Source: Deltaproteobacteria bacterium (GTDB lineage Bacteria > Bdellovibrionota > Bdellovibrionia > Bdellovibrionales > JAMPXM01). From it: a stretch of DNA of 64,000 nucleotides. Under the pieces are notes generated by a model. The model was given only the letters and a program-made list of their open reading frames with translations. It ran no database searches and was not told where the DNA came from. Numbering within the stretch: the stretch's first letter is position 1; each line of letters starts with the position of its first letter. Positions 1-64,000 of this stretch are shown in pieces. The stretch is from assembly GCA_017302795.1 (NCBI GenBank), contig JAFLCB010000001.1, positions 558,001-622,000 on the forward strand, given 5' to 3'. The translations under genes and the position numbers were made by a program.

Positions 1-549
1 TTGACGTTCCATGCGTTCGGAAAAGAACACGTGATCAACGGCGTGCCGAACTGGGGAATTTTCTTTCAACCCCTAGGTGCGTTGATTTTCTTTGCCGCGG
101 CATTTGCGGAGGCCAATCGGCTGCCATTCGATCTGCCAGAGGCTGAGGGGGAATTGGTCGCTGGTTTCCATACTGAGTATGCGGGATTTAATTTACTCTT
201 GTTCTACATAGGCGAGTACGGGCACATGATGGTCGCGAGCGCTTTGCTTGCGACCTTCTACTTCGGCGGTTACGCAATTCCCTTGGTTCCGTCTTCCGAA
301 GTGTTGGCGTTCTGGCAATCGACGGTGGCAAGTGCCAACCTCGCGTCGGTCCTAACCGCGCTCTCGCACCATGTGATGCTACTGGCGAAGATCGCGATCT
401 TCTTGTGGATCTTCATTCATATTCGTTGGACGCTTCCGCGCTTCCGCTATGACCAGCTTATGAGTTTGGGTTGGAAAACAATGCTTCCGTGGGCGCTTGC
501 AAACGTGATTTTCACTGCCATTTGGATGTGGCTTGGCCACCGCCAATAA
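1..549 (+). CDS. nuoH: NADH-quinone oxidoreductase subunit H, 3' part
   Basis: Membrane subunit of respiratory complex I that forms part of the quinone-binding chamber and joins the peripheral arm to the proton-pumping arm. The gene enters from outside the window; 182 residues are visible. The family signature EANRLPFDLPEAEGELVAGF lies at residues 38-57, followed by the conserved GFNLLLFYIGEYGHMM stretch and at least three hydrophobic helices to the C-terminus. It is followed after 11 bases by nuoJ. The usual nuoI gene (two 4Fe-4S clusters) between H and J is absent. Identification is secure; the start is not in view. Confidence 0.96.
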   Translation: MTFHAFGKEHVINGVPNWGIFFQPLGALIFFAAAFAEANRLPFDLPEAEGELVAGFHTEYAGFNLLLFYIGEYGHMMVASALLATFYFGGYAIPLVPSSEVLAFWQSTVASANLASVLTALSHHVMLLAKIAIFLWIFIHIRWTLPRFRYDQLMSLGWKTMLPWALANVIFTAIWMWLGHRQ

Positions 550-560
550 GGGGAATTGAA

Positions 561-1100
561 ATGCCAATTGTTTCTGAGAGTCTTTTATTCTTCATTCTAG
601 CATCTGTGACCTTGATCTCGGGGCTTGTAGTCATCCTTCAGTCGAACCCCATTTACTGTGCACTAGCGCTGGTGATGACAATGATTTCGATCGCCGGAAT
701 TTTCGCTTCATTGGGAGCGTGGTTTGTCGCTGGCGTTCAGCTGATTGTTTATGCCGGCGCGGTGATGGTTTTGTTTGTGATGGTCCTAATGCTTTTTGAT
801 TTGAAGGACGAAGTTCGCGCGTTTTCGCGGGGGCTCGTTTCTGGATTTTTAAAAATCGCCTCCGTCGGAGTCATCGGTGGAGTGATTACTGCGGCGATCT
901 GGATGTCGGCGGAAACTCTCTTTCCGACGGCGCCGGCAACCGCCAGCATCACGGCAACACAATCAACCAAGCAATTGGCGGATCTGCTCTTTAAAAAATA
1001 CCTCTTCTCGTTCGAAGCGATGGGAGCACTGTTGCTGATCATAGCAATTGGAGCGGTTGCACTGTCGCGAATTCAAGGAGGCACTCATGCCGATCGCTGA
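561..1100 (+). CDS. nuoJ: NADH-quinone oxidoreductase subunit J
   Basis: Small membrane subunit of complex I (179 residues), involved in coupling quinone reduction to proton transport. The sequence shows the NuoJ pattern of helices: NPIYCALALV near the N-terminus and the strongly conserved AGVQLIVYAGAVMVLFVMVLML segment (family pi-bulge helix region), then a charged loop and further helices. I chose the ATG at 561, preceded by AGGGGAAT, over an upstream in-frame start inside nuoH. The stop overlaps the nuoK start by 14 bases, so the two are probably translationally coupled. Confidence 0.95.
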   Translation: MPIVSESLLFFILASVTLISGLVVILQSNPIYCALALVMTMISIAGIFASLGAWFVAGVQLIVYAGAVMVLFVMVLMLFDLKDEVRAFSRGLVSGFLKIASVGVIGGVITAAIWMSAETLFPTAPATASITATQSTKQLADLLFKKYLFSFEAMGALLLIIAIGAVALSRIQGGTHADR

Positions 1101-1419
1101 TTCACTGATGAATGTCGGCCTAAGCCACTACCTAGTGCTGTCGGCGATCCTTTTCACTCTCGGTTTGCTTGGACTGTTGATGCGCCGAAATGTGATCGTG
1201 ATTTTGATGTCCGTTGAATTGATGTTGAACGCCGTGAATATCACCTTCGTCGCATTTTCCAGGTACTCGCCGAGTGGAAACATGGACGGTCAAGCGATCG
1301 TGTTTTTTGTTATGACGGTGGCGGCGGCCGAAGCTGCTGTCGGTCTCGCCCTGGCGACTACGATTTTTAAGAAATTCCGTGAAGTGAACATTCGCTACTT
1401 TGAACACCTGAAGGGCTAG
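1087..1419 (+). CDS. nuoK: NADH-quinone oxidoreductase subunit K
   Basis: Three-helix complex I subunit (110 residues) related to MrpC antiporter subunits. The family core LMRRNVIVILMSVELMLNAVNITFVAFSRY is clear, including the buried glutamate of the second helix (SVELMLNAVN), and the third helix carries the second conserved glutamate (AAAEAAVGLAL). The ATG at 1087 follows AAGGAGGC and matches the usual NuoK length; an upstream TTG in frame would overlap nuoJ needlessly. nuoL follows after 4 bases. Confidence 0.96.
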   Translation: MPIADSLMNVGLSHYLVLSAILFTLGLLGLLMRRNVIVILMSVELMLNAVNITFVAFSRYSPSGNMDGQAIVFFVMTVAAAEAAVGLALATTIFKKFREVNIRYFEHLKG

Positions 1420-1423
1420 CATC

Positions 1424-3391
1424 ATGAACGAAAAACTGCTGTTTGCGATTCTCCTTCTCGCGCCGGTACTGGGCTTTTTGGCGAACGGTCTTCGCTGGAA
1501 GTCGAAAAATTATATGGTCGCGGGCTCGATCGCGACGAGTGCTGCGGCGATTTCCTTTTTGGCTTCGTTGGCCGTCGTAGTGCGACTGTTTGGCGAAGGA
1601 GCACCGAAGTCTGTCGCCGCAAACTTCTTCAATTGGTTTTCGGTCGGAGGGCTTGAAGTTTCCGCGTCGTTTGTCATCGACCACATCAGCGGCCTGATGG
1701 TGCTTGTAGTTACGGGCGTTGGAACGCTGATCCATTTGTTTTCGATTGGGTACATGTCGCACGACGAGCGGCCGGCGAAATATTTTGCTTATTTGAACCT
1801 CTTCCTTTTCAACATGTTGCTGTTGATTTTGGGCGATAACCTTCTGTTGATGTTCGTAGGCTGGGAAGGTGTTGGCTTAAGCTCTTATCTCTTAATTGGT
1901 TTCTGGTTCTCGGATAAAGAAAAAGCGGCCGCTGGAATGAAGGCCTTCGTTACTAACCGTATTGGTGACGCCGGCTTCTTGCTTGGTATTTTCACATTGT
2001 TCTTTTTGTTCGGCACAGTGAACTTCGAAGAAATTATTTCGAAAGTCGCGCCAATGGCGGTTGAGGCGGGATGGACAGGACCGTTAACCTTAGCGGGCCT
2101 CTTTTTGTTCATCGGCGCTGCAGGTAAATCGGCGCAAATCCCACTTTATGTTTGGTTGCCAGATGCGATGGCGGGTCCGACTCCTGTTTCGGCGCTGATC
2201 CACGCGGCGACAATGGTAACGGCAGGCGTCTATATGATTGTTCGCCTAAGCCCAGTTTTTGTTTTGGCACCAAACGCGCTTCATGTGGTTGCAGTCGTTG
2301 GCGCCGCCACGGCCGTTTTGGCGGCGACCATCGGTCTTGCCCAGAACGATATCAAAAAAGTTTTGGCCTATTCAACGGTCTCGCAGCTTGGCTTTATGTT
2401 CCTCGCCTGTGGGGTCGGAGCATTCGGTGCAGCGATGTTCCACTTGATCACGCACGCATTCTTCAAAGCGCTGATGTTTTTAGGTTCTGGTTCGGTGATC
2501 CATGCCATGCACGAAGAACAAGACATTCGCAAAATGGGGGGGCTGAAAAAGTACCTTCCGCTGACTCACGCGACTTTCTTTGTCGGCTGGATCGCGATCA
2601 TCGGAATTCCACCCTTCGCAGGATTCTTTTCGAAAGACGAAATCCTTTGGTTCGCTTTCTCAAGCCCGCTGGGCGGCTTCCCACTGTGGTTTGCCGGGGT
2701 CATCGGCGCAGCCTGCACCGCATTTTACATGACGAGGCTTATGGCACTTACGTTTTGGACAAAGCCGCGCTTTGACGAACACAAGACACATCCACACGAG
2801 GCAGGGCCTTCGATGGCGATTCCACTGGTGGTATTGGCCGTTCTATCCGCAGTCGGCGGTTTCATGGGTATTCCGCATGTGATTGGAGAAATCCTTCCTG
2901 GTCATCCAGGTAACTGGCTTGAGCACTGGCTGGAGGGTTCGATCGCAAAGCCAGCAGGTTTCGGTCACGGTTCGAAAATGATGGAATGGGCCTTGATGGG
3001 CATCTCTGTTTCGATCGCAAGTCTTTCGGCGCTCACAGCCTATAACTTCTACGTTGTTGATCCAGATCGCCCAGCTAAGTTTGTTAACTCGCTTCCGAAG
3101 CTTCACAGACTTATTTATAACAAGTATTTCGTCGACGAATTCTATTTCGCGAAAATCATCAACCCCGTCGTCGGCGGGAGCCGCGCGCTGTGGGCATTTG
3201 TCGATGTGAACTTCATCGATCGTGGCACTTATGTTGTTGGCGACTTTGTCCGCGGCATCGGCTCAACTGTTCGCACGCTGCAAAACGGCAATATGCAACA
3301 GTATGCTCTTTATATTGCTCTCGCCGTCGCCTTCATTTTTATGTACCTGCTTGAAGCACCAAAGCGACTTGCAGAGATTCTGGGAGGGTAG
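1424..3391 (+). CDS. nuoL: NADH-quinone oxidoreductase subunit L
   Basis: Distal antiporter-like proton-pumping subunit of complex I, 655 residues, within the usual range. Visible family landmarks: the DHISGLMVLVVTGVGTLIHLFS segment, MFVGWEGVGLSSYLLIGFW containing the conserved glutamate, the lysine-bearing helix AAGKSAQIPLYVWLPDAMAGPTPVSALIHAATMVTAG, and QNDIKKVLAYSTVSQLGFM. The C-terminus carries the extra helices and long amphipathic arm that distinguish NuoL from NuoM and NuoN. It sits 4 bases after nuoK and 5 before nuoM in one operon. Confidence 0.97.
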   Translation: MNEKLLFAILLLAPVLGFLANGLRWKSKNYMVAGSIATSAAAISFLASLAVVVRLFGEGAPKSVAANFFNWFSVGGLEVSASFVIDHISGLMVLVVTGVGTLIHLFSIGYMSHDERPAKYFAYLNLFLFNMLLLILGDNLLLMFVGWEGVGLSSYLLIGFWFSDKEKAAAGMKAFVTNRIGDAGFLLGIFTLFFLFGTVNFEEIISKVAPMAVEAGWTGPLTLAGLFLFIGAAGKSAQIPLYVWLPDAMAGPTPVSALIHAATMVTAGVYMIVRLSPVFVLAPNALHVVAVVGAATAVLAATIGLAQNDIKKVLAYSTVSQLGFMFLACGVGAFGAAMFHLITHAFFKALMFLGSGSVIHAMHEEQDIRKMGGLKKYLPLTHATFFVGWIAIIGIPPFAGFFSKDEILWFAFSSPLGGFPLWFAGVIGAACTAFYMTRLMALTFWTKPRFDEHKTHPHEAGPSMAIPLVVLAVLSAVGGFMGIPHVIGEILPGHPGNWLEHWLEGSIAKPAGFGHGSKMMEWALMGISVSIASLSALTAYNFYVVDPDRPAKFVNSLPKLHRLIYNKYFVDEFYFAKIINPVVGGSRALWAFVDVNFIDRGTYVVGDFVRGIGSTVRTLQNGNMQQYALYIALAVAFIFMYLLEAPKRLAEILGG

Positions 3392-3396
3392 CTGAT

Positions 3397-5019
3397 ATGT
3401 TATCTTTGATCGTCTTCTTACCTCTTGTAGCCGCACTTTTGATTGCCATGGTCCCTCGTGAATCGATGATTCGTCCGGTCGCTTTCGTTCTGGCAGCAGC
3501 ACAATTTATTTTTTCTCTCGGACTGTTGATGCGTTACGACCCCGCGACACCAGCCCTGCAGCTGGTTGAGTTTCTTCCGTGGGTTCCTGCACTTGGCATT
3601 TCGTACTTCATGGGCATCGATGGCATATCGTTGTGGTTGGTGCTGTTGACGACGTTCTTGTTGCCGGTTGTGATCGCGGGAAGTTGGAATGCGATCTCGA
3701 AGCGTTCGAAAGCCTTCCATTGCGCTCTTTTTGTTTTGCAAACCGCGATGCTCGGTTCCTTTGTCGCAATGGACCTTGTGCTTTTCTACGTATTCTTCGA
3801 GCTTTCGTTGGTTCCGATGTACTTTATCGTTGGTATATGGGGCGGAACGCGTCGCGTGTATGCGACGATGAAATTCTTTATTTACACAATGCTCGGCTCG
3901 CTTTTGATGTTGCTTGCGATCATCTATTTGATGTTCACAGCGCAAGAAATTTTGCCTTCAAGGCAAATGACCGCGAATATTCTGGAGCTTTATAAGTTAG
4001 ACATTCCGTTTATTGCGGGTCAGTTCTTAAACCCACAAGCGTTGTTGTTCTTCGCCTTCTCGTTGGCATTTGCGATCAAAGTTCCTATGTTCCCATTTCA
4101 CACCTGGTTGCCGGATGCTCACGTCGAGGCGCCGACTCCCGGATCGGTAGTCCTTGCCGGTGTCATGCTGAAAATGGGGTCCTACGGTTTCCTGCGGTTT
4201 GTGATCCCACTGTTCCCGGAGGCCTCTGAACACTACGCATGGATGTTCTTATTCTTAGGTGTTGTAGGTATTCTCTACGGCGCTTTAGTGGCGATGGTTC
4301 AGCCGGATATCAAAAAGCTAGTCGCGTATTCGTCTGTTTCGCATATGGGCTACGTGATGATGGGACTGTTTGCGTTAAACACTTATGGCGTAACCGGTTC
4401 TATCTATCAGATGTTGAATCACGGCGTCAGCACAGGAGCATTGTTCCTGTTGGTTGGAATGATTTACGAAAGAACCCACTCCCGAGAAATCGAAAAATAC
4501 GGTGGATTGGCGAAAGTGATGCCGATCTATACGATCCTGTTCTTTATCGTAACCCTTTCGAGCATAGCTGTGCCGATGACGAATGGTTTTATTGGTGAAT
4601 TTTTGATTCTCCTCGGTTCGTTCCAGGCTTCTAAATTTTTCGGGACCCTTGCCGTTATCGGCGTCGTTTTGGGCGCCGTCTATATGTTGTGGATGTTTAA
4701 GCGCGTTTTCTTCGGCGAGGCCGGAGAATTAGTTTCGGACCAACACCATCCGCTTCGTGACCTCAGCTTCCGAGAAGTCGCAGTTATGGCTCCGCTCGTT
4801 GTACTGATTTTCTGGATGGGTTTACTGCCGGATCATTTTTTAAAGTATTCGAAGGCGTCGATCGAGCATCTTGTTGAAACGAAAGACGCCTACCAGCTTG
4901 CGGCACTTGATCATCATGGAAACCAGGTTGATTTTGCTGCGCTGATAGAAAACGCGAAAATGAAAACTCAGGTGCATGCCGTTCAAACCGTACGTGCCAC
5001 ACTTGTGGAGGCAAAATGA
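3397..5019 (+). CDS. nuoM: NADH-quinone oxidoreductase subunit M
   Basis: Second antiporter-like proton channel of complex I, 540 residues and about 14 hydrophobic helices. Landmarks: GIDGISLWLVLLT near residue 75, FYVFFELSLVPMYFIVGIWGG with the functional glutamate, FPFHTWLPDAHVEAPTPGSVVLAGVMLKMGSYG, and QPDIKKLVAYSSVSHMGYVMMG. The stop overlaps the nuoN start in ATGA, which suggests coupled translation. Nothing unusual in length or motif content. Confidence 0.97.
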   Translation: MLSLIVFLPLVAALLIAMVPRESMIRPVAFVLAAAQFIFSLGLLMRYDPATPALQLVEFLPWVPALGISYFMGIDGISLWLVLLTTFLLPVVIAGSWNAISKRSKAFHCALFVLQTAMLGSFVAMDLVLFYVFFELSLVPMYFIVGIWGGTRRVYATMKFFIYTMLGSLLMLLAIIYLMFTAQEILPSRQMTANILELYKLDIPFIAGQFLNPQALLFFAFSLAFAIKVPMFPFHTWLPDAHVEAPTPGSVVLAGVMLKMGSYGFLRFVIPLFPEASEHYAWMFLFLGVVGILYGALVAMVQPDIKKLVAYSSVSHMGYVMMGLFALNTYGVTGSIYQMLNHGVSTGALFLLVGMIYERTHSREIEKYGGLAKVMPIYTILFFIVTLSSIAVPMTNGFIGEFLILLGSFQASKFFGTLAVIGVVLGAVYMLWMFKRVFFGEAGELVSDQHHPLRDLSFREVAVMAPLVVLIFWMGLLPDHFLKYSKASIEHLVETKDAYQLAALDHHGNQVDFAALIENAKMKTQVHAVQTVRATLVEAK

Positions 5020-6518
5020 CAAACGCGATAATTTCCCTGCGAGATGTACTGGTTGTTTCGCCAATGATCGCTCTTTTGTTGATGAGCCTCATCCCCGTGT
5101 TGATGAAGGTGTTTAATGGCAACAAAGAGCCTAAACCGTTCGTCACAGTTGTTTACGCCCTTTTGGGAGTAATTGTCGCAATTGGACTTACAGCATCGCT
5201 TTCTGGAATGAAGCAAACGGCCTTCTCGGAAGCGCTGGTCTTTGACGGCATGTCCGTTTGGGGATCCCTGATCGTCCTGTTTAGTGGGGCCTTCGCGCTG
5301 ATGCTGGCGTTTGATCACATTGAAACCGACGGTCGGCAGTTTTCCGAGCAATGTTTTTTGATGCTTGGAAGTATGATCGGGATGCTGATCGTGGTTATGT
5401 CGAACGATCTCATCGTCACGTTCTTGGGCATCGAAATGATGTCACTTTGCCTTTATATTTTGGTAGCGATGAGCCGCGAAGAGATATTGTCAAAAGAGGC
5501 TTCCTTCAAATATTTTGTCTTGGGAAGTTTCGCATCGGCGATTTTCCTTTACGGAATTGCTCTGCTTTACGGGACCGTGGGCGGAACAAGCCTGCCCGTA
5601 GTTGCGGCCAAGACTGGCGAACTGCTTCAGAATCACAATCAACTATTCTATGTCGGAATGGCGATGGTGATAATGGGATTCGCGTTCAAGGTTTCCATCT
5701 TCCCGTTTCATTCATGGACGCCAGATGTGTATCAAGGAGCGCCGACGCCAATCACCGCGTTTATGGCCACCGCTGTAAAGGCTGCGACGTTCATTGCTAT
5801 TCTGCGTTTGTTTCAACACGCTGACCCTTCTGGTCCGAGCGCGTTTCTCTTGGAACCGAAGTTTTTAACGGTTCTATCGTGGTTGGCAGTTCTGACTATG
5901 CTTGTCGGCAATGCCGCCGCTGTAATGCAAAATGGGTTCAAGCGAATGCTTGCCTATTCGTCGATCTCGCATTCTGGCTACCTTCTTGTGGGCGTGATCA
6001 CCGCTGGATTTGCACAGCGAATTGAAAGCTCGCTTGCAGCTTCAACCGTTGTGCTTTTCTACCTGTTCTCCTATTCGATCATGACCATCGGATCTTTCGC
6101 CTTAGTAGCAATCCTCGAAAAGCAAGTCGGCCACACGCTGACAATCGACGATCTCAAGGGCCTTGCCTCTAGAAATCCGGTCCTTGCGGGGTGCCTGGCG
6201 CTGATTTTGTTTTCACTTGCCGGCGTTCCGCCCTCGATAGGGTTTTTTGCGAAGTTTAGCCTCTTCGGGTCTGCGATCGAACAGAACCTTTACTGGTTAG
6301 CATTTTGGGGTGTTTTGAATTCAGTGATCGCCGTGTATTACTATTTGCGCCCGGTCGTTGCCATGTACATGACAGAATCAACCGATCGACTTGATCTTCA
6401 AGATGGTGTTCTTACGCGAATGACGTTGGTGTTGACGGCAGTTGCCACGGTGGTGTTTGGATTGGCGTCATCGCCAGTACTACAGTTTGTCAGCGAATCA
6501 GTTCTCAATCGTCTGTAG
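5016..6518 (+). CDS. nuoN: NADH-quinone oxidoreductase subunit N
   Basis: Third antiporter-like subunit of complex I, 500 residues. Landmarks: FLGIEMMSLCLYILVAMSRE, the lysine/histidine helix FPFHSWTPDVYQGAPTPITAFMATAVKAATF, and NGFKRMLAYSSISHSGYLLVGV. It is the last gene of the operon and converges with the next minus-strand gene, leaving only 4 bases between the stops. No intrinsic terminator is visible in that gap. Confidence 0.97.
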   Translation: MTNAIISLRDVLVVSPMIALLLMSLIPVLMKVFNGNKEPKPFVTVVYALLGVIVAIGLTASLSGMKQTAFSEALVFDGMSVWGSLIVLFSGAFALMLAFDHIETDGRQFSEQCFLMLGSMIGMLIVVMSNDLIVTFLGIEMMSLCLYILVAMSREEILSKEASFKYFVLGSFASAIFLYGIALLYGTVGGTSLPVVAAKTGELLQNHNQLFYVGMAMVIMGFAFKVSIFPFHSWTPDVYQGAPTPITAFMATAVKAATFIAILRLFQHADPSGPSAFLLEPKFLTVLSWLAVLTMLVGNAAAVMQNGFKRMLAYSSISHSGYLLVGVITAGFAQRIESSLAASTVVLFYLFSYSIMTIGSFALVAILEKQVGHTLTIDDLKGLASRNPVLAGCLALILFSLAGVPPSIGFFAKFSLFGSAIEQNLYWLAFWGVLNSVIAVYYYLRPVVAMYMTESTDRLDLQDGVLTRMTLVLTAVATVVFGLASSPVLQFVSESVLNRL

Positions 6519-6522
6519 GAAT

Positions 6523-7074
6523 TTAGAGCGCAGTATGCAAGCGAAGCATTTTGCGAATGACATCTGGCTTTGTCATTCGGGTGCTTCGCAACCGCTCGAC
6601 GCCGCCCTTCATGATGACCATCGTGCCCGGGATTTTAACTAGAAATCGATCAGCGACTGTGGGGCTATTGCCAGTATCGATTTGAAAAACCGCGATCCGC
6701 CCAAACTCGGCCTCCTTCAAAATGCTTTGAAGAACGGGAGCCTGCTTCGTCCATACAGGATCATTTGTTTCAGAAAAAATCAGGAGGACGGTGGTGCTGG
6801 CGTCAATCTGCTGCTTGTAGGCCCCGTCTTCGAACTTGGTAGCGATCAACGGAGCGGCAGGCAAAAGCGACCGTGGTGCGGGGGTGCTTGTCGGCGGAGT
6901 AGCTTGCGGCGCAGCGGTCTGCGGCGCAACAGGGGCTGGAACCGCCGGTGGTGAAACGGTTGGTTTTGTGACGCTTGGAGAAGTAACGGTAGGTGCTTTG
7001 GGAGCCGTGGTCTGTGCTCCAGCAAAGGACGCAGCCAAGGCAGTCAGAAAAAAAATCAGGTTACAAAAGCTCAT
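6523..7074 (-). CDS. Secreted thioredoxin-fold protein without active-site cysteines
   Basis: 183 residues. A signal peptide (hydrophobic residues 5-20, ending near FAGAQ) is followed by an alanine/proline/threonine-rich linker to about residue 70 and then a thioredoxin-like domain: a beta strand TTVLLIFSE, then NDPVWTKQAPVL where thioredoxins have WCxxC, and a cis-proline loop KIPGTMVIMKGG. The only cysteine lies in the signal peptide, so redox activity is not expected; a binding or chaperone role is an inference. The DUF5989 gene is just upstream in the same direction (17-base gap), so the two are probably co-transcribed. Confidence 0.7.
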   Translation of the reverse strand: MSFCNLIFFLTALAASFAGAQTTAPKAPTVTSPSVTKPTVSPPAVPAPVAPQTAAPQATPPTSTPAPRSLLPAAPLIATKFEDGAYKQQIDASTTVLLIFSETNDPVWTKQAPVLQSILKEAEFGRIAVFQIDTGNSPTVADRFLVKIPGTMVIMKGGVERLRSTRMTKPDVIRKMLRLHTAL

Positions 7075-7091
7075 CGATCTACCTCATTCGC

Positions 7092-7262
7092 CTATAGGCC
7101 TGCGTAAATGAAAGTCATGATTACGCCGGGACCAATCTTTACAAAGAGCGCGATAAAAAACAGAACTGCGATGACCAGCGGCGCGAGGAAAAACACCTTG
7201 TTCTCTCGCACGAGATTCGCTAGCTCGGTTAGGATCCGTAGGGACTGGTTTTTAAAACTCAT
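7092..7262 (-). CDS. DUF5989-like small membrane protein
   Basis: 56 residues with one strong transmembrane segment (FLAPLVIAVLFFIALFV) after a short charged N-terminus (SLRILTELANLVRENK). This layout, with LANLVRENKVFFLAPL and a C-terminal FIYAGL, matches the DUF5989 family, small proteins often found beside SGNH hydrolases and carbamoyltransferases in surface-polymer loci. I chose the ATG at 7262, which has GAAGGATC eight bases upstream; an upstream start at 7298 lacks a ribosome site. Here too an SGNH-type gene is the divergent neighbour. Molecular function unknown. Confidence 0.65.
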   Translation of the reverse strand: MSFKNQSLRILTELANLVRENKVFFLAPLVIAVLFFIALFVKIGPGVIMTFIYAGL

Positions 7263-7348
7263 ATCTGTAAGATCCTTCAAACCTGATGGCTGTATCATTA
7301 TTTTAGAACCGCACTGTGAAAATACAATGACAAAACCATGCTAGACGA

Positions 7349-9016
7349 ATGTCCAACGTGTATGGAAAAGTGGAGCCGATGAACTCGAAACATGGCCGAC
7401 GGTTGGCGGCGTCGTTTTTAGGTGTTCTGGCGACGATTGCGATTTTCGAAATCGCACTTCGAATTATTGGAATCGTTGAATTAGATAAAGGTCGGCCCAC
7501 TGAAGCCGGAAAAGATGGGAAGCCGGTTGTCGTTTTTGCCGGAAATTCCCACACCCTCGGATCAGGAGCACCGGTTGGCCGATCGTTTCCGGATCAGTTT
7601 CGCGAATTACTGGCGGACATGTTTGGCGAGACGCCATTTCAGATAGTTAACGTCGGGCGAGGGAATGCGAATTCAACATTTGTTGCTGATGCGATGCCTG
7701 GATTTTTAGAAAAGTATCAACCCAAGTATCTCGTCCTCATGACCGGCGAAACAAATTATTGGAACCACTTTGGCTACGGCAGGTATTATCAAATCCAGCA
7801 TGGCTGGAACCTTTTCACGGCGGCCTATGACCTTGCCTATCAGTCTAGAACATTCCGATTCGTTCAATTGTTTTTCGAGTTTATCATAGATCCGCGCAGA
7901 AGAGATCCCGCGAACGTGTTCTCGGATCTATCAACTATTGATCGAGCTTACATGTGGATCGCGGTTACCAATAACTCAAACATGTATAGTCCGGGTAAAA
8001 TGTCAGAGGATGAGCTTCGCTCGGCCTATGCGGCACTTCATGCGTTGCACTCGACACTGCCGCAACACATCGGTGTCGTTGAAACATTAATGGATGTCGC
8101 GTTGGCCTTGGGGTCCTATGATGCCAAATATCGAGAGTACGGATTCTCCTACGCGCGAAAGCTAACTGAATTGACGGCGGGAAAATATTCTTACTCAGCA
8201 GACCGGATGCTAAATGTTTACCTAAAGGGAGGAGAATTCGATCCAGAAACTGTCAGGTTGTCCAAGGATCTGATCGACCGGCGGCCCCAGCCATTTAAGC
8301 TTTACGAAGAATTCTACAGTAGCTTTTCTCCGCCTCAAGCCATAGATGCGTTGCCGGTTGAAAAGAAGTTTGAGTTTCTAAAGAAGGCACTATCTCACCA
8401 CCCCAATCAGCCGCAAGTGCGCTTTCATTATTTTCAAAAATTGATTGATTCAAATCAAACTGAGGAAGCGATCAGAGTCATCCAAGAGGGTATCGACTTG
8501 AACCCGTTCGCCAACCATTTCAATTGGATTTCACTTCTTCGAAACACAGGAGAGGGATTGAAGTGGAGAAAAAATCCCGACGCGGAAAAATTTGTCGCGG
8601 AAACAGAGAAGATCGCTGCCGAATATAAGAAACGATTCCCCTCGCAAGAGGGTAGGACGAGGGTCATCAAAAATACTGAAATTGAAAATTGGGTTCGAGC
8701 AGATCTCCAGCGGATTTTTGAAGAGACGGAAAGGCGTGGCGTGAAACTAATGCTACAGACTTATCCGCCAGAGCGATATGGCCCGGAAAAACTTGTTGAC
8801 CAGATAATTCGAAATTTTGCTCGGGAACGCGGCCTTCCATTATCTGATACGTCAAATCACTTCCTAACGCTTCAGCCCGATTCGATAAAACGAGAAGAGT
8901 TTTTCACGAAAATGTACGGTGATCACGACAACCATTTAGGCGAGTCAGGTTACGCCGAAATCGCAAAAATCCTTGTGCCTGCCTTTGAAAGAGCCGGATG
9001 GCTCCCGGCTAAATAG
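7349..9016 (+). CDS. Membrane-anchored SGNH-hydrolase-like protein with TPR-like middle
   Basis: 555 residues. An N-terminal transmembrane helix (about residues 18-36) precedes an SGNH/GDSL-like domain: VVFAGNSHTLGSG holds the nucleophile block with serine in GNSH, VGRGNANS and LMTGETNYWNH resemble blocks II and III, and DHDNHLGESGY near the C-terminus supplies the Asp-x-x-His dyad. Between them, roughly residues 225-410, are helical repeats (LSHHPNQPQVRFHYFQKLIDSNQTEEA resembles a TPR). An O-acyl esterase or transferase acting on an envelope glycan is the likely role but is inferred. The start could also be the ATG at 7379. Divergent to the DUF5989 gene; the 3' end overlaps the next minus-strand gene by 8 bases. 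Confidence 0.75.
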   Translation: MSNVYGKVEPMNSKHGRRLAASFLGVLATIAIFEIALRIIGIVELDKGRPTEAGKDGKPVVVFAGNSHTLGSGAPVGRSFPDQFRELLADMFGETPFQIVNVGRGNANSTFVADAMPGFLEKYQPKYLVLMTGETNYWNHFGYGRYYQIQHGWNLFTAAYDLAYQSRTFRFVQLFFEFIIDPRRRDPANVFSDLSTIDRAYMWIAVTNNSNMYSPGKMSEDELRSAYAALHALHSTLPQHIGVVETLMDVALALGSYDAKYREYGFSYARKLTELTAGKYSYSADRMLNVYLKGGEFDPETVRLSKDLIDRRPQPFKLYEEFYSSFSPPQAIDALPVEKKFEFLKKALSHHPNQPQVRFHYFQKLIDSNQTEEAIRVIQEGIDLNPFANHFNWISLLRNTGEGLKWRKNPDAEKFVAETEKIAAEYKKRFPSQEGRTRVIKNTEIENWVRADLQRIFEETERRGVKLMLQTYPPERYGPEKLVDQIIRNFARERGLPLSDTSNHFLTLQPDSIKREEFFTKMYGDHDNHLGESGYAEIAKILVPAFERAGWLPAK

Positions 9017-10154
9017 TTTTTCTGATTTCCGAGATCTGCTCAACTGCGAACTCGAGATCCACTTTCTCCGTCGTTGGAGAAAAGCTGAGTCGAAGTTGAT
9101 GGGCCCGATCAGGGGCGTGTCCGAGCGCCAACAGTACCGCACTGCTTTCACTTTTTCCGGTTCCGCAGGCAGCTCCAGTGGAGCAGGCGATTCCCCGGTT
9201 CGCCAGTTCGCGATGAAGAATTTTTGAGGGAACGTCGGGAATGGTAAAGCTAAGGATGTGACACAACGACTCTGATTCAACCGGTCCGTTGATTTCCACT
9301 TTAGGAAACCGCTCCTTCAGGGTTTCGACACCGAAGATACGCAGCGCCTGCATTCGGCTAATGACGTCGGCGTTCCATGTTCCGCAGGCGACGGCAAACG
9401 AGGAAATGAGTTCTACGGAAGTCGTTCCGGGCCGAAGGCCGCGCTCTTGCTTGCCGCCGAAAACAAGCGGAGTGAGCTCGATATCCTGTCGGATATAGAG
9501 TGCGCCAATCCCTTTGGGGCCGCGAACTTTATGGCCACTAAGGGTCATAAGGTCGACCGGTAGCTCTCCTATCGAAAACGGCGTGTGGCAAAAGCTTTGA
9601 CAAGCATCAGCGTGAAAAAGAACTTTCGCCTTTCGACAAATTTCGCCGATGGCGCTGAGATCTTGAATTGTGCCGATTTCGTTATTGCCGTGAGAAATAG
9701 ATACGAGGACCGTATTGTTTCGAATGCCTGAAGATAAATGGTCGAGATCAACATAGCCTTCTCGGTCGACCTTGATCTCATCCCAATCACAAGCTCCTGA
9801 ATCCTTAAGCCACTTTGCAGTGTTTGCGACACTCGAATGTTCAGTCGAGAGCGTAAGTAGATGGGGCCGTTTGTCGCTTTGGCGATTCGCCCTTTTCCAA
9901 TCTTCCAAAGAGCGCTGAAGTACCCAGTTGTTGGCCTCTGTGCCACCAGAGCAAAAAACGATCTCTTTTGCTGCACTGCCCAGCTTGGCCGCAATCTTTT
10001 CCCGCGCGTGCGTCAGAAGTGCTGCGGCTTTCGTTCCTAATAAGTGTGCTGAGGATGAGTTTGCAACACCCTCTTCGTGCAATGCGATGAGGTGGCGGAG
10101 CGCCTCTGGAGCCATTGGTGAAGTCGCGGCGTGGTCGAGGTAAGTAGATTTCAT
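9009..10154 (-). CDS. Cysteine desulfurase (NifS/IscS class), PLP-dependent
   Basis: 381 residues from the ATG at 10154. It removes sulfur from L-cysteine for iron-sulfur cluster or thio-cofactor assembly. Visible motifs: YLDHAATSP at the N-terminus, FCSGGTEANN, TEH (His105), HADACQS (Asp183), the PLP lysine in LSGHKVRGPKG (Lys209), RPGT, and the catalytic cysteine in ACSTGAACGTGKSES (Cys330). An in-frame GTG at 10169 is an alternative start. It lies beside three iron-sulfur radical SAM genes, so a dedicated role in cluster supply is plausible but inferred; whether it is the main IscS or a specialised paralogue cannot be told here. Confidence 0.9.
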   Translation of the reverse strand: MKSTYLDHAATSPMAPEALRHLIALHEEGVANSSSAHLLGTKAAALLTHAREKIAAKLGSAAKEIVFCSGGTEANNWVLQRSLEDWKRANRQSDKRPHLLTLSTEHSSVANTAKWLKDSGACDWDEIKVDREGYVDLDHLSSGIRNNTVLVSISHGNNEIGTIQDLSAIGEICRKAKVLFHADACQSFCHTPFSIGELPVDLMTLSGHKVRGPKGIGALYIRQDIELTPLVFGGKQERGLRPGTTSVELISSFAVACGTWNADVISRMQALRIFGVETLKERFPKVEINGPVESESLCHILSFTIPDVPSKILHRELANRGIACSTGAACGTGKSESSAVLLALGHAPDRAHQLRLSFSPTTEKVDLEFAVEQISEIRKTI

Positions 10155-10171
10155 ATTGAGATCGTCCACTC

Positions 10172-11257
10172 TTGATAAACTTCAAGCAAGTCGAGACAAT
10201 AAGCGGCGTGAGCCACGACCATAAATCAATCGCCATTGGCGACACAGACGAGAATGGCACTGCGAAGTCCATGACCACTTGGTCGGTGGAAGAAGCGCTG
10301 GCAGCCAGAGTAAACGGATGGAAGAACTGGCTCTGCGCTGCAGGATCAGAAAATCTTCACGTTACACCGGACGGAAATCTGTTCACAGCAACCTGCAGAG
10401 TCGGTGGATTTTTAGGAAATGTGTTTGAAGGAAAAATGTCGTTACCGTCGCAATGGGTCACTTGTACTAAAGAGTGGTGTATGTGCGGCGCCGACATGCA
10501 GTTGCGAAAGGCGAAATCTGAACAAAGCCGCCTCGCTGCGACCGGGAAACTGCCGCCAGATTTAGCAGGTGCGATCGAGGCGAGACAGCAGAAAGCCCGG
10601 CTAGCTAGTTGGGTCGCGCCTGCACAGTACGACGCTCATCGGGCTTTTCCAAAATCAATAACATGGGATATTTCGAGACGCTGTAACTACTCATGCAGTT
10701 ACTGTCATCCATCGGTTTCCAACCAGTTCGATTCCCATCATTCTTCACGAACATTGATCGAAGCGATTGATCGATTGAACGATCGATTTTGCAATGGGAC
10801 CCCAACTAAATGGGTTATTACCGGAGGCGAGCCGACTACGAATCCCGCATTCATGGAGGCCGTCGATAGAATCAACAGCCATGGGCACTTGATTCATGTG
10901 CAGAGCAACGGTAGTCGAGGTCCCGCGTACTTGCGGGAGTTGATTGGTAAAGCGTGCGTTGGTCTAAGTTGCCATCTCGAGGCTGGTGCAACCGATCGAT
11001 TTGTAGAAAGCTGTCGAGCGGTTGTCGATGAAAAAACAATAAGCCCTGCTGCCGGGCGCATGTGGTTTGGAGTGCGCGTGATGGTCGGACCAGGTCGACT
11101 AGTGGAAGCCCTTAAGGTTCGTAAAAATCTTTTAGAAATCCCATCGTTTGCTGAAAAGGCCTTTGTCAATTTCAGTCCGCTCTACCAGAGGCTCAAGCAA
11201 GATCAGCTAATGGAATATTCTAAGGAAGAGCTGCAAGAAATTCTAAAATACGCCTAA
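10172..11257 (+). CDS. Radical SAM protein with cysteine-rich N-terminal domain
   Basis: 361 residues. The radical SAM core begins at CNYSCSYC (Cys171, 175, 178), which binds the 4Fe-4S cluster and S-adenosylmethionine; VITGGEPT supplies the GGE motif. The first 110 residues hold five further cysteines (55, 75, 98, 103, 105) in a layout like an auxiliary cluster site (DGNLFTATCRVGG, CTKEWCMC), the reverse of the usual C-terminal SPASM order. The substrate is unknown. The TTG start at 10172 is weakly supported; ATG 10271 is an alternative but would still retain all the cysteines. It lies between the cysteine desulfurase and two minus-strand radical SAM genes. Confidence 0.8.
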   Translation: MINFKQVETISGVSHDHKSIAIGDTDENGTAKSMTTWSVEEALAARVNGWKNWLCAAGSENLHVTPDGNLFTATCRVGGFLGNVFEGKMSLPSQWVTCTKEWCMCGADMQLRKAKSEQSRLAATGKLPPDLAGAIEARQQKARLASWVAPAQYDAHRAFPKSITWDISRRCNYSCSYCHPSVSNQFDSHHSSRTLIEAIDRLNDRFCNGTPTKWVITGGEPTTNPAFMEAVDRINSHGHLIHVQSNGSRGPAYLRELIGKACVGLSCHLEAGATDRFVESCRAVVDEKTISPAAGRMWFGVRVMVGPGRLVEALKVRKNLLEIPSFAEKAFVNFSPLYQRLKQDQLMEYSKEELQEILKYA

Positions 11258-11268
11258 GCGAGGTGCCG

Positions 11269-12591
11269 TTAGATCTCCAGGAAGCGATTCAATTCAGGAA
11301 ATGTTTTCGAAAAACTAGTTCCGCGCTCGGCGTCTAGACGACGGATGTAATCGCGAGTTTGATTCAGTCGAGAAGAATGATCGGCCTCGTTCATCAAATT
11401 GATGATACCTTGAATCTTGTTCGACTTCTTTCGGCTCCGATTTTCAAAGGCAACCAGCTTTTCGGTGATGGCCTTTTTAAGTTCGGAAGGATAATTCTGG
11501 ATCGAAAGATAGGGTGGATAGTGAACCACCCCAGGGTGAAAATAGCCGTTAAAGCCCTTCGTTACTTTTCTAAAGTTTTGGTCCTCGACCCATTGGGCGT
11601 ATTCGTCCAAGTAGAACATGTTCATCAAGTGAACCGAACAGAGCAGCATGACCTTCACGCTCTCTGGCGATTCCTCATCGAGACACTTTAAGTTGTTCGA
11701 AATCGCTTCCCAATTGGCTGGGTAGCGCATGTAGTTGTTCTTCTCGCCCCAGCAATCGAGGCTGATGAACACCTCTACTAGTTTAAATTCTTTCCAAAGG
11801 TCGAAGAGGGATTTGTCTAGAAGTGTTCCATTGGTATGGTACCGAATCTGAATATTTTTAGCCGCACCGGTGCGGACGCAGGCCTCCACGAGGCGGCGAT
11901 GTTCTTCAAGCAACATCGGCTCGCCGCCGCCGACGATGATCTCTCTCATGCTAGGTAGCATGGCTTCAAGATCCGTCCAAAACGCAGGATCTTTGTACCA
12001 CTCGAAACGGGACTGATTAATTTTGCTTTTGTGCGCCCACTCACTTCGTATTTCCGAAGTTTCTGCGGTCTCGGCAATCTTTTTCGCGAGAGCGGTCCAG
12101 CGACTGGAATCTTGTGGACGGCACATCACGCATTGAAGATTACAGGTGTTTCCTAAGCGCAGATCGATTGCAACGATGTCTTCGTTGAGGCGTCCATCGG
12201 ATTGAGTTTTTCGAACTCGATCGAGAACGAAGTCCCTTCCGAAGCGCTCTTTCCACACGCGATTTTCCGTAACTCGATGTGACCGGTAGCCATTTTTCTC
12301 TTCCGCATAGCAATGCGTGCAGGCTGATACATTTTCGCCCTTTAGCATTTTTAGGCGCGCGCTTCGCAAGTAATCGGAATTCCACGCTGCTTGGAGGGTC
12401 TGGTCGTTCAAATTTAAACGCTGTTCATTCTTCGCGACACAACAGAGGATTGCTGAACCATCGGTGTGCGTTGCAAGATGAGTGAACGGCAACGCACAAA
12501 ATGTTTCAGAAATACGTCCGAATTCGTAGGGATCAGCGATCGCCTCGTCGGAAATGCCAGGATTGATATTGCGAAATGGAAAATCAGCCAT
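11269..12591 (-). CDS. Twitch-domain radical SAM protein B
   Basis: 440 residues from the ATG at 12591. An N-terminal cysteine domain (Cys32, Cys50-51, Cys91, Cys94; pattern FCALPF...DGSAILCC...CTHCY) is followed by the radical SAM site CNLQCVMC (Cys150, 154, 157), the GGGEP motif and a TIM-barrel-like core. This is the arrangement of the family called twitch-domain-containing radical SAM proteins. The start overlaps the stop of the paralogous upstream gene by 8 bases, so the pair is probably translated together. Likely modifies a peptide, protein or small molecule; no substrate is evident. Confidence 0.85.
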   Translation of the reverse strand: MADFPFRNINPGISDEAIADPYEFGRISETFCALPFTHLATHTDGSAILCCVAKNEQRLNLNDQTLQAAWNSDYLRSARLKMLKGENVSACTHCYAEEKNGYRSHRVTENRVWKERFGRDFVLDRVRKTQSDGRLNEDIVAIDLRLGNTCNLQCVMCRPQDSSRWTALAKKIAETAETSEIRSEWAHKSKINQSRFEWYKDPAFWTDLEAMLPSMREIIVGGGEPMLLEEHRRLVEACVRTGAAKNIQIRYHTNGTLLDKSLFDLWKEFKLVEVFISLDCWGEKNNYMRYPANWEAISNNLKCLDEESPESVKVMLLCSVHLMNMFYLDEYAQWVEDQNFRKVTKGFNGYFHPGVVHYPPYLSIQNYPSELKKAITEKLVAFENRSRKKSNKIQGIINLMNEADHSSRLNQTRDYIRRLDAERGTSFSKTFPELNRFLEI

Positions 12592-13894
12592 GAATTCCGT
12601 AGCCCTCTGTCTCAAGTAATTGGCCGAGGTCGGGAAGTGTATGCTCGAGGCGCTGTTTACGGTGAACGTCTAACATTCTCGTGTAGGACACGAAATCTTT
12701 CATTTTGTCTGCGTCAGTCGATGGCTGCTCGTTCAATAGGTTGACGCAGCTGTCGATCGAGTTCTTCAAATAGCGCTGCGTCTGATAGGTTTTGGACCGT
12801 GCTTTATATTGCTCGAGCCTTCTAATCGCCTCTTGCTTCACGGTCGGGGGCAAAATCTGAACGTTGATATAATTGGGATCTGTCGCATAAAGAAAGTCGA
12901 CATTTATGTCTCGCCGAGTTTCAACAGCAACAGCCTCGATGTAATCAAGAAGTTTCGTGATCGTCAGCACGTTGTAAATCTGCAGAACTGGAGTCACTCC
13001 GATCTGAACATTGGGCGGCAGCTGCACTAACTTTTTAAAATTCTTGTCGATTGTTTCCCAGCGACTTAGGAAGCGAATGTATTCGTTTTCTGGACCGAAG
13101 CCGTCGATGGATGCGTTGATGAGCACAAATTGAAAGTGTGGCAAGTACTCGAGAAACTTATCTTGAACATTGGTGCAGTTGATATTGAACATTAGGAAAA
13201 TGTTTTTCGCGTGACCGGACTCGATACATGCCTGCATGAACTTGTAATTTCGCTCAATCAGCGTGGGCTCGCCGCCGGTTAAGTAAACTTTTCGAAGATT
13301 CGGAATGGACCGGATGACTTCGTCCCAGAACAAATCTGATTCGTACCACTCCGGGGTTTCGGCGGGCTTCTTGCCGCCGTTAAATCGATTCCAAAAATCT
13401 CGATACTCCTCGTTGGTGTCGTGGAGCTGCACGACCTCTTTATGAATTTGGCTCGAATTAAACGGGTTGCAAGATCGACACTTTAAATTACATAGATTGC
13501 CTAGACGCAAATCCAAGTAAAGCGCGGGCTTTTCAACTTTGAAATCGGCGCTCTTCGACGCTTCAACCCGGGATTCGATTTCCGCGCGTGCTTTGTTGAG
13601 CCACTCTTCGTTGTGCATTTCCCGATAAGAAGTTTTGCCGATGGATTCTTGGAAATAGCAAAGTTCGCAGCCTGAAACCTGTTTCCCTTCGAGCATCCCC
13701 TGGCGAATACTTCGCATGTGATCGGAGTTCCAAGCAGACGCAAGAGTATCCTCGCCGGCCTTAAACCCTTTGCCATCTTCTTTTTTAACCATGCCGCCGC
13801 CCTTGGCGACACAGCAAAAACTGACTTTTCCATTCGACTGAACGACTTGCTCAATCCAGGGGTAAACACAGAAGGTTTTGTTTAAACTACTCAT
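12584..13894 (-). CDS. Twitch-domain radical SAM protein C
   Basis: 436 residues from the ATG at 13894. Same architecture as its downstream neighbour: Cys9, Cys27-28, Cys76 and Cys79 form the N-terminal cluster domain (TFCVYPW...GKVSFCC...CELCY), then the radical SAM site CNLKCRSC (Cys135, 139, 142), YLTGGEPTL and a barrel domain with INASIDGFG. The two proteins are recognisably paralogous (shared SAWNSD/AAWNSD, LRLGN and GGEP segments), so they arose by tandem duplication and may act on related substrates or as a heterodimer (inference). Confidence 0.85.
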   Translation of the reverse strand: MSSLNKTFCVYPWIEQVVQSNGKVSFCCVAKGGGMVKKEDGKGFKAGEDTLASAWNSDHMRSIRQGMLEGKQVSGCELCYFQESIGKTSYREMHNEEWLNKARAEIESRVEASKSADFKVEKPALYLDLRLGNLCNLKCRSCNPFNSSQIHKEVVQLHDTNEEYRDFWNRFNGGKKPAETPEWYESDLFWDEVIRSIPNLRKVYLTGGEPTLIERNYKFMQACIESGHAKNIFLMFNINCTNVQDKFLEYLPHFQFVLINASIDGFGPENEYIRFLSRWETIDKNFKKLVQLPPNVQIGVTPVLQIYNVLTITKLLDYIEAVAVETRRDINVDFLYATDPNYINVQILPPTVKQEAIRRLEQYKARSKTYQTQRYLKNSIDSCVNLLNEQPSTDADKMKDFVSYTRMLDVHRKQRLEHTLPDLGQLLETEGYGIHG

Positions 13895-13944
13895 GCGACG
13901 ACCAGTCTCTAGCGGAAAATGGCAAATCTCAACCAAGAATGCGT

Positions 13945-15150
13945 CTAAAGATCGTACTTCCTAAGAGCCTGAATTCCCGCTCGAAAGCCGATGTGAACGA
14001 TGCGCCCCAGGATTTCAGCATTCAGACTAAAGTGATCAACGAAAAACATCTCGTAGTCGTTGGGGGAGGGGTGGATGTAGATGTAGTCGACCCCTGGCTT
14101 ATGGTTCACGCGCTTAGTCAGGATTTCTAGTAGCTTTTCTCGATGCTCATCAGGAAGCCCCTGCTGGCGAAAATAGCCGTCCACAGCGCTCATGATGGCC
14201 GAAATCTGCTGTTGGTGTTCGATATGTTTTTCAATTTTTTGTTGAATCACCTGGTAGAGCGCCTGGTTCATAATCATCGGGATTCCATAATTATGGAGCG
14301 ATCCCATGACAGGCGTGTAGTGGTACGGCTGCACAGAGTAGCTTGCGATCACGAGGTCGGCGCCGGCATCAGCCGCAACATGTGTCGAAAGAGTTTCGCG
14401 AATTTCACCATCGAAGAAGTACAACTCCTTGCCCTTTTGATTCTTAATTCCGTAGGGAGCAAAGAAGGGCGGTAGCGAAGTACTGGCCGCAACAGCTTGC
14501 GAGATTGTGGCGTAATTGGCGTATTTGATGTTTCTTACTTTGTAAGTTTCCGGAAAATTCCCGAATACGACTTTTCGCGAGTGGTTTAGCTGTGTTGCGA
14601 CGACGTAGTTTTCGACCCCCAGCTCTTTAAAATCATTTTCCCGCAAAACATTCATTCGCATATAGCGTTCGATGTTTTTGGTAGTAAACAGTCCGTTCAG
14701 CTTGAAGCCATTTTTCAAAAATGACTCTAGTCCGCCGGAAACAAGACTTTTGCGTTTCAACAAGCCAGGCAAAGTGCCTAGAAAGTTTACGCCATTAACC
14801 GCAAAAATATCGCGATATGTGATGGGCTTAAGGCGAGTGAACACCTTTTTCTTGCGCGAAAATTTATTCAGATCTGTTTCCGACCCACGTTCGAAGGCGT
14901 CGATGATCGAGTCAACGGAGTGGCCAGCGGCAAGCAGCGAAGTAACAAAAGACCCTGCGCTCGAGCCGACGTAGGTCTTGAATGTCATTTTGTCTTCAGG
15001 AAAGCGAAGCTGAACATCTTCCTTCGAGCCGCCCGCGAAATTGAATCCTTTTTCGCGAAGAGCGAGGCACACGCCCAAATGAAACGCTGCAGCTTTAATT
15101 CCGCCGCCGGATAGTACGAGGCCAAGCTTTTTCTTTTCACTCAAGCGCAT
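13945..15150 (-). CDS. Patatin-like phospholipase family protein
   Basis: 401 residues from the ATG at 15150. The serine-aspartate dyad of patatin lipases is visible: the oxyanion loop LVLSGGGIKAAAFHLG near the N-terminus, the nucleophile in YVGSSAGSFV, and the catalytic aspartate in FFDGEIRETLSTHVAADAGAD. There is no signal peptide, so it acts in the cytosol or is exported by another route. Patatin-like enzymes are abundant in Bdellovibrio-like bacteria; attack on membrane lipids of prey or remodelling of own lipids are both possible. It is the first minus-strand gene of the radical SAM cluster, 50 bases upstream of protein C. Confidence 0.88.
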   Translation of the reverse strand: MRLSEKKKLGLVLSGGGIKAAAFHLGVCLALREKGFNFAGGSKEDVQLRFPEDKMTFKTYVGSSAGSFVTSLLAAGHSVDSIIDAFERGSETDLNKFSRKKKVFTRLKPITYRDIFAVNGVNFLGTLPGLLKRKSLVSGGLESFLKNGFKLNGLFTTKNIERYMRMNVLRENDFKELGVENYVVATQLNHSRKVVFGNFPETYKVRNIKYANYATISQAVAASTSLPPFFAPYGIKNQKGKELYFFDGEIRETLSTHVAADAGADLVIASYSVQPYHYTPVMGSLHNYGIPMIMNQALYQVIQQKIEKHIEHQQQISAIMSAVDGYFRQQGLPDEHREKLLEILTKRVNHKPGVDYIYIHPSPNDYEMFFVDHFSLNAEILGRIVHIGFRAGIQALRKYDL

Positions 15151-15316
15151 TGCTCGATTGTAAAGAGACTGTGGGGCGAAAGGCAGCCCAAAACCTCGTG
15201 AAGAGTGCGCTCGCCGCACCGTTTCCGAGTTTATAGAAAGCCATCGATATTCAGGACCTTACCGCGAATATTTGAGTTGTGCGGAGTTCACTGAAGCGTC
15301 TAGGCTTGAGGTCGAA

Positions 15317-15796
15317 ATGGAAAATTGGCTTTTACTGACAGACTACGCGAGTAAATATCGCATTAGTGTTTCGACACTGAGGCGACGAATTAAATCTGGC
15401 GCGCAGGCTCATCGATTTGAAGCCGGCCGATATTATTTGCCAGACCAGTACGAGCCCCAGGCAGAGGTGTCGACGTCTGGTTATGTCAACACTCAGCCGG
15501 TTTCTCAGACTTCCATAACACCAACTATCATGGCGCCAACAAACATGGCGTCGACCGCAACCCCAGTTGTGGCGATCGCGGCTCCGCTAGCGGCGCCGCA
15601 TATTACAGACGAGCCGTTGATTACAACAACATCGAAGCTGTTGAACGAATTAAAGCAAGCTTACACGTTGATCTTGCATGAAAAAGAAGAGCAGATAATT
15701 TACCTGAAAGAAGAAATCGCCGACCTAAAAACACTGGTCCGAGTTTTGGAATCAGACAACGCTCGACTTCGAAAGACACCTGCGGGAAACGCCTAA
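15317..15796 (+). CDS. Helix-turn-helix / coiled-coil protein
   Basis: 159 residues from the ATG at 15317, preceded by GAGG. The N-terminal 45 residues (LLLTDYASKYRISVSTLRRR, then HRFEAGRYYLPD) look like an excisionase or MerR-like DNA-binding helix-turn-helix with a wing. A threonine/alanine/proline-rich linker (about 50-100) leads to a C-terminal coiled coil of heptads (LKQAYTLILHEKEEQIIYLKEEI...). Probably a small DNA-binding scaffold or regulator; target unknown. Upstream it is divergent from the patatin gene. Confidence 0.65.
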   Translation: MENWLLLTDYASKYRISVSTLRRRIKSGAQAHRFEAGRYYLPDQYEPQAEVSTSGYVNTQPVSQTSITPTIMAPTNMASTATPVVAIAAPLAAPHITDEPLITTTSKLLNELKQAYTLILHEKEEQIIYLKEEIADLKTLVRVLESDNARLRKTPAGNA

Positions 15797-15810
15797 GCGC
15801 GGAAGAAGAA

Positions 15811-16347
15811 TTACGTCAGGTAGCCATTGCTGGCTAGCATTCGCCCCATTTCTACGTAGGCAGGATGTTCTCGAGGCGGCTGCATTGTTGCCAATCCGTC
15901 GACATAGCGATTGTACATGCAAAATGCAGCGGCGATTAGAACGGTGTCGTGAATCTCGCGGTCTGTGACGCCGGTTGCCCGTGCCGCGGCAACATCTTCG
16001 ACAGAAACTTGGCGTGCATCTTTTTGGACTTTAGCCGCAATCTTGAGGAGTGATTGCATTTTTGGATTCAAACTTCTAAGCGAGGAATCGTTCCAAACAT
16101 TTCGCGCCCAGCCAGCTTTTGCCATGTGAGCATCAGCCGCCGCCCCATGCGACTCTGAACAGAAGACACAGGAATTAAGGTAGGAAACATAAGAGGCAAT
16201 TAGCTCGCGTTCCGCTTTATTTAAAAACGGACTCTCAGTTTGTAGCAGCGCCTCCGCAAGTTGCCGCATAGGATTTCCGGTCGCGGGGGAGAAGGCCATA
16301 GGGCCGATGATTCCAGGAAGTTCAGGATTCAAATCGATGTGTGCCAT
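15811..16347 (-). CDS. AhpD/carboxymuconolactone decarboxylase-like protein, peroxidase-related
   Basis: 178 residues. The AhpD-type redox motif CVFCSESHG (Cys60, Cys63, His67) lies in the central helix, with the flanking NKAERELIASYVSYLNSC typical of the 'uncharacterised peroxidase-related' subfamily. AhpD-fold proteins use the paired cysteines to reduce partner peroxiredoxins or act directly on peroxides. No peroxiredoxin gene is adjacent, so the partner is unknown. It converges with the coiled-coil gene (14 bases between stops). Confidence 0.85.
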   Translation of the reverse strand: MAHIDLNPELPGIIGPMAFSPATGNPMRQLAEALLQTESPFLNKAERELIASYVSYLNSCVFCSESHGAAADAHMAKAGWARNVWNDSSLRSLNPKMQSLLKIAAKVQKDARQVSVEDVAAARATGVTDREIHDTVLIAAAFCMYNRYVDGLATMQPPREHPAYVEMGRMLASNGYLT

Positions 16348-16392
16348 GGCAAAGGACTACCATGGAACTTTACAATTGAAAGTTAAAATAAA

Positions 16393-17280
16393 TTATTTTG
16401 CGGTCGCTGCGCCGGACGCATTGCCGGCGGGCGGCGTGGCGGCCGTCGGTGCTGACGCCGCATCTGGAAAAAACGTGGCGCAAACGTTCGCGACATCTGC
16501 CAATACTGCACGATAGCTGACATCATCTTTAAAGGCATCTGGTGAGAAAATGTCGACCGCGCCTTTGGGCATTGGGCGAGGCTTTTCCTTGCGGAAATCA
16601 GCTGTCGCAATCAGATCGGCCATATAGTCTCGCGTGCTCAGCGGGGCAGGACCTGGGGGAGCGACAATAGCTTCCTTAGATACAGACGATTCTTTTAGGC
16701 GCTTCACGTTGGTGTCGTGAATGGATTGAATGTCCTTCATTGCATCCGCAAACGATGTTGGGATCAGTCGCTTCTTTAAGAAGTCCGAACAAGTTTTCGC
16801 CTTCGACGACAATTCCGACATAGAATCAGAGCCCGTCTGATGCTTTAGGATCACGCAGACACTTGGAGTGACTGTGTACTGATTGGTCCCCGAGGTGAAA
16901 GTGTGGGAAACAGCGCGAAAGTCACGGAAGACCGTAAGAATAGCTTTCGCTGAATCTTTCTCTTTTTTCTTCGCAATTACTTCGTCTGAATTCTCACTGA
17001 CAGCGCGGAATTCAACCGCCATGCTTCCGTCTTTTGTGATGTAGGTAAGCTTGTTGTCTTCGTCGGCTCCGACTGGGCCAGACCAAAACTTCGGTTCAGG
17101 TCGTAGGCTGAGAGTAGAATCAAAAGAGATCCCCTTCACAATGCGAATCGACTCGCTATACGCTGAAAGGTTGGCCAGAGTTGCATCATCTTTGCCTTTG
17201 CCAATGCCAATGCCATTGGCATAGGAAAGGGAAGGGGTGATCGCCGCCACGAAAAGTACAGTTTCTTTAAGCATTTTCAT
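16393..17280 (-). CDS. Secreted protein of unknown function
   Basis: 295 residues, not recognised. The N-terminus is a typical signal peptide (MKMLKETVLFVAAITPSLSYA, cleavage probably after SYA). The mature part has two cysteines near residue 165-185, and ends in an alanine/proline/threonine-rich tail. GGAG eight bases upstream supports the ATG at 17280. It follows lon after 20 bases in the same direction, so it may be read from the lon transcript. Confidence 0.7.
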   Translation of the reverse strand: MKMLKETVLFVAAITPSLSYANGIGIGKGKDDATLANLSAYSESIRIVKGISFDSTLSLRPEPKFWSGPVGADEDNKLTYITKDGSMAVEFRAVSENSDEVIAKKKEKDSAKAILTVFRDFRAVSHTFTSGTNQYTVTPSVCVILKHQTGSDSMSELSSKAKTCSDFLKKRLIPTSFADAMKDIQSIHDTNVKRLKESSVSKEAIVAPPGPAPLSTRDYMADLIATADFRKEKPRPMPKGAVDIFSPDAFKDDVSYRAVLADVANVCATFFPDAASAPTAATPPAGNASGAATAK

Positions 17281-17300
17281 AGCGGCTACTCCGTTCCCTT

Positions 17301-19745
17301 TTACGCTGCCGAAGCCGCGGCAGTGTCTTTCGACTTTTTGCCGCCCTTTGTGGTGTGGCGCTTTGTTTTTCCTGTCTTTTCATCTAGAGCTGAATCCAGT
17401 GCCATCTGAAGAACTTCGTCCAAGTGCTCGACAAAGATGAAGCTCAACTGTTTGCGGAACTCTTCTGGAATGTCTTGAACGTCTTTTTGATTCTGGAAAG
17501 GAATCAAAACCGTTTTTACTCCATGGTTCAGTGCCGCCAGTGCTTTCTCGCGAATTCCGCCGACTGGCAGAACGCGCCCCGAAAGAGTCACTTCACCTGT
17601 CATCGCGATGTCACTTCGAACCGGAGTTCCTGTCATCAAGCTGATCAGGGCAGTTGCCATCGTGATCCCTGCACTTGGCCCATCCTTCGGAATTGCTCCC
17701 GCAGGGATGTGCACATGCACCGTATTGTTTTCGCACCAGTCAGGATCAATTCCCAGTTCATCGGAATGTGCTCTCGCGTAGCTAAGCGCCGCTTGTGCAG
17801 ATTCCTTCATGACGTCGCCCATTTGACCCGTAAGAACCAAGCCACCTTTGCCCTTCATTTTGAGAGCTTCAATGTGAAGGACTTCTCCTCCAGCTTGTGT
17901 CCATGCGAGACCAGTGACGATTCCAATCTGTGCGTCTTCCATCTTTTCGTCGCGAATGAAGCGTGGTGGTCCAAGAAGTTCGGAAACTTTCTCGGCTGTC
18001 GCGATCACTTTCTCTTTTTGACCAAGAACAACACCCTTAGCGACTTTTCGACAGACTGATCCAACTTCTCGCTCGAGGTTGCGGAGACCCGCTTCTCGAG
18101 TATAAGCGCTGATCAGGTACCGGATTCCATCGTCTGTGAATTCGATGTTCTCTGGTGTGATGCCGTTTGCTTCCATTTGACGGTCAATCAAATGCTTCTT
18201 CGTGATCAAAAGTTTATCATTCTCTGTGTAACCAGAGATTTGGATCAACTCCATACGATCTCGCAATGCTGGCGGAATGTTCTCAAGAACGTTCGCCGTT
18301 GCGATGAAGAGCGCATTCGAAAGATCAAAGTCGACATTCAGATAGTGATCACGGAAAGCGTGATTCTGCTCTGGATCGAGGACCTCAAGCATCGCTGCTG
18401 AAGGATCGCCGCGATAGTCGCTACCCAATTTATCAATCTCGTCGAGAACGATGACAGGGTTCTTTGTTTTCACTTGTTTCAACGCCTGAATAATCTTTCC
18501 TGGCATCGCGCCGACGTAGGTACGACGGTGGCCCCGAATTTCCGCTTCATCTTTCACGCCACCTAGAGCAACGCGGAAGTATTCACGGCCCATCGATCTC
18601 GCGATCGACTTTCCAAGCGAAGTCTTACCGACGCCTGGAGGTCCGCAGAAGCAAAGAATTGGACCCTTGCGAGAATTCGTTTTAAGTTTTCTTACAGCTA
18701 AGAATTCAAGAACGCGGTCTTTTGCTTTCGCAAGTTCGTAATGATCTTCATCAAGAACTTTTTTCGCGCGATCGAGATCCAAGTTGTCTTCGGTCGACTT
18801 CGACCATGGTAGATCGATTAGCCAATCGAGATACGTGCGAAGCATTGATGCTTCACTTGCATCCGGGTGCATTCTTTCGAGACGCCCGAGTTGCTTCATC
18901 GCTTCAGTGTGAACGGTTTCCGGCATTCCTGCCTTCACCAGTTTGTCGCGAAGCTCTTCCATCTCTTCGCCCTTTTGGTCTTGCTCACCAAGTTCGGACT
19001 TTATTGCGCGCATCTGTTCGCGCAAGAAGTACTCGCGCTGGCTCTTCGACATCTCGTCTTTCGCTGTCGAGCGAATCTTTTGTTGCATCGAAAGTACTTC
19101 GAGTTCAGCAACTAGGATTTCGTTAACAAGCTTCAGGCGCGCGACTGGATCCGTAGACTCCAATACCTTTTGTGCGTCTGATACTTTTAAACCTAAATTT
19201 GAAGCAATCAAATCTGCCAGGCGACCTGGCTCTGTGACATCATCAAGAATAAGTAGAATGTCTGGTGAAAGAGAACGACCAAGAGCAATGATCTTTTCAA
19301 GTTGCTCTCGCGCTGTCCGCATCAGTGCTTCGTGTTCGATCGGAAGCTCTTTCGAATCTTTCGAGTCTGTTGAAGCCGCTTCGACCACGCGCTCGACAGC
19401 CACTTCGAAGTTTGGTGACGACTTCACATATTTTGTGATTCGTCCTTTTGCTTCGCCCTGGATGAGGATCTTCACTCGTCCATCCGCAAGCTTTCGCATG
19501 CGCATGATCCGGGCGATCGTGCCGACTTGGTAAATTGTTTCTTCGGTAGGATTCTCTTCGGTAATTTCCCGTTGAGAAGCCAAGAAGATCAGGCGGTTCT
19601 TACCGAGCGCCTCTTCCACCGAGCGAATAGATGCTTCTCTTCCTACGAAGAGAGGCAAAATCATGTAGGGGAAAACCACGATGTCCCGAACTGGGAGCAT
19701 CGGAAGGGATTCCGGAATCTCTAAAACTTTATCATCAAAACCCAT
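17301..19745 (-). CDS. lon: ATP-dependent protease La (Lon)
   Basis: Serine-lysine AAA+ protease that degrades misfolded and regulatory proteins in the cytosol. 814 residues from the ATG at 19745, which has GGAGG just upstream; this gives the normal Lon N-terminus (LPMLPVRDIVVFPYMILPLFVGR). Visible parts: the LON substrate-binding domain (about 1-210), Walker A GPPGVGKTSLGKS, Walker B VIVLDEIDK, sensor ALRDRME, and the protease domain with the catalytic serine in PKDGPSAGITMATAL and the lysine in HGVKTVLIP. A lysine- and alanine-rich tail ends the protein. An intrinsic terminator lies about 100 bases upstream of the start. Confidence 0.97.
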   Translation of the reverse strand: MGFDDKVLEIPESLPMLPVRDIVVFPYMILPLFVGREASIRSVEEALGKNRLIFLASQREITEENPTEETIYQVGTIARIMRMRKLADGRVKILIQGEAKGRITKYVKSSPNFEVAVERVVEAASTDSKDSKELPIEHEALMRTAREQLEKIIALGRSLSPDILLILDDVTEPGRLADLIASNLGLKVSDAQKVLESTDPVARLKLVNEILVAELEVLSMQQKIRSTAKDEMSKSQREYFLREQMRAIKSELGEQDQKGEEMEELRDKLVKAGMPETVHTEAMKQLGRLERMHPDASEASMLRTYLDWLIDLPWSKSTEDNLDLDRAKKVLDEDHYELAKAKDRVLEFLAVRKLKTNSRKGPILCFCGPPGVGKTSLGKSIARSMGREYFRVALGGVKDEAEIRGHRRTYVGAMPGKIIQALKQVKTKNPVIVLDEIDKLGSDYRGDPSAAMLEVLDPEQNHAFRDHYLNVDFDLSNALFIATANVLENIPPALRDRMELIQISGYTENDKLLITKKHLIDRQMEANGITPENIEFTDDGIRYLISAYTREAGLRNLEREVGSVCRKVAKGVVLGQKEKVIATAEKVSELLGPPRFIRDEKMEDAQIGIVTGLAWTQAGGEVLHIEALKMKGKGGLVLTGQMGDVMKESAQAALSYARAHSDELGIDPDWCENNTVHVHIPAGAIPKDGPSAGITMATALISLMTGTPVRSDIAMTGEVTLSGRVLPVGGIREKALAALNHGVKTVLIPFQNQKDVQDIPEEFRKQLSFIFVEHLDEVLQMALDSALDEKTGKTKRHTTKGGKKSKDTAAASAA

Positions 19746-20129
19746 GCATCCTCCGCCGTGCGTGCAAGGCTTCCATCTGTTTCTCTTTTCGGTCTCAGAT
19801 TGAGCAGGCTTAACCACGTCGAGCGAAATAAAGCGGTTTCAGGTGAAAAACCCGCCTTGCGACGGGCCAGTCTCTGGCAAAAGGGCTGCTCGACGAGACT
19901 GCTCACGCCACAAAAGCGTCGATTTTCCCAGATGTGTAAGAGAATTAGTCACGCGCTGTTGCCCGAAAGACTCACTGGTGGCGGGTCTTATGGCCGGGTT
20001 GCATTCGGTGTTTTGAACAAAGGTATTGGGCAAAGGTCTAGCCGTCATCGCGACAAAACGTGTGTGCACCATTTTCTTGCTGTACGCTTTAGTGGAATTC
20101 TTCAGCAAAACACTTTTTACGGAGTCGTT
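19746..20129. other. Intergenic region between lon and the barrel gene
   Basis: 384 bases between two divergent genes. It must hold the promoters of both. I see no convincing -35/-10 pair on either strand. The one clear element is a minus-strand terminator hairpin at 19846-19866. The minus-strand sequence just upstream of it can also fold (CAGTCTC pairs with GAGACTG, about 19867-19899), so a short regulatory RNA or a lon leader is possible. Confidence 0.4.
19846..19866 (-). terminator. Intrinsic terminator-like hairpin upstream of lon
   Basis: On the minus strand CCCGTC-GCAA-GGCGGG forms a 6-bp stem (one G-U pair) with a tetraloop, followed by five U. The wobble pair would be a mismatch on the plus strand, so the element is oriented with lon. 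No protein gene lies between it and the next minus-strand gene; it may end a small RNA or attenuate lon. Confidence 0.5.
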
Positions 20130-20732
20130 ATGAGAATCGTCCTAGCAGCGTTGGCACTGGTTTTTGCGGTTCACAGTCGGGCGGAGGCAGGAATCCTTGT
20201 CGAGCCCTATCTTGGCTATCAAATGATGTTAACGGAACTCAAGCTTGGAGCGGGCGCCGGGTCTCTTGAAGGACAATCCGCTAAGATCGATGGAACTGGA
20301 ATCGGCTATGGATTGCGCGCCGGTTTCACTTTGCCGATGATATTTGCGGCGGTGGATTATTCAATGGCGAGCCTGTCGAGTAGCGCAAAAGAATTGCCTG
20401 CAGGATTAACTATTACAACTGGAACGAACGCGCGTACGTCTCTTGGCTTGACCGCGGGACTTAGCCTGCCGATGGTTCGCCCATATGTTGGGTATATTTT
20501 CGACGATCAAAGCAAAGACGACACAGATACACTCTCGGGTTCAGGATTCAAACTTGGCGTGGGACTTACTGTGTTTCCGATGGTAAAGCTGAATGCCGAA
20601 TATCAGATGGTGACATATACAAAATCTAAAGATTCTTCCGGAACCGAAACAACTATCGGTGGAAACGAAGTATTTAGTGCCGTCACTTCTTCCGGATTTT
20701 TTGTAAATCTCAGCGTTCCGCTCGACTTTTAG
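20130..20732 (+). CDS. Outer-membrane beta-barrel protein
   Basis: 200 residues from the ATG at 20130 (GGAG five bases upstream). A signal peptide (MRIVLAALALVFAVHSRAEA) precedes alternating hydrophobic strands with aromatic ends: ILVEPYLGYQM, GIGYGLRAGFTLP, MVRPYVGYIFDD, FKLGVGLTVFPMVKLNAEYQMV, and a last strand ending in VPLDF with the terminal phenylalanine typical of BAM-assembled barrels. About eight strands are expected. Likely a small structural outer-membrane protein of the OmpA/OmpX-barrel type; specific function unknown. A much longer in-frame open stretch upstream (from 19758) is not coding in my view. Confidence 0.8.
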   Translation: MRIVLAALALVFAVHSRAEAGILVEPYLGYQMMLTELKLGAGAGSLEGQSAKIDGTGIGYGLRAGFTLPMIFAAVDYSMASLSSSAKELPAGLTITTGTNARTSLGLTAGLSLPMVRPYVGYIFDDQSKDDTDTLSGSGFKLGVGLTVFPMVKLNAEYQMVTYTKSKDSSGTETTIGGNEVFSAVTSSGFFVNLSVPLDF

Positions 20733-20942
20733 TACAGTAAGTTCAAATCATCACTCTTCGAGCGCGGTCGATGCTTTAGCCGTAATCGAAGACCCTCGCT
20801 TTTTAATTCTGAAGTGAGAGCCGCGAAGCCAGAGGCTGGGAAAATGGCCTTGGAATAGAAAATCTAGTTCGAAAAATTCAGGTCGCAGCACCAGTACAGT
20901 GGTTTCAGACCATCGAAAAAAATCTTCGTTTCGCCCTAGGTA

Positions 20943-21437
20943 TCAGTCGTAGATGTTAAACTCAGGCTTCGTGGTCAAGGCTCCATCAGCATCAATCGTC
21001 ATGCGCACCGAGACTCTACGAAATCCAGGTGTCGGCTTTCTAAAGTAAAGCGCTGTCAGTTGTGTGCAGTTTTGTTCTTGGCGAATCTCCTTTAGCATCT
21101 TTAGGGCTCGATCAATACCGCCGACTTCATACTCCTCGCGGATTTGAATCTGAAATTTCCCTTGTTTGCGAAAAACAGGAGAGACGGAAATGCATTCTTT
21201 GAAAGGGGCTACGGGCGCGCTTAGCTTGAAGAAAAAGAAACCAGTATTTCCCTCTATAAAGTCGAATCCATTGGGCGCACTTTCAAGTTGAAGGCGAAAA
21301 TTCGCCGCCATTTTGTCGATTTCACGCGCCTCTAAATAAAAAAACCCAAGAATCGAGAGAATTCCAATGACGATGAGAACGCCGATCGTAGCGATGAATC
21401 CGGACAAATAAAGTTTCCACCGAAATTGCGGCTTCAT
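20943..21437 (-). CDS. Membrane-anchored protein of unknown function
   Basis: 164 residues, not recognised. A short basic N-terminus (KPQFRWKLYLSGF) leads into one strong transmembrane helix (about 13-35), then an extracytoplasmic region of about 125 residues with two cysteines (near 81 and 122) that could form a disulfide. Probably a single-pass inner-membrane protein with a periplasmic domain. No operon partner: the flanking genes are more than 25 bases away or on the other strand. Confidence 0.6.
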   Translation of the reverse strand: MKPQFRWKLYLSGFIATIGVLIVIGILSILGFFYLEAREIDKMAANFRLQLESAPNGFDFIEGNTGFFFFKLSAPVAPFKECISVSPVFRKQGKFQIQIREEYEVGGIDRALKMLKEIRQEQNCTQLTALYFRKPTPGFRRVSVRMTIDADGALTTKPEFNIYD

Positions 21438-21464
21438 ATCGGACGTACGGCCTCGAATTCTGTC

Positions 21465-21671
21465 CTATATTCCAAAACAGATCTCCAGCGCGTGTCGGAT
21501 TGTTCCATTCGACGCCAACCTACAGAGGAAGCCACGCATATAGTTATAAACAATGAGTCCTGGCGAAGACTGAAAAAACGCCCAAATCACTAGGCACGAC
21601 AGGGCTATGGCCGTAAGAAAAACGGTCTGCAAATTTTTTCTCTGTTTTTCACCGCGGCTACTTTTGGTCAT
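21465..21671 (-). CDS. Possible small membrane protein
   Basis: 68 codons: a basic, polar N-terminus (KSSRGEKQRKN), one hydrophobic segment (LQTVFLTAIALSCLVIWAFF) and a short tail. The layout fits a small membrane protein, and it lies 27 bases upstream of the next minus-strand membrane gene. No family is recognised and the ribosome site is weak, so it may be a chance open frame. Confidence 0.35.
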   Translation of the reverse strand: MTKSSRGEKQRKNLQTVFLTAIALSCLVIWAFFQSSPGLIVYNYMRGFLCRLASNGTIRHALEICFGI

Positions 21672-21738
21672 TTTCTCCGGCGGATTAAGTGCAGGCGCAA
21701 ACTTAACGCGCCTGCGCTACCAAAAGGTAGGCGGTACC

Positions 21739-22098
21739 TTAGGCGAAGATGCGTTCGGTTTGCTCTTGCTCTTCTTTGCAGGCAATGCAGAGAGTGGCGA
21801 CGGGACGTGCCTTTAGTCGCGGAATGCCGATTGGCTCTTCGCACGTCTCACAGAGGCCGTAATTGCCTTGAGTGATGCGGTGAAGAGCGCGATCGATTTT
21901 AGGAAGAAGCATATTGATGCGCTCTTGATCGCGAACAGCTCGAGAAAGATCTAGTTCTGAAGTTGCTCGGTCTCCTTCGTCGCCTCGCTCGCCAACAGGA
22001 GCCAGCGTTTCACTTCGAAAGCTCTGAATTTTGTTAATGAGATCCGAACGCTGCTCAAGAAGCAGCGACTTAAAAGAGTTGAGTTCACGTGTGCGCAT
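21739..22098 (-). CDS. DksA/TraR family C4 zinc-finger protein
   Basis: 119 residues from the ATG at 22098 (GGGGAG just upstream). A helical hairpin (about 5-78) is followed by the DksA/TraR zinc finger CETC-x17-CIAC (Cys83, 86, 104, 107). Proteins of this family insert the coiled coil into the secondary channel of RNA polymerase, often with ppGpp. The coiled-coil tip here carries GDEGDRATSELD, with acidic residues as in DksA-type tips. A sigma70-like promoter lies about 70 bases upstream. A related but zinc-less copy follows upstream at 22432-22818. Confidence 0.9.
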   Translation of the reverse strand: MRTRELNSFKSLLLEQRSDLINKIQSFRSETLAPVGERGDEGDRATSELDLSRAVRDQERINMLLPKIDRALHRITQGNYGLCETCEEPIGIPRLKARPVATLCIACKEEQEQTERIFA

Positions 22099-22431
22099 AG
22101 ACTCCCCTGCTGAAATATAAAGCACCAGTTTCCCTGTCACGACCCCACTCGCAACAGGTTGTGACAGCTTCTAAGTAGTCTAAAAGTTGTTGTCAAAAAA
22201 AAGAGGTTTGTCGCGCGTTATGCTATTCAACTCGGCATCTTCTTGTGGAGATTAGCTATTTTGGCATTCTTGTGACCGCTGGCGTCGCGTCCTTGCTAGC
22301 CATGCGGTCGAGTTGCCGGACTTTCGAAGCCTCGTGCTTGAAAGTGAGCCGACAGAATCTGTCATGAAATCTGTTATTGCGGAGCAGTCAAAATCGTCGA
22401 AGGGTCAAACTGGCAAAAGGGGGAGGATGGG
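22099..22431. other. Intergenic region between the two DksA-like genes
   Basis: 333 bases. It contains the promoter of the downstream DksA-like gene (22168-22196) and its leader of about 60 bases. The remaining part up to 22431 shows no open frame with a ribosome site and no clear terminator for the upstream gene. Confidence 0.5.
22168..22196 (-). promoter_or_regulatory. Sigma70-type promoter of the DksA-like gene
   Basis: On the minus strand a perfect TTGACA (22191-22196) is separated by 17 bases from TAGAAG (22168-22173, 4 of 6 to TATAAT). Transcription would start near 22161 and give a leader of about 60 bases. The spacing and perfect -35 make this the best promoter in the window. Confidence 0.6.
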
Positions 22432-22818
22432 CTATCGCACGTAGCGACGACTAAGAGCCTCGCGAATCTCCGCACCCTCGATCGAGAGGCGTGTCCAGGG
22501 GAGTGCGCGCAATCGTTCGATTTCGATTGGTTCGTCGGTCTCTTCGCAAACGCCATAGCTGCCGCGTTCGATCCTTGCGAGAGCGCTTTCAATTTCCAAA
22601 AGGCGAGTCTTAGTCCGCTCTTGATCACTAAGAAAGTCGTTCTCGGCAAGAAGAGCCATTGTCATGTCGGCTTCGTCTCCACCGCCTCGATCGCGGTTTT
22701 CAAATTCGCGCATCGCATTTCGCGCACGGTTTAGAAGTTCAGACTTCATCTCCAGCAGTCTCGTGCGGCATTCTCGAACGAACTGATCGCTTAAAACCTT
22801 AGTCGCAGTCTTTTCCAT
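22432..22818 (-). CDS. DksA-like protein lacking the zinc-finger cysteines
   Basis: 128 residues from the ATG at 22818, preceded by GGGAGGATT. It aligns along its length with the neighbouring DksA/TraR protein: the same helical hairpin with GGGDEADMTMALLAEN at the tip and the same Tyr-Gly-x-Cys entry to the finger. Of the four zinc ligands only Cys91 remains; the others are Thr94, Ser112 and Gly115. Such zinc-independent DksA relatives can remain active (known for cysteine-poor DksA paralogues in other bacteria). A leader hairpin (22840-22862, 7-bp stem CAAGGTC/GACCTTG) lies between the start and any promoter. Confidence 0.85.
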   Translation of the reverse strand: MEKTATKVLSDQFVRECRTRLLEMKSELLNRARNAMREFENRDRGGGDEADMTMALLAENDFLSDQERTKTRLLEIESALARIERGSYGVCEETDEPIEIERLRALPWTRLSIEGAEIREALSRRYVR

Positions 22819-23025
22819 AAATCCTCCCTCTTGCCCATCCAAGGTCTTGCTTGTCGACCTTGCTGGCTCGTAAGACGGAAAAACAGGATGAACCGGTTAG
22901 GCGGCTGAAAAGAAATCCACATTGGATTTTTTTATGGAGAGTATTGTTATCGTCGGACTGTCAGACGAATAGACACTGGACTAGACCGCAAAGGGGCGCG
23001 GTCGCAACTATAGCCGTCCTCGGCC

Positions 23026-25002
23026 TTATTGTGGGGTGTTTTCAAAGGGTATAAGCTTCGCGTCTTTCACGGTCAAAACGCTGATTGGCCTTTGCAGTTC
23101 ACGGCTGGCGCTCATGTCGAGATTCCCGAATGCGCCCGGAAACCCTTTCACGCTTGTCAGCTTTTCCTGCAGTTCAATTCGCGATGTCGCACCGCTAGCG
23201 ATAAGCTGGCGCAGCAGCAGTCCTGAATCGTATGCCTGCGCTTCAATCATACCGGGCTCCTCGCCGAAGACCTCCTTGAATGCTCGAACAAATTCAGATG
23301 ATTTGAAAGACCGGTCCCCGGTATAAAGGCCATCGACAATAATCGCGTTCTCTACAAATTTCTGCCCACGACTGACGAACGAAGCGTTGTTCCAAAGGTT
23401 GGTTCCCAATAGTCGTAAATTGTCGACGTCGTTATACGCTAGCATCGGCGCGATCTGTCCTGCCGCACGCGAACTATCTGGAATAAACAAAGCATCGAAG
23501 TCCACAATCGGCGGAAGAATCTCTTCAGGGGCAGCTGATCCTTGCCGCACAGAACGTTTCGGATTCTTGTCCAGGTACTGTCGATAGCGAAGTCGGTACT
23601 CATCTGCGCGGTCTTCGATGTAGAAATTCCCGACCATTCTTTGAACGTGGCCACGGAAATCTGTTTCTTTAGGATCGTAAGACTGAGCGGCTGTCACCGT
23701 GCCGCCGCGAATTCGAACCGCATCCCAAAAGAAATTCGCGAACTCAGTACCGTAGGGATCATTGGGAAATAAAATAGCAAATTTTTTGAGACCCAAGTTT
23801 TCGATCGAGACAGCCGCTAAGCGCTCGGCCTGCATCTGGCTGGTCAGTGCATTTCGAAAGATAAAATCGCCAGTTTCAGTGAGACCGGCTTTTTGGCCAA
23901 GCATCAGAGTAGGAATTCCGAACTCTTGCGCCTTGCTAGCCTCTGCGCTGGCCGTTCTCGAAAGCAAACCGCCAACGATTCCAACAGTGTTATCTTCAAT
24001 CACGAGACGTTCAACGGCCCGTCTCGCAATATCTGGGTTTCCTTCGCTGTCGATTACTGCAAGTCGAAAACCAGAAGCTTTTTTGTTTGCGCTATAAATT
24101 CCCAGGCCCAGCTGTAATCCTCGGAGAGCGCGATATCCGACGGCTTGCTGCCGACCCGAAAGCGGAAGAATCGCGCCCACTGTGCGCGGATTGACGCGAC
24201 TTCTGGCGTCGATCTGAGTGATCAATCCGGTTGCCCTCTCGGCGAGTTCAGTTCCTGGCGCTAAGGCGATCACATCTTCAAAAGCAGATCGCGCGCGGGC
24301 GAGCTGCTTTTGTTCAGCAAACGAAAGTCCAATGCGATACTTTGCTGTAGGGCGAAGAAAACGAAAACTGCTTCGCTCGGAAACTTCGCGAAGCTCGTCT
24401 TCATTAAGACGGGTGTCCAAAAGATCCTGCGCCGCTAGCCGATACTTATCTTTTCGGCCCGGATCTGCAGAAGTCTCCACCAATTCGACGTAGAGTTCGA
24501 TAGCTTCAAGGACCTTGTTTTCTGACAGAAGCACTTCGCCGCGCAGCTCGTCGGCATCAAACTTCTGAGCCGGAGTGGAAGCGTCCGATCGACTGACAAC
24601 TTTCGCCAGCTCGATTGCTTCATTAAATTTATTGAAACGAACGTTGATTCGCGCAGCGCGAAGCAAGGCCTCGGACTCAAAAGGCGTAGCGAGTTCGCCT
24701 TTTGCAACTGCCATGTAGCTTTGAAGGGCGTCATTCCAAAGCTGCTGTCGCTCATAGATTTGCGCCATCATCATGTTCGCGTCATCGGCTAGTTCGGAAT
24801 CCGGGGAAGTGGTCGTGATTTTTTTAAACCGCGCGATCGCTTTTTTATTGTCGCCTGCTTCCAGGGCAAGGCGAGCCTGTTTGAATTCTTGTTCAATCGA
24901 AGGAGTGGCCTTCACGGGCTGTCGGCGCTTGGGTGTCGTCTGACAAGAAACCAAAAAAACCGCAATCGATGCGGCGGCAAAGCTAAGAATCCACTTTTGC
25001 AT
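23026..25002 (-). CDS. LpoA-like lipoprotein: TPR region plus periplasmic-binding fold
   Basis: 658 residues. A lipoprotein signal peptide ends in the lipobox FLVSC (Cys20). Residues about 35-240 are TPR-like helices (ARLALEAGDNKKAIARFKKI...), and about 275-640 form a type-I periplasmic-binding domain (VGAILPLSGRQQAVGYRALRGLQLGL, then IVGGLLSRTASAEASKAQEFGIP). This two-part layout is that of LpoA-type activators of penicillin-binding proteins and of branched-chain amino acid binding proteins. Given the TPR part and no adjacent transporter, a cell-wall role is the better guess. It is the last gene of the hemW-grpE-dnaJ-like operon, 10 bases after the dnaJ-like gene. Confidence 0.85.
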   Translation of the reverse strand: MQKWILSFAAASIAVFLVSCQTTPKRRQPVKATPSIEQEFKQARLALEAGDNKKAIARFKKITTTSPDSELADDANMMMAQIYERQQLWNDALQSYMAVAKGELATPFESEALLRAARINVRFNKFNEAIELAKVVSRSDASTPAQKFDADELRGEVLLSENKVLEAIELYVELVETSADPGRKDKYRLAAQDLLDTRLNEDELREVSERSSFRFLRPTAKYRIGLSFAEQKQLARARSAFEDVIALAPGTELAERATGLITQIDARSRVNPRTVGAILPLSGRQQAVGYRALRGLQLGLGIYSANKKASGFRLAVIDSEGNPDIARRAVERLVIEDNTVGIVGGLLSRTASAEASKAQEFGIPTLMLGQKAGLTETGDFIFRNALTSQMQAERLAAVSIENLGLKKFAILFPNDPYGTEFANFFWDAVRIRGGTVTAAQSYDPKETDFRGHVQRMVGNFYIEDRADEYRLRYRQYLDKNPKRSVRQGSAAPEEILPPIVDFDALFIPDSSRAAGQIAPMLAYNDVDNLRLLGTNLWNNASFVSRGQKFVENAIIVDGLYTGDRSFKSSEFVRAFKEVFGEEPGMIEAQAYDSGLLLRQLIASGATSRIELQEKLTSVKGFPGAFGNLDMSASRELQRPISVLTVKDAKLIPFENTPQ

Positions 25003-25012
25003 AATAGTTCCT

Positions 25013-26053
25013 CTACTTCTTGCGGAGGCGATCGACCTTTTCTTGAAACGACTTAACCATGGGTCCTGGTCGAACGCTTGCCGAGAAAGCCTTTAACAAT
25101 TCTCTTTGATTATCGTTCAGCTCACGAGGCACGTCGATCAGAACCTTCACTAACATGTCCCCAGTTGCCGCGCCGCCTTGGCCAACAGAAGGATAGCCTT
25201 TGCCTTTGAGGCGAAAAATCTGCCCCGAAGGTGTGCCCGGCGGTATTTTTAACGAGGCCTTGCCGGTCAGAGTGGGGATTTCCGCGATCGTTCCGTTGAC
25301 GGCGTCGATAAAACTTAAAGGAAGTTCCAGGTGGACGTCGTTTTCAACGCGTCGAAACAATGAGTGTTCGGCAACACTGACGATAACATACAAATCGCCG
25401 AATTGATTTCCGGTTTGAGGTGCGTCGCCCTCCGCGCGGAGCTTCAATCTTTGTCCGGGCTTCACTCCAGACGGAATTGTGATCGCCAGTCGTGCGGTTT
25501 CTTCGCGACCACCGCGCTGTCGAACGAAACTAATGGTCTTCTCGCAACCGGTCGCTGCCTCTTCAAAAGTGATTGTGATTGTGTATCGTAAATCGGCGCC
25601 TCGAGTGCGGGTGCCACCGCGCGGTCCTTCGGGCCCACCTGGGCGTTGGGCCTTTTGGCGCACGTCGCGAAATGCGTCGCCAAAGATGTCGCCAAAGATA
25701 TCTTGAAAGGACTCGGGGCCGGACGATCCAAAGCCGCTAAAGGTTTGATCCTCAAAGCCGGCACCTCCGCCGAACGGCCCGCTGGGCCCGCCGCCGAAGG
25801 GTCCACCTGCGCCGGCGCCCGCAAATGCCGCGAAGCCGTGCCCGAACTGATCATATTGTTGCCGCTTCGTAGGGTCGCTCAAGACCTCGTTGGCCTCGGA
25901 CGCCTCTTTAAATTTTTCTTCGGCCGTCTTGTCGCCGGGATTCTTATCGGGGTGAAACTGAACTGCGAGCTTTCGAAAAGCTTTTTTAATTTCGTCGGCC
26001 GTCGAATTGCGACGGACGCCGAGAATCTCGTAGTAGTCGCGTTTATTGGACAC
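25013..26053 (-). CDS. DnaJ-type co-chaperone without zinc finger (CbpA class)
   Basis: 346 residues, GTG start. The J-domain (about 4-70) contains the HPD motif in [11 protein letters not shown], which stimulates DnaK ATP hydrolysis. A glycine/phenylalanine-rich linker (about 72-130) follows, then the two beta-barrel substrate-binding domains, including [20 protein letters not shown] and [21 protein letters not shown]. The four CxxCxGxG repeats of true DnaJ are absent, so this is a CbpA-type (class B) protein. It lies between grpE (43 bases upstream) and the LpoA-like gene. dnaK is not in the window. Confidence 0.93.
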
Positions 26054-26096
26054 CTAACACCTCATGCCTGATTTTTCTGGCTTAACTATTCTCGGT

Positions 26097-26681
26097 CTAA
26101 TTGCTTTTAGGCCGGGCCACGACAACTTGGCCAGGGCGCACGATACGGTCGTGAAGTTTATAGGGTTTCTTAAACACCCGAGAGATATGTCCCTCTGGAA
26201 ATTCGGCCGTTTCTTCACTGCTAAGTGCTTCGTGCATGCCGGGGTTGAATGCGGAACCAAGAGCCGCCTGCTCCTCGACGCCGTGTTTTAATAGAGTGGT
26301 GCGAAGCTCTTGGCCCGTAAGCTCAATACCTTTTCGAAAGGCAGCCATGTTTTCGGGAGTTTGCTCTAGCGAAAGTGCAGTTTCAAAAATGTCGAGAACG
26401 CCTAGTAGGTCAACGACAAGGCGTTCAGATCCGTACTTGCGGAGATCGGAGCGTTCTTTGATCGCGTTTTTTTTATAGTTTTCAAATTCCGCATAAAGAT
26501 ACAAGAACTCGTTTCGTACTTTTGCGAGTTGAGCAGTGAGGTCGGACTCGCCTCCACTGGCCGCTGACTTTGTGTCACCGCCCGAATGATTGATTTCGAC
26601 ACCTGGTTGCGTCTCGTCGGAAAGCCGCCGCATATCTTGGTCGTTTGAAGAATTTGCCTCTGATTTTTTTTCGTCTGCCAT
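26097..26681 (-). CDS. grpE: Nucleotide exchange factor GrpE
   Basis: 194 residues. GrpE opens DnaK to release ADP. An acidic, disordered N-terminus (1-55) leads to the long dimerising coiled coil (LAKVRNEFLYLYAEFENYKKNAIKER) and the C-terminal beta domain with the family signature NPGMHEALS...FKKPYKLHDRIVRPGQVVVA. It is 30 bases downstream of hemW and 43 bases before the dnaJ-like gene, in one transcript. The order hemW-grpE with a J-protein recalls the hrcA/hemW-grpE-dnaK-dnaJ clusters of other bacteria. Confidence 0.96.
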   Translation of the reverse strand: MADEKKSEANSSNDQDMRRLSDETQPGVEINHSGGDTKSAASGGESDLTAQLAKVRNEFLYLYAEFENYKKNAIKERSDLRKYGSERLVVDLLGVLDIFETALSLEQTPENMAAFRKGIELTGQELRTTLLKHGVEEQAALGSAFNPGMHEALSSEETAEFPEGHISRVFKKPYKLHDRIVRPGQVVVARPKSN

Positions 26682-26711
26682 TTAGGCATTATGGGTTCGA
26701 GTTCAGGAATG

Positions 26712-27947
26712 TCAAACTTCAGGGTGCTTAAACGGGATTTCGTCCTTTAAAAAAGTAAGTGTTTCGAAGACGCGATCTGCTAAAGGTAAACCCGTGGGCG
26801 AAAGGCGCCAATGCTTTCCATTTTTTCCGATTTCGAAAAGGACAAGTCCGCTGTCGATGAGTGGTCTTAGCCGCGCTTCAATTAATTTTTCAACTTCCCG
26901 CGATACGCGGGGGCCAAATTTCTTCACCAGCATCGTTTCGCTGAGACCGTGCATTCGACGCAAAGAGGTGTGGCTGAAATCAGTCAGCAGCTCATTCAGC
27001 GCTAAAAGCTCATTCCGTTCTTTCGGAATTGATTTAAAAAACTCTCTGCCGGAAATCAATGCAAGTTCATTCTGGTAGGCGCGAACCGTCGCGGGGTTCC
27101 AAAAACGGGAACCCCAACCGCGGCTGCCGTCTCCTGGGATGTAGGAGTGTGCGCCGATCCCAAGACCCCAGTAAGGCTGATCCGTCCAGTACAAAAGATT
27201 GTGCTGAGATTCGAAGCCAGGTTTTGCAAAGTTAGAAACTTCGTAACGGGTAATTCCCCCCTGCGCCAATTCGGATTCGATCAGTGAGAACATTTCCGCC
27301 TGGACGTCATCACTCGCCCTACCGCGGTTCAGCGGGTGCCCGGTAGGCACGGTTAAATTATAGGCACTTATGTGAGAGGGGCTGAACATCATGGCCCGGC
27401 GGACATCGGCCTGAACGCCCTCGAGCGATTGCCCGGGTAGGCCAAAAAGGAGGTCAAACGAGTAATTCACACCCTTGTTGGCCAAGAGCTCGAGAGTTTC
27501 GACGGTCTCTTGAACCGTGTGTTTTCGCCCTGTCTTCACCAGTAGCGACTCGTCAAAAGTCTGGGCACCGACTGAAAAACGACTGATTCCCATCTTTAAG
27601 TAGAGCTCAAGGGACTGCAGGTCGATTGTGCCTGGGTTTATCTCGAGCGTGATTTCAAGCTTTCCAAGCCGGTCCCGGAATTTTAAGCCGTTCTTTTCAA
27701 TTTCATCTAACACCGATAGGATTTCTTGTGGCGAGAACAGGCTAGGAGTACCGCCGCCAAAGTAAATGGAATGAACTTCTGTTGCAATGGGTGTGAACGC
27801 CTCTCGTCGCGACGAAAGTTCTAGCGCTAAAAGTGAGATGTAATCTCGCGGCGGCGGAAGATCTTTGGATTCAAATTTAACGAAATCGCAGTACGTGCAG
27901 ATCTGTAAGCAGTATGGAATGTGAACGTAGATCCCTAGGCGATTCAT
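26712..27947 (-). CDS. hemW: HemW, radical SAM heme chaperone
   Basis: 411 residues. The radical SAM motif CLQICTYC near the N-terminus (YVHIPYCLQICTYCDF) has the extra cysteine spacing typical of HemW/HemN; YFGGGTPS and GLPGQSLEG are further signatures. HemW binds heme and delivers it to respiratory proteins rather than acting as the true oxygen-independent coproporphyrinogen oxidase. The C-terminal HemW domain (about 290-400) is present. Its ATG lies only 10 bases from the start of the divergent M16 peptidase, so each gene's promoter must sit inside the other's coding region. Confidence 0.95.
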   Translation of the reverse strand: MNRLGIYVHIPYCLQICTYCDFVKFESKDLPPPRDYISLLALELSSRREAFTPIATEVHSIYFGGGTPSLFSPQEILSVLDEIEKNGLKFRDRLGKLEITLEINPGTIDLQSLELYLKMGISRFSVGAQTFDESLLVKTGRKHTVQETVETLELLANKGVNYSFDLLFGLPGQSLEGVQADVRRAMMFSPSHISAYNLTVPTGHPLNRGRASDDVQAEMFSLIESELAQGGITRYEVSNFAKPGFESQHNLLYWTDQPYWGLGIGAHSYIPGDGSRGWGSRFWNPATVRAYQNELALISGREFFKSIPKERNELLALNELLTDFSHTSLRRMHGLSETMLVKKFGPRVSREVEKLIEARLRPLIDSGLVLFEIGKNGKHWRLSPTGLPLADRVFETLTFLKDEIPFKHPEV

Positions 27948-27957
27948 GGAGCATCGA

Positions 27958-30651
27958 ATGTCTCAAAAGAGAGCCGTTAGCAAGTCCTCAGTTTCCAAAC
28001 CAAACAAATCGGGTTCCGTGCACTTTAAACTGAAGAACGGTCTCGATGTGCGTCTTGTGCCTTCCTCAAAGTCCCCGGTCGTCTCAGTACAAATGTGGGT
28101 GAAGACGGGTTCGGCCGACGAGCGAAAAGCGGAAGAGGGCATCAGCCATTTCATTGAACATTTGCTGTTTAAAGGGACACGAAAATACAAGGTCGGCGAA
28201 ATTGCGAAAACTGTCGAAGCCAGTGGTGGCGAGCTAAATGCTTGGACAAGTTTTGATCAAACGGTTTTTTATGTGAACATTTCGAAAGAGTTCACCACGA
28301 CGGCCATGGATGTCATAGCGGACATGATGGGATTTCCTTTGTTTGAGGCCGACGAAATCGATGCGGAACGAGAAGTAGTTTTAGAGGAAATAAAACGAAC
28401 GAACGACAGCCCTTCGCGAAAGGGCAGCCGACTTTTATTTTCAAGTGTCTATAGAAAGCACCCGTATCGTTTGCCAGTCATCGGACGGCCTGAGGTCATA
28501 AAAACCATCAAGCCAGCGGTTTTGAGGCGGTACTTCAAGGAGCGCTACTCCGCTAAAAACATGGTCCTGGTGATCGGCGGCGACTTTGACGTAAAGCAGA
28601 TGAAAACACTCGTCTCCGAGCGGTATTCCGAGTTACCAGGTTCGCGCGTCCGAGCCGTCAAGCGCGCAGCGGAGCCGAAAGCGGTTCCTCGCGGCAAAAA
28701 GATATTTGCGGAAGCTTCCGACGTCCAAGAATTACAGCTTTTCATCACTTGGCCGATGCCGAGTGCTAAACACAAAGACGTTGCGGCACTAGAAACGTTG
28801 GGTTCCATTTTTGGTCAAGGAGACTCTAGTCGTCTGGTGCGAACCTTGCGAATTGATTCCGACTGCGTGACTTCCGTAGGCGCCGGGTGTTTCGCCCCTA
28901 AGGACCAAGGATTCTTCTCGGTGTCTGCGACTATGAATCCGGCAAACCTCGATGAGGCGTTAAAGCGGATACAGTCAGAACTCACAGGGCTTTTAAGCAA
29001 ACCGGTCCTGGACACCGAAATATTTCGCGCGGTCACCGGTATTGAAAGTTCCGAGTTTTACGGCCTAGAAACCGCCGATGGCCTCGCAAGAAAAGTAGGA
29101 TCCTTAACGACACTTCTTGGCGATCCTTCAGAATTTGAAAAGTACTTAAAGCGAGTCGAAGCATTCGATTCAAAAATGGCGCGCGCAATGACATTGAAGT
29201 ACTTAGACCCTTCTCGTGCTCACGTTGTCGCACTGGTGCCGAACGCACATAATCTGGAGCGAGCGAAAAAGTCGCTGCACACATTTGTCGATGGTTTTGG
29301 CCGGCAGTGGCGAGACGCGAAAAAAGAAAAATCTCCGGTTGGCCGCGTTTCAAAGGGCACCTCAAAACGAAAAGTGAAACCAGCGAAAGCGTGGAAGCCC
29401 CAGGTCGACGGAAAAATTGAAATTGAGCGACGAACGCTCTCGTCCGGTCTGAAAGTTATAGCTCGGCGAACACGATCGACACCTGTGATTAGCGCAAGAC
29501 TTGGTTTTCTCGGCGGGTCGCGAATTGAGGCGGCAAATTTAAGTGGCGCAACCGAACTTTTAAGCCGCACATGGATTTCGGGAATAAAAGATCTTTCTGA
29601 AGTCGAGCTGTTACACAGAATTGAAGCCCAGGCTGCTGGCATCGGCGCCTTCGGCGGTCGACACACCGCTGGAGTTTCGGCGCAGCTTCTCTCTAGAAGC
29701 GAACGTGAAATTCAGGAGCTCTTCGTAGAGACGACGCTTAGGCCCGTCATTACCGACGAAGTAGTTGCGCGTGAAAAAACGATGATGCTCGAGTCCCTCC
29801 GCACGCGCGCAGATAGGCCCGGCCAAATTGCAGGTCGCATTTTTATGGAGACGATGTTTGAAGGGCATCCCTACGCTCTCGATCCGATGGGCACAGAAAA
29901 ATCCCTCTCTGCTATTGGTGCTCGAGATATTTTGAATTTGCACGAAGCTACGATTTGCCCAGCTGATGGGATCTTCGTCTTGTCAGGCGATGCAGATTTA
30001 GACAGCTGGTGCGATTTGTTAGAGGCTGCGACGAAGCCCTACGCGGCGAAGCGCACGCAGTTCTTTAAAAAACCCTACAAGTGGAGTGGCAAGGCAGAAA
30101 TAAAAAAGTTTCACGAAATAAAAAAAGAACAGTCCACAATTCTCATTGGCTGGCCGGGCATCACTCTCGATGATCCGCGACGCCACGCTTTGCAAATTGC
30201 TCAGGCGGTGTTGGCGGGGCAGGGAGGACGTTTGTTCATCGAGCTGCGCGACAAAAAGTCGCTCGCTTATAGTGTGGGTCCGATGGCAATGGAAGGCGTG
30301 GACTCTGGCTATTTCGGAGCTTCGATCGGCTGTACGCCCGAAAAAGGTGCGCTTGCAATTTCCATGTTGCGAGACGAATTCAAAAAATTGGCGACGACGC
30401 GGATTCCTCAAATCGAAATGGATCGCGCTGTTCGCTACCTCATCGGAAGCCATGATCTCGGCCTACAGCGCGCGACCGCTGTGTCGTCCACCATTTTATT
30501 CAGTGAAATTTACGGCATTTCTGCAGAAAGCGTTTTTCAATACGCTGACGTCATTCGCGCAGTGACAGCTGCCGACGTTCAAAAGCTAATGGAAGAAATT
30601 CTTTCTCGACATCCCATTCTTGTCGCCGCAGGACCAAGTGCGCCGTGGTGA
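27958..30651 (+). CDS. M16 zinc metallopeptidase, two-repeat form
   Basis: 897 residues from the ATG at 27958, which has GGAG at 27948-27951 with ideal spacing; an ATG at 27946 lacks a ribosome site. The inverted zinc motif HxxEH is at residues 64-68 (HFIEHLLFKGT), with the third ligand in EVVLEEIKR. The protein holds two M16 halves joined by a basic linker (residues about 440-475, rich in Lys); the second half (from about 480) has RRTLSSGLKVIARRTRSTPVISARL but no HxxEH, as is usual for the inactive half. There is no obvious signal peptide. Likely degrades peptides in the cytosol or periplasm. Confidence 0.93.
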   Translation: MSQKRAVSKSSVSKPNKSGSVHFKLKNGLDVRLVPSSKSPVVSVQMWVKTGSADERKAEEGISHFIEHLLFKGTRKYKVGEIAKTVEASGGELNAWTSFDQTVFYVNISKEFTTTAMDVIADMMGFPLFEADEIDAEREVVLEEIKRTNDSPSRKGSRLLFSSVYRKHPYRLPVIGRPEVIKTIKPAVLRRYFKERYSAKNMVLVIGGDFDVKQMKTLVSERYSELPGSRVRAVKRAAEPKAVPRGKKIFAEASDVQELQLFITWPMPSAKHKDVAALETLGSIFGQGDSSRLVRTLRIDSDCVTSVGAGCFAPKDQGFFSVSATMNPANLDEALKRIQSELTGLLSKPVLDTEIFRAVTGIESSEFYGLETADGLARKVGSLTTLLGDPSEFEKYLKRVEAFDSKMARAMTLKYLDPSRAHVVALVPNAHNLERAKKSLHTFVDGFGRQWRDAKKEKSPVGRVSKGTSKRKVKPAKAWKPQVDGKIEIERRTLSSGLKVIARRTRSTPVISARLGFLGGSRIEAANLSGATELLSRTWISGIKDLSEVELLHRIEAQAAGIGAFGGRHTAGVSAQLLSRSEREIQELFVETTLRPVITDEVVAREKTMMLESLRTRADRPGQIAGRIFMETMFEGHPYALDPMGTEKSLSAIGARDILNLHEATICPADGIFVLSGDADLDSWCDLLEAATKPYAAKRTQFFKKPYKWSGKAEIKKFHEIKKEQSTILIGWPGITLDDPRRHALQIAQAVLAGQGGRLFIELRDKKSLAYSVGPMAMEGVDSGYFGASIGCTPEKGALAISMLRDEFKKLATTRIPQIEMDRAVRYLIGSHDLGLQRATAVSSTILFSEIYGISAESVFQYADVIRAVTAADVQKLMEEILSRHPILVAAGPSAPW

Positions 30652-30782
30652 AGTGTGTCGAAACGAGACACCACTTGGCTTAGGTCGAAATTAAATTCGA
30701 CCTTGGTCGGGAAATAAAAAAAACCTGCGAAGGCTAGAGTAGAAGACGCCGTAGAATAAGGTAAGGAAGCGGACCTTCGCAT

Positions 30783-31439
30783 ATGGCAAAGAAGCAGCAA
30801 AAAAAAGGCAACTCAGGTCAGCCATCGTCTTCGGGCTCGGGACTTGTCCTCTCGACCAGTGAATACTTTGTTCATGCGGTCGAGCTTGCGTTCGAAGAGC
30901 GTCGTTTTCGAACTTTTCCGTCGGCTCAATCTTATCTGGTTCGCCTACTAGAGTACTATGTACCCGCGGGAAATCTTTTTGACGAGGTTGATGAAAATGG
31001 GCGACGCCGCGGTTCGACCCTAGCTGAAACTTATCTAAAGGCGATGAATGCAGAACCGACATTGCGCGCTGATATGCTCAAAAAACTCGCCGACCGGGCA
31101 CTCTATATAGCTGGGTTCTTCAGTGACTCTTTGCAGCGAAAGCTGGTGGACGTCGACTATTACAATGAGATGGGGATGACCGCCTATTCGGTCTTGGCTG
31201 ATTCAAGTCGCGAGGATCTTACAGCGAAAGTTTACCGTGAATACGCCACGAAGTTTTTAAACTTCACTCAAATTTTGTCGACCATTGCGCTTCAGGCGCG
31301 CGTTCAAGACGAAGCCAATATTATGCGGCTTTACGAAACTTACGCGAAAACCGGCTCTGACGTCGCCCGCGAAAAACTTCTCGAGCGCGGGCTGATTGCT
31401 GTCCCTTTGTCCGAACTTAAAAAACCCACAAAACAGTAG
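30783..31439 (+). CDS. Conserved hypothetical protein
   Basis: 218 residues, not recognised. A lysine/serine-rich disordered start (1-20) is followed by a largely helical, charged protein (STSEYFVHAVELAFEERRF, LKKLADRALYIAGFFSDSLQRK). No signal peptide, membrane segment or cysteine pair. It is 32 bases upstream of tatB on the same strand. Upstream (30682-30703) is an 8-bp perfect hairpin (AGGTCGAA/TTCGACCT) between this gene and the M16 peptidase, without a U tract. Confidence 0.7.
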   Translation: MAKKQQKKGNSGQPSSSGSGLVLSTSEYFVHAVELAFEERRFRTFPSAQSYLVRLLEYYVPAGNLFDEVDENGRRRGSTLAETYLKAMNAEPTLRADMLKKLADRALYIAGFFSDSLQRKLVDVDYYNEMGMTAYSVLADSSREDLTAKVYREYATKFLNFTQILSTIALQARVQDEANIMRLYETYAKTGSDVAREKLLERGLIAVPLSELKKPTKQ

Positions 31440-31471
31440 TCCCACTTCACCGTCGGGACTATGCTAGTTAC

Positions 31472-31861
31472 ATGTTCGATATTGGCTTTGGGGAAATGAT
31501 TCTTTTGGCGGCGATTGCACTCATTGCGATTGGCCCCAAGCAACTGCCAGACGTCGCCCGGGCGGTCGGCAAACTTATCGGCGAATTTAAACGAACGGTC
31601 GGCGATGTGACATCCACAATGGCCACCGCTAGAAACGAGACCGACAAAGCACTTCGCCAAGTTTCTGATGATCTCGCCGAGTCGATTCGTGCGGCTCAGC
31701 ACGCAAAACCCATTCAACCATTGCCAGATCATCCAGGTGAAGAAGTTGCCGTGGTTCCAGCGGCAGCAAATGTGGTTCCTGCTCCAGCAGCGGTGGCTTC
31801 TGCACCAGCGCCTGAAGTCCCGGTCGCGAGTTCTTCGGTCGGCGAGAAGAAGCCCTCATGA
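31472..31861 (+). CDS. tatB: Twin-arginine translocase subunit TatB
   Basis: 129 residues. The start MFDIGFGEMILLAAIALIAIGP has the TatB features: MFDIG opening, Glu8 in the membrane helix and the GP hinge before an amphipathic helix (KQLPDVARAVGKLIGEFKRT). The C-terminus is an alanine/proline/valine-rich disordered tail. TatB with TatC forms the receptor that binds twin-arginine signal peptides of folded exported proteins. The stop overlaps the tatC start (ATGA). No separate tatA is present here. Confidence 0.92.
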   Translation: MFDIGFGEMILLAAIALIAIGPKQLPDVARAVGKLIGEFKRTVGDVTSTMATARNETDKALRQVSDDLAESIRAAQHAKPIQPLPDHPGEEVAVVPAAANVVPAPAAVASAPAPEVPVASSSVGEKKPS

Positions 31862-32610
31862 GAGACACGCGCGAGGACAATCAGACTCTTGTTGATCATT
31901 TGTCGGAGCTGCGCGATCGACTGGTTAAGTCTGCTTGGGCGATCGCCATCACAACTGCCATTTGTTTTTTCATCTCAGAGCAGCTTTTTAATCTCGTCCG
32001 CCATCCTATTCAGGCATATTTGCCCGAGGGTGGGCTCGTCTTTACAAACCCAATGGATAAATTCATGGCTCACATGAAATTATCGATGGTGGCCGGGGTG
32101 ATCATGGCATGTCCCGCCTGGATTTACCAAGCGTGGATGTTCATTGCTCCTGGGCTTTACGCTCACGAAAAAAAGTATTCACTGACGTTTGTTTTTTCTG
32201 GAATCGTTTTGTTTTTAACTGGTGTCTCATTTGCTTATTTTTTGGTGTTGCCAAGTGCTTTCGATTTTCTCTTTAGCTTTGGCGGGTCGGTCGATAAGCC
32301 ACTGATAACGATTTCCGAATACATGTCCTTTTTCGCAACAATGACGCTAGTATTTGGAGCTTCATTTGAGCTTCCGCTGATACTTGTTGCTCTTGGGGTC
32401 CTCGGCATAGTGTCTAGTTCAACACTTCGAGAAAAGCGTCGTTATGCCATCGTTGCTTTGGCTGCGATCTCCGCGGTCATCACGCCTCCAGATGTTTTAA
32501 GCATGATGATGTTGCTAGTGCCGCTGACGGCCCTTTACGAAATTTCGATTTTGGTGGTGCGCGTTGTAGAACGAAAGCGCGCGCAAACGATCGCCCCGCC
32601 TGCTGTCTAG
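31858..32610 (+). CDS. tatC: Twin-arginine translocase subunit TatC
   Basis: 250 residues with six transmembrane helices. Family landmarks: LVDHLSELRDRLVKSAWAI at the N-terminus (the glutamate of HLSELR helps bind twin-arginine signals), FTNPMDKFMAHMKLSMVAG, PAWIYQAWMFIAPGLYAHEKK, FAYFLVLPSAFDFL, and TPPDVLSMMMLLVPLTALYEISI. Core of the Tat pore together with TatB. Translationally coupled to tatB. Confidence 0.96.
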   Translation: MRDTREDNQTLVDHLSELRDRLVKSAWAIAITTAICFFISEQLFNLVRHPIQAYLPEGGLVFTNPMDKFMAHMKLSMVAGVIMACPAWIYQAWMFIAPGLYAHEKKYSLTFVFSGIVLFLTGVSFAYFLVLPSAFDFLFSFGGSVDKPLITISEYMSFFATMTLVFGASFELPLILVALGVLGIVSSSTLREKRRYAIVALAAISAVITPPDVLSMMMLLVPLTALYEISILVVRVVERKRAQTIAPPAV

Positions 32611-32745
32611 ATGAAATCCTTATGATATCTCTGGCGCGCGCTGCGCCGTGCCTAAGGTTTTAACTCGACTAGAACCGATTTGGTTCGGCAGACTTTAAGT
32701 CGAAAGTCTTGGGCGAAAAGATAGCTCAACGTTGGAGGATTCATC

Positions 32746-32940
32746 ATGGCGGATGTTCTCGTAGTTACGAGTAAGGTTAAGAAGCTGATCAAAGAAAAAG
32801 GCGATTGCAACACTTCAAGCGAAACGGTTGAAGTTTTGTCGAAGGCAATTGAACGCCTTTGCCAAAAAGGTATCGAAAGCGCGAAAGCTGATGGCCGTAA
32901 AACGGTTATGGCTCGCGATATCGTTATCGACCATATCTAA
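32746..32940 (+). CDS. Bacterial histone-fold protein (Bdellovibrio Bd0055/HBb type)
   Basis: 64 residues making a single histone fold with no tails. The start ADVLVVTSKVKKLIKEKG, the long middle helix (TSSETVEVLSKAIERLCQKG) and the end GRKTVMARDIVIDHI follow alpha1-loop1-alpha2-loop2-alpha3; the RKTVMA loop is like archaeal histones. It closely resembles the abundant Bdellovibrio bacteriovorus nucleoid protein Bd0055, known to bind and bend or coat DNA as a dimer. GGAGG sits seven bases before the ATG, indicating high expression. The gene stands alone between tatC and the convergent ligA, with its own terminator. Confidence 0.93.
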   Translation: MADVLVVTSKVKKLIKEKGDCNTSSETVEVLSKAIERLCQKGIESAKADGRKTVMARDIVIDHI

Positions 32941-32946
32941 ACTTCT

Positions 32947-32977
32947 CTCCGAACCTTTGCTGGTTTTCGGAGTATTT
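32947..32977 (+). terminator. Terminator-like hairpin after the histone gene
   Basis: CTCCGAACC pairs with GGTTTTCGGAG (two-base bulge), followed by TATTT. The stem begins 6 bases after the stop codon. The U tract is short, so termination may be partial. Confidence 0.5.
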
Positions 32978-32980
32978 AGA

Positions 32981-33005
32981 AGGCGCAGCGGGCTCGCTTG
33001 CGCCT
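32981..33005 (-). terminator. Hairpin downstream of ligA
   Basis: AGGCGCA and TGCGCCT form a 7-bp stem with further G-C pairs inside; on the minus strand it is followed by TCTAAATA. It lies between the convergent ends of the histone gene and ligA and may stop ligA transcripts from running into the histone gene. The U tract is poor. Confidence 0.35.
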
Positions 33006-33052
33006 GCTGTTCGTAATTCCCGAAACAACTGCAGTCCGCGCAGTTGCGGTCT

Positions 33053-35191
<2,139 letters not shown>

Positions 35192-35251
35192 TCATTACGC
35201 ATAGCGTGAACCCATGAACATTACCTGATGTTTCGGTAAGTGTTCGAACCT

Positions 35252-35557
35252 ATGAAAAAACCAGATTCCGGACTCGATTTAGCGACTGTTCAAAAAGTTG
35301 CAAACCTCGCGCGATTAAAAATCTCAGACTCGGAAGCGACCGCGATTGCCGGTCAACTTTCGGCGGTGCTTGAGAACTTCAAGCAGCTGGCGGCGGTCGA
35401 CACAACAGGGATTGAACCACTTGTGACGCCGACCGATCTTTCTATTCGATTGCGTGAAGATGAGGCCGTTGTCGAAAAAGACGTGGAATCATTTGTTGCC
35501 AACGCTCCGGCCCGTTCCGGGAATTTATTTAAGGTTCCGCCAGTGGTGGGAGGCTAA
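35252..35557 (+). CDS. gatC: Asp-tRNA(Asn)/Glu-tRNA(Gln) amidotransferase subunit C
   Basis: 101 residues from the ATG at 35252; an in-frame GTG at 35240 is an alternative. GatC is the small belt that stabilises the GatA-GatB complex. Visible family pattern: TVQKVANLARLKISDSEATAIAGQLSAVLE, then GIEPLVTPTDLSIRLREDE and the C-terminal LFKVPPVVGG. The gene touches gatA without a gap. Confidence 0.95.
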   Translation: MKKPDSGLDLATVQKVANLARLKISDSEATAIAGQLSAVLENFKQLAAVDTTGIEPLVTPTDLSIRLREDEAVVEKDVESFVANAPARSGNLFKVPPVVGG

Positions 35558-37027
35558 ATGGATCTAACAAACTCGACCTGCACAGAAATCCGCGACGCGG
35601 TTCGTGGAAAAAAAGTTTCGGCCCTAGAGGTCACACGTCACTTCGCCGATCGAATTCAAAAACTTGATTCAAAAGTGAATGCCTTCGTGAGCACCAACGA
35701 TCGCGCCGAAGATGCTGCCAAAATGGTCGACGCAAAAATTGCGAAAGGCTCTGACCCCGGCGCATTGGCGGGCGTACCGATGGCCATCAAAGACCTGCTT
35801 TGCACAAAGGGTCTAAAGACAACCGCGTCTTCAAAAATTTTGGCGAACTTCGTTCCACCGTATTCGGCGACAGTCGTCAATCGGCTGGAAGCTGCGGGCG
35901 CAGTGACGATCGGCAAAACCAGTCTCGACGAATTCGCGATGGGATCTTCGAACGAAAATGCGGCCACGGGCCCAGTTCACAATCCGTGGAATCTTGAATA
36001 TGTCCCAGGTGGTTCTAGTGGTGGTTCTGCGGCGGCGATCGCGGCGCGAATGGCGCCAGGTGCGATTGGCACTGACACCGGCGGATCCATTCGCCAACCG
36101 GCAAGTTTTTGCGGTCTGTTTGGCATCAAGCCAACTTACGGCCGCGTCAGCCGTTTTGGCATAATCGCATTCGCTTCAAGCCTCGATCAGGCGGGACCAA
36201 TGGCGCTATCCACAAAAGACTGTGCGCTGATTCTTGAAACGATCTCTGGTTCCTGTGCTCACGATTCAACCAGTGCGACGATCGAAGTTCCGAAGTGGTC
36301 CGAAATCATCACAGAGGACGTGAAAGGTCTTCGTGTTGGTTTGCCGAAAGAATATTTCGCAGAAAAAATGGATAGCGATGTCGAGCGCGTCACGCGCGAA
36401 GCTATTGCGGCACTCAAAGACAAGGGTGCCGTAATCGTCGATGTTTCACTGCCCTTAGTGAAGCACGCCGTGCCTGTATATTACCTGGTCGCAACCAGCG
36501 AAGCTTCTTCTAACTTGGCTCGTTACGATGGCATGCGGTTCGGTCATCGCTCTACGAACGCCGCTCATGGCGATCTTGATGATCTCTATTCTAGTTCGCG
36601 CGGAGAAGGCTTTGGTTCCGAAGTAAAACGCAGAATCATGCTTGGTACGTATGCGCTGTCCAGCGGCTACTATGATGCCTACTATCAGAAGGCGAGCCAG
36701 GTACGCCGCCTCATTCGCAATGAATTCCTGAATGCATTTCAAACTTGCGATGTGATTTTGAGCCCTGTGTGCACAAGCCCAGCCTTTAAAGTTGGCGAGC
36801 GCATCAATGATCCACTTGAAATGTATTTGAACGACATCTTTACGACATCCACGAACCTCGCAGGACTTCCGGGAATGTCAGTTCCCGCTGGCTATTCCAA
36901 GGCGGGACTGCCGATTGGCGTACAGTTGATGACTCGTCACTTCGACGAGACCCGTATGTTCAATGTCTCGCTCGCTTTGGAAAACTCTCTTCAGGCAGTG
37001 AAAGCTCGGAGGCCAAATGTCATCTGA
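35558..37027 (+). CDS. gatA: Asp-tRNA(Asn)/Glu-tRNA(Gln) amidotransferase subunit A
   Basis: 489 residues. Amidase subunit that releases ammonia from glutamine. The Ser-cisSer-Lys triad of the amidase signature family is visible: Lys in MAIKDLLCTKG, the glycine/serine-rich stretch PGGSSGGSAAAIAARMAPGAIGTDTGGSIRQPASFCG with both serines. The 3' end overlaps gatB by 11 bases. The presence of gatCAB implies that Gln-tRNA and/or Asn-tRNA is made by transamidation. Confidence 0.97.
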   Translation: MDLTNSTCTEIRDAVRGKKVSALEVTRHFADRIQKLDSKVNAFVSTNDRAEDAAKMVDAKIAKGSDPGALAGVPMAIKDLLCTKGLKTTASSKILANFVPPYSATVVNRLEAAGAVTIGKTSLDEFAMGSSNENAATGPVHNPWNLEYVPGGSSGGSAAAIAARMAPGAIGTDTGGSIRQPASFCGLFGIKPTYGRVSRFGIIAFASSLDQAGPMALSTKDCALILETISGSCAHDSTSATIEVPKWSEIITEDVKGLRVGLPKEYFAEKMDSDVERVTREAIAALKDKGAVIVDVSLPLVKHAVPVYYLVATSEASSNLARYDGMRFGHRSTNAAHGDLDDLYSSSRGEGFGSEVKRRIMLGTYALSSGYYDAYYQKASQVRRLIRNEFLNAFQTCDVILSPVCTSPAFKVGERINDPLEMYLNDIFTTSTNLAGLPGMSVPAGYSKAGLPIGVQLMTRHFDETRMFNVSLALENSLQAVKARRPNVI

Positions 37028-38492
37028 TCTTGAAAAGGCAGCAACAGCGGGCACCAGCTATGGTGACTACGAGCCTATCATCGGTATTGAAATTCACGCG
37101 CAGCTAAGTACGGCGTCGAAAATGTTCTGTCACAGTTCGACCGCGTTTGGTCATGCGGACAACGAAAACATCTGCGAAGTTTGTACGGCAATGCCGGGCG
37201 CACTGCCGGTGATCAATAAAAAAGCGGTAGAATTTTCTGTAAAAATGGGGCTCGCGCTGGGTTGTGAAATTCGCAAGCGCAGCGTTTTCTCGCGAAAGCA
37301 GTATTTTTATCCGGATCTCCCTAAGGGCTATCAGATTTCCCAATTCGATCTGCCGCTGTGTGAACATGGCCGAGTAGACTTCCTTTTGGGAACAGAAAAG
37401 AAATCGATCTCGATCACGCGCGCCCACATGGAAGAGGATGCCGGCAAATCGACCCACCACGGTGAGTATTCGCTGATAAATCTCAATCGTGCAGGAACAC
37501 CGCTTCTTGAGATTGTATCTGGCCCCGATATCCGTGGACCTGCGGAAGCGGCGGAATATGCCCGAACGGTACACAAAATTCTTCGTTATCTTGATGTGTG
37601 TGACGGAAACCTAGAGGAAGGTTCATTCCGGTGCGACTGCAACGTCAGCGTTCGTAAAAAGGGCGAAAAGGAACTGCGTACCAGAGTTGAAATCAAGAAC
37701 ATCAACTCATTCCGCTTTGTAGAAAAGGCAGTTGAGTACGAAATCTTGCGCCAAATTGATTGCTACGAAACAGGTGAAAAAATTCATCAAGAAACTCGCC
37801 TTTATGATCCAGATAAAAACCGCACGTTCATGATGCGTTCAAAAGAAGAAGCTCATGACTATCGCTATTTCCCGGATCCAGACCTCTTGCCGTTGGAAAT
37901 CGAAGAAAGCTTCATCGACGCTGTCAGAAAAACATTGCCTGAATTGCCACTCAAGCGTGCCGAGCGTTTTCAGCAGGAATACAAGATTCCCGAATACGAT
38001 TCGCTTGTTTTGACGCAAGAGCGCGATTTGGCGGATTACTATGAAGCCGTGGTGGTCGCCGCCGGTGGAAACGGTAAATCCGCTTCGAACTGGGTCATGA
38101 CGGACCTGATGCGCGAACTGAACGAATCCAAAAAGACGGTCGCTCAAAGCCCGATCACCGCTTCGAATCTGGGAAAGATGATTGCGCTTATCGATAAGGG
38201 CACGATTTCCGGTAAAATTGCGAAGACAGTTTTTAGTGAGATGTGGACCTCGGGCAAAGAACCAGAGGTGATCGTCAAAGAAAAAGGTCTCGTACAAATC
38301 ACCGACACCTCGGCTATTGAAAAAGCGATTGATGACGTCATTGCGGCGAGCCCGAATGAAGCGGCAGCGTATCGGGGTGGTAAGGATAAGCTTTTTGGAT
38401 TCTTTGTTGGCCAAGTCATGAAGGCGACAAAGGGGCAGGCAAGTCCGGATATGGTGAATCAGCTTCTCAAAAAGAAACTGTCGGGCAGTTAA
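37017..38492 (+). CDS. gatB: Asp-tRNA(Asn)/Glu-tRNA(Gln) amidotransferase subunit B
   Basis: 491 residues. Binds the misacylated tRNA and activates it with ATP. Landmarks: IGIEIHAQLSTASKMFC, CEVCTAMPGALPVINKKAVE, RKQYFYPDLPKGYQISQ, and MEEDAGKSTH; the cysteines of the zinc site are present. The C-terminal YqeY-like tail domain (about 350-485) is intact, including DKGTISGKIAKTVFSEM. Starts inside the end of gatA. Confidence 0.97.
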   Translation: MSSDLEKAATAGTSYGDYEPIIGIEIHAQLSTASKMFCHSSTAFGHADNENICEVCTAMPGALPVINKKAVEFSVKMGLALGCEIRKRSVFSRKQYFYPDLPKGYQISQFDLPLCEHGRVDFLLGTEKKSISITRAHMEEDAGKSTHHGEYSLINLNRAGTPLLEIVSGPDIRGPAEAAEYARTVHKILRYLDVCDGNLEEGSFRCDCNVSVRKKGEKELRTRVEIKNINSFRFVEKAVEYEILRQIDCYETGEKIHQETRLYDPDKNRTFMMRSKEEAHDYRYFPDPDLLPLEIEESFIDAVRKTLPELPLKRAERFQQEYKIPEYDSLVLTQERDLADYYEAVVVAAGGNGKSASNWVMTDLMRELNESKKTVAQSPITASNLGKMIALIDKGTISGKIAKTVFSEMWTSGKEPEVIVKEKGLVQITDTSAIEKAIDDVIAASPNEAAAYRGGKDKLFGFFVGQVMKATKGQASPDMVNQLLKKKLSGS

Positions 38493-38495
38493 ATT

Positions 38496-39488
38496 ATGCG
38501 GGTAGCTGGTCTCGATCTCGGTACCAACACATTTTTGTGTCTCATTGCCGATGTAGATCCAGCAACCGGCGCAATGCACGTTATACAAGATGACGTGCGT
38601 ATTGTTCGCCTGGGCCAGGGTGTGAACGCGACCAAAGAGCTTCACCCCGAAGCGCTTGCACGCGCCGAGGAAGCCTTTGCAGAATTTCAAAAGTTCATTC
38701 ATGCGGCGAAGTGTGAACAGGTCTTGGCCGTTGCGACCAGTGCTACGCGCGATGCTAAAAACGGCCACCTTCTTGTAGAGATGGGAAAGCGCTATGGGAT
38801 TCCCATCGAAGTAATTTCAGGCGAAAAAGAAGCAGAGCTCACCTTTCAGGGATCCATCGAGCCATCATGGGCCGGCTTGACCGCTGTAATCGACGTAGGT
38901 GGTGGTTCGAGCGAAATTATTTTTGGGGATCGAAACGGAATTCTCATTCGCTTCAGTGCCAACGTCGGAAGCGTTCGCTTAACGGAAAAATACATCACGG
39001 GTCATCCAATTGCGGAGCGCGAACTTCTGGCAGTGACTGAAAATGTTCGGCAAGAAATAGCACTGGGAATGAAGGCGGCTCTATCGGAATTCAACAACCG
39101 ACATCTTTCATCGGGGGGCGCGGCGCCGGAAGCACCGCTTGATCTTGAAGGGCTTCTAGGCCGCACGACAAATGCCGTGGCAGTCGCGGGGACCCCGACG
39201 ACCCTGGCCGCTGTTCAGCAGGGCCAAGCGTTCGTGCCTGAAAATATTCACGGGCACGTGATAGCCATCGATGAACTTCACAAGATGATTGCCGATCTCG
39301 CGTCGATGACCGTCGCGCAACGAGGTTTATTGGCTGGAATGGAGCCCAAAAGAGCTGACGTCATTGTCGCCGGCGCCATTTGCCTTTGTGAAGCAGCGAG
39401 GCTTCTTCGAACCAGCGCAGTTCAAGTTTCGATTCGCGGTGTTCGTTACGGAGTCGCTATGTGGTGTAGCCAGCGGATTACCCAATGA
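38496..39488 (+). CDS. Exopolyphosphatase / pppGpp phosphohydrolase family (Ppx/GppA)
   Basis: 330 residues. Actin-like ATPase fold: the phosphate-1 loop GLDLGTNTFLCLIADVD, SGEKEAELTFQG with the catalytic glutamate, and phosphate-2 loop VIDVGGGSSEIIFGD. Members hydrolyse polyphosphate or convert pppGpp to ppGpp. It consists of the two core domains without the long C-terminal HD region. Three bases after gatB and overlapping the next gene's upstream ATG, so it belongs to the gat operon. Which of Ppx or GppA activity it has cannot be decided. Confidence 0.92.
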   Translation: MRVAGLDLGTNTFLCLIADVDPATGAMHVIQDDVRIVRLGQGVNATKELHPEALARAEEAFAEFQKFIHAAKCEQVLAVATSATRDAKNGHLLVEMGKRYGIPIEVISGEKEAELTFQGSIEPSWAGLTAVIDVGGGSSEIIFGDRNGILIRFSANVGSVRLTEKYITGHPIAERELLAVTENVRQEIALGMKAALSEFNNRHLSSGGAAPEAPLDLEGLLGRTTNAVAVAGTPTTLAAVQQGQAFVPENIHGHVIAIDELHKMIADLASMTVAQRGLLAGMEPKRADVIVAGAICLCEAARLLRTSAVQVSIRGVRYGVAMWCSQRITQ

Positions 39489-39508
39489 AGATCACGCGCG
39501 GAGATTCT

Positions 39509-39979
39509 GTGAAAAAATCGTTTGGTGTTTTAGCCCTGGTTGTCGCGGCTAGTTTTTTCAACTCGCAAACATTCGGGGCCGACTCGCCTGCTCCGATTTT
39601 CAAAAAACGCAAGATCGAGATCTCTGGTAAAACCATCGTCGTCGAAATCGCCGATACCGACGAACGGCGAGCTCACGGTCTGATGTTTCGCAACTCATTA
39701 CCTAAAGACGAGGGGATGCTATTTGTTTTCGAAGACGAACGACCGAGATCGTTCTGGATGAAAAATACGCTGATCCCTCTTTCGATCGCGTACATTAATA
39801 AGGACAAAATCATCACTGAAGTTGTCGACATGCAGCCAGCAATCCTTGGTGCAGCAAGGCCGAAGTCCTATCCAAGTAAGAAAAAATCCATGTACGCACT
39901 CGAAATGAACATAGGTTGGTTTGAAAGAAATAAAATCTGGCCTGGTGTCCAATTTCGATATGCCGATAAAGCCCCCTGA
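39509..39979 (+). CDS. DUF192 family secreted protein
   Basis: 156 residues from the GTG at 39509, which has GGAG five bases upstream and gives a normal signal peptide (MKKSFGVLALVVAASFFNSQTFGA). An ATG at 39485 overlaps the preceding stop but has no ribosome site. The DUF192 core is clear: VEIADTDERRAHGLMFRNSLPKDEGMLFVFED, SFWMKNTLIPLSIAYI, and the C-terminal ALEMNIGWFERNKI. The family is widespread, compact and of unknown function, exported or lipoprotein in many bacteria. Confidence 0.9.
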   Translation: MKKSFGVLALVVAASFFNSQTFGADSPAPIFKKRKIEISGKTIVVEIADTDERRAHGLMFRNSLPKDEGMLFVFEDERPRSFWMKNTLIPLSIAYINKDKIITEVVDMQPAILGAARPKSYPSKKKSMYALEMNIGWFERNKIWPGVQFRYADKAP

Positions 39980-40133
39980 GAGACTGAGAAACCAATGAAA
40001 GGAGCGAAAAGAAAAAACAAGCTGGACGGAAGTCGGGGCCTGTTTTTCTTTCCGCTTTTAACTTAGGCAACGCAGTATGCTGTAATAAATCGTGGGCAAA
40101 GAAGCCCACACGGCAGCTCAAGGATTGGCACCG

Positions 40134-41600
40134 ATGAATAAAAAAAGTAGCACGGTCGATACGTCGATATCAAAACGGCTCCTCATCTCCCTCTTAACAA
40201 TCGGGATGGCACTCAATATTTCCGGGTGTTCATCTGGTGGATCATCTGATGAAGAATCAGCAGGTGGTGACGAAACTTTCGCAGAAGAAAGTTCCGGCGA
40301 TTTTGAAGATGGAGAAGAAGGCGGCGAAGTCGCAGACGGCGAAGAAGGTGGCGACCTCGAAGAGGGTGGCGATCTCGCTGAAGGCGGAGAAGAGGGCGCA
40401 GAGGAAGGCGCAGATGTCGCTGAAGGCGATGAAGGGCTTGATGGCGAACTCGCGGACTCAGGTGAGGAAACTGGCGACGGCCTTGGCGAAGAAGCCGGCG
40501 GCGATGTCGCAGCGGCCGACGACGACGAGCTTTCGCTAGATGATGAAGAAGGTTTGCCTGAGGATGTTGCGAGTGGCACGGGCGGCGATGCAATGGCGCC
40601 GATCGAAGAGCCAGCGACTCCACCAACCGATGCTCCTGTTTTCGCCGAAAACACAGACGCCCCGGTTGATGCTCCTGTAGAACCGCCACCTCCAAAAGTT
40701 TGGGCTCCGCTATTAAAAGTGAAATCAGCTGCGTTTGATGCCGGCGGCGTGAACTTGAACCGCGTTTACTTGGGACGACCCGGAGACACCGTTAAAGGTG
40801 TTGCCGAAAAGATCTATAATGACGGTGGACGAGCAAAAGACTTGCGCAAATGGAATGGCTTTCTTTCGCGCGGTGTTAAGACCGGCGACAAGATCTATTA
40901 TTCATCACCGACAAATCCAACTGATACGAACATGTTGACCTACTACGAAGACGTTTCGATCCCAGCGCAAAACTATTCTTCGCGCGACGGCGACAACATT
41001 CGCGAAGTGTCGAAGACCTTGCTTGGTAACAATGATAGTTGGAAAGAAATTTGGGCGACGAACCCGGATATTGAATCGAAGGGGGACATCCCGGCAGGAT
41101 TGAATATTCGTTATTGGTCAGCAGATGCGACAGCGGCACCGGTATTGGCGAATAATCCACCGCCGGTCGATCCGCCGATGGGTCAAGATCCATTGGCGCA
41201 GCCACCGATGGGACAGGATCCACTTGCGCAACAGCCACCGATGGGACAGGACCCGCTGGCTAATCCGCCGGCAGATCCGTTGGCACCAATCGACCCGGTC
41301 GCTCAGAATCCGCCGACCGATCCATTGGCTCAGCCAACGGGCACACCGGCGTCTGATCCAACCGCAGTAGGAACGACCGAGCCTCCGCCTCCTCCGCCAC
41401 CAGCGGATCCACCTCCAACGGATCCATCGAATCAGGCAGCTACGGGTGCAGATCCGGCCGCGGGAACTAACGAAGCGGATCAAATGATGACGATGGGTCT
41501 AGCAGGGATTGTCCTTCTGGCTGCCGGAGCAGTCTTCTTCTTGATGCGCAGAAATCGATCTAGAAAAATCGATCTGACGCAAACAACTCAGGTCGGCTAA
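40134..41600 (+). CDS. LysM-type lipoprotein with acidic linker and C-terminal membrane helix
   Basis: 488 residues from the ATG at 40134 (AAGGA nine bases upstream). A lipobox (LNISGC, about residue 27) is followed by about 140 residues of glycine/glutamate/aspartate-rich low complexity, then a proline-rich hinge. Two LysM-like units follow: LGRPGDTVKGVAEKIYNDGG...LSRGVKTGDKIYY and SSRDGDNIREVSKTLLGNNDSWKEIWATNP. Next come three PPMGQDPLAQ repeats and more proline-rich sequence. The end is a transmembrane helix (LAGIVLLAAGAVFFLM) with a basic tail (RRNRSRK). LysM suggests peptidoglycan binding; two membrane attachments in one chain could tether envelope layers (inference). Confidence 0.82.
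   Translation: MNKKSSTVDTSISKRLLISLLTIGMALNISGCSSGGSSDEESAGGDETFAEESSGDFEDGEEGGEVADGEEGGDLEEGGDLAEGGEEGAEEGADVAEGDEGLDGELADSGEETGDGLGEEAGGDVAAADDDELSLDDEEGLPEDVASGTGGDAMAPIEEPATPPTDAPVFAENTDAPVDAPVEPPPPKVWAPLLKVKSAAFDAGGVNLNRVYLGRPGDTVKGVAEKIYNDGGRAKDLRKWNGFLSRGVKTGDKIYYSSPTNPTDTNMLTYYEDVSIPAQNYSSRDGDNIREVSKTLLGNNDSWKEIWATNPDIESKGDIPAGLNIRYWSADATAAPVLANNPPPVDPPMGQDPLAQPPMGQDPLAQQPPMGQDPLANPPADPLAPIDPVAQNPPTDPLAQPTGTPASDPTAVGTTEPPPPPPPADPPPTDPSNQAATGADPAAGTNEADQMMTMGLAGIVLLAAGAVFFLMRRNRSRKIDLTQTTQVG
41172..41264 (+). repeat. Three tandem 30-bp repeats inside the LysM lipoprotein gene
   Basis: Units at 41172-41201, 41202-41231 and 41235-41264 encode PPMGQDPLAQ, PPMGQDPLAQ and PPMGQDPLAN, with silent differences between copies. 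They lie in the proline-rich linker before the C-terminal membrane helix and probably vary in number between strains. Confidence 0.85.
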
Positions 41601-41640
41601 ACCAAGCGGATTACAGAATTCTAAAACATAGAAAATTAAA

Positions 41641-41663
41641 CGGAAGCGAAAGCCTCCGTTTTT
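41641..41663 (+). terminator. Intrinsic terminator after the LysM lipoprotein gene
   Basis: CGGAAGC-GAAA-GCCTCCG (one mismatch) is followed by TTTTT. On the other strand the stem is followed by TTTAATTTT, so it may also serve the convergent PilZ gene. Confidence 0.65.
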
Positions 41664-41705
41664 ATTTGTAGTTTGGCGAACAAAGTTTGCTCTGATTCAG
41701 TCGTA

Positions 41706-42074
41706 CTAAGCAGTTTCCTTAAAAATATCGCCCAGCAATGATCTTCGCCCTTCACGGTTTGATTCGACGAAGTACATAAGGTCATCGACAATCTGAACGT
41801 CGCGCCCATTTGTAGGAAGGAACTTAACTCCGCTTCCAACTTCATTTGTCCAAACAATCAGCGCATTTACTTTACGAATTCTACCACCGACTTTGAATGT
41901 AATCTGCAACTTGTCGCCAGCAGCCGCGCCGTCGAGCTCATGTTCCAGGAACGCTCCTGAAAGACTAATGTTTTTCAAAACTCCAAGCGAAGAACTGCGG
42001 CCATACGACCGCCGAAAATCGACATCCAGCTTAAGGGGAATTCTAGGTTGTGGAACCTGACTCTGTTCGTTCAT
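41706..42074 (-). CDS. PilZ-domain protein
   Basis: 122 residues, almost all one PilZ domain. The cyclic-di-GMP motif elements are visible: arginine-rich RRSYGRSS and NISLSGAFLEHEL (the (D/N)xSxxG box), followed by the barrel strands (GDKLQITFKVGGRIRKVNALIVWTNEVGSGVKFL). A stand-alone receptor likely to alter a partner in response to cyclic-di-GMP, which governs the switch between predatory and free growth and gliding in Bdellovibrio (family knowledge). Partner unknown. Confidence 0.88.
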   Translation of the reverse strand: MNEQSQVPQPRIPLKLDVDFRRSYGRSSSLGVLKNISLSGAFLEHELDGAAAGDKLQITFKVGGRIRKVNALIVWTNEVGSGVKFLPTNGRDVQIVDDLMYFVESNREGRRSLLGDIFKETA

Positions 42075-42553
42075 TCATCACCTCAGAAATGATGGATCAA
42101 ACCATTACATTCCAGTATGTCTCATCGGCTTATCCACATTCGCGCATAAGGTCTTCAGGTCGAGTTGAGGGGTCCTGTTTTTTAAAGCGAACTGGCCCAG
42201 CCGTAAACGGATAAGTCAGCCACTTTTGTCGAAGTCCTTGACGTTCCAGGATCGGCCGATTCAATTTGAGACAAGTCGAAATCGCGCCGCGTTATAAATC
42301 CACGCAGGGAAGATTTGGTACGATTCAAACAGATTTTCTCGGCAATTGACAAAGCACGGCAGACTGGATGATGGTGGTACCGAACTGACGAACCAGTTTT
42401 TGTTTGGCGACCCAGTTTTGTTGGCGACCCACGGTACCTGATCCATCCTTTCCCTCCGTGATTAGCCGAAAAAAAATAATAAAAGCGTATAAACCTAAGT
42501 CCCTTATCAAATTCACCAAATCAAATTGTCCAATTGTTCTCAAGGAGCATTAC
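42075..42553. other. Intergenic region and long leader of rho
   Basis: 479 bases between divergent genes. The PilZ promoter must be in its left part; I see no clear boxes. The right part holds a weak terminator-like hairpin (AACTG/CAGTT then TTT, 42383-42400), an 11-bp direct repeat (42404-42431), and a 7-bp inverted pair GGTACCG/CGGTACC (42376-42382, 42432-42438) around them. A TATAAA at 42489 could be a -10 box. The layout suggests regulation of rho in its own leader. Confidence 0.4.
42404..42431 (+). repeat. Direct repeat TTGGCGACCCA in the rho leader
   Basis: Two identical 11-base copies (42404-42414 and 42421-42431) separated by GTTTTG. They sit about 120 bases before the rho start, enclosed by the GGTACCG/CGGTACC inverted pair. 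Confidence 0.7.
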
Positions 42554-44290
42554 TTGTCGGAAACCAACGACGTTAAAGAGCCGAACGAAAGACCATCTAG
42601 ACCAGTACCAGCTGAAGGCAACACTAGCGTACCTCAGCCGACAGCGGGCCCAAATCCTCAAGGCCAATCGGGAGATGGCGGTTCATCAGCAACTCAGTCC
42701 GCTGAAGGCGGATCACCAGCTCAAAATGAAGGTGCAGGCGGAGAAAATCGCGGTGATCGCGGACGTCGGCCCTTTAACAAAGATCGCGGCGGTGGCCGGG
42801 ATAGAAACGACCGCGGTGGTGGCGGCGGTGATCGAAGCGGCGGCGGTCGGTTTCGACAACAGGGCGGCGGACGAGGTGACCAACAGGGTGGACGAGGTAA
42901 TAATCGACCGGGCGGCCCGCGCGAACGCGGAGGACCTGGTTCTTACGATCCACCGCCGATGGAAGAATCGATGGAAGCTATCGCCCCCATCACTGATGAA
43001 GAACTAAAGAGTATCGAACTTACCGAACAAGAGCGAGCGAACTTAAGTTCGAAAAATCTGAAGTCAATGAAGATCGAAGATCTCACGACTCTCGCGCTTA
43101 AACTTAAAATCGAAAACGCAGCCGGACTTCGACGCCAAGACATGGTGTTTGAAATTTTGAAGCGCGCGGCACGCCTGAACGATATTTTCGGAAACGGCGT
43201 TCTTGAAATTCTCCCAGATGGTTACGGATTCTTGCGATCGCCAGATTACAACTATCTTCCGGGACCAGATGATATTTACGTAAGCCCCTCGCAAATTCGT
43301 CGTTTCGGCCTTCGAACAGGCGATACGGTTAGCGGAACAGTTCGTCCACCAAAAGAAGGCGAACGTTATTTTGCACTTCTTAAAGTCGAAACGCTGAACC
43401 ATGAATCTCCTGAGAAAGCGCACAACAAGCTTCTCTTCGACAACTTGACGCCGTTGTATCCACAAGAGCGTTTGAAGCTTGAGCACACGCCCAATGAATT
43501 CACGACTCGCGTTGTGGATCTCATGTCGCCACTAGGAAAAGGTCAGCGCGCGCTGATCGTCGCTCCACCAAGAACTGGTAAAACAGTTCTCATGCAGAAC
43601 ATTGCCAACGCAATTTCGAACAATCATCCTGAAGTGAAATTGATCGTTCTTCTGATCGACGAACGACCAGAGGAAGTCACAGATATGCAGCGCACGGTGA
43701 AGGGCGAAGTCGTTTCATCGACGTTCGACGAACCACCAACGCGTCACGTGCAAGTGGCAGAAATGGTCATCGAGAAAGCGAAGCGCCTGGTTGAACACAA
43801 GCACGACGTCGTGATCTTGCTAGATTCGATCACTCGTCTTGCGCGCGCTTACAACACAGTCGTTCCTCCATCGGGAAAAATCCTGTCCGGCGGTGTCGAT
43901 TCGAACGCACTTCATAAACCAAAACGCTTCTTTGGTGCAGCTCGAAACATCGAAGAAGGTGGCTCGCTGACGATCATTGCAACTGCACTGATCGACACTG
44001 GTTCGCGTATGGATGAAGTTATTTTTGAAGAATTCAAAGGTACTGGTAACTCGGAAATTCATCTCGATCGCAAGCTCATGGAGAAACGTATTTTCCCATG
44101 CATGGACATCAACAAGTCCGGCACGCGAAAAGAAGATCTCTTGATCAACAAAGTCGACCTCAATCGGCTTTGGATTTTGCGCAAGGTTCTTTCGCCCATG
44201 AACGTCGTCGATTCGATGGAATTCTTGATCGACAAGCTTCAGTCTACAAAAACCAACGAAGAGTTCTTGAAAAACATGTCAGGCAACTAG
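42554..44290 (+). CDS. rho: Transcription termination factor Rho with RG-rich extension
   Basis: 578 residues from a TTG at 42554, chosen because AAGGAG lies six bases upstream and no better start exists. Residues about 10-140 are a disordered extension rich in Gly, Arg, Asn, Asp and Gln ([18 protein letters not shown]). Then Rho N-terminal domain, RNA-binding cold-shock fold ([25 protein letters not shown]), Walker [10 protein letters not shown] (about 338), Walker [17 protein letters not shown] and the Q/R-loop region ([27 protein letters not shown]). Full catalytic set present. First gene of the rho-rpmE-prfA-prmC-murA block. Confidence 0.96.
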
Positions 44291-44342
44291 TTTGCGTACG
44301 GGGGTCTTCGCCTCTGGCCGACAATCGTAGTCGCCCTTTATT

Positions 44343-44368
44343 GGGGAGCCGCCGGGGCTCCCCTTTTT
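44343..44368 (+). terminator. Intrinsic terminator after rho
   Basis: Perfect 8-bp stem GGGGAGCC/GGCTCCCC with a 5-base loop, followed by TTTTT. Ends the rho transcript, so rpmE needs its own promoter. Confidence 0.9.
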
Positions 44369-44607
44369 GCTTAGCTCGGGATAATCTCAGCGCGACGTGA
44401 CCCATAGAGAGCTAAATAATTGTAATAATTTGATATTTTTAAGGAAAGTGGGGCCAGTACACTGACTACAGATTTACCGGGCGCGACCTGATCGCCAATT
44501 CAAAAGGTGACAAGGGTACCTAAGATCGTGTAACTACATGGGTCCCGAGAATTCGGACTACATAATGGGTCGACGAACTCGAGGCAGAAAGCAAAGTAGG
44601 AAAAAAC
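44369..44607. other. Upstream region of rpmE
   Basis: About 240 bases with no open frame of note. It is AT-rich at its start (44415-44440) and holds a CATAAT at 44561-44566 that could be a -10 box, but no matching -35. Autoregulation of L31 through its leader is possible; nothing decisive is seen. Confidence 0.35.
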
Positions 44608-44826
44608 ATGAAAGAAGCTATCCACCCAAAATATTACGCTGATGCGCCTGTCACATGTGTTTGTGGTGCATCTTGGACAACTGGATCAACTCAAAAAGAA
44701 CTTCGTGTTGATATCTGCTCTAACTGCCATCCGTATTACACTGGAAAACAAAAAATGATCGATACTGAAGGTCGCGTTGATCGCTTCCGTCGTAAGTATT
44801 CTGGCGCAGCAAAATCTACGAAGTAG
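44608..44826 (+). CDS. rpmE: 50S ribosomal protein L31, zinc-binding form
   Basis: 72 residues. The zinc ligands are CVC near residue 17 and CSNCH near residue 37 (four cysteines), so this is the C+ form rather than the zinc-free YkgM type. The rest (MKEAIHPKY at the start, [24 protein letters not shown]) is standard L31, a protein bridging the ribosomal subunits. Flanked by terminators on both sides, hence a single-gene transcript. Confidence 0.97.
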
Positions 44827-44892
44827 ATAAGCCAAAGTCGCTTTGGCTGAGATTCGGATCGAAAATATTCGGAGCAGCTAAAGCTTTTCAAA

Positions 44893-44915
44893 GGCCCGCA
44901 AACGCGGGCCTTTTT
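44893..44915 (+). terminator. Intrinsic terminator after rpmE
   Basis: Perfect 7-bp stem GGCCCGC/GCGGGCC with loop AAAC, followed by TTTTT. Confidence 0.92.
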
Positions 44916-44974
44916 ATTTGTTCTTTTCCTCAGATGATTTTGACGGTTACCGTTTTTTTAAGTCGGAGTTTTGT

Positions 44975-46054
44975 ATGTTTGATCGATTAGAAGCAGTAGA
45001 GCAGCGCTACGAACAGATTCAGCACGATCTGCAAAACCCTTCGGTTGCATCTGACCAAGTTCGTTATCGCAGTCTCATGAAAGAGTCTTCCGATCTAGCC
45101 ACCGTCGTGAACCTTTACCGGCAATACCGAAAAATTAAGCAAGACCGCGAGGGTGCAATTGAGCTTCTTAGCAGCGGTGAGTCCGATGCGACGATGAAAG
45201 AAATGGCGAAGGAAGAACTTAGCCAACTGGATGCAGAGCTCGAGGAAAAAGAGGAAGCCTTAAAGATTGCGATTCTACCTAAAGATCCAAACGACGACAA
45301 AAACGTGATTGTTGAAATCAGGCCCGGGGCTGGTGGTGACGAAGCAGCACTTTTCACCGATGAGCTTTTCCGCGCCTATTCACTGTATGCCGCGAAAAAT
45401 GGTTGGAAAGTCGACATCATGAGCCGTTCCGACGGCAACGTCGGTGGTGCGAAAGAAGTCATTGCTTCGATTGAGGGGGACAAAGTTTACTCGCGTCTAA
45501 AACACGAAAGCGGGGTCCACCGTGTTCAGCGTGTACCAAAGACCGAAACTCAAGGACGCGTGCACACTTCGACAGTCACCGTTGCGGTTTTGCCAGAAGC
45601 CGAAGAGGTCGACGTTAAAATCAACGCGAACGATTTGAAGATCGATGTCTACAGGTCGAGCGGAGCAGGTGGCCAGTCCGTAAACACCACAGACTCGGCC
45701 GTCCGTATCACCCATCTTCCAACCGGAACGGTTGTTACCTGCCAGGACGAACGATCGCAGTTAAAGAACAAAGGTAAGGCGATGAAGATTCTTTTATCTC
45801 GCCTAAAAGCGGTTGAAGATGAAAAGGCAGTGAAAAATGCCAGCGAAGCGCGGTTAGCCCAAATCGGAACGGGCGATCGCAGTGAACGGATCCGCACCTA
45901 CAACTTTCCTCAATCGAGGGTCACGGATCACCGAATCGGCCTCACGGTTCACCAAGTGGAAGATGTTATGAAGGGTGAAATGCAGATCTTGATTGATCCT
46001 TTGATCGCTTACCATCAGGCTGAACTCTTGAAGGCCGAATCAAAAGCGACATAA
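44975..46054 (+). CDS. prfA: Peptide chain release factor 1
   Basis: 359 residues from the ATG at 44975 (GGAG seven bases upstream). Recognises UAA and UAG. The GGQ motif that triggers peptide release is in [17 protein letters not shown] (residues 232-234). The stop-codon reading tripeptide lies in RVPKTETQG as Pro188-Lys189-Thr190; PxT identifies RF1 rather than RF2. Coiled N-terminal domain intact. Followed 12 bases later by prmC, which methylates this GGQ glutamine. Confidence 0.97.
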
Positions 46055-46066
46055 GGGGTTCAAAGC

Positions 46067-46963
46067 GTGCCGACAGTTGGCGAGATCGTAAAAAAAACGA
46101 CGGTCTTTTTTCACGACAAAGGAATTTCATCCGCTCGGCTAGATTCCGAACTCCTTATTGCGCGCGCCCTTGGTTGGGAGCGCCTTCAGGTGTTTTTGAA
46201 ATTCGACTACCCGCTAAGCGACGAAGAAATGGAAAAATGCCGCGATCTCGTTCGACGTCGCTCGAAGGGCGAACCCGTCGCTTACATTTTAGGTGAAAAG
46301 GGCTTCTACGAACACACTTTCGAAGTCACACCAGCGACCTTGATTCCGCGACCTGAAACCGAAATGTTAGTTGAACGCGCGATTGAGTTTCTTGTCTCAA
46401 GCGAGGCCGCGAAGGCGAGTGCTCGGCAGTCCTCTTTGGCAATAGATCTTGGCTGTGGCACGGGCTGTATCGGACTTTCGATTGCAGCCGCCGTACCCAC
46501 CGCCAAAGTCATCTTGGTCGATTTTTCCGCGGAAGCTTTAGAGGTGGCGAAACGAAACGCCGTTAGGCTCGGCGTCGAAGATCGCTGTGAATTCCGTCAT
46601 GCCGACGCGAGTTTGGTTGACGAACGTCTTGCAGATCTTTCGGGCTTGGCCGATGTGGTAGTTGCGAATCCTCCTTACATCGATCCAGCCGATGAAAGAA
46701 TAGAAAAAAACGTGAGGCAATTCGAACCGCATTCAGCACTTTTTGCCGGAACGCCTGGGCAAAAAGGTCTTGAACAAATTGAGTCGTGGTCCAAAACCGC
46801 AGTAAGTTTAACGCTGAAAACAGGTTGCGCGATTTTTGAAATAGGCGACGGGCAAGGCGCCGAGGCACTTCAGTTTTTTAAAGATGCCGGCTGGGCGGAA
46901 CTAGAGCTGGTTCGCGATCATTCGGATCGCGAAAGAATGATCGTGGGGGTACATCATGGATAA
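46067..46963 (+). CDS. prmC: Release factor glutamine methyltransferase PrmC
   Basis: 298 residues, GTG start after AAGGGG. N-terminal helical domain (1-75), then a class I methyltransferase: motif [33 protein letters not shown], and NPPY in [14 protein letters not shown], the substrate glutamine-binding motif. [12 protein letters not shown] is the usual PrmC signature. Adjacent to its substrate gene prfA. The last codons overlap the murA start by 8 bases. Confidence 0.96.
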
Positions 46964-48236
46964 AATGCGAATTGTTGGTGGTCGAGTTCTTCGCGGCACA
47001 GTGAAGACAAGTGGCGCAAAAAATAGTGCACTGAAACTTCTGTTCGCCAGTCTTTTGGCCGACGGTCGTCACACATTTCACAACGTTCCAAAATTGATGG
47101 ATGTTGATTCGTCCGCGAATCTTTTGGAAAGCCTTGGTTGTAAAGTCGAGCGGCGCGATCGCACGGTCATCGTCGATGTAAAACCGCCAGAAAGTTTTGA
47201 AGCGCACTATGACCTCGTCCGGAAAATGCGAGCGAGTATTCTTTGCCTCGGCCCGTTGTTAGCGAAATACGGGCAGGCACAAGTCAGTCTTCCCGGTGGA
47301 TGCGCAATCGGGACACGTCCAATAAATCTTCACCTTGATGGGATGAAGGCGATGGGGGCCGAAATCGAACTTCGGGGCGGCTACGTGCATGCTTCTGCAA
47401 AACGTCTGAAAGGCGCAAACATTCTCTTCGAATTTGCGACCGTCGGCGGTACCGAAAACATCATGATGGCCGCGACATTGGCTGACGGTGTTACGACAAT
47501 TGAAAACGCCGCGAAAGAACCCGAGATTGTCGACCTCGCTAACTATCTGAAAAAGATGGGTGCGAAAATCGAAGGCGCAGGAACCAGCATCATTCGCATC
47601 GAAGGTGTCGAGAAGCTCAAACCCGCTGAACACTCCGTGATTCCAGATCGAATCGAAGCCGGCACTCTGATCATCGCAGGAGCCATCGCCGGCGGAGACG
47701 TCACGGTCAGCGACTGTGTCCCCGAACACCTTGATGCATTGTTGAATAAGCTTCGCGAAGCCGGGTACGGGATCGAAACCGCGGCGAACTCGGTGCGAAT
47801 TCGGTCAACCGGGGGCGCGCGCTGTGTGGACGTTACGACGGCTCCGCATCCTGGTTTTCCTACCGATCTTCAGGCGCAATTTATGGCGCTGATGTGTGTT
47901 AGCGAAGGCGTCAGTGTTATCACCGAAACAGTTTTTGAAAATCGATTCATGCACGTAACTGAGCTTCAGCGCCTCGGCGCCGACATCACTCCGAAAAGTC
48001 GCGTCGCGGTTGTTCGTGGAAAGCCTGGCGGACTAGAAGGCGCTCCCGTGATGGCGACAGATCTTCGTGCCAGCGCAAGTCTTGTCCTCGCGGGCCTGGC
48101 TGCTCGCGGTGAGACAGTGGTTGGTCGCATTTATCACTTAGATCGCGGCTATGAAAATCTCGAACTTAAACTGGCATCGCTAGGCGCATCGATCGAACGA
48201 ATCAAATCAGATGACAGAGAACCCGCCGAAGCCTAG
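46956..48236 (+). CDS. murA: UDP-N-acetylglucosamine 1-carboxyvinyltransferase
   Basis: 426 residues. First committed step of peptidoglycan synthesis: adds enolpyruvate to UDP-GlcNAc. Visible: [17 protein letters not shown] with Lys23-Asn24, the catalytic loop cysteine in [15 protein letters not shown] (Cys116, fosfomycin-sensitive form), and [16 protein letters not shown] and [17 protein letters not shown]. Two inside-out alpha/beta barrels. Coupled to prmC by an 8-base overlap. Confidence 0.97.
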
Positions 48237-48237
48237 G

Positions 48238-48410
48238 CAAAAAAAAACCCCAACTCCGGAGGGGCCAGAGGAGGGGTCAAGGCTGACTTCTGAGGGGAGA
48301 AGTCAGAGCCGAGACTCTCTACCGAAAAAGGAGGGGCCTCTTCGGCGGAGGATTTTGCCGCTTACGCGACAAAACGACTCGAACACAAATTTAGCGGTGG
48401 GGGTCGAAAC
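48238..48410. other. Structured region downstream of murA
   Basis: Several hairpins stand in a row: CCCC-N9-GGGG next to nine A (48239-48264, a minus-strand terminator with a U9 tract), a perfect 9-bp stem CTGACTTCT/AGAAGTCAG (48283-48306, loop GAGGGG), a short CCTC/GAGG stem near 48338-48353, and TTTTGCCGC/GCGACAAAA near 48354-48375. A 67-codon plus-strand open frame crosses all of them but looks non-coding. Function unknown: murA 3' end, small RNA, or terminator array. Confidence 0.4.
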
Positions 48411-48599
48411 CTAATCTACTTGCGCAGATTCTGTCGCGAAGGTCTCACCGATCGGACCCGAAGCGGCCTGCTGATCACGAGCTCTTGAAAGCCCTGAAAT
48501 CAGCAGAATCGCAACGATGTACGCTGTGATCAGGAGAGGGGTTATCCAGCGACGGGTCGGACTTTGAGCAGATATCTTTGTTGCCAACATTTCAGTCAT
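48411..48599 (-). CDS. Possible small membrane protein
   Basis: 62 codons from the ATG at 48599. Polar N-terminus, one good transmembrane helix (WITPLLITAYIVAILLISGL) and a basic-then-polar tail (SRARDQQAASG). A minus-strand terminator-like element lies about 150 bases downstream. Ribosome site weak, family unknown. Confidence 0.4.
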   Translation of the reverse strand: MTEMLATKISAQSPTRRWITPLLITAYIVAILLISGLSRARDQQAASGPIGETFATESAQVD

Positions 48600-48890
48600 A
48601 CGTCCGTAGCCAGGGTTCCCGATCACACCGTCGTCCGATTACCGGACGACCGATTCTTTATGGTTTAGCAATCATCGGGCCAATCGAGACGAATGCGATT
48701 CATGACCTCAAGAGCCGCGCGCTTTGTAAGATTCTTTGTCTGCTCAATCCTAGACGACCGTCGCGGTGCACATCTGTAATTCGTCCTCTAGAATAAACGT
48801 CTGATCAGAAAAGGTTCGGTTCCAAATGAAAACTGGAATTCGACTTTGGTACTGAATTGGAACCACGCCGAACAAGAGGATAGCGCGAAC
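48600..48890. other. Upstream region of the GYF/TPR gene
   Basis: 291 bases. No gene is seen. It includes an inverted pair ACCGTCGTCCG / CGGACGACCG around 48628-48652. No convincing promoter boxes. Confidence 0.3.
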
Positions 48891-51881
48891 GTGACGGGCG
48901 ACAAGGCTCAAAAATCAGGAACCAAAACTTGGATTGTCCGGGATCGTGACGGGAAAATTTATGGTCCCTTCAACACCGATCAAGTTCTTGTTCAAATTGA
49001 TCGCGGCTATTTCATGGGCGGCGAAGACGTCGCGCTTTATCCGGGTGGCAAGTGGATTCCGATTTCGAACGCGCCGGAGTTTTACGACCGCCTGTTGGAT
49101 GCGCTCTCTCAGGAATCTGCCGACAAGGCTGCCGAAAAAAATCTCGAACGGAAGAAGCCCGATCGTGCGAACCACAAGAATGTAGGCGCTCAGAACGACG
49201 ATCGCTCGGGCATGGGTCAAAACCAGAACACTAACCAAAAAGGCGGCGCGACCGATGCGAAAACGGAGAAGTCTGGAGATCCCGGCAACGCACTTGCTGT
49301 CACGAGACCGGCTGCGCCGATTGAAATTCAAAACAATCTTCCCGCAATTGCAAACCGTGGAAAGCAAAATCAAGATCTTCCGGCCGTCATCGAGCTCACC
49401 GATCTAAAAAAGCTAGAAAATCTTGAAGACGAAGCGGAAGAAGAAAAGCGCTCACCGCTGCCGATTGTCTTGGTGCTTTTGGGACTGGCCGCTGCGGCAG
49501 TCGTATTTTTTCAAGAGGAAATTTTTGGTCCTGCCCAAACGACCGCAGGTCGAATTCGCTTGATCGCACCTAGAAAAAATCAAGCCGAGATGCCGATCGA
49601 GAAAATCAAAGACAAATATCGTCGCGCGATTGCTGCGTTTCAGACGGATCTTTTTAGCGGCTATCAACGGGCGCAAAGTGAGCTAGTTGAGGTCGTCGAA
49701 GGCCTGCCGAAAGATCCCGAAAAAGCTGCCGAAACAGTGGAAGTCTATTCGACTCTCTGTTTGTCCTACCGCGAACTCTGGCCCTATTCCTATCAAGATG
49801 CGCAAGACATGAGGGTTTTGCGAGAGGTTTTGCAAGACGCCAAGCGCTTGGATCCTGCTGGCCTCCACGGTGCAACTTGCGAGGCGGTTCAACTTCTCCT
49901 CGCGGGTCGATATCGCGAAGCGGATCAGCTTGCAGCAAGTCGATTAGAGGAAGAGGGGCAGGCCCCCGTGCTTTTTGAAATGCGGGCCGACGCGTATTTA
50001 AGTGTCCGCGACAATTCGAATGCCGCGATCTATTTCGAACGAGCACGGCTGCTGTGGCCGGCCTGGCAGAAAATCGCAGTTGGCGAAGCGCGCGCGCGGA
50101 CAAGAGCAAAAAACTTTGGTCAGGCGATGACGCTTTACCGCGGCGTCATTCAACAGGTCCCTACTCATCCTGTGGCGAAAATCGAACTTGGGTTGATTGA
50201 GTTCAAAGAGTTCGACAAACAAGACCAAGCGATTCAGCTTCTTTCGTCGGCTCTGAATGGGGACGAAAAAATCCCGCGCACCGTCGAGTCTGCGGGTTGG
50301 TTGGGTATGGCCGAAATTGCTCTTCGACGAAATCAACGAAAGCTGGCGACCGAGCACGCGCGAAAAGCTTACGGTCTAAATACAGGAAGCATTGAAGCTC
50401 GCGATTTTTTGTCGAAGTTAGCGGGTGAAGCCGAAGTCAAGGGAACAAAAGTTGCCGCGCGAGAGCTGGTGTTCCTCGGTGATCAACATGCCAAATCCGG
50501 CGATTGTTTTCAGGCACAAGCGGAATATAAAGCGGCGTTCGATGCGGAACCAAAAAACGGCGTTGCTGCAATGAAAGCCGGAAAGTGTCTTTGGCAGTTG
50601 AACCAATCGGCAGAAGCCATCGAGTGGATGAAAAAAGCAATTTTTGCGGAGCCCAAGCTATCGGCCGCCTATGTCGAACTCGCAGACTATTTCGCTCTTC
50701 GCTATGACTATCAATCTGCGTTTAAAATTTTGCAGCGGATTCAGCAACAGCAACCCAACAACTATGAGGTTATGCGTGGGTATGCTCTAGTTGAACTTCG
50801 CCGAAACAATTTTGAAGGAGCCGTTCAATATGGCAATCGGGCACTTAAACTTTACGGCACAGATCTAGATACATTTCTGTTGATGGCCAAAGCGCATTTC
50901 GGTCTAAAGCAGTTAGCAGAGGCGCAGTCGTTCGCGCAAAAAACATTGGAAATCGATGGCGGAAACGTTGAGGCGCACAGTCTTCTAGGAAAAATCGAAG
51001 CCGGAATTCGCGGCGTCGAGCAGGGCGCAGCATATCTGACCAAGCTAATGAACCAGATTGTACTTTCGCGGGGTGCGGCTGTGCCGCCGGCCGCAATCGC
51101 TTACCGTGTGGCACTGGCAGAAATCTATATGTATGACGATAAGCTTCCCGAAGCCGAGCAAGCGGCGAGACAGGCCGTTTCATTGGACCCCAACAGCAAA
51201 GAAGCGCTCGTGACATTGGGAAGAATTCTTCAGGGCCAAGCAAAGGTCCGCGACTCATTAGAAATGTACTTGAAGGCGGCGGTTTTAGATCCCGCAGACG
51301 CAGATCCGATTTTTTATGCCGGCCATGTTTATATTGAAGTGGGAAAATTCGCCGATGCAATTGCTCAATTTCAGCGAGTACTGAAAGTGAATCCGCGGTA
51401 CCCGCGGGCACATGCGTCGTTAGGCCGCGCCTACTTGAGGCAAAATCAGTTTCAAGAAGCGCTCAATGAAGCGAAAAATGAACGCGATATGAATCCCGAA
51501 CTTGGCGAAGCGTACTTGCTAGCGGGTGATTCGTTTTACGGATTACGCCAGTACTCGAACTGCACAAGTGAATATCAAAAAGCGATTTCAAAAGGTGCAA
51601 AGAGTGCGAACGTTCTTGTGAAAATGGCTCGCTGCGCGCGTCTTAGCGGGTCATCAGAGTCGGCGCAGTCTTATTTGCGAGAGGCCCAGTCGCTGGAAAG
51701 TGGAAACCCTGAAGTTTACAAAGAACAAGGCGCGCTTTTCCATGGCAAGGGTCAAGCAGACGAGGCAATTGCGGCGTACGATACTTATTTGCGATTGGTG
51801 CCGAGTGCCGATGACAAAGCAGAAATTGAAGATCGAATTCGAAAAGTTCAGTCGGGTGATTTCAACGTTGAAGGACCATAA
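48891..51881 (+). CDS. GYF-domain / TPR membrane protein
   Basis: 996 residues from the GTG at 48891, which has GAGGAT eight bases upstream; the frame is open to a TTG at 48846. Residues about 14-70 form a GYF_2-like domain (WIVRDRDGKIYGPFNTDQVL...ALYPGGKWIPI), a peptide-binding fold. A charged linker leads to one transmembrane helix (about 205-223, LPIVLVLLGLAAAAVVFF). The rest, about 760 residues, is TPR repeats (for example AEQAARQAVSLDPNSKEALVTLGRILQGQ and FADAIAQFQRVLKVNPRYPRAHASLGRAYL). Cytosolic GYF and periplasmic TPRs would be the topology. A scaffold for envelope or motility machinery is plausible; no partner is identified. Confidence 0.85.
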   Translation: MTGDKAQKSGTKTWIVRDRDGKIYGPFNTDQVLVQIDRGYFMGGEDVALYPGGKWIPISNAPEFYDRLLDALSQESADKAAEKNLERKKPDRANHKNVGAQNDDRSGMGQNQNTNQKGGATDAKTEKSGDPGNALAVTRPAAPIEIQNNLPAIANRGKQNQDLPAVIELTDLKKLENLEDEAEEEKRSPLPIVLVLLGLAAAAVVFFQEEIFGPAQTTAGRIRLIAPRKNQAEMPIEKIKDKYRRAIAAFQTDLFSGYQRAQSELVEVVEGLPKDPEKAAETVEVYSTLCLSYRELWPYSYQDAQDMRVLREVLQDAKRLDPAGLHGATCEAVQLLLAGRYREADQLAASRLEEEGQAPVLFEMRADAYLSVRDNSNAAIYFERARLLWPAWQKIAVGEARARTRAKNFGQAMTLYRGVIQQVPTHPVAKIELGLIEFKEFDKQDQAIQLLSSALNGDEKIPRTVESAGWLGMAEIALRRNQRKLATEHARKAYGLNTGSIEARDFLSKLAGEAEVKGTKVAARELVFLGDQHAKSGDCFQAQAEYKAAFDAEPKNGVAAMKAGKCLWQLNQSAEAIEWMKKAIFAEPKLSAAYVELADYFALRYDYQSAFKILQRIQQQQPNNYEVMRGYALVELRRNNFEGAVQYGNRALKLYGTDLDTFLLMAKAHFGLKQLAEAQSFAQKTLEIDGGNVEAHSLLGKIEAGIRGVEQGAAYLTKLMNQIVLSRGAAVPPAAIAYRVALAEIYMYDDKLPEAEQAARQAVSLDPNSKEALVTLGRILQGQAKVRDSLEMYLKAAVLDPADADPIFYAGHVYIEVGKFADAIAQFQRVLKVNPRYPRAHASLGRAYLRQNQFQEALNEAKNERDMNPELGEAYLLAGDSFYGLRQYSNCTSEYQKAISKGAKSANVLVKMARCARLSGSSESAQSYLREAQSLESGNPEVYKEQGALFHGKGQADEAIAAYDTYLRLVPSADDKAEIEDRIRKVQSGDFNVEGP

Positions 51882-51892
51882 GGAGTCGAAGT

Positions 51893-52219
51893 ATGACAGA
51901 GTTTGCGGGGAGTCTTCGCGGCATGCAGGATCGCTTTCAAACAGGCATTAAACAAACATCGTCGAGCTTCGCCCTACAGGCGCTTCGCTTGTTTTCGGGT
52001 GCGGTATTGGGATTCACTATTGGACTGGTTGTCCAAGAAGTTTTGGGGCAACCCAACGAAATAACCCTGGCCTTTGTCTTTTCGTTTCTTACGGTACTGG
52101 GGGCTTTCTGGCGAGTTTCCAGGGGCTGGGGTTTCCCGACTTTGCTCGTCTTTGACCTCATCGCGGCGCTGGTAGGACTTTTGTTGCGTCTTTATGTCAT
52201 GGTCGCGCCGGGCGCCTAA
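51893..52219 (+). CDS. Small membrane protein of unknown function
   Basis: 108 residues, AAGGAGTC before the ATG. An amphipathic N-terminus (about 1-25) precedes three hydrophobic segments (RLFSGAVLGFTIGLVVQEVL, LAFVFSFLTVLGAFW, LLVFDLIAALVGLLLRLYVMV). It follows the GYF/TPR gene after 11 bases, so the two are probably co-transcribed and may work together. Confidence 0.7.
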   Translation: MTEFAGSLRGMQDRFQTGIKQTSSSFALQALRLFSGAVLGFTIGLVVQEVLGQPNEITLAFVFSFLTVLGAFWRVSRGWGFPTLLVFDLIAALVGLLLRLYVMVAPGA

Positions 52220-52330
52220 AAATTAGCTACTTTCTTAGTCAAACTGGGTACCAAACTTGAGTGCCCGCTTGGATAGCCACTTTCACTTGCTTCAGTGGCA
52301 AAACCTCACTACTCTAGCGCTTCTGTTTCT

Positions 52331-52420
52331 GGAGAGGTGGCCGAGTGGTTTAAGGCACCGGTCTTGAAAACCGGCGAGGGAGAAATCCCTCCGTGAGTTC
52401 GAATCTCACCCTCTCCGCCA
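52331..52420 (+). tRNA. tRNA-Ser (anticodon UGA)
   Basis: Complete 90-base class II tRNA including an encoded CCA. Acceptor stem GGAGAGG/CCTCTCC, anticodon stem CCGGT/ACCGG with loop CTTGAAA (anticodon TGA), long variable arm (GAGGGA...TCCCTC) typical of serine tRNA, T-arm TGAG-TTCGAAT-CTCA. Its last 23 bases are repeated with one mismatch at 57168-57190. Confidence 0.97.
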
Positions 52421-52443
52421 TTCTGATTCAACGATATAGCGGC

Positions 52444-54813
52444 TTATTGCCGAGCCGACATGATTGTGGCCGCGACGTCGTTCCAGTTTGCGCGTGCTCC
52501 GAGCCGAGCTACGACGGACAAGTGTCCGAAATAAACACGCATACCAAATAGAAAAGCTGGCGGAAAAACGACTCGGCGAGCCTTTTCGTTTTGAAGAATC
52601 GTTTCCGATAGCGCCAGCATCTGCATTCGTATGACATCTTCAGAAAGCGCCTGATGGGCGGGATGTGTCCAGCTGCCTGCTCCTGCTCGGACAATCTCTT
52701 TATACTGTTCGAAGTACACGGGGTCTTGGTCACTTTCCGAAATCCGAAATGCCGAACGATAAATGTCGAAGGACTTCTGAGTGCAAGCTTGAATCAACAT
52801 GTTCCAGGTGCGCTTTGCTTCAGCGTCCCACTGAATTGTCGAGCCGAAATCCAAGCAGTAAATTCCGTTATCGCTAAAAATGAAATTCCCGGGGTGAGGA
52901 TCAGAATTGAAGTCGGCGTCCCGACACGAACCCACCACGAATCGCACGAGCGACTCGCCCCAGAAATCCATCTTTTTTTGGTCTCGAGAAGAAATCGCTT
53001 CTTCCAAAGACAGCCCGTCAACCTTTTCCAGGACTAGAAGTTCTTCCGAAGTGAACGCGGAATAAACTTTCGGGATGTGAATCGAAGTATCGCCGCAAAA
53101 ACGTAATCTAGCGCGCTCCATCGACGCCGCCTCAAGATTAAAGTCGCACTCTGCTAACATTTGCCGTTCAAGTTCGTCCAAGAAAGGCTTGATTTGGATC
53201 GCGTGCGCGCCCCGTTTTGGAGCTAGCAAAGTGATTAAGTGCGATAGGCCACGCAACAACGTCAAATCTGAAAGAACTATTTTTTGAATCTCTGGAAGAC
53301 GAACTTTTAAGACGACGTCTTCACCGGTATAAAGCTTCGCTGCATGAATCTGCGCGATGCTCCCGACGGCAATCGGCGTCGTACCAATCTCAAGAAACCA
53401 TCGAGGCCAATCGTTTCCTAATCTTCGAACAAGAGTTTCTTCGATGATATTCCACGCGACTGGTTCCGCAGTCGACTGTAGGTTTCGCAGCGACGTTGAA
53501 ACAACGTCGGGTAGGCCAGCGCAGAAATAGCTGGCTGTTTGCCCGACCTTCATAAGCGGACCTTTAAGTTTTGAACAGTGCAGCGTCACCTCTTTCGAGA
53601 TTTCCGCGAGAGTAACGTCACTGATCGAAGCCAACGGAAGTCGGCCAATCAAAAGTCGGGACATATCGCGGGGACCAAGAATATTTGCGACGCGCCAAGA
53701 GAGCGACAAGCCTTTTTTGAAACGGCTTTTGGGCGTCGTGACCATAGCAATTCTATTATGTCCTGCCGGCAAGCCCGGTGACTTATTCCGGGGATTTTTT
53801 AGCAGATTCCAGGCATCATCGTTCTCGTTGTCGAAATCGCGAAATATCTCTCGGTACAGCTCTTCGCTGTGATTTGCTAACTTAGCCTTCCGACTTTGCC
53901 GCTGGGATCTGGCTAACACTGCAAGGGCGAGCGTTCGTTCTTCGGGGTAAACTAGTTCTTCAGCCGTCACAAGAAAATCGAGAGACGCCCGCAGATCCAT
54001 CGATGACGAAGCTCGAACGATGTTGAGCAATCGTCGCCGAGTGCTGAATGGTGGTTTGAAAAGTCGCCCAAAAATCGGTTCGCTCGACAGGCTCTCCTCC
54101 CCGCGGGCCATTAAAACAAGAACAGCGATTTCGACACTCGAGATGTCGGTCGCGGTCCTGTCCCGTTTTCTAGCGGCCACTCGTGCTGCCGCAGCTAAAC
54201 TGGTCGAATCTAAGAGTAGCGAATAGGCGAGGAGAGAAAGATCGTCATTCGAAGGATCGGATTCCGTCATCGAAACTTCTCTCCAGGCGGGGTATATTTC
54301 GCCAGACATAAGAAGCTTTCGCGGAACCGAGTTGCCTATGTTCGCTCCGATTCGGCCTGCGCCATCATTCGCAGGCTTGCTCTCTCCATTGGCGTCGCCT
54401 CCCAGCGAATGGCGGAGCCACGCTGCGCACAAGGTGTGACCGCGCGAAATCGAAACGGCATGTAGGGCGCCAAGGATTTCGCGTGTTCCCGAATCCTTCA
54501 AGCTCTCGGCAAGCGCTGGCGAAAATTGCTCCCAGGCTCTGATGCAAATCTGCGCGAATGTGTCGTTGACACGCTGAGTTCTGTGGATCTCTTCGATTAA
54601 CAAAGTTTTTGCGACGAGAGCGCTGATGCGGTCGTCTGCGCGAGTGCGAGTGGCGGAGCTTCTAAATTCGCGATCGAGCGCGCGGCTTCGAAGTATTGAG
54701 GAGCCACGTCGGCTCTTCCGAATTCGTAAGACTTCTTGTTCGATGAAAACGTGCTCTTCCACAGTAGTCGGGAACCCTACCGCCAAAACGACGCACTGTG
54801 AAGTCTTTAACAA
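52444..54813 (-). CDS. ABC1/AarF/UbiB-type kinase with long N-terminal region
   Basis: 789 residues. The C-terminal half (from about 415) is an ABC1 atypical kinase: KVGQ (about 420), the loop VGSIAQIHAAKLYTGEDVVLKV with the ATP-binding lysine, the E-rich helix ECDFNLEAASM, SDPHPGNF and CLDFGS (metal-binding DFG). UbiB-type proteins act on ubiquinone or lipid metabolism. The first 410 residues are not recognised: helical, without signal peptide, possibly repeat-like (SVEIAVLVLMARGEESLSSEP). This is much longer than UbiB (about 545). It starts 90 bases from the divergent VOC gene and lies just beside the tRNA-Ser. Confidence 0.8.
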   Translation of the reverse strand: MLKTSQCVVLAVGFPTTVEEHVFIEQEVLRIRKSRRGSSILRSRALDREFRSSATRTRADDRISALVAKTLLIEEIHRTQRVNDTFAQICIRAWEQFSPALAESLKDSGTREILGALHAVSISRGHTLCAAWLRHSLGGDANGESKPANDGAGRIGANIGNSVPRKLLMSGEIYPAWREVSMTESDPSNDDLSLLAYSLLLDSTSLAAAARVAARKRDRTATDISSVEIAVLVLMARGEESLSSEPIFGRLFKPPFSTRRRLLNIVRASSSMDLRASLDFLVTAEELVYPEERTLALAVLARSQRQSRKAKLANHSEELYREIFRDFDNENDDAWNLLKNPRNKSPGLPAGHNRIAMVTTPKSRFKKGLSLSWRVANILGPRDMSRLLIGRLPLASISDVTLAEISKEVTLHCSKLKGPLMKVGQTASYFCAGLPDVVSTSLRNLQSTAEPVAWNIIEETLVRRLGNDWPRWFLEIGTTPIAVGSIAQIHAAKLYTGEDVVLKVRLPEIQKIVLSDLTLLRGLSHLITLLAPKRGAHAIQIKPFLDELERQMLAECDFNLEAASMERARLRFCGDTSIHIPKVYSAFTSEELLVLEKVDGLSLEEAISSRDQKKMDFWGESLVRFVVGSCRDADFNSDPHPGNFIFSDNGIYCLDFGSTIQWDAEAKRTWNMLIQACTQKSFDIYRSAFRISESDQDPVYFEQYKEIVRAGAGSWTHPAHQALSEDVIRMQMLALSETILQNEKARRVVFPPAFLFGMRVYFGHLSVVARLGARANWNDVAATIMSARQ

Positions 54814-54903
54814 TTCGTAATTACTTGGTTTTTACGGATACGCAAAATATTCATGCGGGCCGATTCGATATCAGAATAGGTTGGAGTTCATTAGGAGGAC
54901 GGA

Positions 54904-55293
54904 ATGATGAAAACAGCCAATGTGACCGGTCTTGCAACTGCTGCAGTCTATGTAACTGATTTAAAAGAGGCGCTACATTTCTACGAGTCCGTTTTAGGTT
55001 TCAAAAAATTTAAGGATATGGGGTCGGACGGCTGTTGGGGAAAGATCGGCGACCTCGGTCTTTATATCGGCGGCGGAGCCACGCCTGTCAAAGTCACGGT
55101 TGGCGATCAACAAGTAACGCTTGTCCTTGCCGTCGATGACATCGTGATGTTTCACAGTCAGGCGAAGAGCGAAGGTATAGCATTTGATGAAGAGTTGATG
55201 CCACTAGGCGACGACAAATCATTCTGGTTTCGGTTTAAGGATCCATCGGGAAATCTTTTAGAGGCGGCCGGAGAAATGAGGAGAAATGTCTAA
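54904..55293 (+). CDS. VOC (glyoxalase/dioxygenase superfamily) protein
   Basis: 129 residues, AGGAGG upstream of the ATG. One pair of beta-alpha-beta-beta-beta modules: TAAVYVTDLKEALHFYESVLGFKKF at the start and FRFKDPSGNLLEAAGEM at the end, with a glutamate where metal-binding VOC enzymes have a ligand. Substrate unknown; detoxification of aldehydes, thiol conjugation or drug binding are all seen in the family. Overlaps the next gene by 8 bases, in a three-gene operon. Confidence 0.88.
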   Translation: MMKTANVTGLATAAVYVTDLKEALHFYESVLGFKKFKDMGSDGCWGKIGDLGLYIGGGATPVKVTVGDQQVTLVLAVDDIVMFHSQAKSEGIAFDEELMPLGDDKSFWFRFKDPSGNLLEAAGEMRRNV

Positions 55294-56284
55294 CTCATTT
55301 GAAAAATTCGAAGATCAGATCTGCGCACAAGAAAAAACTGTTCGCCAGGAAATGGAAAAGCTCTTTGCTCTTCACAAGAGTCGACCGCCAGCGACAGTTA
55401 AAGATTACACCTTTGCGACTGCGAAGGGCCCTGTGAAGTTGTCAGAACTTTTTGGCGAAAAAAAAGAACTCATCCTGATTCACAACATGGGCAAACAGTG
55501 CGTGTACTGTACGCTGTGGGCGGATGGATTCAATGGTTTCAGTGGGCATCTCGAGAATCGTGCGGGGTTCGTTCTGATCAACAACGACTCGGTCGAAGAA
55601 CAGACTGCATTTGCAGCATCGCGCGGTTGGAAATTCAAATTGGCATCTGCGAAAGGCACGAGTTTTTCGAAAGACATGGGATTCCTCGACGACAAGGCGG
55701 GGAAGATGCCAGGAGCCTCGGTTTATACAAAAATGCCGGATGGAACTATTCAGCACCGAACTCGCGCTGGATTTGGACCAGGCGACTTGTTCAGCAGTAT
55801 CTGGAGTTTGTTTGATCTTCTTCCAGCGGCTCAGCCGGGAGCTGAAGACTGGTCTCCGAAATTTTCGTACGAGCAAAAACAAGCCGAGCCCTTCCGTTTC
55901 AGTCCTAATATCGCACTGAATGTTCGCAACATCGATCAAGCGGTCTCGTTCTATCGCGATACGCTTGGGTTTACCGTGGGCACGGTGAAAGATTTCGCGG
56001 AGGGTGTCCCGATGCTAAAGGGCGGAACAACGATTTGGCTCGATGCGGTTTCGCAGGACGACGAAGCGAATGTTGGAAAGACCGCTTTTGAATTCGTCGT
56101 TGCGGACCTCGAGGCTTCGAAGAAGGTCTTGGTCGCGAAAGGTTGTAAACCTGTCATGACGACGACTGGTGCAGATCATGAAGGCGAGATGATAGTAGAT
56201 CCATTTGGAATGAAGTTCCATCTCTACAAAGCAAAACCAAAATCAGAAGCGAAAGTGACAACACCAACAGAAGCGCGGGTCTAA
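55286..56284 (+). CDS. DUF899-VOC fusion protein
   Basis: 332 residues with two domains. Residues about 5-195 are a DUF899 thioredoxin-like domain: ELILIHNMGKQCVYCTLWADGF with a CxxC (Cys72, Cys75), then FVLINNDSVEEQTAFAASRGWKF. Residues about 205-318 are a VOC domain (FSPNIALNVRNIDQAVSFYRDTLGFTV, ending IVDPFGMKFHLYKAK). It links a redox fold with a glyoxalase fold in one chain, between a VOC gene and a GST gene, which supports thiol-based detoxification. Confidence 0.85.
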   Translation: MSNSFEKFEDQICAQEKTVRQEMEKLFALHKSRPPATVKDYTFATAKGPVKLSELFGEKKELILIHNMGKQCVYCTLWADGFNGFSGHLENRAGFVLINNDSVEEQTAFAASRGWKFKLASAKGTSFSKDMGFLDDKAGKMPGASVYTKMPDGTIQHRTRAGFGPGDLFSSIWSLFDLLPAAQPGAEDWSPKFSYEQKQAEPFRFSPNIALNVRNIDQAVSFYRDTLGFTVGTVKDFAEGVPMLKGGTTIWLDAVSQDDEANVGKTAFEFVVADLEASKKVLVAKGCKPVMTTTGADHEGEMIVDPFGMKFHLYKAKPKSEAKVTTPTEARV

Positions 56285-56285
56285 A

Positions 56286-56888
56286 ATGTACAAATTCACG
56301 CGATGGGTCCCGCAAGATCGAAGCGGCAAAGTTTGCTGGCTCTTGAACGAACTCGAAGTTCCATACGAAGTTAGTGACCTTCAACACAAAGTTCATCATG
56401 ACGATCCCGAGTACCGCGAGCGCCATCCGCTTGGCCAAGTTCCCGCGATCGAAGAACTATCGAGCGGAAAGACAATGTTCGAGTCGGGCGCTATCTGTCT
56501 GTATCTAGCGGATCGCCATCCGGATAGAGGCTTGTTGCCGTCGGATAATAGAGCCGCGTGTTATCAGTGGATCCTCTATAACTATGCGACGCTCGAGCCG
56601 GTGTTCGAGGCGTATTGGTCGATCGACGCACGGGATCCCGAGATTGCCAGTAAGAAAGCAGAAGTCGACAAAAAGATTTTGAAGCTGTTGCTTCCAGTGG
56701 AATCGGCACTCGCGAAAACGGAGTTCATTGCTGGTGATGAATTCACTGTGGCTGATATTCCACTTGGGCAATCGTTGTTCTGGTTGCGCAATCGACCCGT
56801 GTTTGCGGATTTACCACGAACAGTAGCGTATTTCGAAAAACTGAAAGCCCGTGAGGCGGCCCAAAAAGCAGGCCTCTTCGCCGACTAG
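56286..56888 (+). CDS. Glutathione S-transferase family protein
   Basis: 200 residues. N-terminal thioredoxin-like half (SGKVCWLLNELEVPYEV, HPLGQVPAIEELSSGKTMFESGAICLYLAD with the glutathione-binding cis-proline and Glu-Ser) and C-terminal helical half (FIAGDEFTVADIPLGQSLFWL, the N-capping/hydrophobic staple region). Last gene of the VOC/DUF899-VOC/GST operon, one base after the fusion gene. Confidence 0.93.
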   Translation: MYKFTRWVPQDRSGKVCWLLNELEVPYEVSDLQHKVHHDDPEYRERHPLGQVPAIEELSSGKTMFESGAICLYLADRHPDRGLLPSDNRAACYQWILYNYATLEPVFEAYWSIDARDPEIASKKAEVDKKILKLLLPVESALAKTEFIAGDEFTVADIPLGQSLFWLRNRPVFADLPRTVAYFEKLKAREAAQKAGLFAD

Positions 56889-57167
56889 ATCTGGCCTCGG
56901 CGCAGGGGCTTACGCCTTGCGCCGAAAAGCTGTCGACTCTCCTTCAAAAGAAAACTTTGTTTGATCTTGTCTCGTCTGAACTCCAAACACGCTGAAGATC
57001 AGTCGACGCGGTTGCAGTAATATTGTTGGCTCGTGGCATCGCCCGGTAGCACTGGCCGACGCCTGGCAACTTAAAGAAGGAGTGCGGAAAGAGGCGGCTT
57101 CGCTAGCTAATAGTTAGTTTGTACAGATATATCGAACACTTATTCACTCAGCTCGATCGAACAGATT

Positions 57168-57190
57168 TTCGAATCTCTCCCTCTCCGCCA
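57168..57190 (+). repeat. Copy of the tRNA-Ser 3' end (candidate attachment site)
   Basis: 23 bases identical, apart from one (A to T), to the last 23 bases of the tRNA-Ser gene at 52398-52420, including T-loop, acceptor strand and CCA, in the same orientation. Direct repeats of a tRNA 3' end are the classic footprint of tyrosine-recombinase integration. No integrase gene is present in the 4.77 kb between the copies. Confidence 0.6.
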
Positions 57191-57275
57191 ATTTTCGAAG
57201 TGCGAAAAATCAAAATTGCTCGCGAAACTCGGTAAGTCACCGAAAACACAAATAACCTAAGCTGCTAGATTCCTT

Positions 57276-57306
57276 GGACCGGGTTCGAACCCGTCGGCGG
57301 CAGCAT
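57276..57306 (+). other. tRNA/tmRNA T-arm-like fragment
   Basis: GGACCGGGTTCGAACCCG followed by TCGGCGGCAGCA resembles the T-arm and 3' strand of a tRNA or of tmRNA (CGGG/CCCG stem around TTCGAA). No 5' half is present, so it would be a fragment left by recombination, not a working gene. The resemblance is short and could be chance. Confidence 0.3.
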
Positions 57307-57396
57307 CACTCAATATCATCGATCATCACGGGACGTTGCCACACTTTTGGCGCACGACTGGCGCACAAGAATTTGGATGCTTGCGCGTCTGAAAGA

Positions 57397-57424
57397 AAAC
57401 GCCGGTCGGGTGACCAGCGTTTTC
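57397..57424. terminator. Bidirectional terminator-like hairpin
   Basis: AAAACGC-C-GGTC-GGGT-GACC-A-GCGTTTT forms an 11-bp stem with one mismatch, with T or A runs on the two flanks, so it could work in both directions. It lies about 60 bases past the end of the minus-strand periplasmic protein gene. Confidence 0.55.
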
Positions 57425-57481
57425 GCGTTTCTGTTCTGTCCGGCAACTTAGTGGTTTAAATCGGCCCGATCTCCCCATGAT

Positions 57482-57841
57482 CTATCGGCTGAAAGCTTTG
57501 AGGGTACCGGACCCGTTGCCAGTTTCGATTTCGATTTTGATGTCGAGAGTCAGCCCGACAATGCGTTTTACAGATTCAGCCATTTGGATTGAATCCTGTT
57601 CAAGCTGCAAAACGAGCGGAACTTTCTGATTAAAAAGAGTAATTCCAGAAGTGTTTGCCATGAACAAATCCAGACAATCGGCATTGATCGCTTCGCCGCC
57701 GATAAGCGCATTATTAGTTATAAGAGCAAAGGTTTTGTTAGATTCGATGTTTAAGCTGCGATAGCAAGTTTCAGATGCTTGAGCCCAGCTGGAAATGCCT
57801 ACAATTGTGGTGACGATAAGGGGCTTTAAGATCTTCATCAA
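57482..57841 (-). CDS. Small periplasmic protein of unknown function
   Basis: 119 residues, not recognised. Signal peptide MMKILKPLIVTTIVGISSWAQA with likely cleavage after AQA. The mature part of about 97 residues has two cysteines (SETCYRSLN and NADCLDLF), probably disulfide-bonded, and beta-like sequence. GGAGGATTTG precedes the start. A terminator-like hairpin lies downstream. Confidence 0.65.
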   Translation of the reverse strand: MMKILKPLIVTTIVGISSWAQASETCYRSLNIESNKTFALITNNALIGGEAINADCLDLFMANTSGITLFNQKVPLVLQLEQDSIQMAESVKRIVGLTLDIKIEIETGNGSGTLKAFSR

Positions 57842-58364
57842 ATCCTCCGGACTTTAAAAATTGAATATCGGATATGCCAATCGCAACGCGCGTGCCACGT
57901 CCATTGGTCGTGTTCGCGTTGTGCTGCACGGAAACCAAATGTCTGGCGCCAGCGGCCTGAATAGAACTGAGCTGACTTCTGGTCGATGGCCTCGACATGC
58001 GCGATTTTCTCCTTGTTCGCAGCACCGAACGACCCGTCACTCATCAACTCGCGCCGAGTTGAATCGGCCGGTCAGTCTAAACGCGCGTTTTGCAAGGCCC
58101 TGAGCCGCTTCAAAACGCTCGTTCCAAGTGTTTCGAACTGGCATCAGGACCCATTAGGTCTAAACTGCAGGGCGATCCTAACTTCCCCGAATCACGATGT
58201 GCAGCTCTGGTTGACGGATTAACTGTTCAATTAAATCAATGACTTACGGGATTAAAGTTCACAAAATGTCGATTTTTGGCAATTTGATTGTTAGATACCT
58301 TCGTTAATGTGAACCTAGTTGAATCAGTCACTTAGAAGAGTAAACTCGGAAAAATAGGCATTTT
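57842..58364. other. Intergenic region upstream of the RelA/SpoT gene
   Basis: 523 bases with no convincing gene. A hairpin with CGTTTTG/CAAAACG arms lies at 58086-58117. The last 150 bases are clearly AT-richer than the rest of the window and hold a possible promoter for the next gene: TTGAAT (58319-58324), 16 bases, TAAACT (58341-58346). Confidence 0.4.
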
Positions 58365-59399
58365 ATGATGTCCGGCGATTTAGTTGTCAGCAAAACAAAA
58401 GTCGATCGCGCTGGCGAGATCTTAAAGGGAAATCATTCCGAAACTGAGATCACAACATCCCTCGAAACTCTCTCACAGTGGCGAGCTTATCACGCAATGC
58501 CACTCGAAAACTTCGCGAAGGTTTTAAGGGTACGGAGTCAAAAAATTTGTGCGAATTCGATTGTTGCGCAACGGCTTAAAAGGACGCCGTCAATACTATT
58601 AAAACTATCGAATCACAAAACGATGCGCCTCTCAGCCATGCAGGACATCGGGGGCCTTCGCGCAATTCTGGACTCGTCTAAAGACGTCTACGAACTATTG
58701 GAACTCTACAAGAAGTCGAAATCGAAACACTCGATGTTTTCGATGGACGACTACATCCAAAACCCGAAGAAGGATGGCTACCGAAGTATTCATCTCGTGT
58801 ACAAACTTGCGAAAAACCCGAGTCTTTTTTTAGAAATTCAACTGAGATCACAACTCCAACATACTTGGGCAACTGGCGTTGAAGTGTTTGGCACATTACA
58901 AAATAGTTCATTCAAATCTGGACATGGAAGTCGACAATGGTTGAGTTTTTTTGCGCTGCTAAGTTCCGTTATTGCGTTAAAAGAGGATCAGCCTCTTCTG
59001 CAAGTGCATCGTGAAATTTCAAAAAATGAACTCGTGAAGCGGACGCAACAGGCAATTCAAGAGCTGCATGTGATCGAAAATCTCAGCGTTTATACGGCGG
59101 CTTACAAGACGATTTCAAATAAGAGTTCGAAAGGAAGAAACGGGCATTACAGCTTAATCCTTCTGAACTCAAGAGAAGATACGATTTCTCTCGACACGTA
59201 TGGAGCAAATCAGTTCCAAGCAGCAGCGAAAGCCTATTTGGACTTGGAGCGAACACATTTTGAAGATGACCAAATTAACGTCGTTCTAGTTAACACGGGT
59301 GATCTTAAAAAACTCGAGTTGAGTTATCCGAATTATTTCATGGACACAAAAAATCTCGTTCAGAATCTTTCGTTAATTACTATGGGAAAGTTCTTGTGA
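58365..59399 (+). CDS. Stand-alone RelA/SpoT-domain (alarmone synthetase) protein
   Basis: 344 residues. The nucleotidyl pyrophosphotransferase core is intact: RLKRTPSILLK (Arg70-Lys80), MQDIGGLRAIL (Asp94, Arg99), NPKKDGYRSIHLVY (G-loop-like, Tyr139, Arg140, His143), and LEIQLRSQLQHTWA (Glu157, Gln159, Arg161, His166). There is no HD hydrolase domain and no TGS/ACT regulatory part, so it differs from long Rel/SpoT. A C-terminal region of about 150 residues is unrecognised. Small synthetases of this kind make (p)ppGpp, or are toxins (ToxSAS) or phage sensors (CapRel). AT-rich codon use and the element scars nearby suggest transfer. Confidence 0.85.
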   Translation: MMSGDLVVSKTKVDRAGEILKGNHSETEITTSLETLSQWRAYHAMPLENFAKVLRVRSQKICANSIVAQRLKRTPSILLKLSNHKTMRLSAMQDIGGLRAILDSSKDVYELLELYKKSKSKHSMFSMDDYIQNPKKDGYRSIHLVYKLAKNPSLFLEIQLRSQLQHTWATGVEVFGTLQNSSFKSGHGSRQWLSFFALLSSVIALKEDQPLLQVHREISKNELVKRTQQAIQELHVIENLSVYTAAYKTISNKSSKGRNGHYSLILLNSREDTISLDTYGANQFQAAAKAYLDLERTHFEDDQINVVLVNTGDLKKLELSYPNYFMDTKNLVQNLSLITMGKFL

Positions 59400-59420
59400 A
59401 CTCTCATCGACAACGCTTAA

Positions 59421-59654
59421 CGCGACTTTTTCAACAGGCCCCAATCTCTGCCCGGCGCCGCAACCACGCCCCGGTGTTCGCCTACTATCGTTTACTTCGG
59501 ACATTCGCAGGCGATTGCGCTTGTGTCTACCTCTGAATCAGCAGTGCTAACTGCGGTCGATATGGGCTGCGGTGCAGGTATTGAGACATCTGATTTATTG
59601 CGCCGAGGTTGGAATATGGCAGTTCATGGATGTTATTGCTCGAAAAAAGTTTGA
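59421..59654 (+). pseudogene. Relic of a SAM-dependent methyltransferase
   Basis: An open stretch without a start or ribosome site encodes, at about 59544-59636, VDMGCGAGIETSDLLRRGWN, a good class I methyltransferase motif I (DLGCGAGxET). The reading frame then stops after KKV with no further methyltransferase motifs, and nothing upstream completes the domain. Best read as a decayed gene fragment. Confidence 0.4.
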
Positions 59655-59713
59655 CGAAAACTCCTGGCCATCGTTCCGCCGATCCGGTCAGAAAAGATCA
59701 CTTGGAGCTTGAG

Positions 59714-59740
59714 AAAAAAAATGGCAGGTCTGCCTGCCAT
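59714..59740 (-). terminator. Intrinsic terminator of the double-glycine peptide gene
   Basis: Perfect 8-bp stem ATGGCAGG/CCTGCCAT with a 4-base loop, followed on the minus strand by seven U. It begins 28 bases after the stop codon of the small peptide gene and is among the strongest terminators in the window. Confidence 0.9.
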
Positions 59741-59768
59741 CGAATTTCCGTTGTTTTGTAATTTGGAA

Positions 59769-59921
59769 TTAGGCAGCGGCTTTGCCGCCATTGCTGTTTG
59801 CAGGCGGTCCGCCTGAACCTTGGCTACCGCCCTTTAGCAGCTTCAGATTACTTTCGTTCATCTTAAGCTCTTTTTTTTCTTTCTTCGAAAGCGCTGACTT
59901 CGGTTTCTTGTGCTCTCTCAT
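59769..59921 (-). CDS. Small double-glycine leader peptide, candidate modified or secreted peptide
   Basis: 50 codons from the ATG at 59921, with AAAGGGGGAA about eight bases upstream, a very strong ribosome site. The first 32 residues are basic and helical (REHKKPKSALSKKEKKELKM) and end in NLKLLKGG: hydrophobic residues at -4, -7 and -12 from the GG match double-glycine leaders cut by C39-type peptidases. The remaining 18 residues (SQGSGGPPANSNGGKAAA) are rich in Gly, Ser, Asn, Pro and Ala. A perfect terminator follows. No maturation or export gene is adjacent. It could be a bacteriocin-like or RiPP precursor, or simply a small protein of other function. Confidence 0.6.
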   Translation of the reverse strand: MREHKKPKSALSKKEKKELKMNESNLKLLKGGSQGSGGPPANSNGGKAAA

Positions 59922-59957
59922 CAGTTATTCCCCCTTTGGCGTTCAAGTTCAATTGTA

Positions 59958-60149
59958 TCAGGACATTGGCAACTTCGGTAAAGCGGCGAGGTTCGTCTCA
60001 AAACGGAGCTGAGAATAGCTCATTTCAAACCATTGAGCGACCATAGGCGGTGTGTCGCCGATAAAATGCCAATGCTGGCGGTCGTCGGTTGCGGGATCTT
60101 TGTAGAAGAATTCGTCGGTGTTTATTGAGACCCGATGGTGGTTTTGCAA
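59958..60149 (-). CDS. Small ORF upstream of the double-glycine peptide
   Basis: 63 codons with a TTG start and an in-frame stop just upstream, ending 36 bases before the double-glycine peptide gene. The sequence (SINTDEFFYKDPATDD, then QWFEMSYSQLRFETNLAALP) has protein-like composition but no recognised family and no good ribosome site. It may be a short gene in the same transcript or the 3' remnant of a longer one. Confidence 0.3.
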   Translation of the reverse strand: MQNHHRVSINTDEFFYKDPATDDRQHWHFIGDTPPMVAQWFEMSYSQLRFETNLAALPKLPMS

Positions 60150-60770
60150 GTCTTATCGATCCGAAAATAGTTCGGAAAGTTTTCGGATCGGCCGGCGTCG
60201 GATCAACTTTCGAAGTTGTTCTCGGTAGCGCGGCCTTCAGGCAAAAGTCTTGAGATCCTGTTGCCGTCGCCTTATGTTATTTAATGAAGTACCCAACCCG
60301 GAAGTGTAGTAGTGCTTTGTTTAACTTTTACTTTTCGGCTCAATAGTTTTCCCATTGGCATTCGTACTTCCACAATCGATTTTTCCCATTGTCCATCTGT
60401 TACCTTGGATTTAAAGAAGCTCGCGGCCTCTTGACAATAGTCGGCCCCAAAGCGCATTCGTCGTACCAATTACAGGTTCAAAGGACCAAAAGCTGGTGCA
60501 CGGGTAAAGTGTAGAACTTAATTCGGTTCACGTTTCGGGAAATAAGCGCGGAATGAGAATTTCGAGACTATCCACCGGAAATCGCAAAGATGCTGCGAGC
60601 TTGCTTTCGACCCTGAATCGATTTTCCGCACTCCTTTAGCTTTCTAAAGGTCGACTTTTAAAAGGGTTGATCCAGTGCCCAATATACGCCACGGAGACGT
60701 AGCTATTACATTCCTAACGCCCGCGATTGAAAGCAGCCTAGCCGAGGCCAATCTGAAGCTTAAGGAAAAC
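60150..60770. other. Intergenic region, probably decayed DNA
   Basis: About 620 bases. A 62-codon minus-strand frame (60281-60469: MRFGADYCQEAASFFKSKV...) is protein-like but lacks a ribosome site and is not recognised. A perfect hairpin CCTTTAG-CTTT-CTAAAGG lies at 60633-60650. No clear promoter for the downstream SGNH gene. Confidence 0.35.
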
Positions 60771-61793
60771 ATGGAACGCAGGTTGCTCGGGCTAAGCGAC
60801 ATGAAGCCGCAGCATATGACAAGAGTTAAAAAGTTGAAATTGGTTGCGGTCGCGATAATTGCGACCTCGCATTTAATCGCAGCGTCTGCCCTGGGGTCTC
60901 ACGATAAAACTGTTGGTGTCCTGGGCGATAGCGTCGCAACGGGCGCAGTTTCTGATCACGGATTGCAGGCAAGGTTCTGGAGTATTGCGACGACGTTGAT
61001 AACAAATTTTGGAACCGACTTTCCTAAGAATGCGTTTACGATGGTAACGGCCAGTGGATTCGGCGTGAAATCAGAAAACGTGATTAATGCTGCCGTCGAT
61101 GGCAAACGCGTCGACGATATTGCCGGCCAGACACAGGCACTTTTAAAGAAAACAAAGGTACTCCCTGATTACGTTTTTTTAAGCTTCACGGCGAATGATG
61201 CTTGCAGCGAAGAAATCTTCGACGAATCAATTGACGCATTCCGGGCAAAGTATTCGAAGAGTCTCATCGAGGGAGCCAATGGTGTGGCAGGACTTCGCTA
61301 TCTTGTGCGGCAAGCCCCCAAAGATCGCGATACATCTATTTATCTGCTCGCCAGTCTAAACTTTGCGCAGGTTTTAACGAATCCGTCGATCCTTGATCGA
61401 AAAGTTCGCCTTCATAATTCTGTAGTTCGCTGCGAACGCTTCCGCGCTGGTGAACACAAAGATGATGGTCGTATGACGTACCTCGCAGATAAGTTGAAAA
61501 TGATGTGCCCTGCGATCCTTGGAACTGCACCGTTTGAGCAAGACGAGCGCTCGCGCTTTCGGCGTCAACACCTAGCAGAGATTCACCGAGCGATGCTGGA
61601 CGAACAACAAAGGGCGATTGCGATCTTGAACAATGAAAATAAAAATCCTCGACTAAAGTTGAAATACATCGGGTCACCTGGGCAAATGGAATTCCAAGGT
61701 CACCACGTAGCAAATGACTGCTTCCATTTATCGCCAGAGGGTCAAGGGCTCTTGGGCATTACGATATGGCAGGAAATCTTCGACGGCTTGTAG
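60771..61793 (+). CDS. Secreted SGNH/GDSL-family hydrolase
   Basis: 340 residues from the ATG at 60771 (AAGGA six bases upstream). The N-terminus is basic and then hydrophobic (KKLKLVAVAIIATSHLIAASA), a signal peptide with a long n-region; ATG 60816 would give a conventional one. Blocks: VGVLGDSVATG with the serine nucleophile (Ser54), FLSFTANDAC with Asn in block III, and NDCFHLSPEGQ with Asp-x-x-His. Likely an esterase or lipase acting outside the cytosol. An in-frame extension to 60675 has no ribosome site. Confidence 0.8.
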   Translation: MERRLLGLSDMKPQHMTRVKKLKLVAVAIIATSHLIAASALGSHDKTVGVLGDSVATGAVSDHGLQARFWSIATTLITNFGTDFPKNAFTMVTASGFGVKSENVINAAVDGKRVDDIAGQTQALLKKTKVLPDYVFLSFTANDACSEEIFDESIDAFRAKYSKSLIEGANGVAGLRYLVRQAPKDRDTSIYLLASLNFAQVLTNPSILDRKVRLHNSVVRCERFRAGEHKDDGRMTYLADKLKMMCPAILGTAPFEQDERSRFRRQHLAEIHRAMLDEQQRAIAILNNENKNPRLKLKYIGSPGQMEFQGHHVANDCFHLSPEGQGLLGITIWQEIFDGL

Positions 61794-61853
61794 TGTCCGA
61801 ATAATTTTCGATGACGTTTGATAGTTCCGGCTAGGACCGATTAAGCTTGAGCC

Positions 61854-62609
61854 ATGAGCAAACTAAAAAAAGCATTTCTGATACTACTTTCCCTGAATCC
61901 AGGGGTCGGGTTCGCGGCTGTCGGCGATTGGAAGCGAACGGCCTCGGCCATCGGTGTCTTTTTGTTAGCAGGTATGATTCATTCGGCCATCGCGTCGAAC
62001 GGTTCGTTGTTTTTCCCGGTCGGCATCGCCGCTGTTTCTGCTGTTTGGGCGATCATCCTATGGACATCGCTCAAAGCACTTCTGCGGCCACAAGCGCAAG
62101 CCTCCATTTGGAGAGCATTGATTGCGACGATCCTCTTTATTGTCTTAGCTAAGTCAGCTCGGCAGTACGTGTTTGTCGGAGTGCCATATCGGATGCAATC
62201 GACATCGATGACTCCATTAATTGAACAAGGTGAGCACTTCTTTGTTTCGAAACTCGGGCCCGAGTACGAGAACGGCGAGAAGATTTTATTGCAAGTGAAC
62301 GGGGCGCTGATCGTCGGGGTTCTATGCGCCAAAGCGGGCCAGAGAGTTGAAGTCCGAAACGGGGCGGCATTCCTTGATGGCAAAGAGTCCGATTGTTTGA
62401 AGGGCATCGTGCGAGATGTAAGCGGCGACATGTCGGCAGGCGAAATTCCCGCCGATCATATCTTTGTTCTCAATAATGGGATGCTTGATAGTTCTCGGGT
62501 AGGCCCCGTGAAGCTTGCCTCAGTTAAAGGGAGGGTCCTTTACAAGATCCGAGACGTACCTGGGGGCACAATCTTAAATGAAGTCATGGGATGGCTAGAT
62601 CCGTTCTAG
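61854..62609 (+). CDS. Signal peptidase I-like membrane protein
   Basis: 251 residues. Three to four hydrophobic helices (about 30-50, 53-73, 88-104) precede an S26-like domain: MQSTSMTPLIEQGEHFFVSKL keeps the serine-methionine of the nucleophile motif (Ser118-Met119), and IPADHIFVLNNG...DSSRVGPV matches boxes D and E with NNG in place of GDN. Where the catalytic lysine is expected (VKRVxGxPGD) the sequence is VGVLCAKAGQ: the aligned residue is Gly155, with a lysine five residues later. It may be inactive, specialised, or use Lys160. Not the main leader peptidase. Confidence 0.7.
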   Translation: MSKLKKAFLILLSLNPGVGFAAVGDWKRTASAIGVFLLAGMIHSAIASNGSLFFPVGIAAVSAVWAIILWTSLKALLRPQAQASIWRALIATILFIVLAKSARQYVFVGVPYRMQSTSMTPLIEQGEHFFVSKLGPEYENGEKILLQVNGALIVGVLCAKAGQRVEVRNGAAFLDGKESDCLKGIVRDVSGDMSAGEIPADHIFVLNNGMLDSSRVGPVKLASVKGRVLYKIRDVPGGTILNEVMGWLDPF

Positions 62610-62611
62610 CA

Positions 62612-63112
62612 TTAAACAATACTCGCCGGCTTCGGCATTTGATTGTCGGCGAGCTTCGAGAGCGAGCGCATGTAGTTTTGAAAATCTGGGTCTTCGCCTT
62701 CTAGAAGGGACTCGAGCGCTTTTCTGAAATCAGGCCGACGCAGCCAAAAATGAATGTAGTCTTGCCAGCTAGACCAATGCCGCTTTGTTCGAGCATCCAT
62801 TTCCTCTTCGTAGACCAAGATAAAGGCTCGCTCAAAAAGCGAAACGAGAATATCAAAAATGATATTTTTCCGCTCCTTCTGATCGTCAGACAGGTGCTCG
62901 TCGCCAATATACTTGGTCATCAATTGCAGGTCGGAATGCTTTAAAAGCAAAATCGAGAATTCGGCGTATTCGTCTGAAAGTTTTTGATAGATTTCATCGT
63001 CTTCGTTTTCTCGTTCCTTTCGCTGATCAAGCATAAATACAGCAATGGCGAACGGGAAGCCGATCACGGTGACAATGTAGCTCGCCATTTCCCAATATTC
63101 TAGTGAGGTCAA
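62612..63112 (-). CDS. Membrane-anchored protein of unknown function
   Basis: 166 residues, TTG start overlapping an upstream stop (TTGA). One N-terminal transmembrane helix (YIVTVIGFPFAIAVFML, about 12-28) followed by a charged, helical cytosolic region (DQRKERENEDDEIYQKLSDEYAEFSILLLKH). The layout resembles DUF4760-type proteins that have one N-terminal helix and a long helical tail; function unknown. Converges with the signal-peptidase-like gene (2 bases between stops). Confidence 0.6.
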   Translation of the reverse strand: MTSLEYWEMASYIVTVIGFPFAIAVFMLDQRKERENEDDEIYQKLSDEYAEFSILLLKHSDLQLMTKYIGDEHLSDDQKERKNIIFDILVSLFERAFILVYEEEMDARTKRHWSSWQDYIHFWLRRPDFRKALESLLEGEDPDFQNYMRSLSKLADNQMPKPASIV

Positions 63113-63354
63113 TTTGTGCTCCGCTTTGCGCGATCGATGCGCGCTGTGGCTTCGTCAATGGCAGCCGTCAATACAATGACCGCCGAACCGTGCTCGATGC
63201 CTACTGTTTTTTCGTCTGCCGAGTCCAGGCTTATTTGGATCCGACACGCTAAATTGATGATGAGGCTAATTTCCCTTGCTCTGCAACCTCTTGATTCCAA
63301 ATCGAGACTGCGCGGTCCGAATCGACTGAGCTTTCTTCCTTCATGCCCAGGCAT
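63109..63354 (-). CDS. Hypothetical protein preceding the membrane protein gene
   Basis: 81 codons, not recognised. Its stop overlaps the next start by 4 bases (TTGA), as expected for coupled genes. The second half (ISLIINLACRIQISLDSADE... and TAAIDEATARIDRAKR) is more protein-like than the first, and its first 35 codons overlap another minus-strand frame (63249-63431), so the true start is doubtful or a frameshift separates the two. Confidence 0.4.
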   Translation of the reverse strand: MPGHEGRKLSRFGPRSLDLESRGCRAREISLIINLACRIQISLDSADEKTVGIEHGSAVIVLTAAIDEATARIDRAKRSTN

Positions 63355-63431
63355 TGGCGCGATTCTTCTTTGGGTAGGTCAAAGAAACTTCTATGGGCTC
63401 TAGACTTTATTTTCTGCGCCACATCTGTCAT
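63249..63431 (-). CDS. Possible antitoxin-like small protein
   Basis: 60 codons. The pattern FFDLPKEESRQCL...ESSVDSDRAVSIWNQEVAEQGK loosely follows the 'putative addiction module component' family (LPxxERxxLxxxLLESxDxDxxVxxxWxxE). No RelE/ParE-type toxin follows; the next frame overlaps it. It may be a decayed or frameshifted gene. Low certainty. Confidence 0.3.
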   Translation of the reverse strand: MTDVAQKIKSRAHRSFFDLPKEESRQCLGMKEESSVDSDRAVSIWNQEVAEQGKLASSSI

Positions 63432-63646
63432 TATTGAAAAATGCTAATCGAGCGGATCAAAAATATTTTTGTGATCGTCTTTCGTGCGAACACGCGCACC
63501 GGCACCCCTTCGGGGTATTAATCTTCTGCGCCCTAGCTGGGGCGACAAAAAAACATTTTCTGTATTTGATTTTGTAATTTTCCTCGGATCATCCGTTCTT
63601 GCCTTCGCAAGCGGTGCGTTCGTGGACAACTAATTTTGGAGTTTTT
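63432..63646. other. Leader region of thrS
   Basis: Two short hairpins, ACCCC-TTC-GGGGT (63504-63516) and CGCCC/GGGCG (63529-63544), precede the gene by about 100 bases; neither has a U tract. A stop in frame with thrS lies at 63575, so the protein cannot start further upstream than that. Confidence 0.4.
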
Positions 63647-64000
63647 ATGAACAAGCTATTGGATCATCGGCAAATTGCCGATGACATGGAGATCTATTGT
63701 CTAGATGAGAAAATTGGAGCGGGACTTCCGCTATGGCTTCCTGCGGGCGTCGCAATTCGTGATGCCTTGGAAAGCATGATGCGGCAATTGGAAGGCGACG
63801 GTGGATATCGGCGAGTCGTAAGTCCCCACATCGGCAAGCGCGAGCTTTACGAACGATCTGGGCATTTAAAGGCGTTTGCAGAAGAAATGTTTCCTCCGAT
63901 CGGCTTGGGAGCGGAAGAGTATTTTCTGCGACCGATGAATTGTCCGCATCATCATGTGATTTTCGGTGCCGGCGTGAAAAGCTATCGGCAGCTACCGTAT
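63647..64000 (+). CDS. thrS: Threonyl-tRNA synthetase, 5' part, lacking TGS and editing domains
   Basis: 118 residues visible; the gene runs off the window. ATG with GGAG six bases upstream. The protein begins directly at the catalytic core: DHRQIADDMEIYCLDEKIGAGLPLWLPAGVAIRDALE, VVSPHIGKRELYERSGHLKAF, EMFPPI, YFLRPMNCPHHHVIF (class II motif 2 region with the zinc-binding cysteine). In E. coli ThrRS this point is about residue 243, after the TGS and editing domains. An in-frame stop at 63575 rules out a longer form. It is either a domain-reduced synthetase or a second, specialised copy. Confidence 0.88.
   Translation, partial: MNKLLDHRQIADDMEIYCLDEKIGAGLPLWLPAGVAIRDALESMMRQLEGDGGYRRVVSPHIGKRELYERSGHLKAFAEEMFPPIGLGAEEYFLRPMNCPHHHVIFGAGVKSYRQLPY

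Follow-up and report, generated by a model that had tools for sequence, protein, structure and literature searches.

A Bd0055-type histone gene in a member of the Bdellovibrionales, and a second, tailed histone encoded by the same genome

The window analysed here, a stretch of 64,000 nucleotides from a genome of the Bdellovibrionales, encodes a 64-aa histone (P0001) that is very probably the orthologue of the well-studied HBb/Bd0055 of the predator Bdellovibrio bacteriovorus, that is, a homodimer that would be abundant in the nucleoid and would coat and bend the chromosome, with no wrapping of the nucleosome type. P0001 adds one member, ordinary for its lineage, to the published "bacterial dimer" histones. 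The modest new point comes from elsewhere in the genome: its second histone (P0002) is not larger but small and tailed, and belongs, as judged by sequence and modelled fold, to a class with a DNA-wrapping member.

Identity, conservation and distribution

The evidence on P0001 itself covers its sequence, the predicted fold of its monomer, its conservation, its distribution and its synteny. In a search of solved structures it matched Bd0055 (8FVX/8CMP) over the full length (E = 2e-30), with 54 of 64 residues identical and no gaps; the ten substitutions are found at positions 3, 20, 21, 25, 28, 29, 37, 40, 43 and 64. The closeness to Bd0055 that an earlier note on this DNA had put forward thus amounts to orthology, and the lineage that it had deduced was also right, the source genome belonging to the same order as Bdellovibrio. 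The protein scores 26.5 bits with the Pfam family PF00808 (cut-off 21.4) and 35.1 bits with the NCBIfam archaeal histone model, which is below the 50-bit cut-off of that model. Five models of the monomer were predicted, with mean pLDDT values from 83.2 (best) down to 62.2 (worst), and the top five Foldseek matches of the predicted monomer are HBb chains. The earlier note had read the 64 residues as a single complete histone fold and had proposed structure prediction as a check; the Pfam match and the leading position of the HBb crystal structures bear out this reading for the monomer.

Judged by its codons, the gene is real, conserved and under purifying selection, since silent differences outnumber replacements against five close relatives (silent:replacement 19:2, 25:2, 32:4 and 23:8 against four relatives of the genus, L003, L004, L005 and L007, and 31:7 against a relative of the family, L010). 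A chance open reading frame is excluded by the match to Bd0055 and the conservation of the orthologues. A phage origin was also rejected: at E 0.001, none of 50,697 phage records was matched in a tblastn search.

An HBb-type gene (70-100% identity) is present in 57 of 59 related genomes, the source genome included. The raw tally was 58/59; since the match in one of them (G008) is only a 225-aa frame of the ZZ type, the HBb-type count is 57. The two genomes in which the HBb-type gene was not found are G008, a member of the window's family that is 93% complete, and G009, which is 57% complete. The gene is perhaps dispensable in places, or these may be assembly gaps; for G008, the explanation is either such a gap or a real loss.

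Contact residues and mode of DNA binding

Usable frames were obtained from 108 of the 109 orthologue loci (107 of 64 aa and one of 63 aa). As starts were assigned by position, eight of these frames have no ATG at that point, one of them beginning with GTG. The loci L003-L031 and L032-L111 overlap as genomes (e.g. L004 and L032), so distinct sequences were counted, and residue conservation refers to the 78 distinct orthologue sequences of 64 aa.

HBb forms dimers of the histone fold, whose DNA binding shows no sequence preference (PMC11317129, PMC10627809). The DNA contacts described in the study that concluded on bending are K12, T23, S24, A25, K52, T53 and R57, plus T8, S9 and K10 (PMC11317129). 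In the orthologues, T8, S9, K10, K12, T23, D49, R51, K52, T53, R57 and D58 are invariant (78/78) and S24 occurs in 77 of 78; position 25 is a serine in P0001, as opposed to the contact residue A25 of HBb, and serine is found there in 18 of the 78. The lysines of helix 1 and the S-K motif are present (S9, K10, K12 and K13 in 78/78, K16 in 77/78), as is the RKT...D motif of loop 2, or RD clamp (R51, K52, T53 and D58, 78/78). As an orthologue of hbb/bd0055, P0001 would be a homodimeric histone-fold protein binding DNA without sequence preference through the faces of its L1-L2 loops (K12, T23, S24, K52, T53, R57), with a second contact at the start of helix 1 (T8, S9, K10). Binding through both surfaces would coat and bend the chromosome, P0001 acting as an abundant nucleoid protein. 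Its dimerisation, abundance, bending and near-essentiality would follow those of the characterised orthologue: in the nucleoid fraction no protein is more abundant than Bd0055, and attempts to delete its gene failed (PMC10627809). By this orthology, the role of major nucleoid protein that the earlier note had in mind is likely for P0001.

Histidine at the place of A48 and phenylalanine at that of S45 are tetramerisation residues (PMC10627809). Since P0001 has neither, an archaeal nucleosomal (hypernucleosome) histone was rejected, and so was a longer helix 2 of the archaeal type, as P0001 aligns with Bd0055 over its full length without insertion. S45, A48 and I61 are the same in P0001 and Bd0055; when the three are changed in Bd0055, DNA ends are brought together (PMC10627809). 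The dimer-dimer residues of the FtF histones (Arg/Asn, HMM positions 48/52) are not found in P0001 either, where the equivalent residues are S45 and D49, and the pattern R...N.R.T....D is absent from the five HBb-type loci tested for it (L154, L155, L157-L159). Devoid of archaeal-type or face-to-face tetramer residues, P0001 should therefore not wrap DNA as a nucleosome.

The "unusual DNA-binding mode" attributed to Bd0055 by the earlier note is contested in print, between a sheath on straight DNA (PMC10627809) and bending (PMC11317129). In the former model Bd0055 dimers encase straight DNA (PMC10627809), and P0001 could likewise be the main packer but form an end-on filament around straight DNA, with no bending (Hocher model). 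This scenario is rather unlikely, although it draws on the crystal structure and FRET of an orthologue that is 84% identical (PMC10627809) and on N-terminal dimer-exchange residues that are largely conserved (V4 in 65/78 orthologues, L5 in 76/78). Against it, T8-S9-K10, the second DNA interface of the bending model (PMC11317129), are invariant in all 78, even if these residues may have other roles.

A second histone and other DNA-organising proteins

The earlier note had suggested looking for a second, larger histone gene. None was found in the genome; a second small one was, of 68 aa. A doublet or ZZ histone was rejected for this genome, as it has only two histone matches, the P0001 gene and P0002. 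A ZZ histone was not found in the assembly, which is 98.6% complete, and the same query matched a frame of at least 150 aa in 19 of 59 genomes. All eight ZZ-type proteins inspected (frames of at least 150 aa) have a cysteine-rich N-terminus.

P0002 consists of a 12-residue lysine-rich tail followed by the fold, with the stop directly after RKTVRGYDF. Its nearest solved relative by sequence is HLp of Leptospira (E = 4.5e-8; HBb, 1.5e-5). The predicted fold gives a target-length TM of 0.94 against HLp (rmsd 1.1), 0.86-0.89 against the archaeal FtF histone HTkC (rmsd 1.1) and 0.77-0.82 against HBb chains (rmsd 1.5-2.5). FtF histones are defined by a predicted tetramer and share the conserved R48, N52, R54, T56 and D61 of the profile (PMC11390915); P0002 has all five, as R54, N58, R60, T62 and D67, with the same spacing. 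The corresponding pattern R...N.R.T....D is found in 20/20 P0002-type proteins of the order and in 3/3 from another family of the class, and in none of the ten HBb- or ZZ-type loci tested. Tails of 4 to 38 residues were tabulated for 19 of the 20 proteins of the order; between them, these tails contain a single acidic residue (the table leaves out L138, which is identical to L137). Over 57 codons, the silent:replacement differences of the P0002 gene are 21:3 and 25:7 against two relatives of the genus and 23:10 against one of the family. P0002 has no Pfam family match at E 0.001; Pfam-based surveys may therefore miss such histones. By sequence and modelled fold, P0002 is assigned to the FtF class, whose known bacterial member, HLp, wraps DNA, its tetramer taking up about 60 bp (PMC12701072).

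The same gene of 554-575 aa lies upstream on the same strand in seven of 14 FtF loci (L112, L113, L114, L115, L117, L118 and L123), where it ends 67-131 bases before the histone gene. In the locus of P0002 (L112) its product is, by motif, a putative GAF/HD-GYP protein. One (L126) of a set of 18 fetched stretches was left out of the analysis.

The FtF class was searched for with a profile built from 13 P0002-type proteins. In the order, FtF members reach at least 86 bits and all others, among the matches listed, at most 54.4 bits; another family of the class supplied three members, with scores of 66-68 bits. Of the order's 140 genomes, 20 have an FtF member (the source genome among them), with 8/13 in the window's family (f1) and 0/66 in the family that includes Bdellovibrio (f9; its G033 has the same coordinates as L060, the record of Bdellovibrio sp. 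UBA4095). The 13 and 66 genomes of these families, like the 19 with a long ZZ-type frame, were counted by hand from per-genome tables. For the class as a whole the count is 23 of 143 (complete per-genome tables underlie this count and that for the order), and all 23 genomes also have an HBb-type gene, the weakest of which (G109) has 61% identity.

The predominant FtF histones of the phylum have been assigned to the class Bacteriovoracia and its bacterial dimers to the class Bdellovibrionia (PMC11390915). Bending and wrapping bacterial histones were described from different organisms (PMC11317129, PMC12701072), and two Leptospira species with one FtF histone and no HU have been set against B. 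bacteriovorus with HBb, Bd3044 and HU (PMC12701072). In the published text consulted no mention was found of both histone classes in one genome, and supplementary tables may list such cases. Interaction of histones with other histone variants is a subject that the HLp paper leaves to later studies (PMC12701072). A tentative scenario is a two-histone chromatin in which the tail-less dimer would bend DNA and the tailed FtF histone would wrap about 60 bp of it, with HU/IHF alongside; mixed dimers and modification of the tail are conceivable. The P0001 gene extends the published family and shows its degree of constraint. With genes for both characterised bacterial histone classes, this one genome offers a natural system in which to ask how a bacterial chromosome is shared between histones that bend and histones that wrap DNA.

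The source genome has four matches to PF00216 (HU/IHF) at E <=0.001, three of which, among the matches listed, are over the family cut-off, and all 59 genomes searched have at least one match over the cut-off. The histone is therefore not the sole DNA-organising protein. The histone-based packaging implied by the earlier note holds as a nucleoid role likely by orthology, but not as that of a sole organiser, given these four matches. It is improbable that P0001 is a minor or specialised DNA binder, with most of the packing in this genome left to HU/IHF and the FtF histone. The HU/IHF-family matches and the FtF-type histone of the same genome would suit such a minor role, yet B. bacteriovorus also has HU alongside Bd0055, and Bd0055 still tops its nucleoid fraction (PMC10627809). 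The presence of P0001 orthologues in 57/59 relatives and the purifying selection also speak against it.

Gene surroundings and comparison with known systems

The ribosome site that the earlier note had seen is indeed there (Table 1), and of 108 relatives, 104 have a Shine-Dalgarno-like core (GGAG, AGGA or GAGG) no more than 20 nt upstream. Its claim that the gene has its own terminator is weak: a consensus scan of 32560-33080 found no canonical terminator (0.8 expected by chance), and what follows the stop codon is a hairpin lacking a proper T run, with only TATTT after it. The hairpin region (48 bases) folds at -15.6 kcal/mol (z -3.5), and the sequences downstream of the gene in five relatives are unlike one another by eye. 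A terminator 3' of the P0001 gene is doubtful.

Table 1 Features of the histone locus and of the second histone gene (positions in the window unless stated otherwise)
Feature	Position	Strand	Basis and remarks
HBb/Bd0055-type bacterial dimer histone gene (P0001)	32746..32940	+	ORF from ATG to TAA, 64 aa
Shine-Dalgarno GGAGG	32734..32738	+	Read from the sequence, 7 nt before the ATG
Stable RNA hairpin 3' of the stop codon	32947..32972	+	Folding; possible terminator without canonical T run
tatA/B/E-family gene	31472..31861	+	PF02416; neighbour, outside histone function
tatC	31858..32610	+	PF00902; ends 135 bases upstream of the histone gene
ligA, NAD-dependent DNA ligase	33053..35158	-	PF01653 and others; convergent neighbour
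Lysine-tailed FtF-type histone gene (P0002), putative class	G000:C10:119279-119482 (L112:4280-4483)		68 aa; same genome, outside the window

The neighbourhood was counted in 80 histone loci from named genome records, of which L051, L070 and L085 hold fewer than 500 bases upstream. In 76 of the 80, the fetched stretch contains a convergent ligA downstream of the histone gene, whereas tatC lies at most 600 bases upstream of this gene in eight; among the unnamed relatives (30 of 57 genomes fetched), every locus with a close upstream tatC belongs to the window's family. Histone-ligA is therefore the conserved order, and the immediate Tat neighbours are a local arrangement characteristic of the window's family. 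The Tat adjacency pointed out by the earlier note is real in the window (PF02416, PF00902) but is not kept across relatives. A functional tie of the histone to protein export through its position behind tatA-tatC is accordingly rejected as highly improbable, despite the common strand, the short distance and the fact that no sigma-70-type promoter was found between tatC and the histone gene (0.4 expected by chance).

Upstream of tatA, an ORF of 218 aa (30783-31439) has no Pfam match at E 0.001; a relative of it is present in 14 of the 80 named loci. One of the named loci, titled Streptomyces griseus (L083; MAG, HRS-HS12-bin-158), has a Bdellovibrio-type histone beside ligA and gatCA, and the record is probably a mislabelled bin.

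Among known systems, P0001 is closest to HBb/Bd0055 of Bdellovibrio bacteriovorus (PDB 8FVX, 8FW7, 8CMP, 9EZZ, 9F0E), of the class of "bacterial dimer" histones, with which it shares its length, 54/64 residues, the RD clamp, the DNA contacts except at position 25 and the lack of tetramer residues. B. bacteriovorus strain kdesi (L066) also has a convergent ligA beside the histone gene, as in the window, but neither tatA nor tatC, which lie upstream in the window, was detected in 12 kb of this strain. The ZZ histones (Bd3044 type; class name from PMC11390915) resemble P0001 in their bacterial-dimer-like histone fold and differ from it in being longer, with an N-terminal zinc-finger domain. The FtF histone HLp of Leptospira perolatii (9QT0-9QT2) is unlike P0001, which does not have the FtF residues, and is the best solved relative of P0002 by both sequence and fold. 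In contrast to L. interrogans and L. perolatii, each of which has one histone and lacks HU and Dps (PMC12701072), the genome studied here encodes P0002 beside an HBb-type histone and genes of the HU/IHF family.

Follow-up and report, generated by a model that had tools for sequence, protein, structure and literature searches.

The minus-strand frame at 59921..59769 of the window analyzed here (the whole 64,000-nucleotide stretch, C1:558001-622000, within the 4.23-Mb genome G000) is, by its substitution pattern, a gene under purifying selection. On balance, it is probably a free-standing accessory gene that encodes a strongly basic 50-residue protein (pI about 10.3) and that has spread horizontally within one Bdellovibrionales genus as a unit of ~340 bp.

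Coding evidence for the 50-codon frame

The frame (59769..59921, minus strand) translates to MREHKKPKSALSKKEKKELKMNESNLKLLKGGSQGSGGPPANSNGGKAAA*, a product of 50 residues, and its ATG is preceded by a ribosome-binding site, AAAGGGGGAA (59928..59937, minus strand), whose GGGGG is kept in all three genomes that carry the gene. An unlisted 50-codon frame with a ribosome site had been proposed at this place in an earlier sequence-only reading, and both elements were confirmed. A search of 369 genomes of the phylum returned exactly two relatives, at L005 in G004 and at L006 in G001, with 90% and 88% amino acid identity, respectively, to the window protein. The frame is 50 codons long in all three sequences, with zero indels inside it against several in the conserved DNA around it. 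Synonymous and nonsynonymous rates are unequal (dN/dS, 0.08 to 0.19), and in pairwise comparisons third codon positions hold 10 to 12 of the 18 to 20 differences. We compared the observed amino acid changes with those expected when the same substitutions are placed at random and found 5 versus 11.8 (P = 1e-4), 6 versus 11.6 (P = 0.002), and 6 versus 12.8 (P = 5e-4); a stop codon would arise in 17 to 40% of the random-placement trials. As the amino acid changes fall far below random placement, the frame is, as a gene, more than a chance occurrence. The conclusions on selection, and those on transfer below, draw on three sequences and hence three pairwise comparisons.

The 5.2-kDa protein carries 12 Lys/Arg residues versus 3 to 4 Asp/Glu residues, with a pI of 10.2 to 10.4 across the sequences. 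A low-confidence structure model shows a single helix at residues 13 to 30 followed by a disordered tail (pLDDT of about 80 at residues 11 to 20; mean pLDDT, 67; pTM, 0.30). Pfam and NCBIfam gave no match up to E 10, and the PHROGs gave nothing better than E 0.28. Searches of PDB, Rfam, phages, plasmids, and viral contigs were likewise negative.

The conserved unit, its carriers, and its surroundings

The gene lies within a conserved free-standing unit (59710..60049, minus strand) made up of an upstream hairpin, a promoter-like stretch, the ribosome-binding site, the open reading frame, and a terminator. By blastn, the unit aligns to L005 with 79.6% identity over 343 columns (59710-60049) and to L006 with 84.9% identity over 317 columns (59722-60037), and nucleotide similarity among the carriers ends abruptly on both sides. 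Outside the unit, the three carrier loci share neither DNA nor translated similarity, their flanks being unrelated.

The intrinsic terminator (59714..59741, minus strand) consists of a stem and a T-run (z = −4.4 versus shuffles). It had been described earlier as a perfect 8-bp hairpin; the terminator stands, but the stem has 9 pairs (59741-59720) ahead of the T-run. In L005 the stem is preserved by a U-A to G-C double change and in L006 it is degraded, leaving a clear terminator in two of the three carrier sequences. Purifying selection, the conserved ribosome-binding site, and this compensatory change strongly support the earlier view that the gene is real, short, and self-sufficient. A candidate sigma-70-like promoter, TTACCG-18-TACAAT (59952..59981, minus strand), was read from the sequence and the alignment; it is a weak consensus match that scores below the threshold of a consensus scan, and in the relatives the −10 element reads TATGAT or TATACT with different spacing. 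Upstream of it lies a conserved hairpin or dyad, TGAnnTGAGCTnnnnnnAGCTCCATTTTGAGACGA (59993..60027, minus strand; z = −2.4 to −3.1), of which each carrier genome holds a single copy and the other 10 of the 13 genomes of the family none. Its shape is kept while the closing pair varies (A.C, G-C, or A-U), and it may serve as an operator or as the terminator of an upstream gene.

The gene is carried by three of the five genomes of one Bdellovibrionales genus and is absent from all genomes outside that genus among the 369 searched. Both relatives come from metagenome-assembled genomes of Bdellovibrionales, and L006 is a short contig of such an assembly, whose context could be a binning artifact. 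Weak profile matches in other genera (E 0.02 to 0.8) lay inside long frames or ran across stops and were rejected as noise. Within the genus, we found no further copies and no LKLLKG peptide family, each genome having one such peptide. Within the literature library searched, nothing was found on double-glycine peptides or small open reading frames in Bdellovibrio.

The surroundings of the unit are variable and partly decayed. In the window, a remnant of a class I SAM methyltransferase gene lies outside the unit (59503..59666, plus strand); it has 95 to 96% identity to the intact copy at L053:398-1123 (contig C21 of G000) and misses about 390 bp internally. The remnant adjoining the unit is a recent duplication that then decayed. 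The other flank holds a DUF4019 fragment (60284..60469, minus strand), for which an HNH/DUF222 remnant like that in G004 had been considered and rejected. The GDSL gene adjoining the unit in G000 is absent from the other four genomes of the genus. A stand-alone RelA_SpoT-domain protein is encoded at 58365-59399 (plus strand) in this accessory neighborhood; it may be either an alarmone synthetase or a toxin sharing the fold. Farther off, at 55286-56284 (plus strand), a DUF899/AhpC-TSA-like domain is fused to a glyoxalase domain, directly followed by what reads as a glutathione S-transferase-like gene.

The G004 copy of the unit has an intact HNH gene on one side and is directly followed on the other by a short 3′ remnant of an HNH gene (L005:8215-8303), at the end of which stands a near-perfect 30-bp palindrome, CGCCGGACGTTCGAGCTCGAACGATCGGCG. 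That genome has an expanded set of HNH/DUF222 genes, with 31 matches that include L005:6875-7891 and copies on L056, L060, L064, and L067. Members of a recent subfamily (67 to 84% protein identity) have sequence in common as far as a CGGAAGTTCGAACTCGAACGA-like stretch close to the 3′ end and all diverge past it, as if a repeat element ended there. HNH-driven insertion as a general route was rejected, since no such sequence flanks the other copies of the unit.

Genomic positions and probable horizontal spread

We found the unit at nonsyntenic positions. An ~80-kb segment of G004 (C31, 107 to 192 kb) is collinear with G000 (C2, 1 to 80 kb); within it only G004 has the unit, which G000 carries on C1 instead. 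The G004 copy has metX and a dioxygenase gene as its neighbors; G000 carries an MFS-like gene at that place instead (names read from translations), and the interval measures about 1.35 kb in G002, which lacks the gene, versus about 3.7 kb in G004.

The unit copies are also closer to each other than the genomes around them. Among the 49 orthologous ORF pairs of G000 and G004 compared in the collinear segment, 48 have a pS of 0.68 to 0.90, near saturation; the exceptional pair (pS, 0.09; pN, 0.20) has the pattern to be expected if it is a spurious frame shadowing a conserved gene. The pS of a housekeeping gene is 0.70 to 0.74 in the three carrier comparisons (0.73 for G000-G001), and that of the unit is 0.30 to 0.39 (0.39 for G000 versus G004 and 0.30 for G000 versus G001). 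A comparison of ~238 kb of G000 with ~260 kb of the relatives yielded just three matches longer than 100 bp with 78% identity or more, two of them from the unit. Nonsyntenic positions together with a pS far below that of orthologous ORF pairs point to horizontal spread, and movement of the unit between accessory, partly decayed loci is the simplest account. Codon bias or a second constraint at the DNA or RNA level could lower pS without transfer, but the positions would stay unexplained.

Two kinds of known elements resemble the unit in part. Moron-like accessory genes sit in phage or prophage genomes as independent genes, each with a promoter and terminator of its own. The unit resembles them as a self-contained transcription unit (here with a weak candidate promoter) present in one copy at unrelated places and moving horizontally, and both an occupied and an unoccupied version of one site and nonhomologous flanks were found. 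It differs in that the genes scanned beside its copies (RelA_SpoT, GDSL, and signal peptidase; HNH; methyltransferase and glycosyltransferase) include no phage structural genes and in that it has no phage or viral-contig match. Integron gene cassettes, whose hairpin is the 3′ attC site, are similar in being mobile units of a few hundred base pairs with a single small gene and a hairpin at one end; here, however, the hairpin is upstream, and there is neither an array nor a second hairpin copy in the genome. The ~340-bp block could conceivably be a minimal mobile cassette, bounded by the conserved 5′ hairpin and the terminator, that an enzyme acting in trans has moved among Bdellovibrionales and that carries a new family of small basic proteins, a reading that we regard as possible but improbable. 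A unit of this size that moved on its own would be unusually small for a mobile cassette.

It is distinctly unlikely that the gene was instead inherited vertically, translocated, and held by strong synonymous constraint with no horizontal transfer. Every carrier does belong to one genus, but the gene is missing from two of its five members, the pS of the unit is no more than about half the value found in nearly all orthologous pairs, and even the noncoding parts of the unit are still alignable. Moreover, the closest unit copies are those of G000 and G001 (85% DNA identity versus 80% for G000-G004), although housekeeping DNA is more distant between these two genomes (73% versus 77%).

The gene product and its possible role

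The sequence-only reading had taken the frame for a double-glycine precursor of a bacteriocin or modified peptide. On such a view, residues 1 to 32 would be a leader cut after Gly32 by a C39 peptidase-transporter, and an 18-residue Gly/Ser/Asn/Pro peptide (computed mass of the window core, about 1527.6 Da) would be exported as a bacteriocin or signal. C39 substrates have hydrophobic residues at −4, −7, and −12 and need small residues at the site pocket, and known cleavage motifs end in GG, GA, or GS (PMC6363468). The leader pattern was indeed found as described, with L29, L26, and M21 at these positions, invariant in the three sequences, and 18 residues after the site; the modeled helix stops just before the glycines. 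The proposed site itself (Gly31-Gly32; codons at 59826..59831, minus strand) is not conserved, reading GG, GG, and GN across the three sequences, with KGG replaced by KGN in L006 of G001, and the "core" varies no more than the "leader." One of the two relatives thus fails the check on the GG site that the sequence-only reading had itself named as able to refute it.

We also recognized no C39 peptidase-transporter in G000 or G001: the single weak PF03412 match in G000 (98.6% complete) is a Peptidase_C39_2 and TPR protein rather than a PCAT transporter, and G001 (88% complete) has no match. G004 has one similarly weak match, in a 313-residue frame that is too short for a C39-ABC transporter. The three carrier loci have no common maturation, export, or immunity gene, and each genome has a single peptide of the LKLLKG kind. 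The radical SAM and cysteine desulfurase genes to which a link had been floated do exist (10172-13936 and 9009-10169), 46 to 50 kb away, and no link to them is visible. They comprise two adjacent twitch-domain radical SAM proteins (NF033640; 11269-13936, minus strand), adjoined by a third radical SAM protein and a NifS/IscS-like cysteine desulfurase.

The motif is also common enough to arise by itself. Of 1,693 short ORFs sampled from 208 kb of G000, five, including the window gene, have GG with I/L/M/F/V at −4, −7, and −12, which is not above chance; one of the five resembles an AtpI-type membrane protein (name read from the sequence). The likeness to class II bacteriocins and ComC-type peptides thus consists of a short ORF, the spaced hydrophobic residues, a Gly-rich C-terminal part, and Gly-Gly in two of three carriers. 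Those peptides have a conserved GG, a PCAT transporter, and immunity or maturation genes, whereas the protein studied here has a lysine-rich leader, a conserved core, and no family match. Because the site is KGN in G001, no C39-ABC transporter or shared gene was found, the core is conserved, and the motif alone also turns up by chance, we did not file the gene as a double-glycine precursor, and consider the precursor reading quite improbable. In a short ORF, a double-glycine motif carries little weight as evidence; what decides is whether the transporter and the partner genes are there and whether the cleavage site is conserved.

Equally improbable, in our judgment, is a selfish or addictive element in which the peptide is toxic or regulatory and the upstream hairpin region acts as an antidote RNA or operator, similarly to type I toxin-antitoxin systems. 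A compact self-sufficient unit present singly at unrelated places, with a hairpin conserved beyond the needs of a promoter, would suit such an element. The peptide, however, is highly charged and not membrane spanning as most type I toxins are, and we found no Rfam match, no second conserved ORF, and no antisense promoter in the consensus scan. Least probable of all is that the block is mainly a regulatory small RNA, with the frame secondary or dual function at most: the conserved hairpin and covarying terminator pairs would agree with it, but the changes concentrate at third codon positions, indels occur only outside the frame, most predicted pairs inside the ORF are invariant and hence uninformative, and Rfam offers no match.

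Under the favored account of a free-standing accessory gene, a ~340-bp unit with its own regulation and terminator would pass between species of the genus and settle in variable, partly decayed gene neighborhoods. The small protein would remain in the cytosol, uncleaved at Gly-Gly and not exported; its lysine-rich helix (residues 13 to 30) might bind an acidic partner (nucleic acid, an acidic protein, or the surface of a membrane), with the Gly/Asn/Pro tail remaining flexible. As no homologue or partner gene points to a target, binding is a role guessed from the composition and the weakest part of this account. The gene would provide a dispensable, condition-dependent function. The small protein represents a family missed by every family library searched here, yet clearly under selection, and its distribution indicates that, in the Bdellovibrio lineage, even a gene of this length can move between genomes as a self-contained unit.
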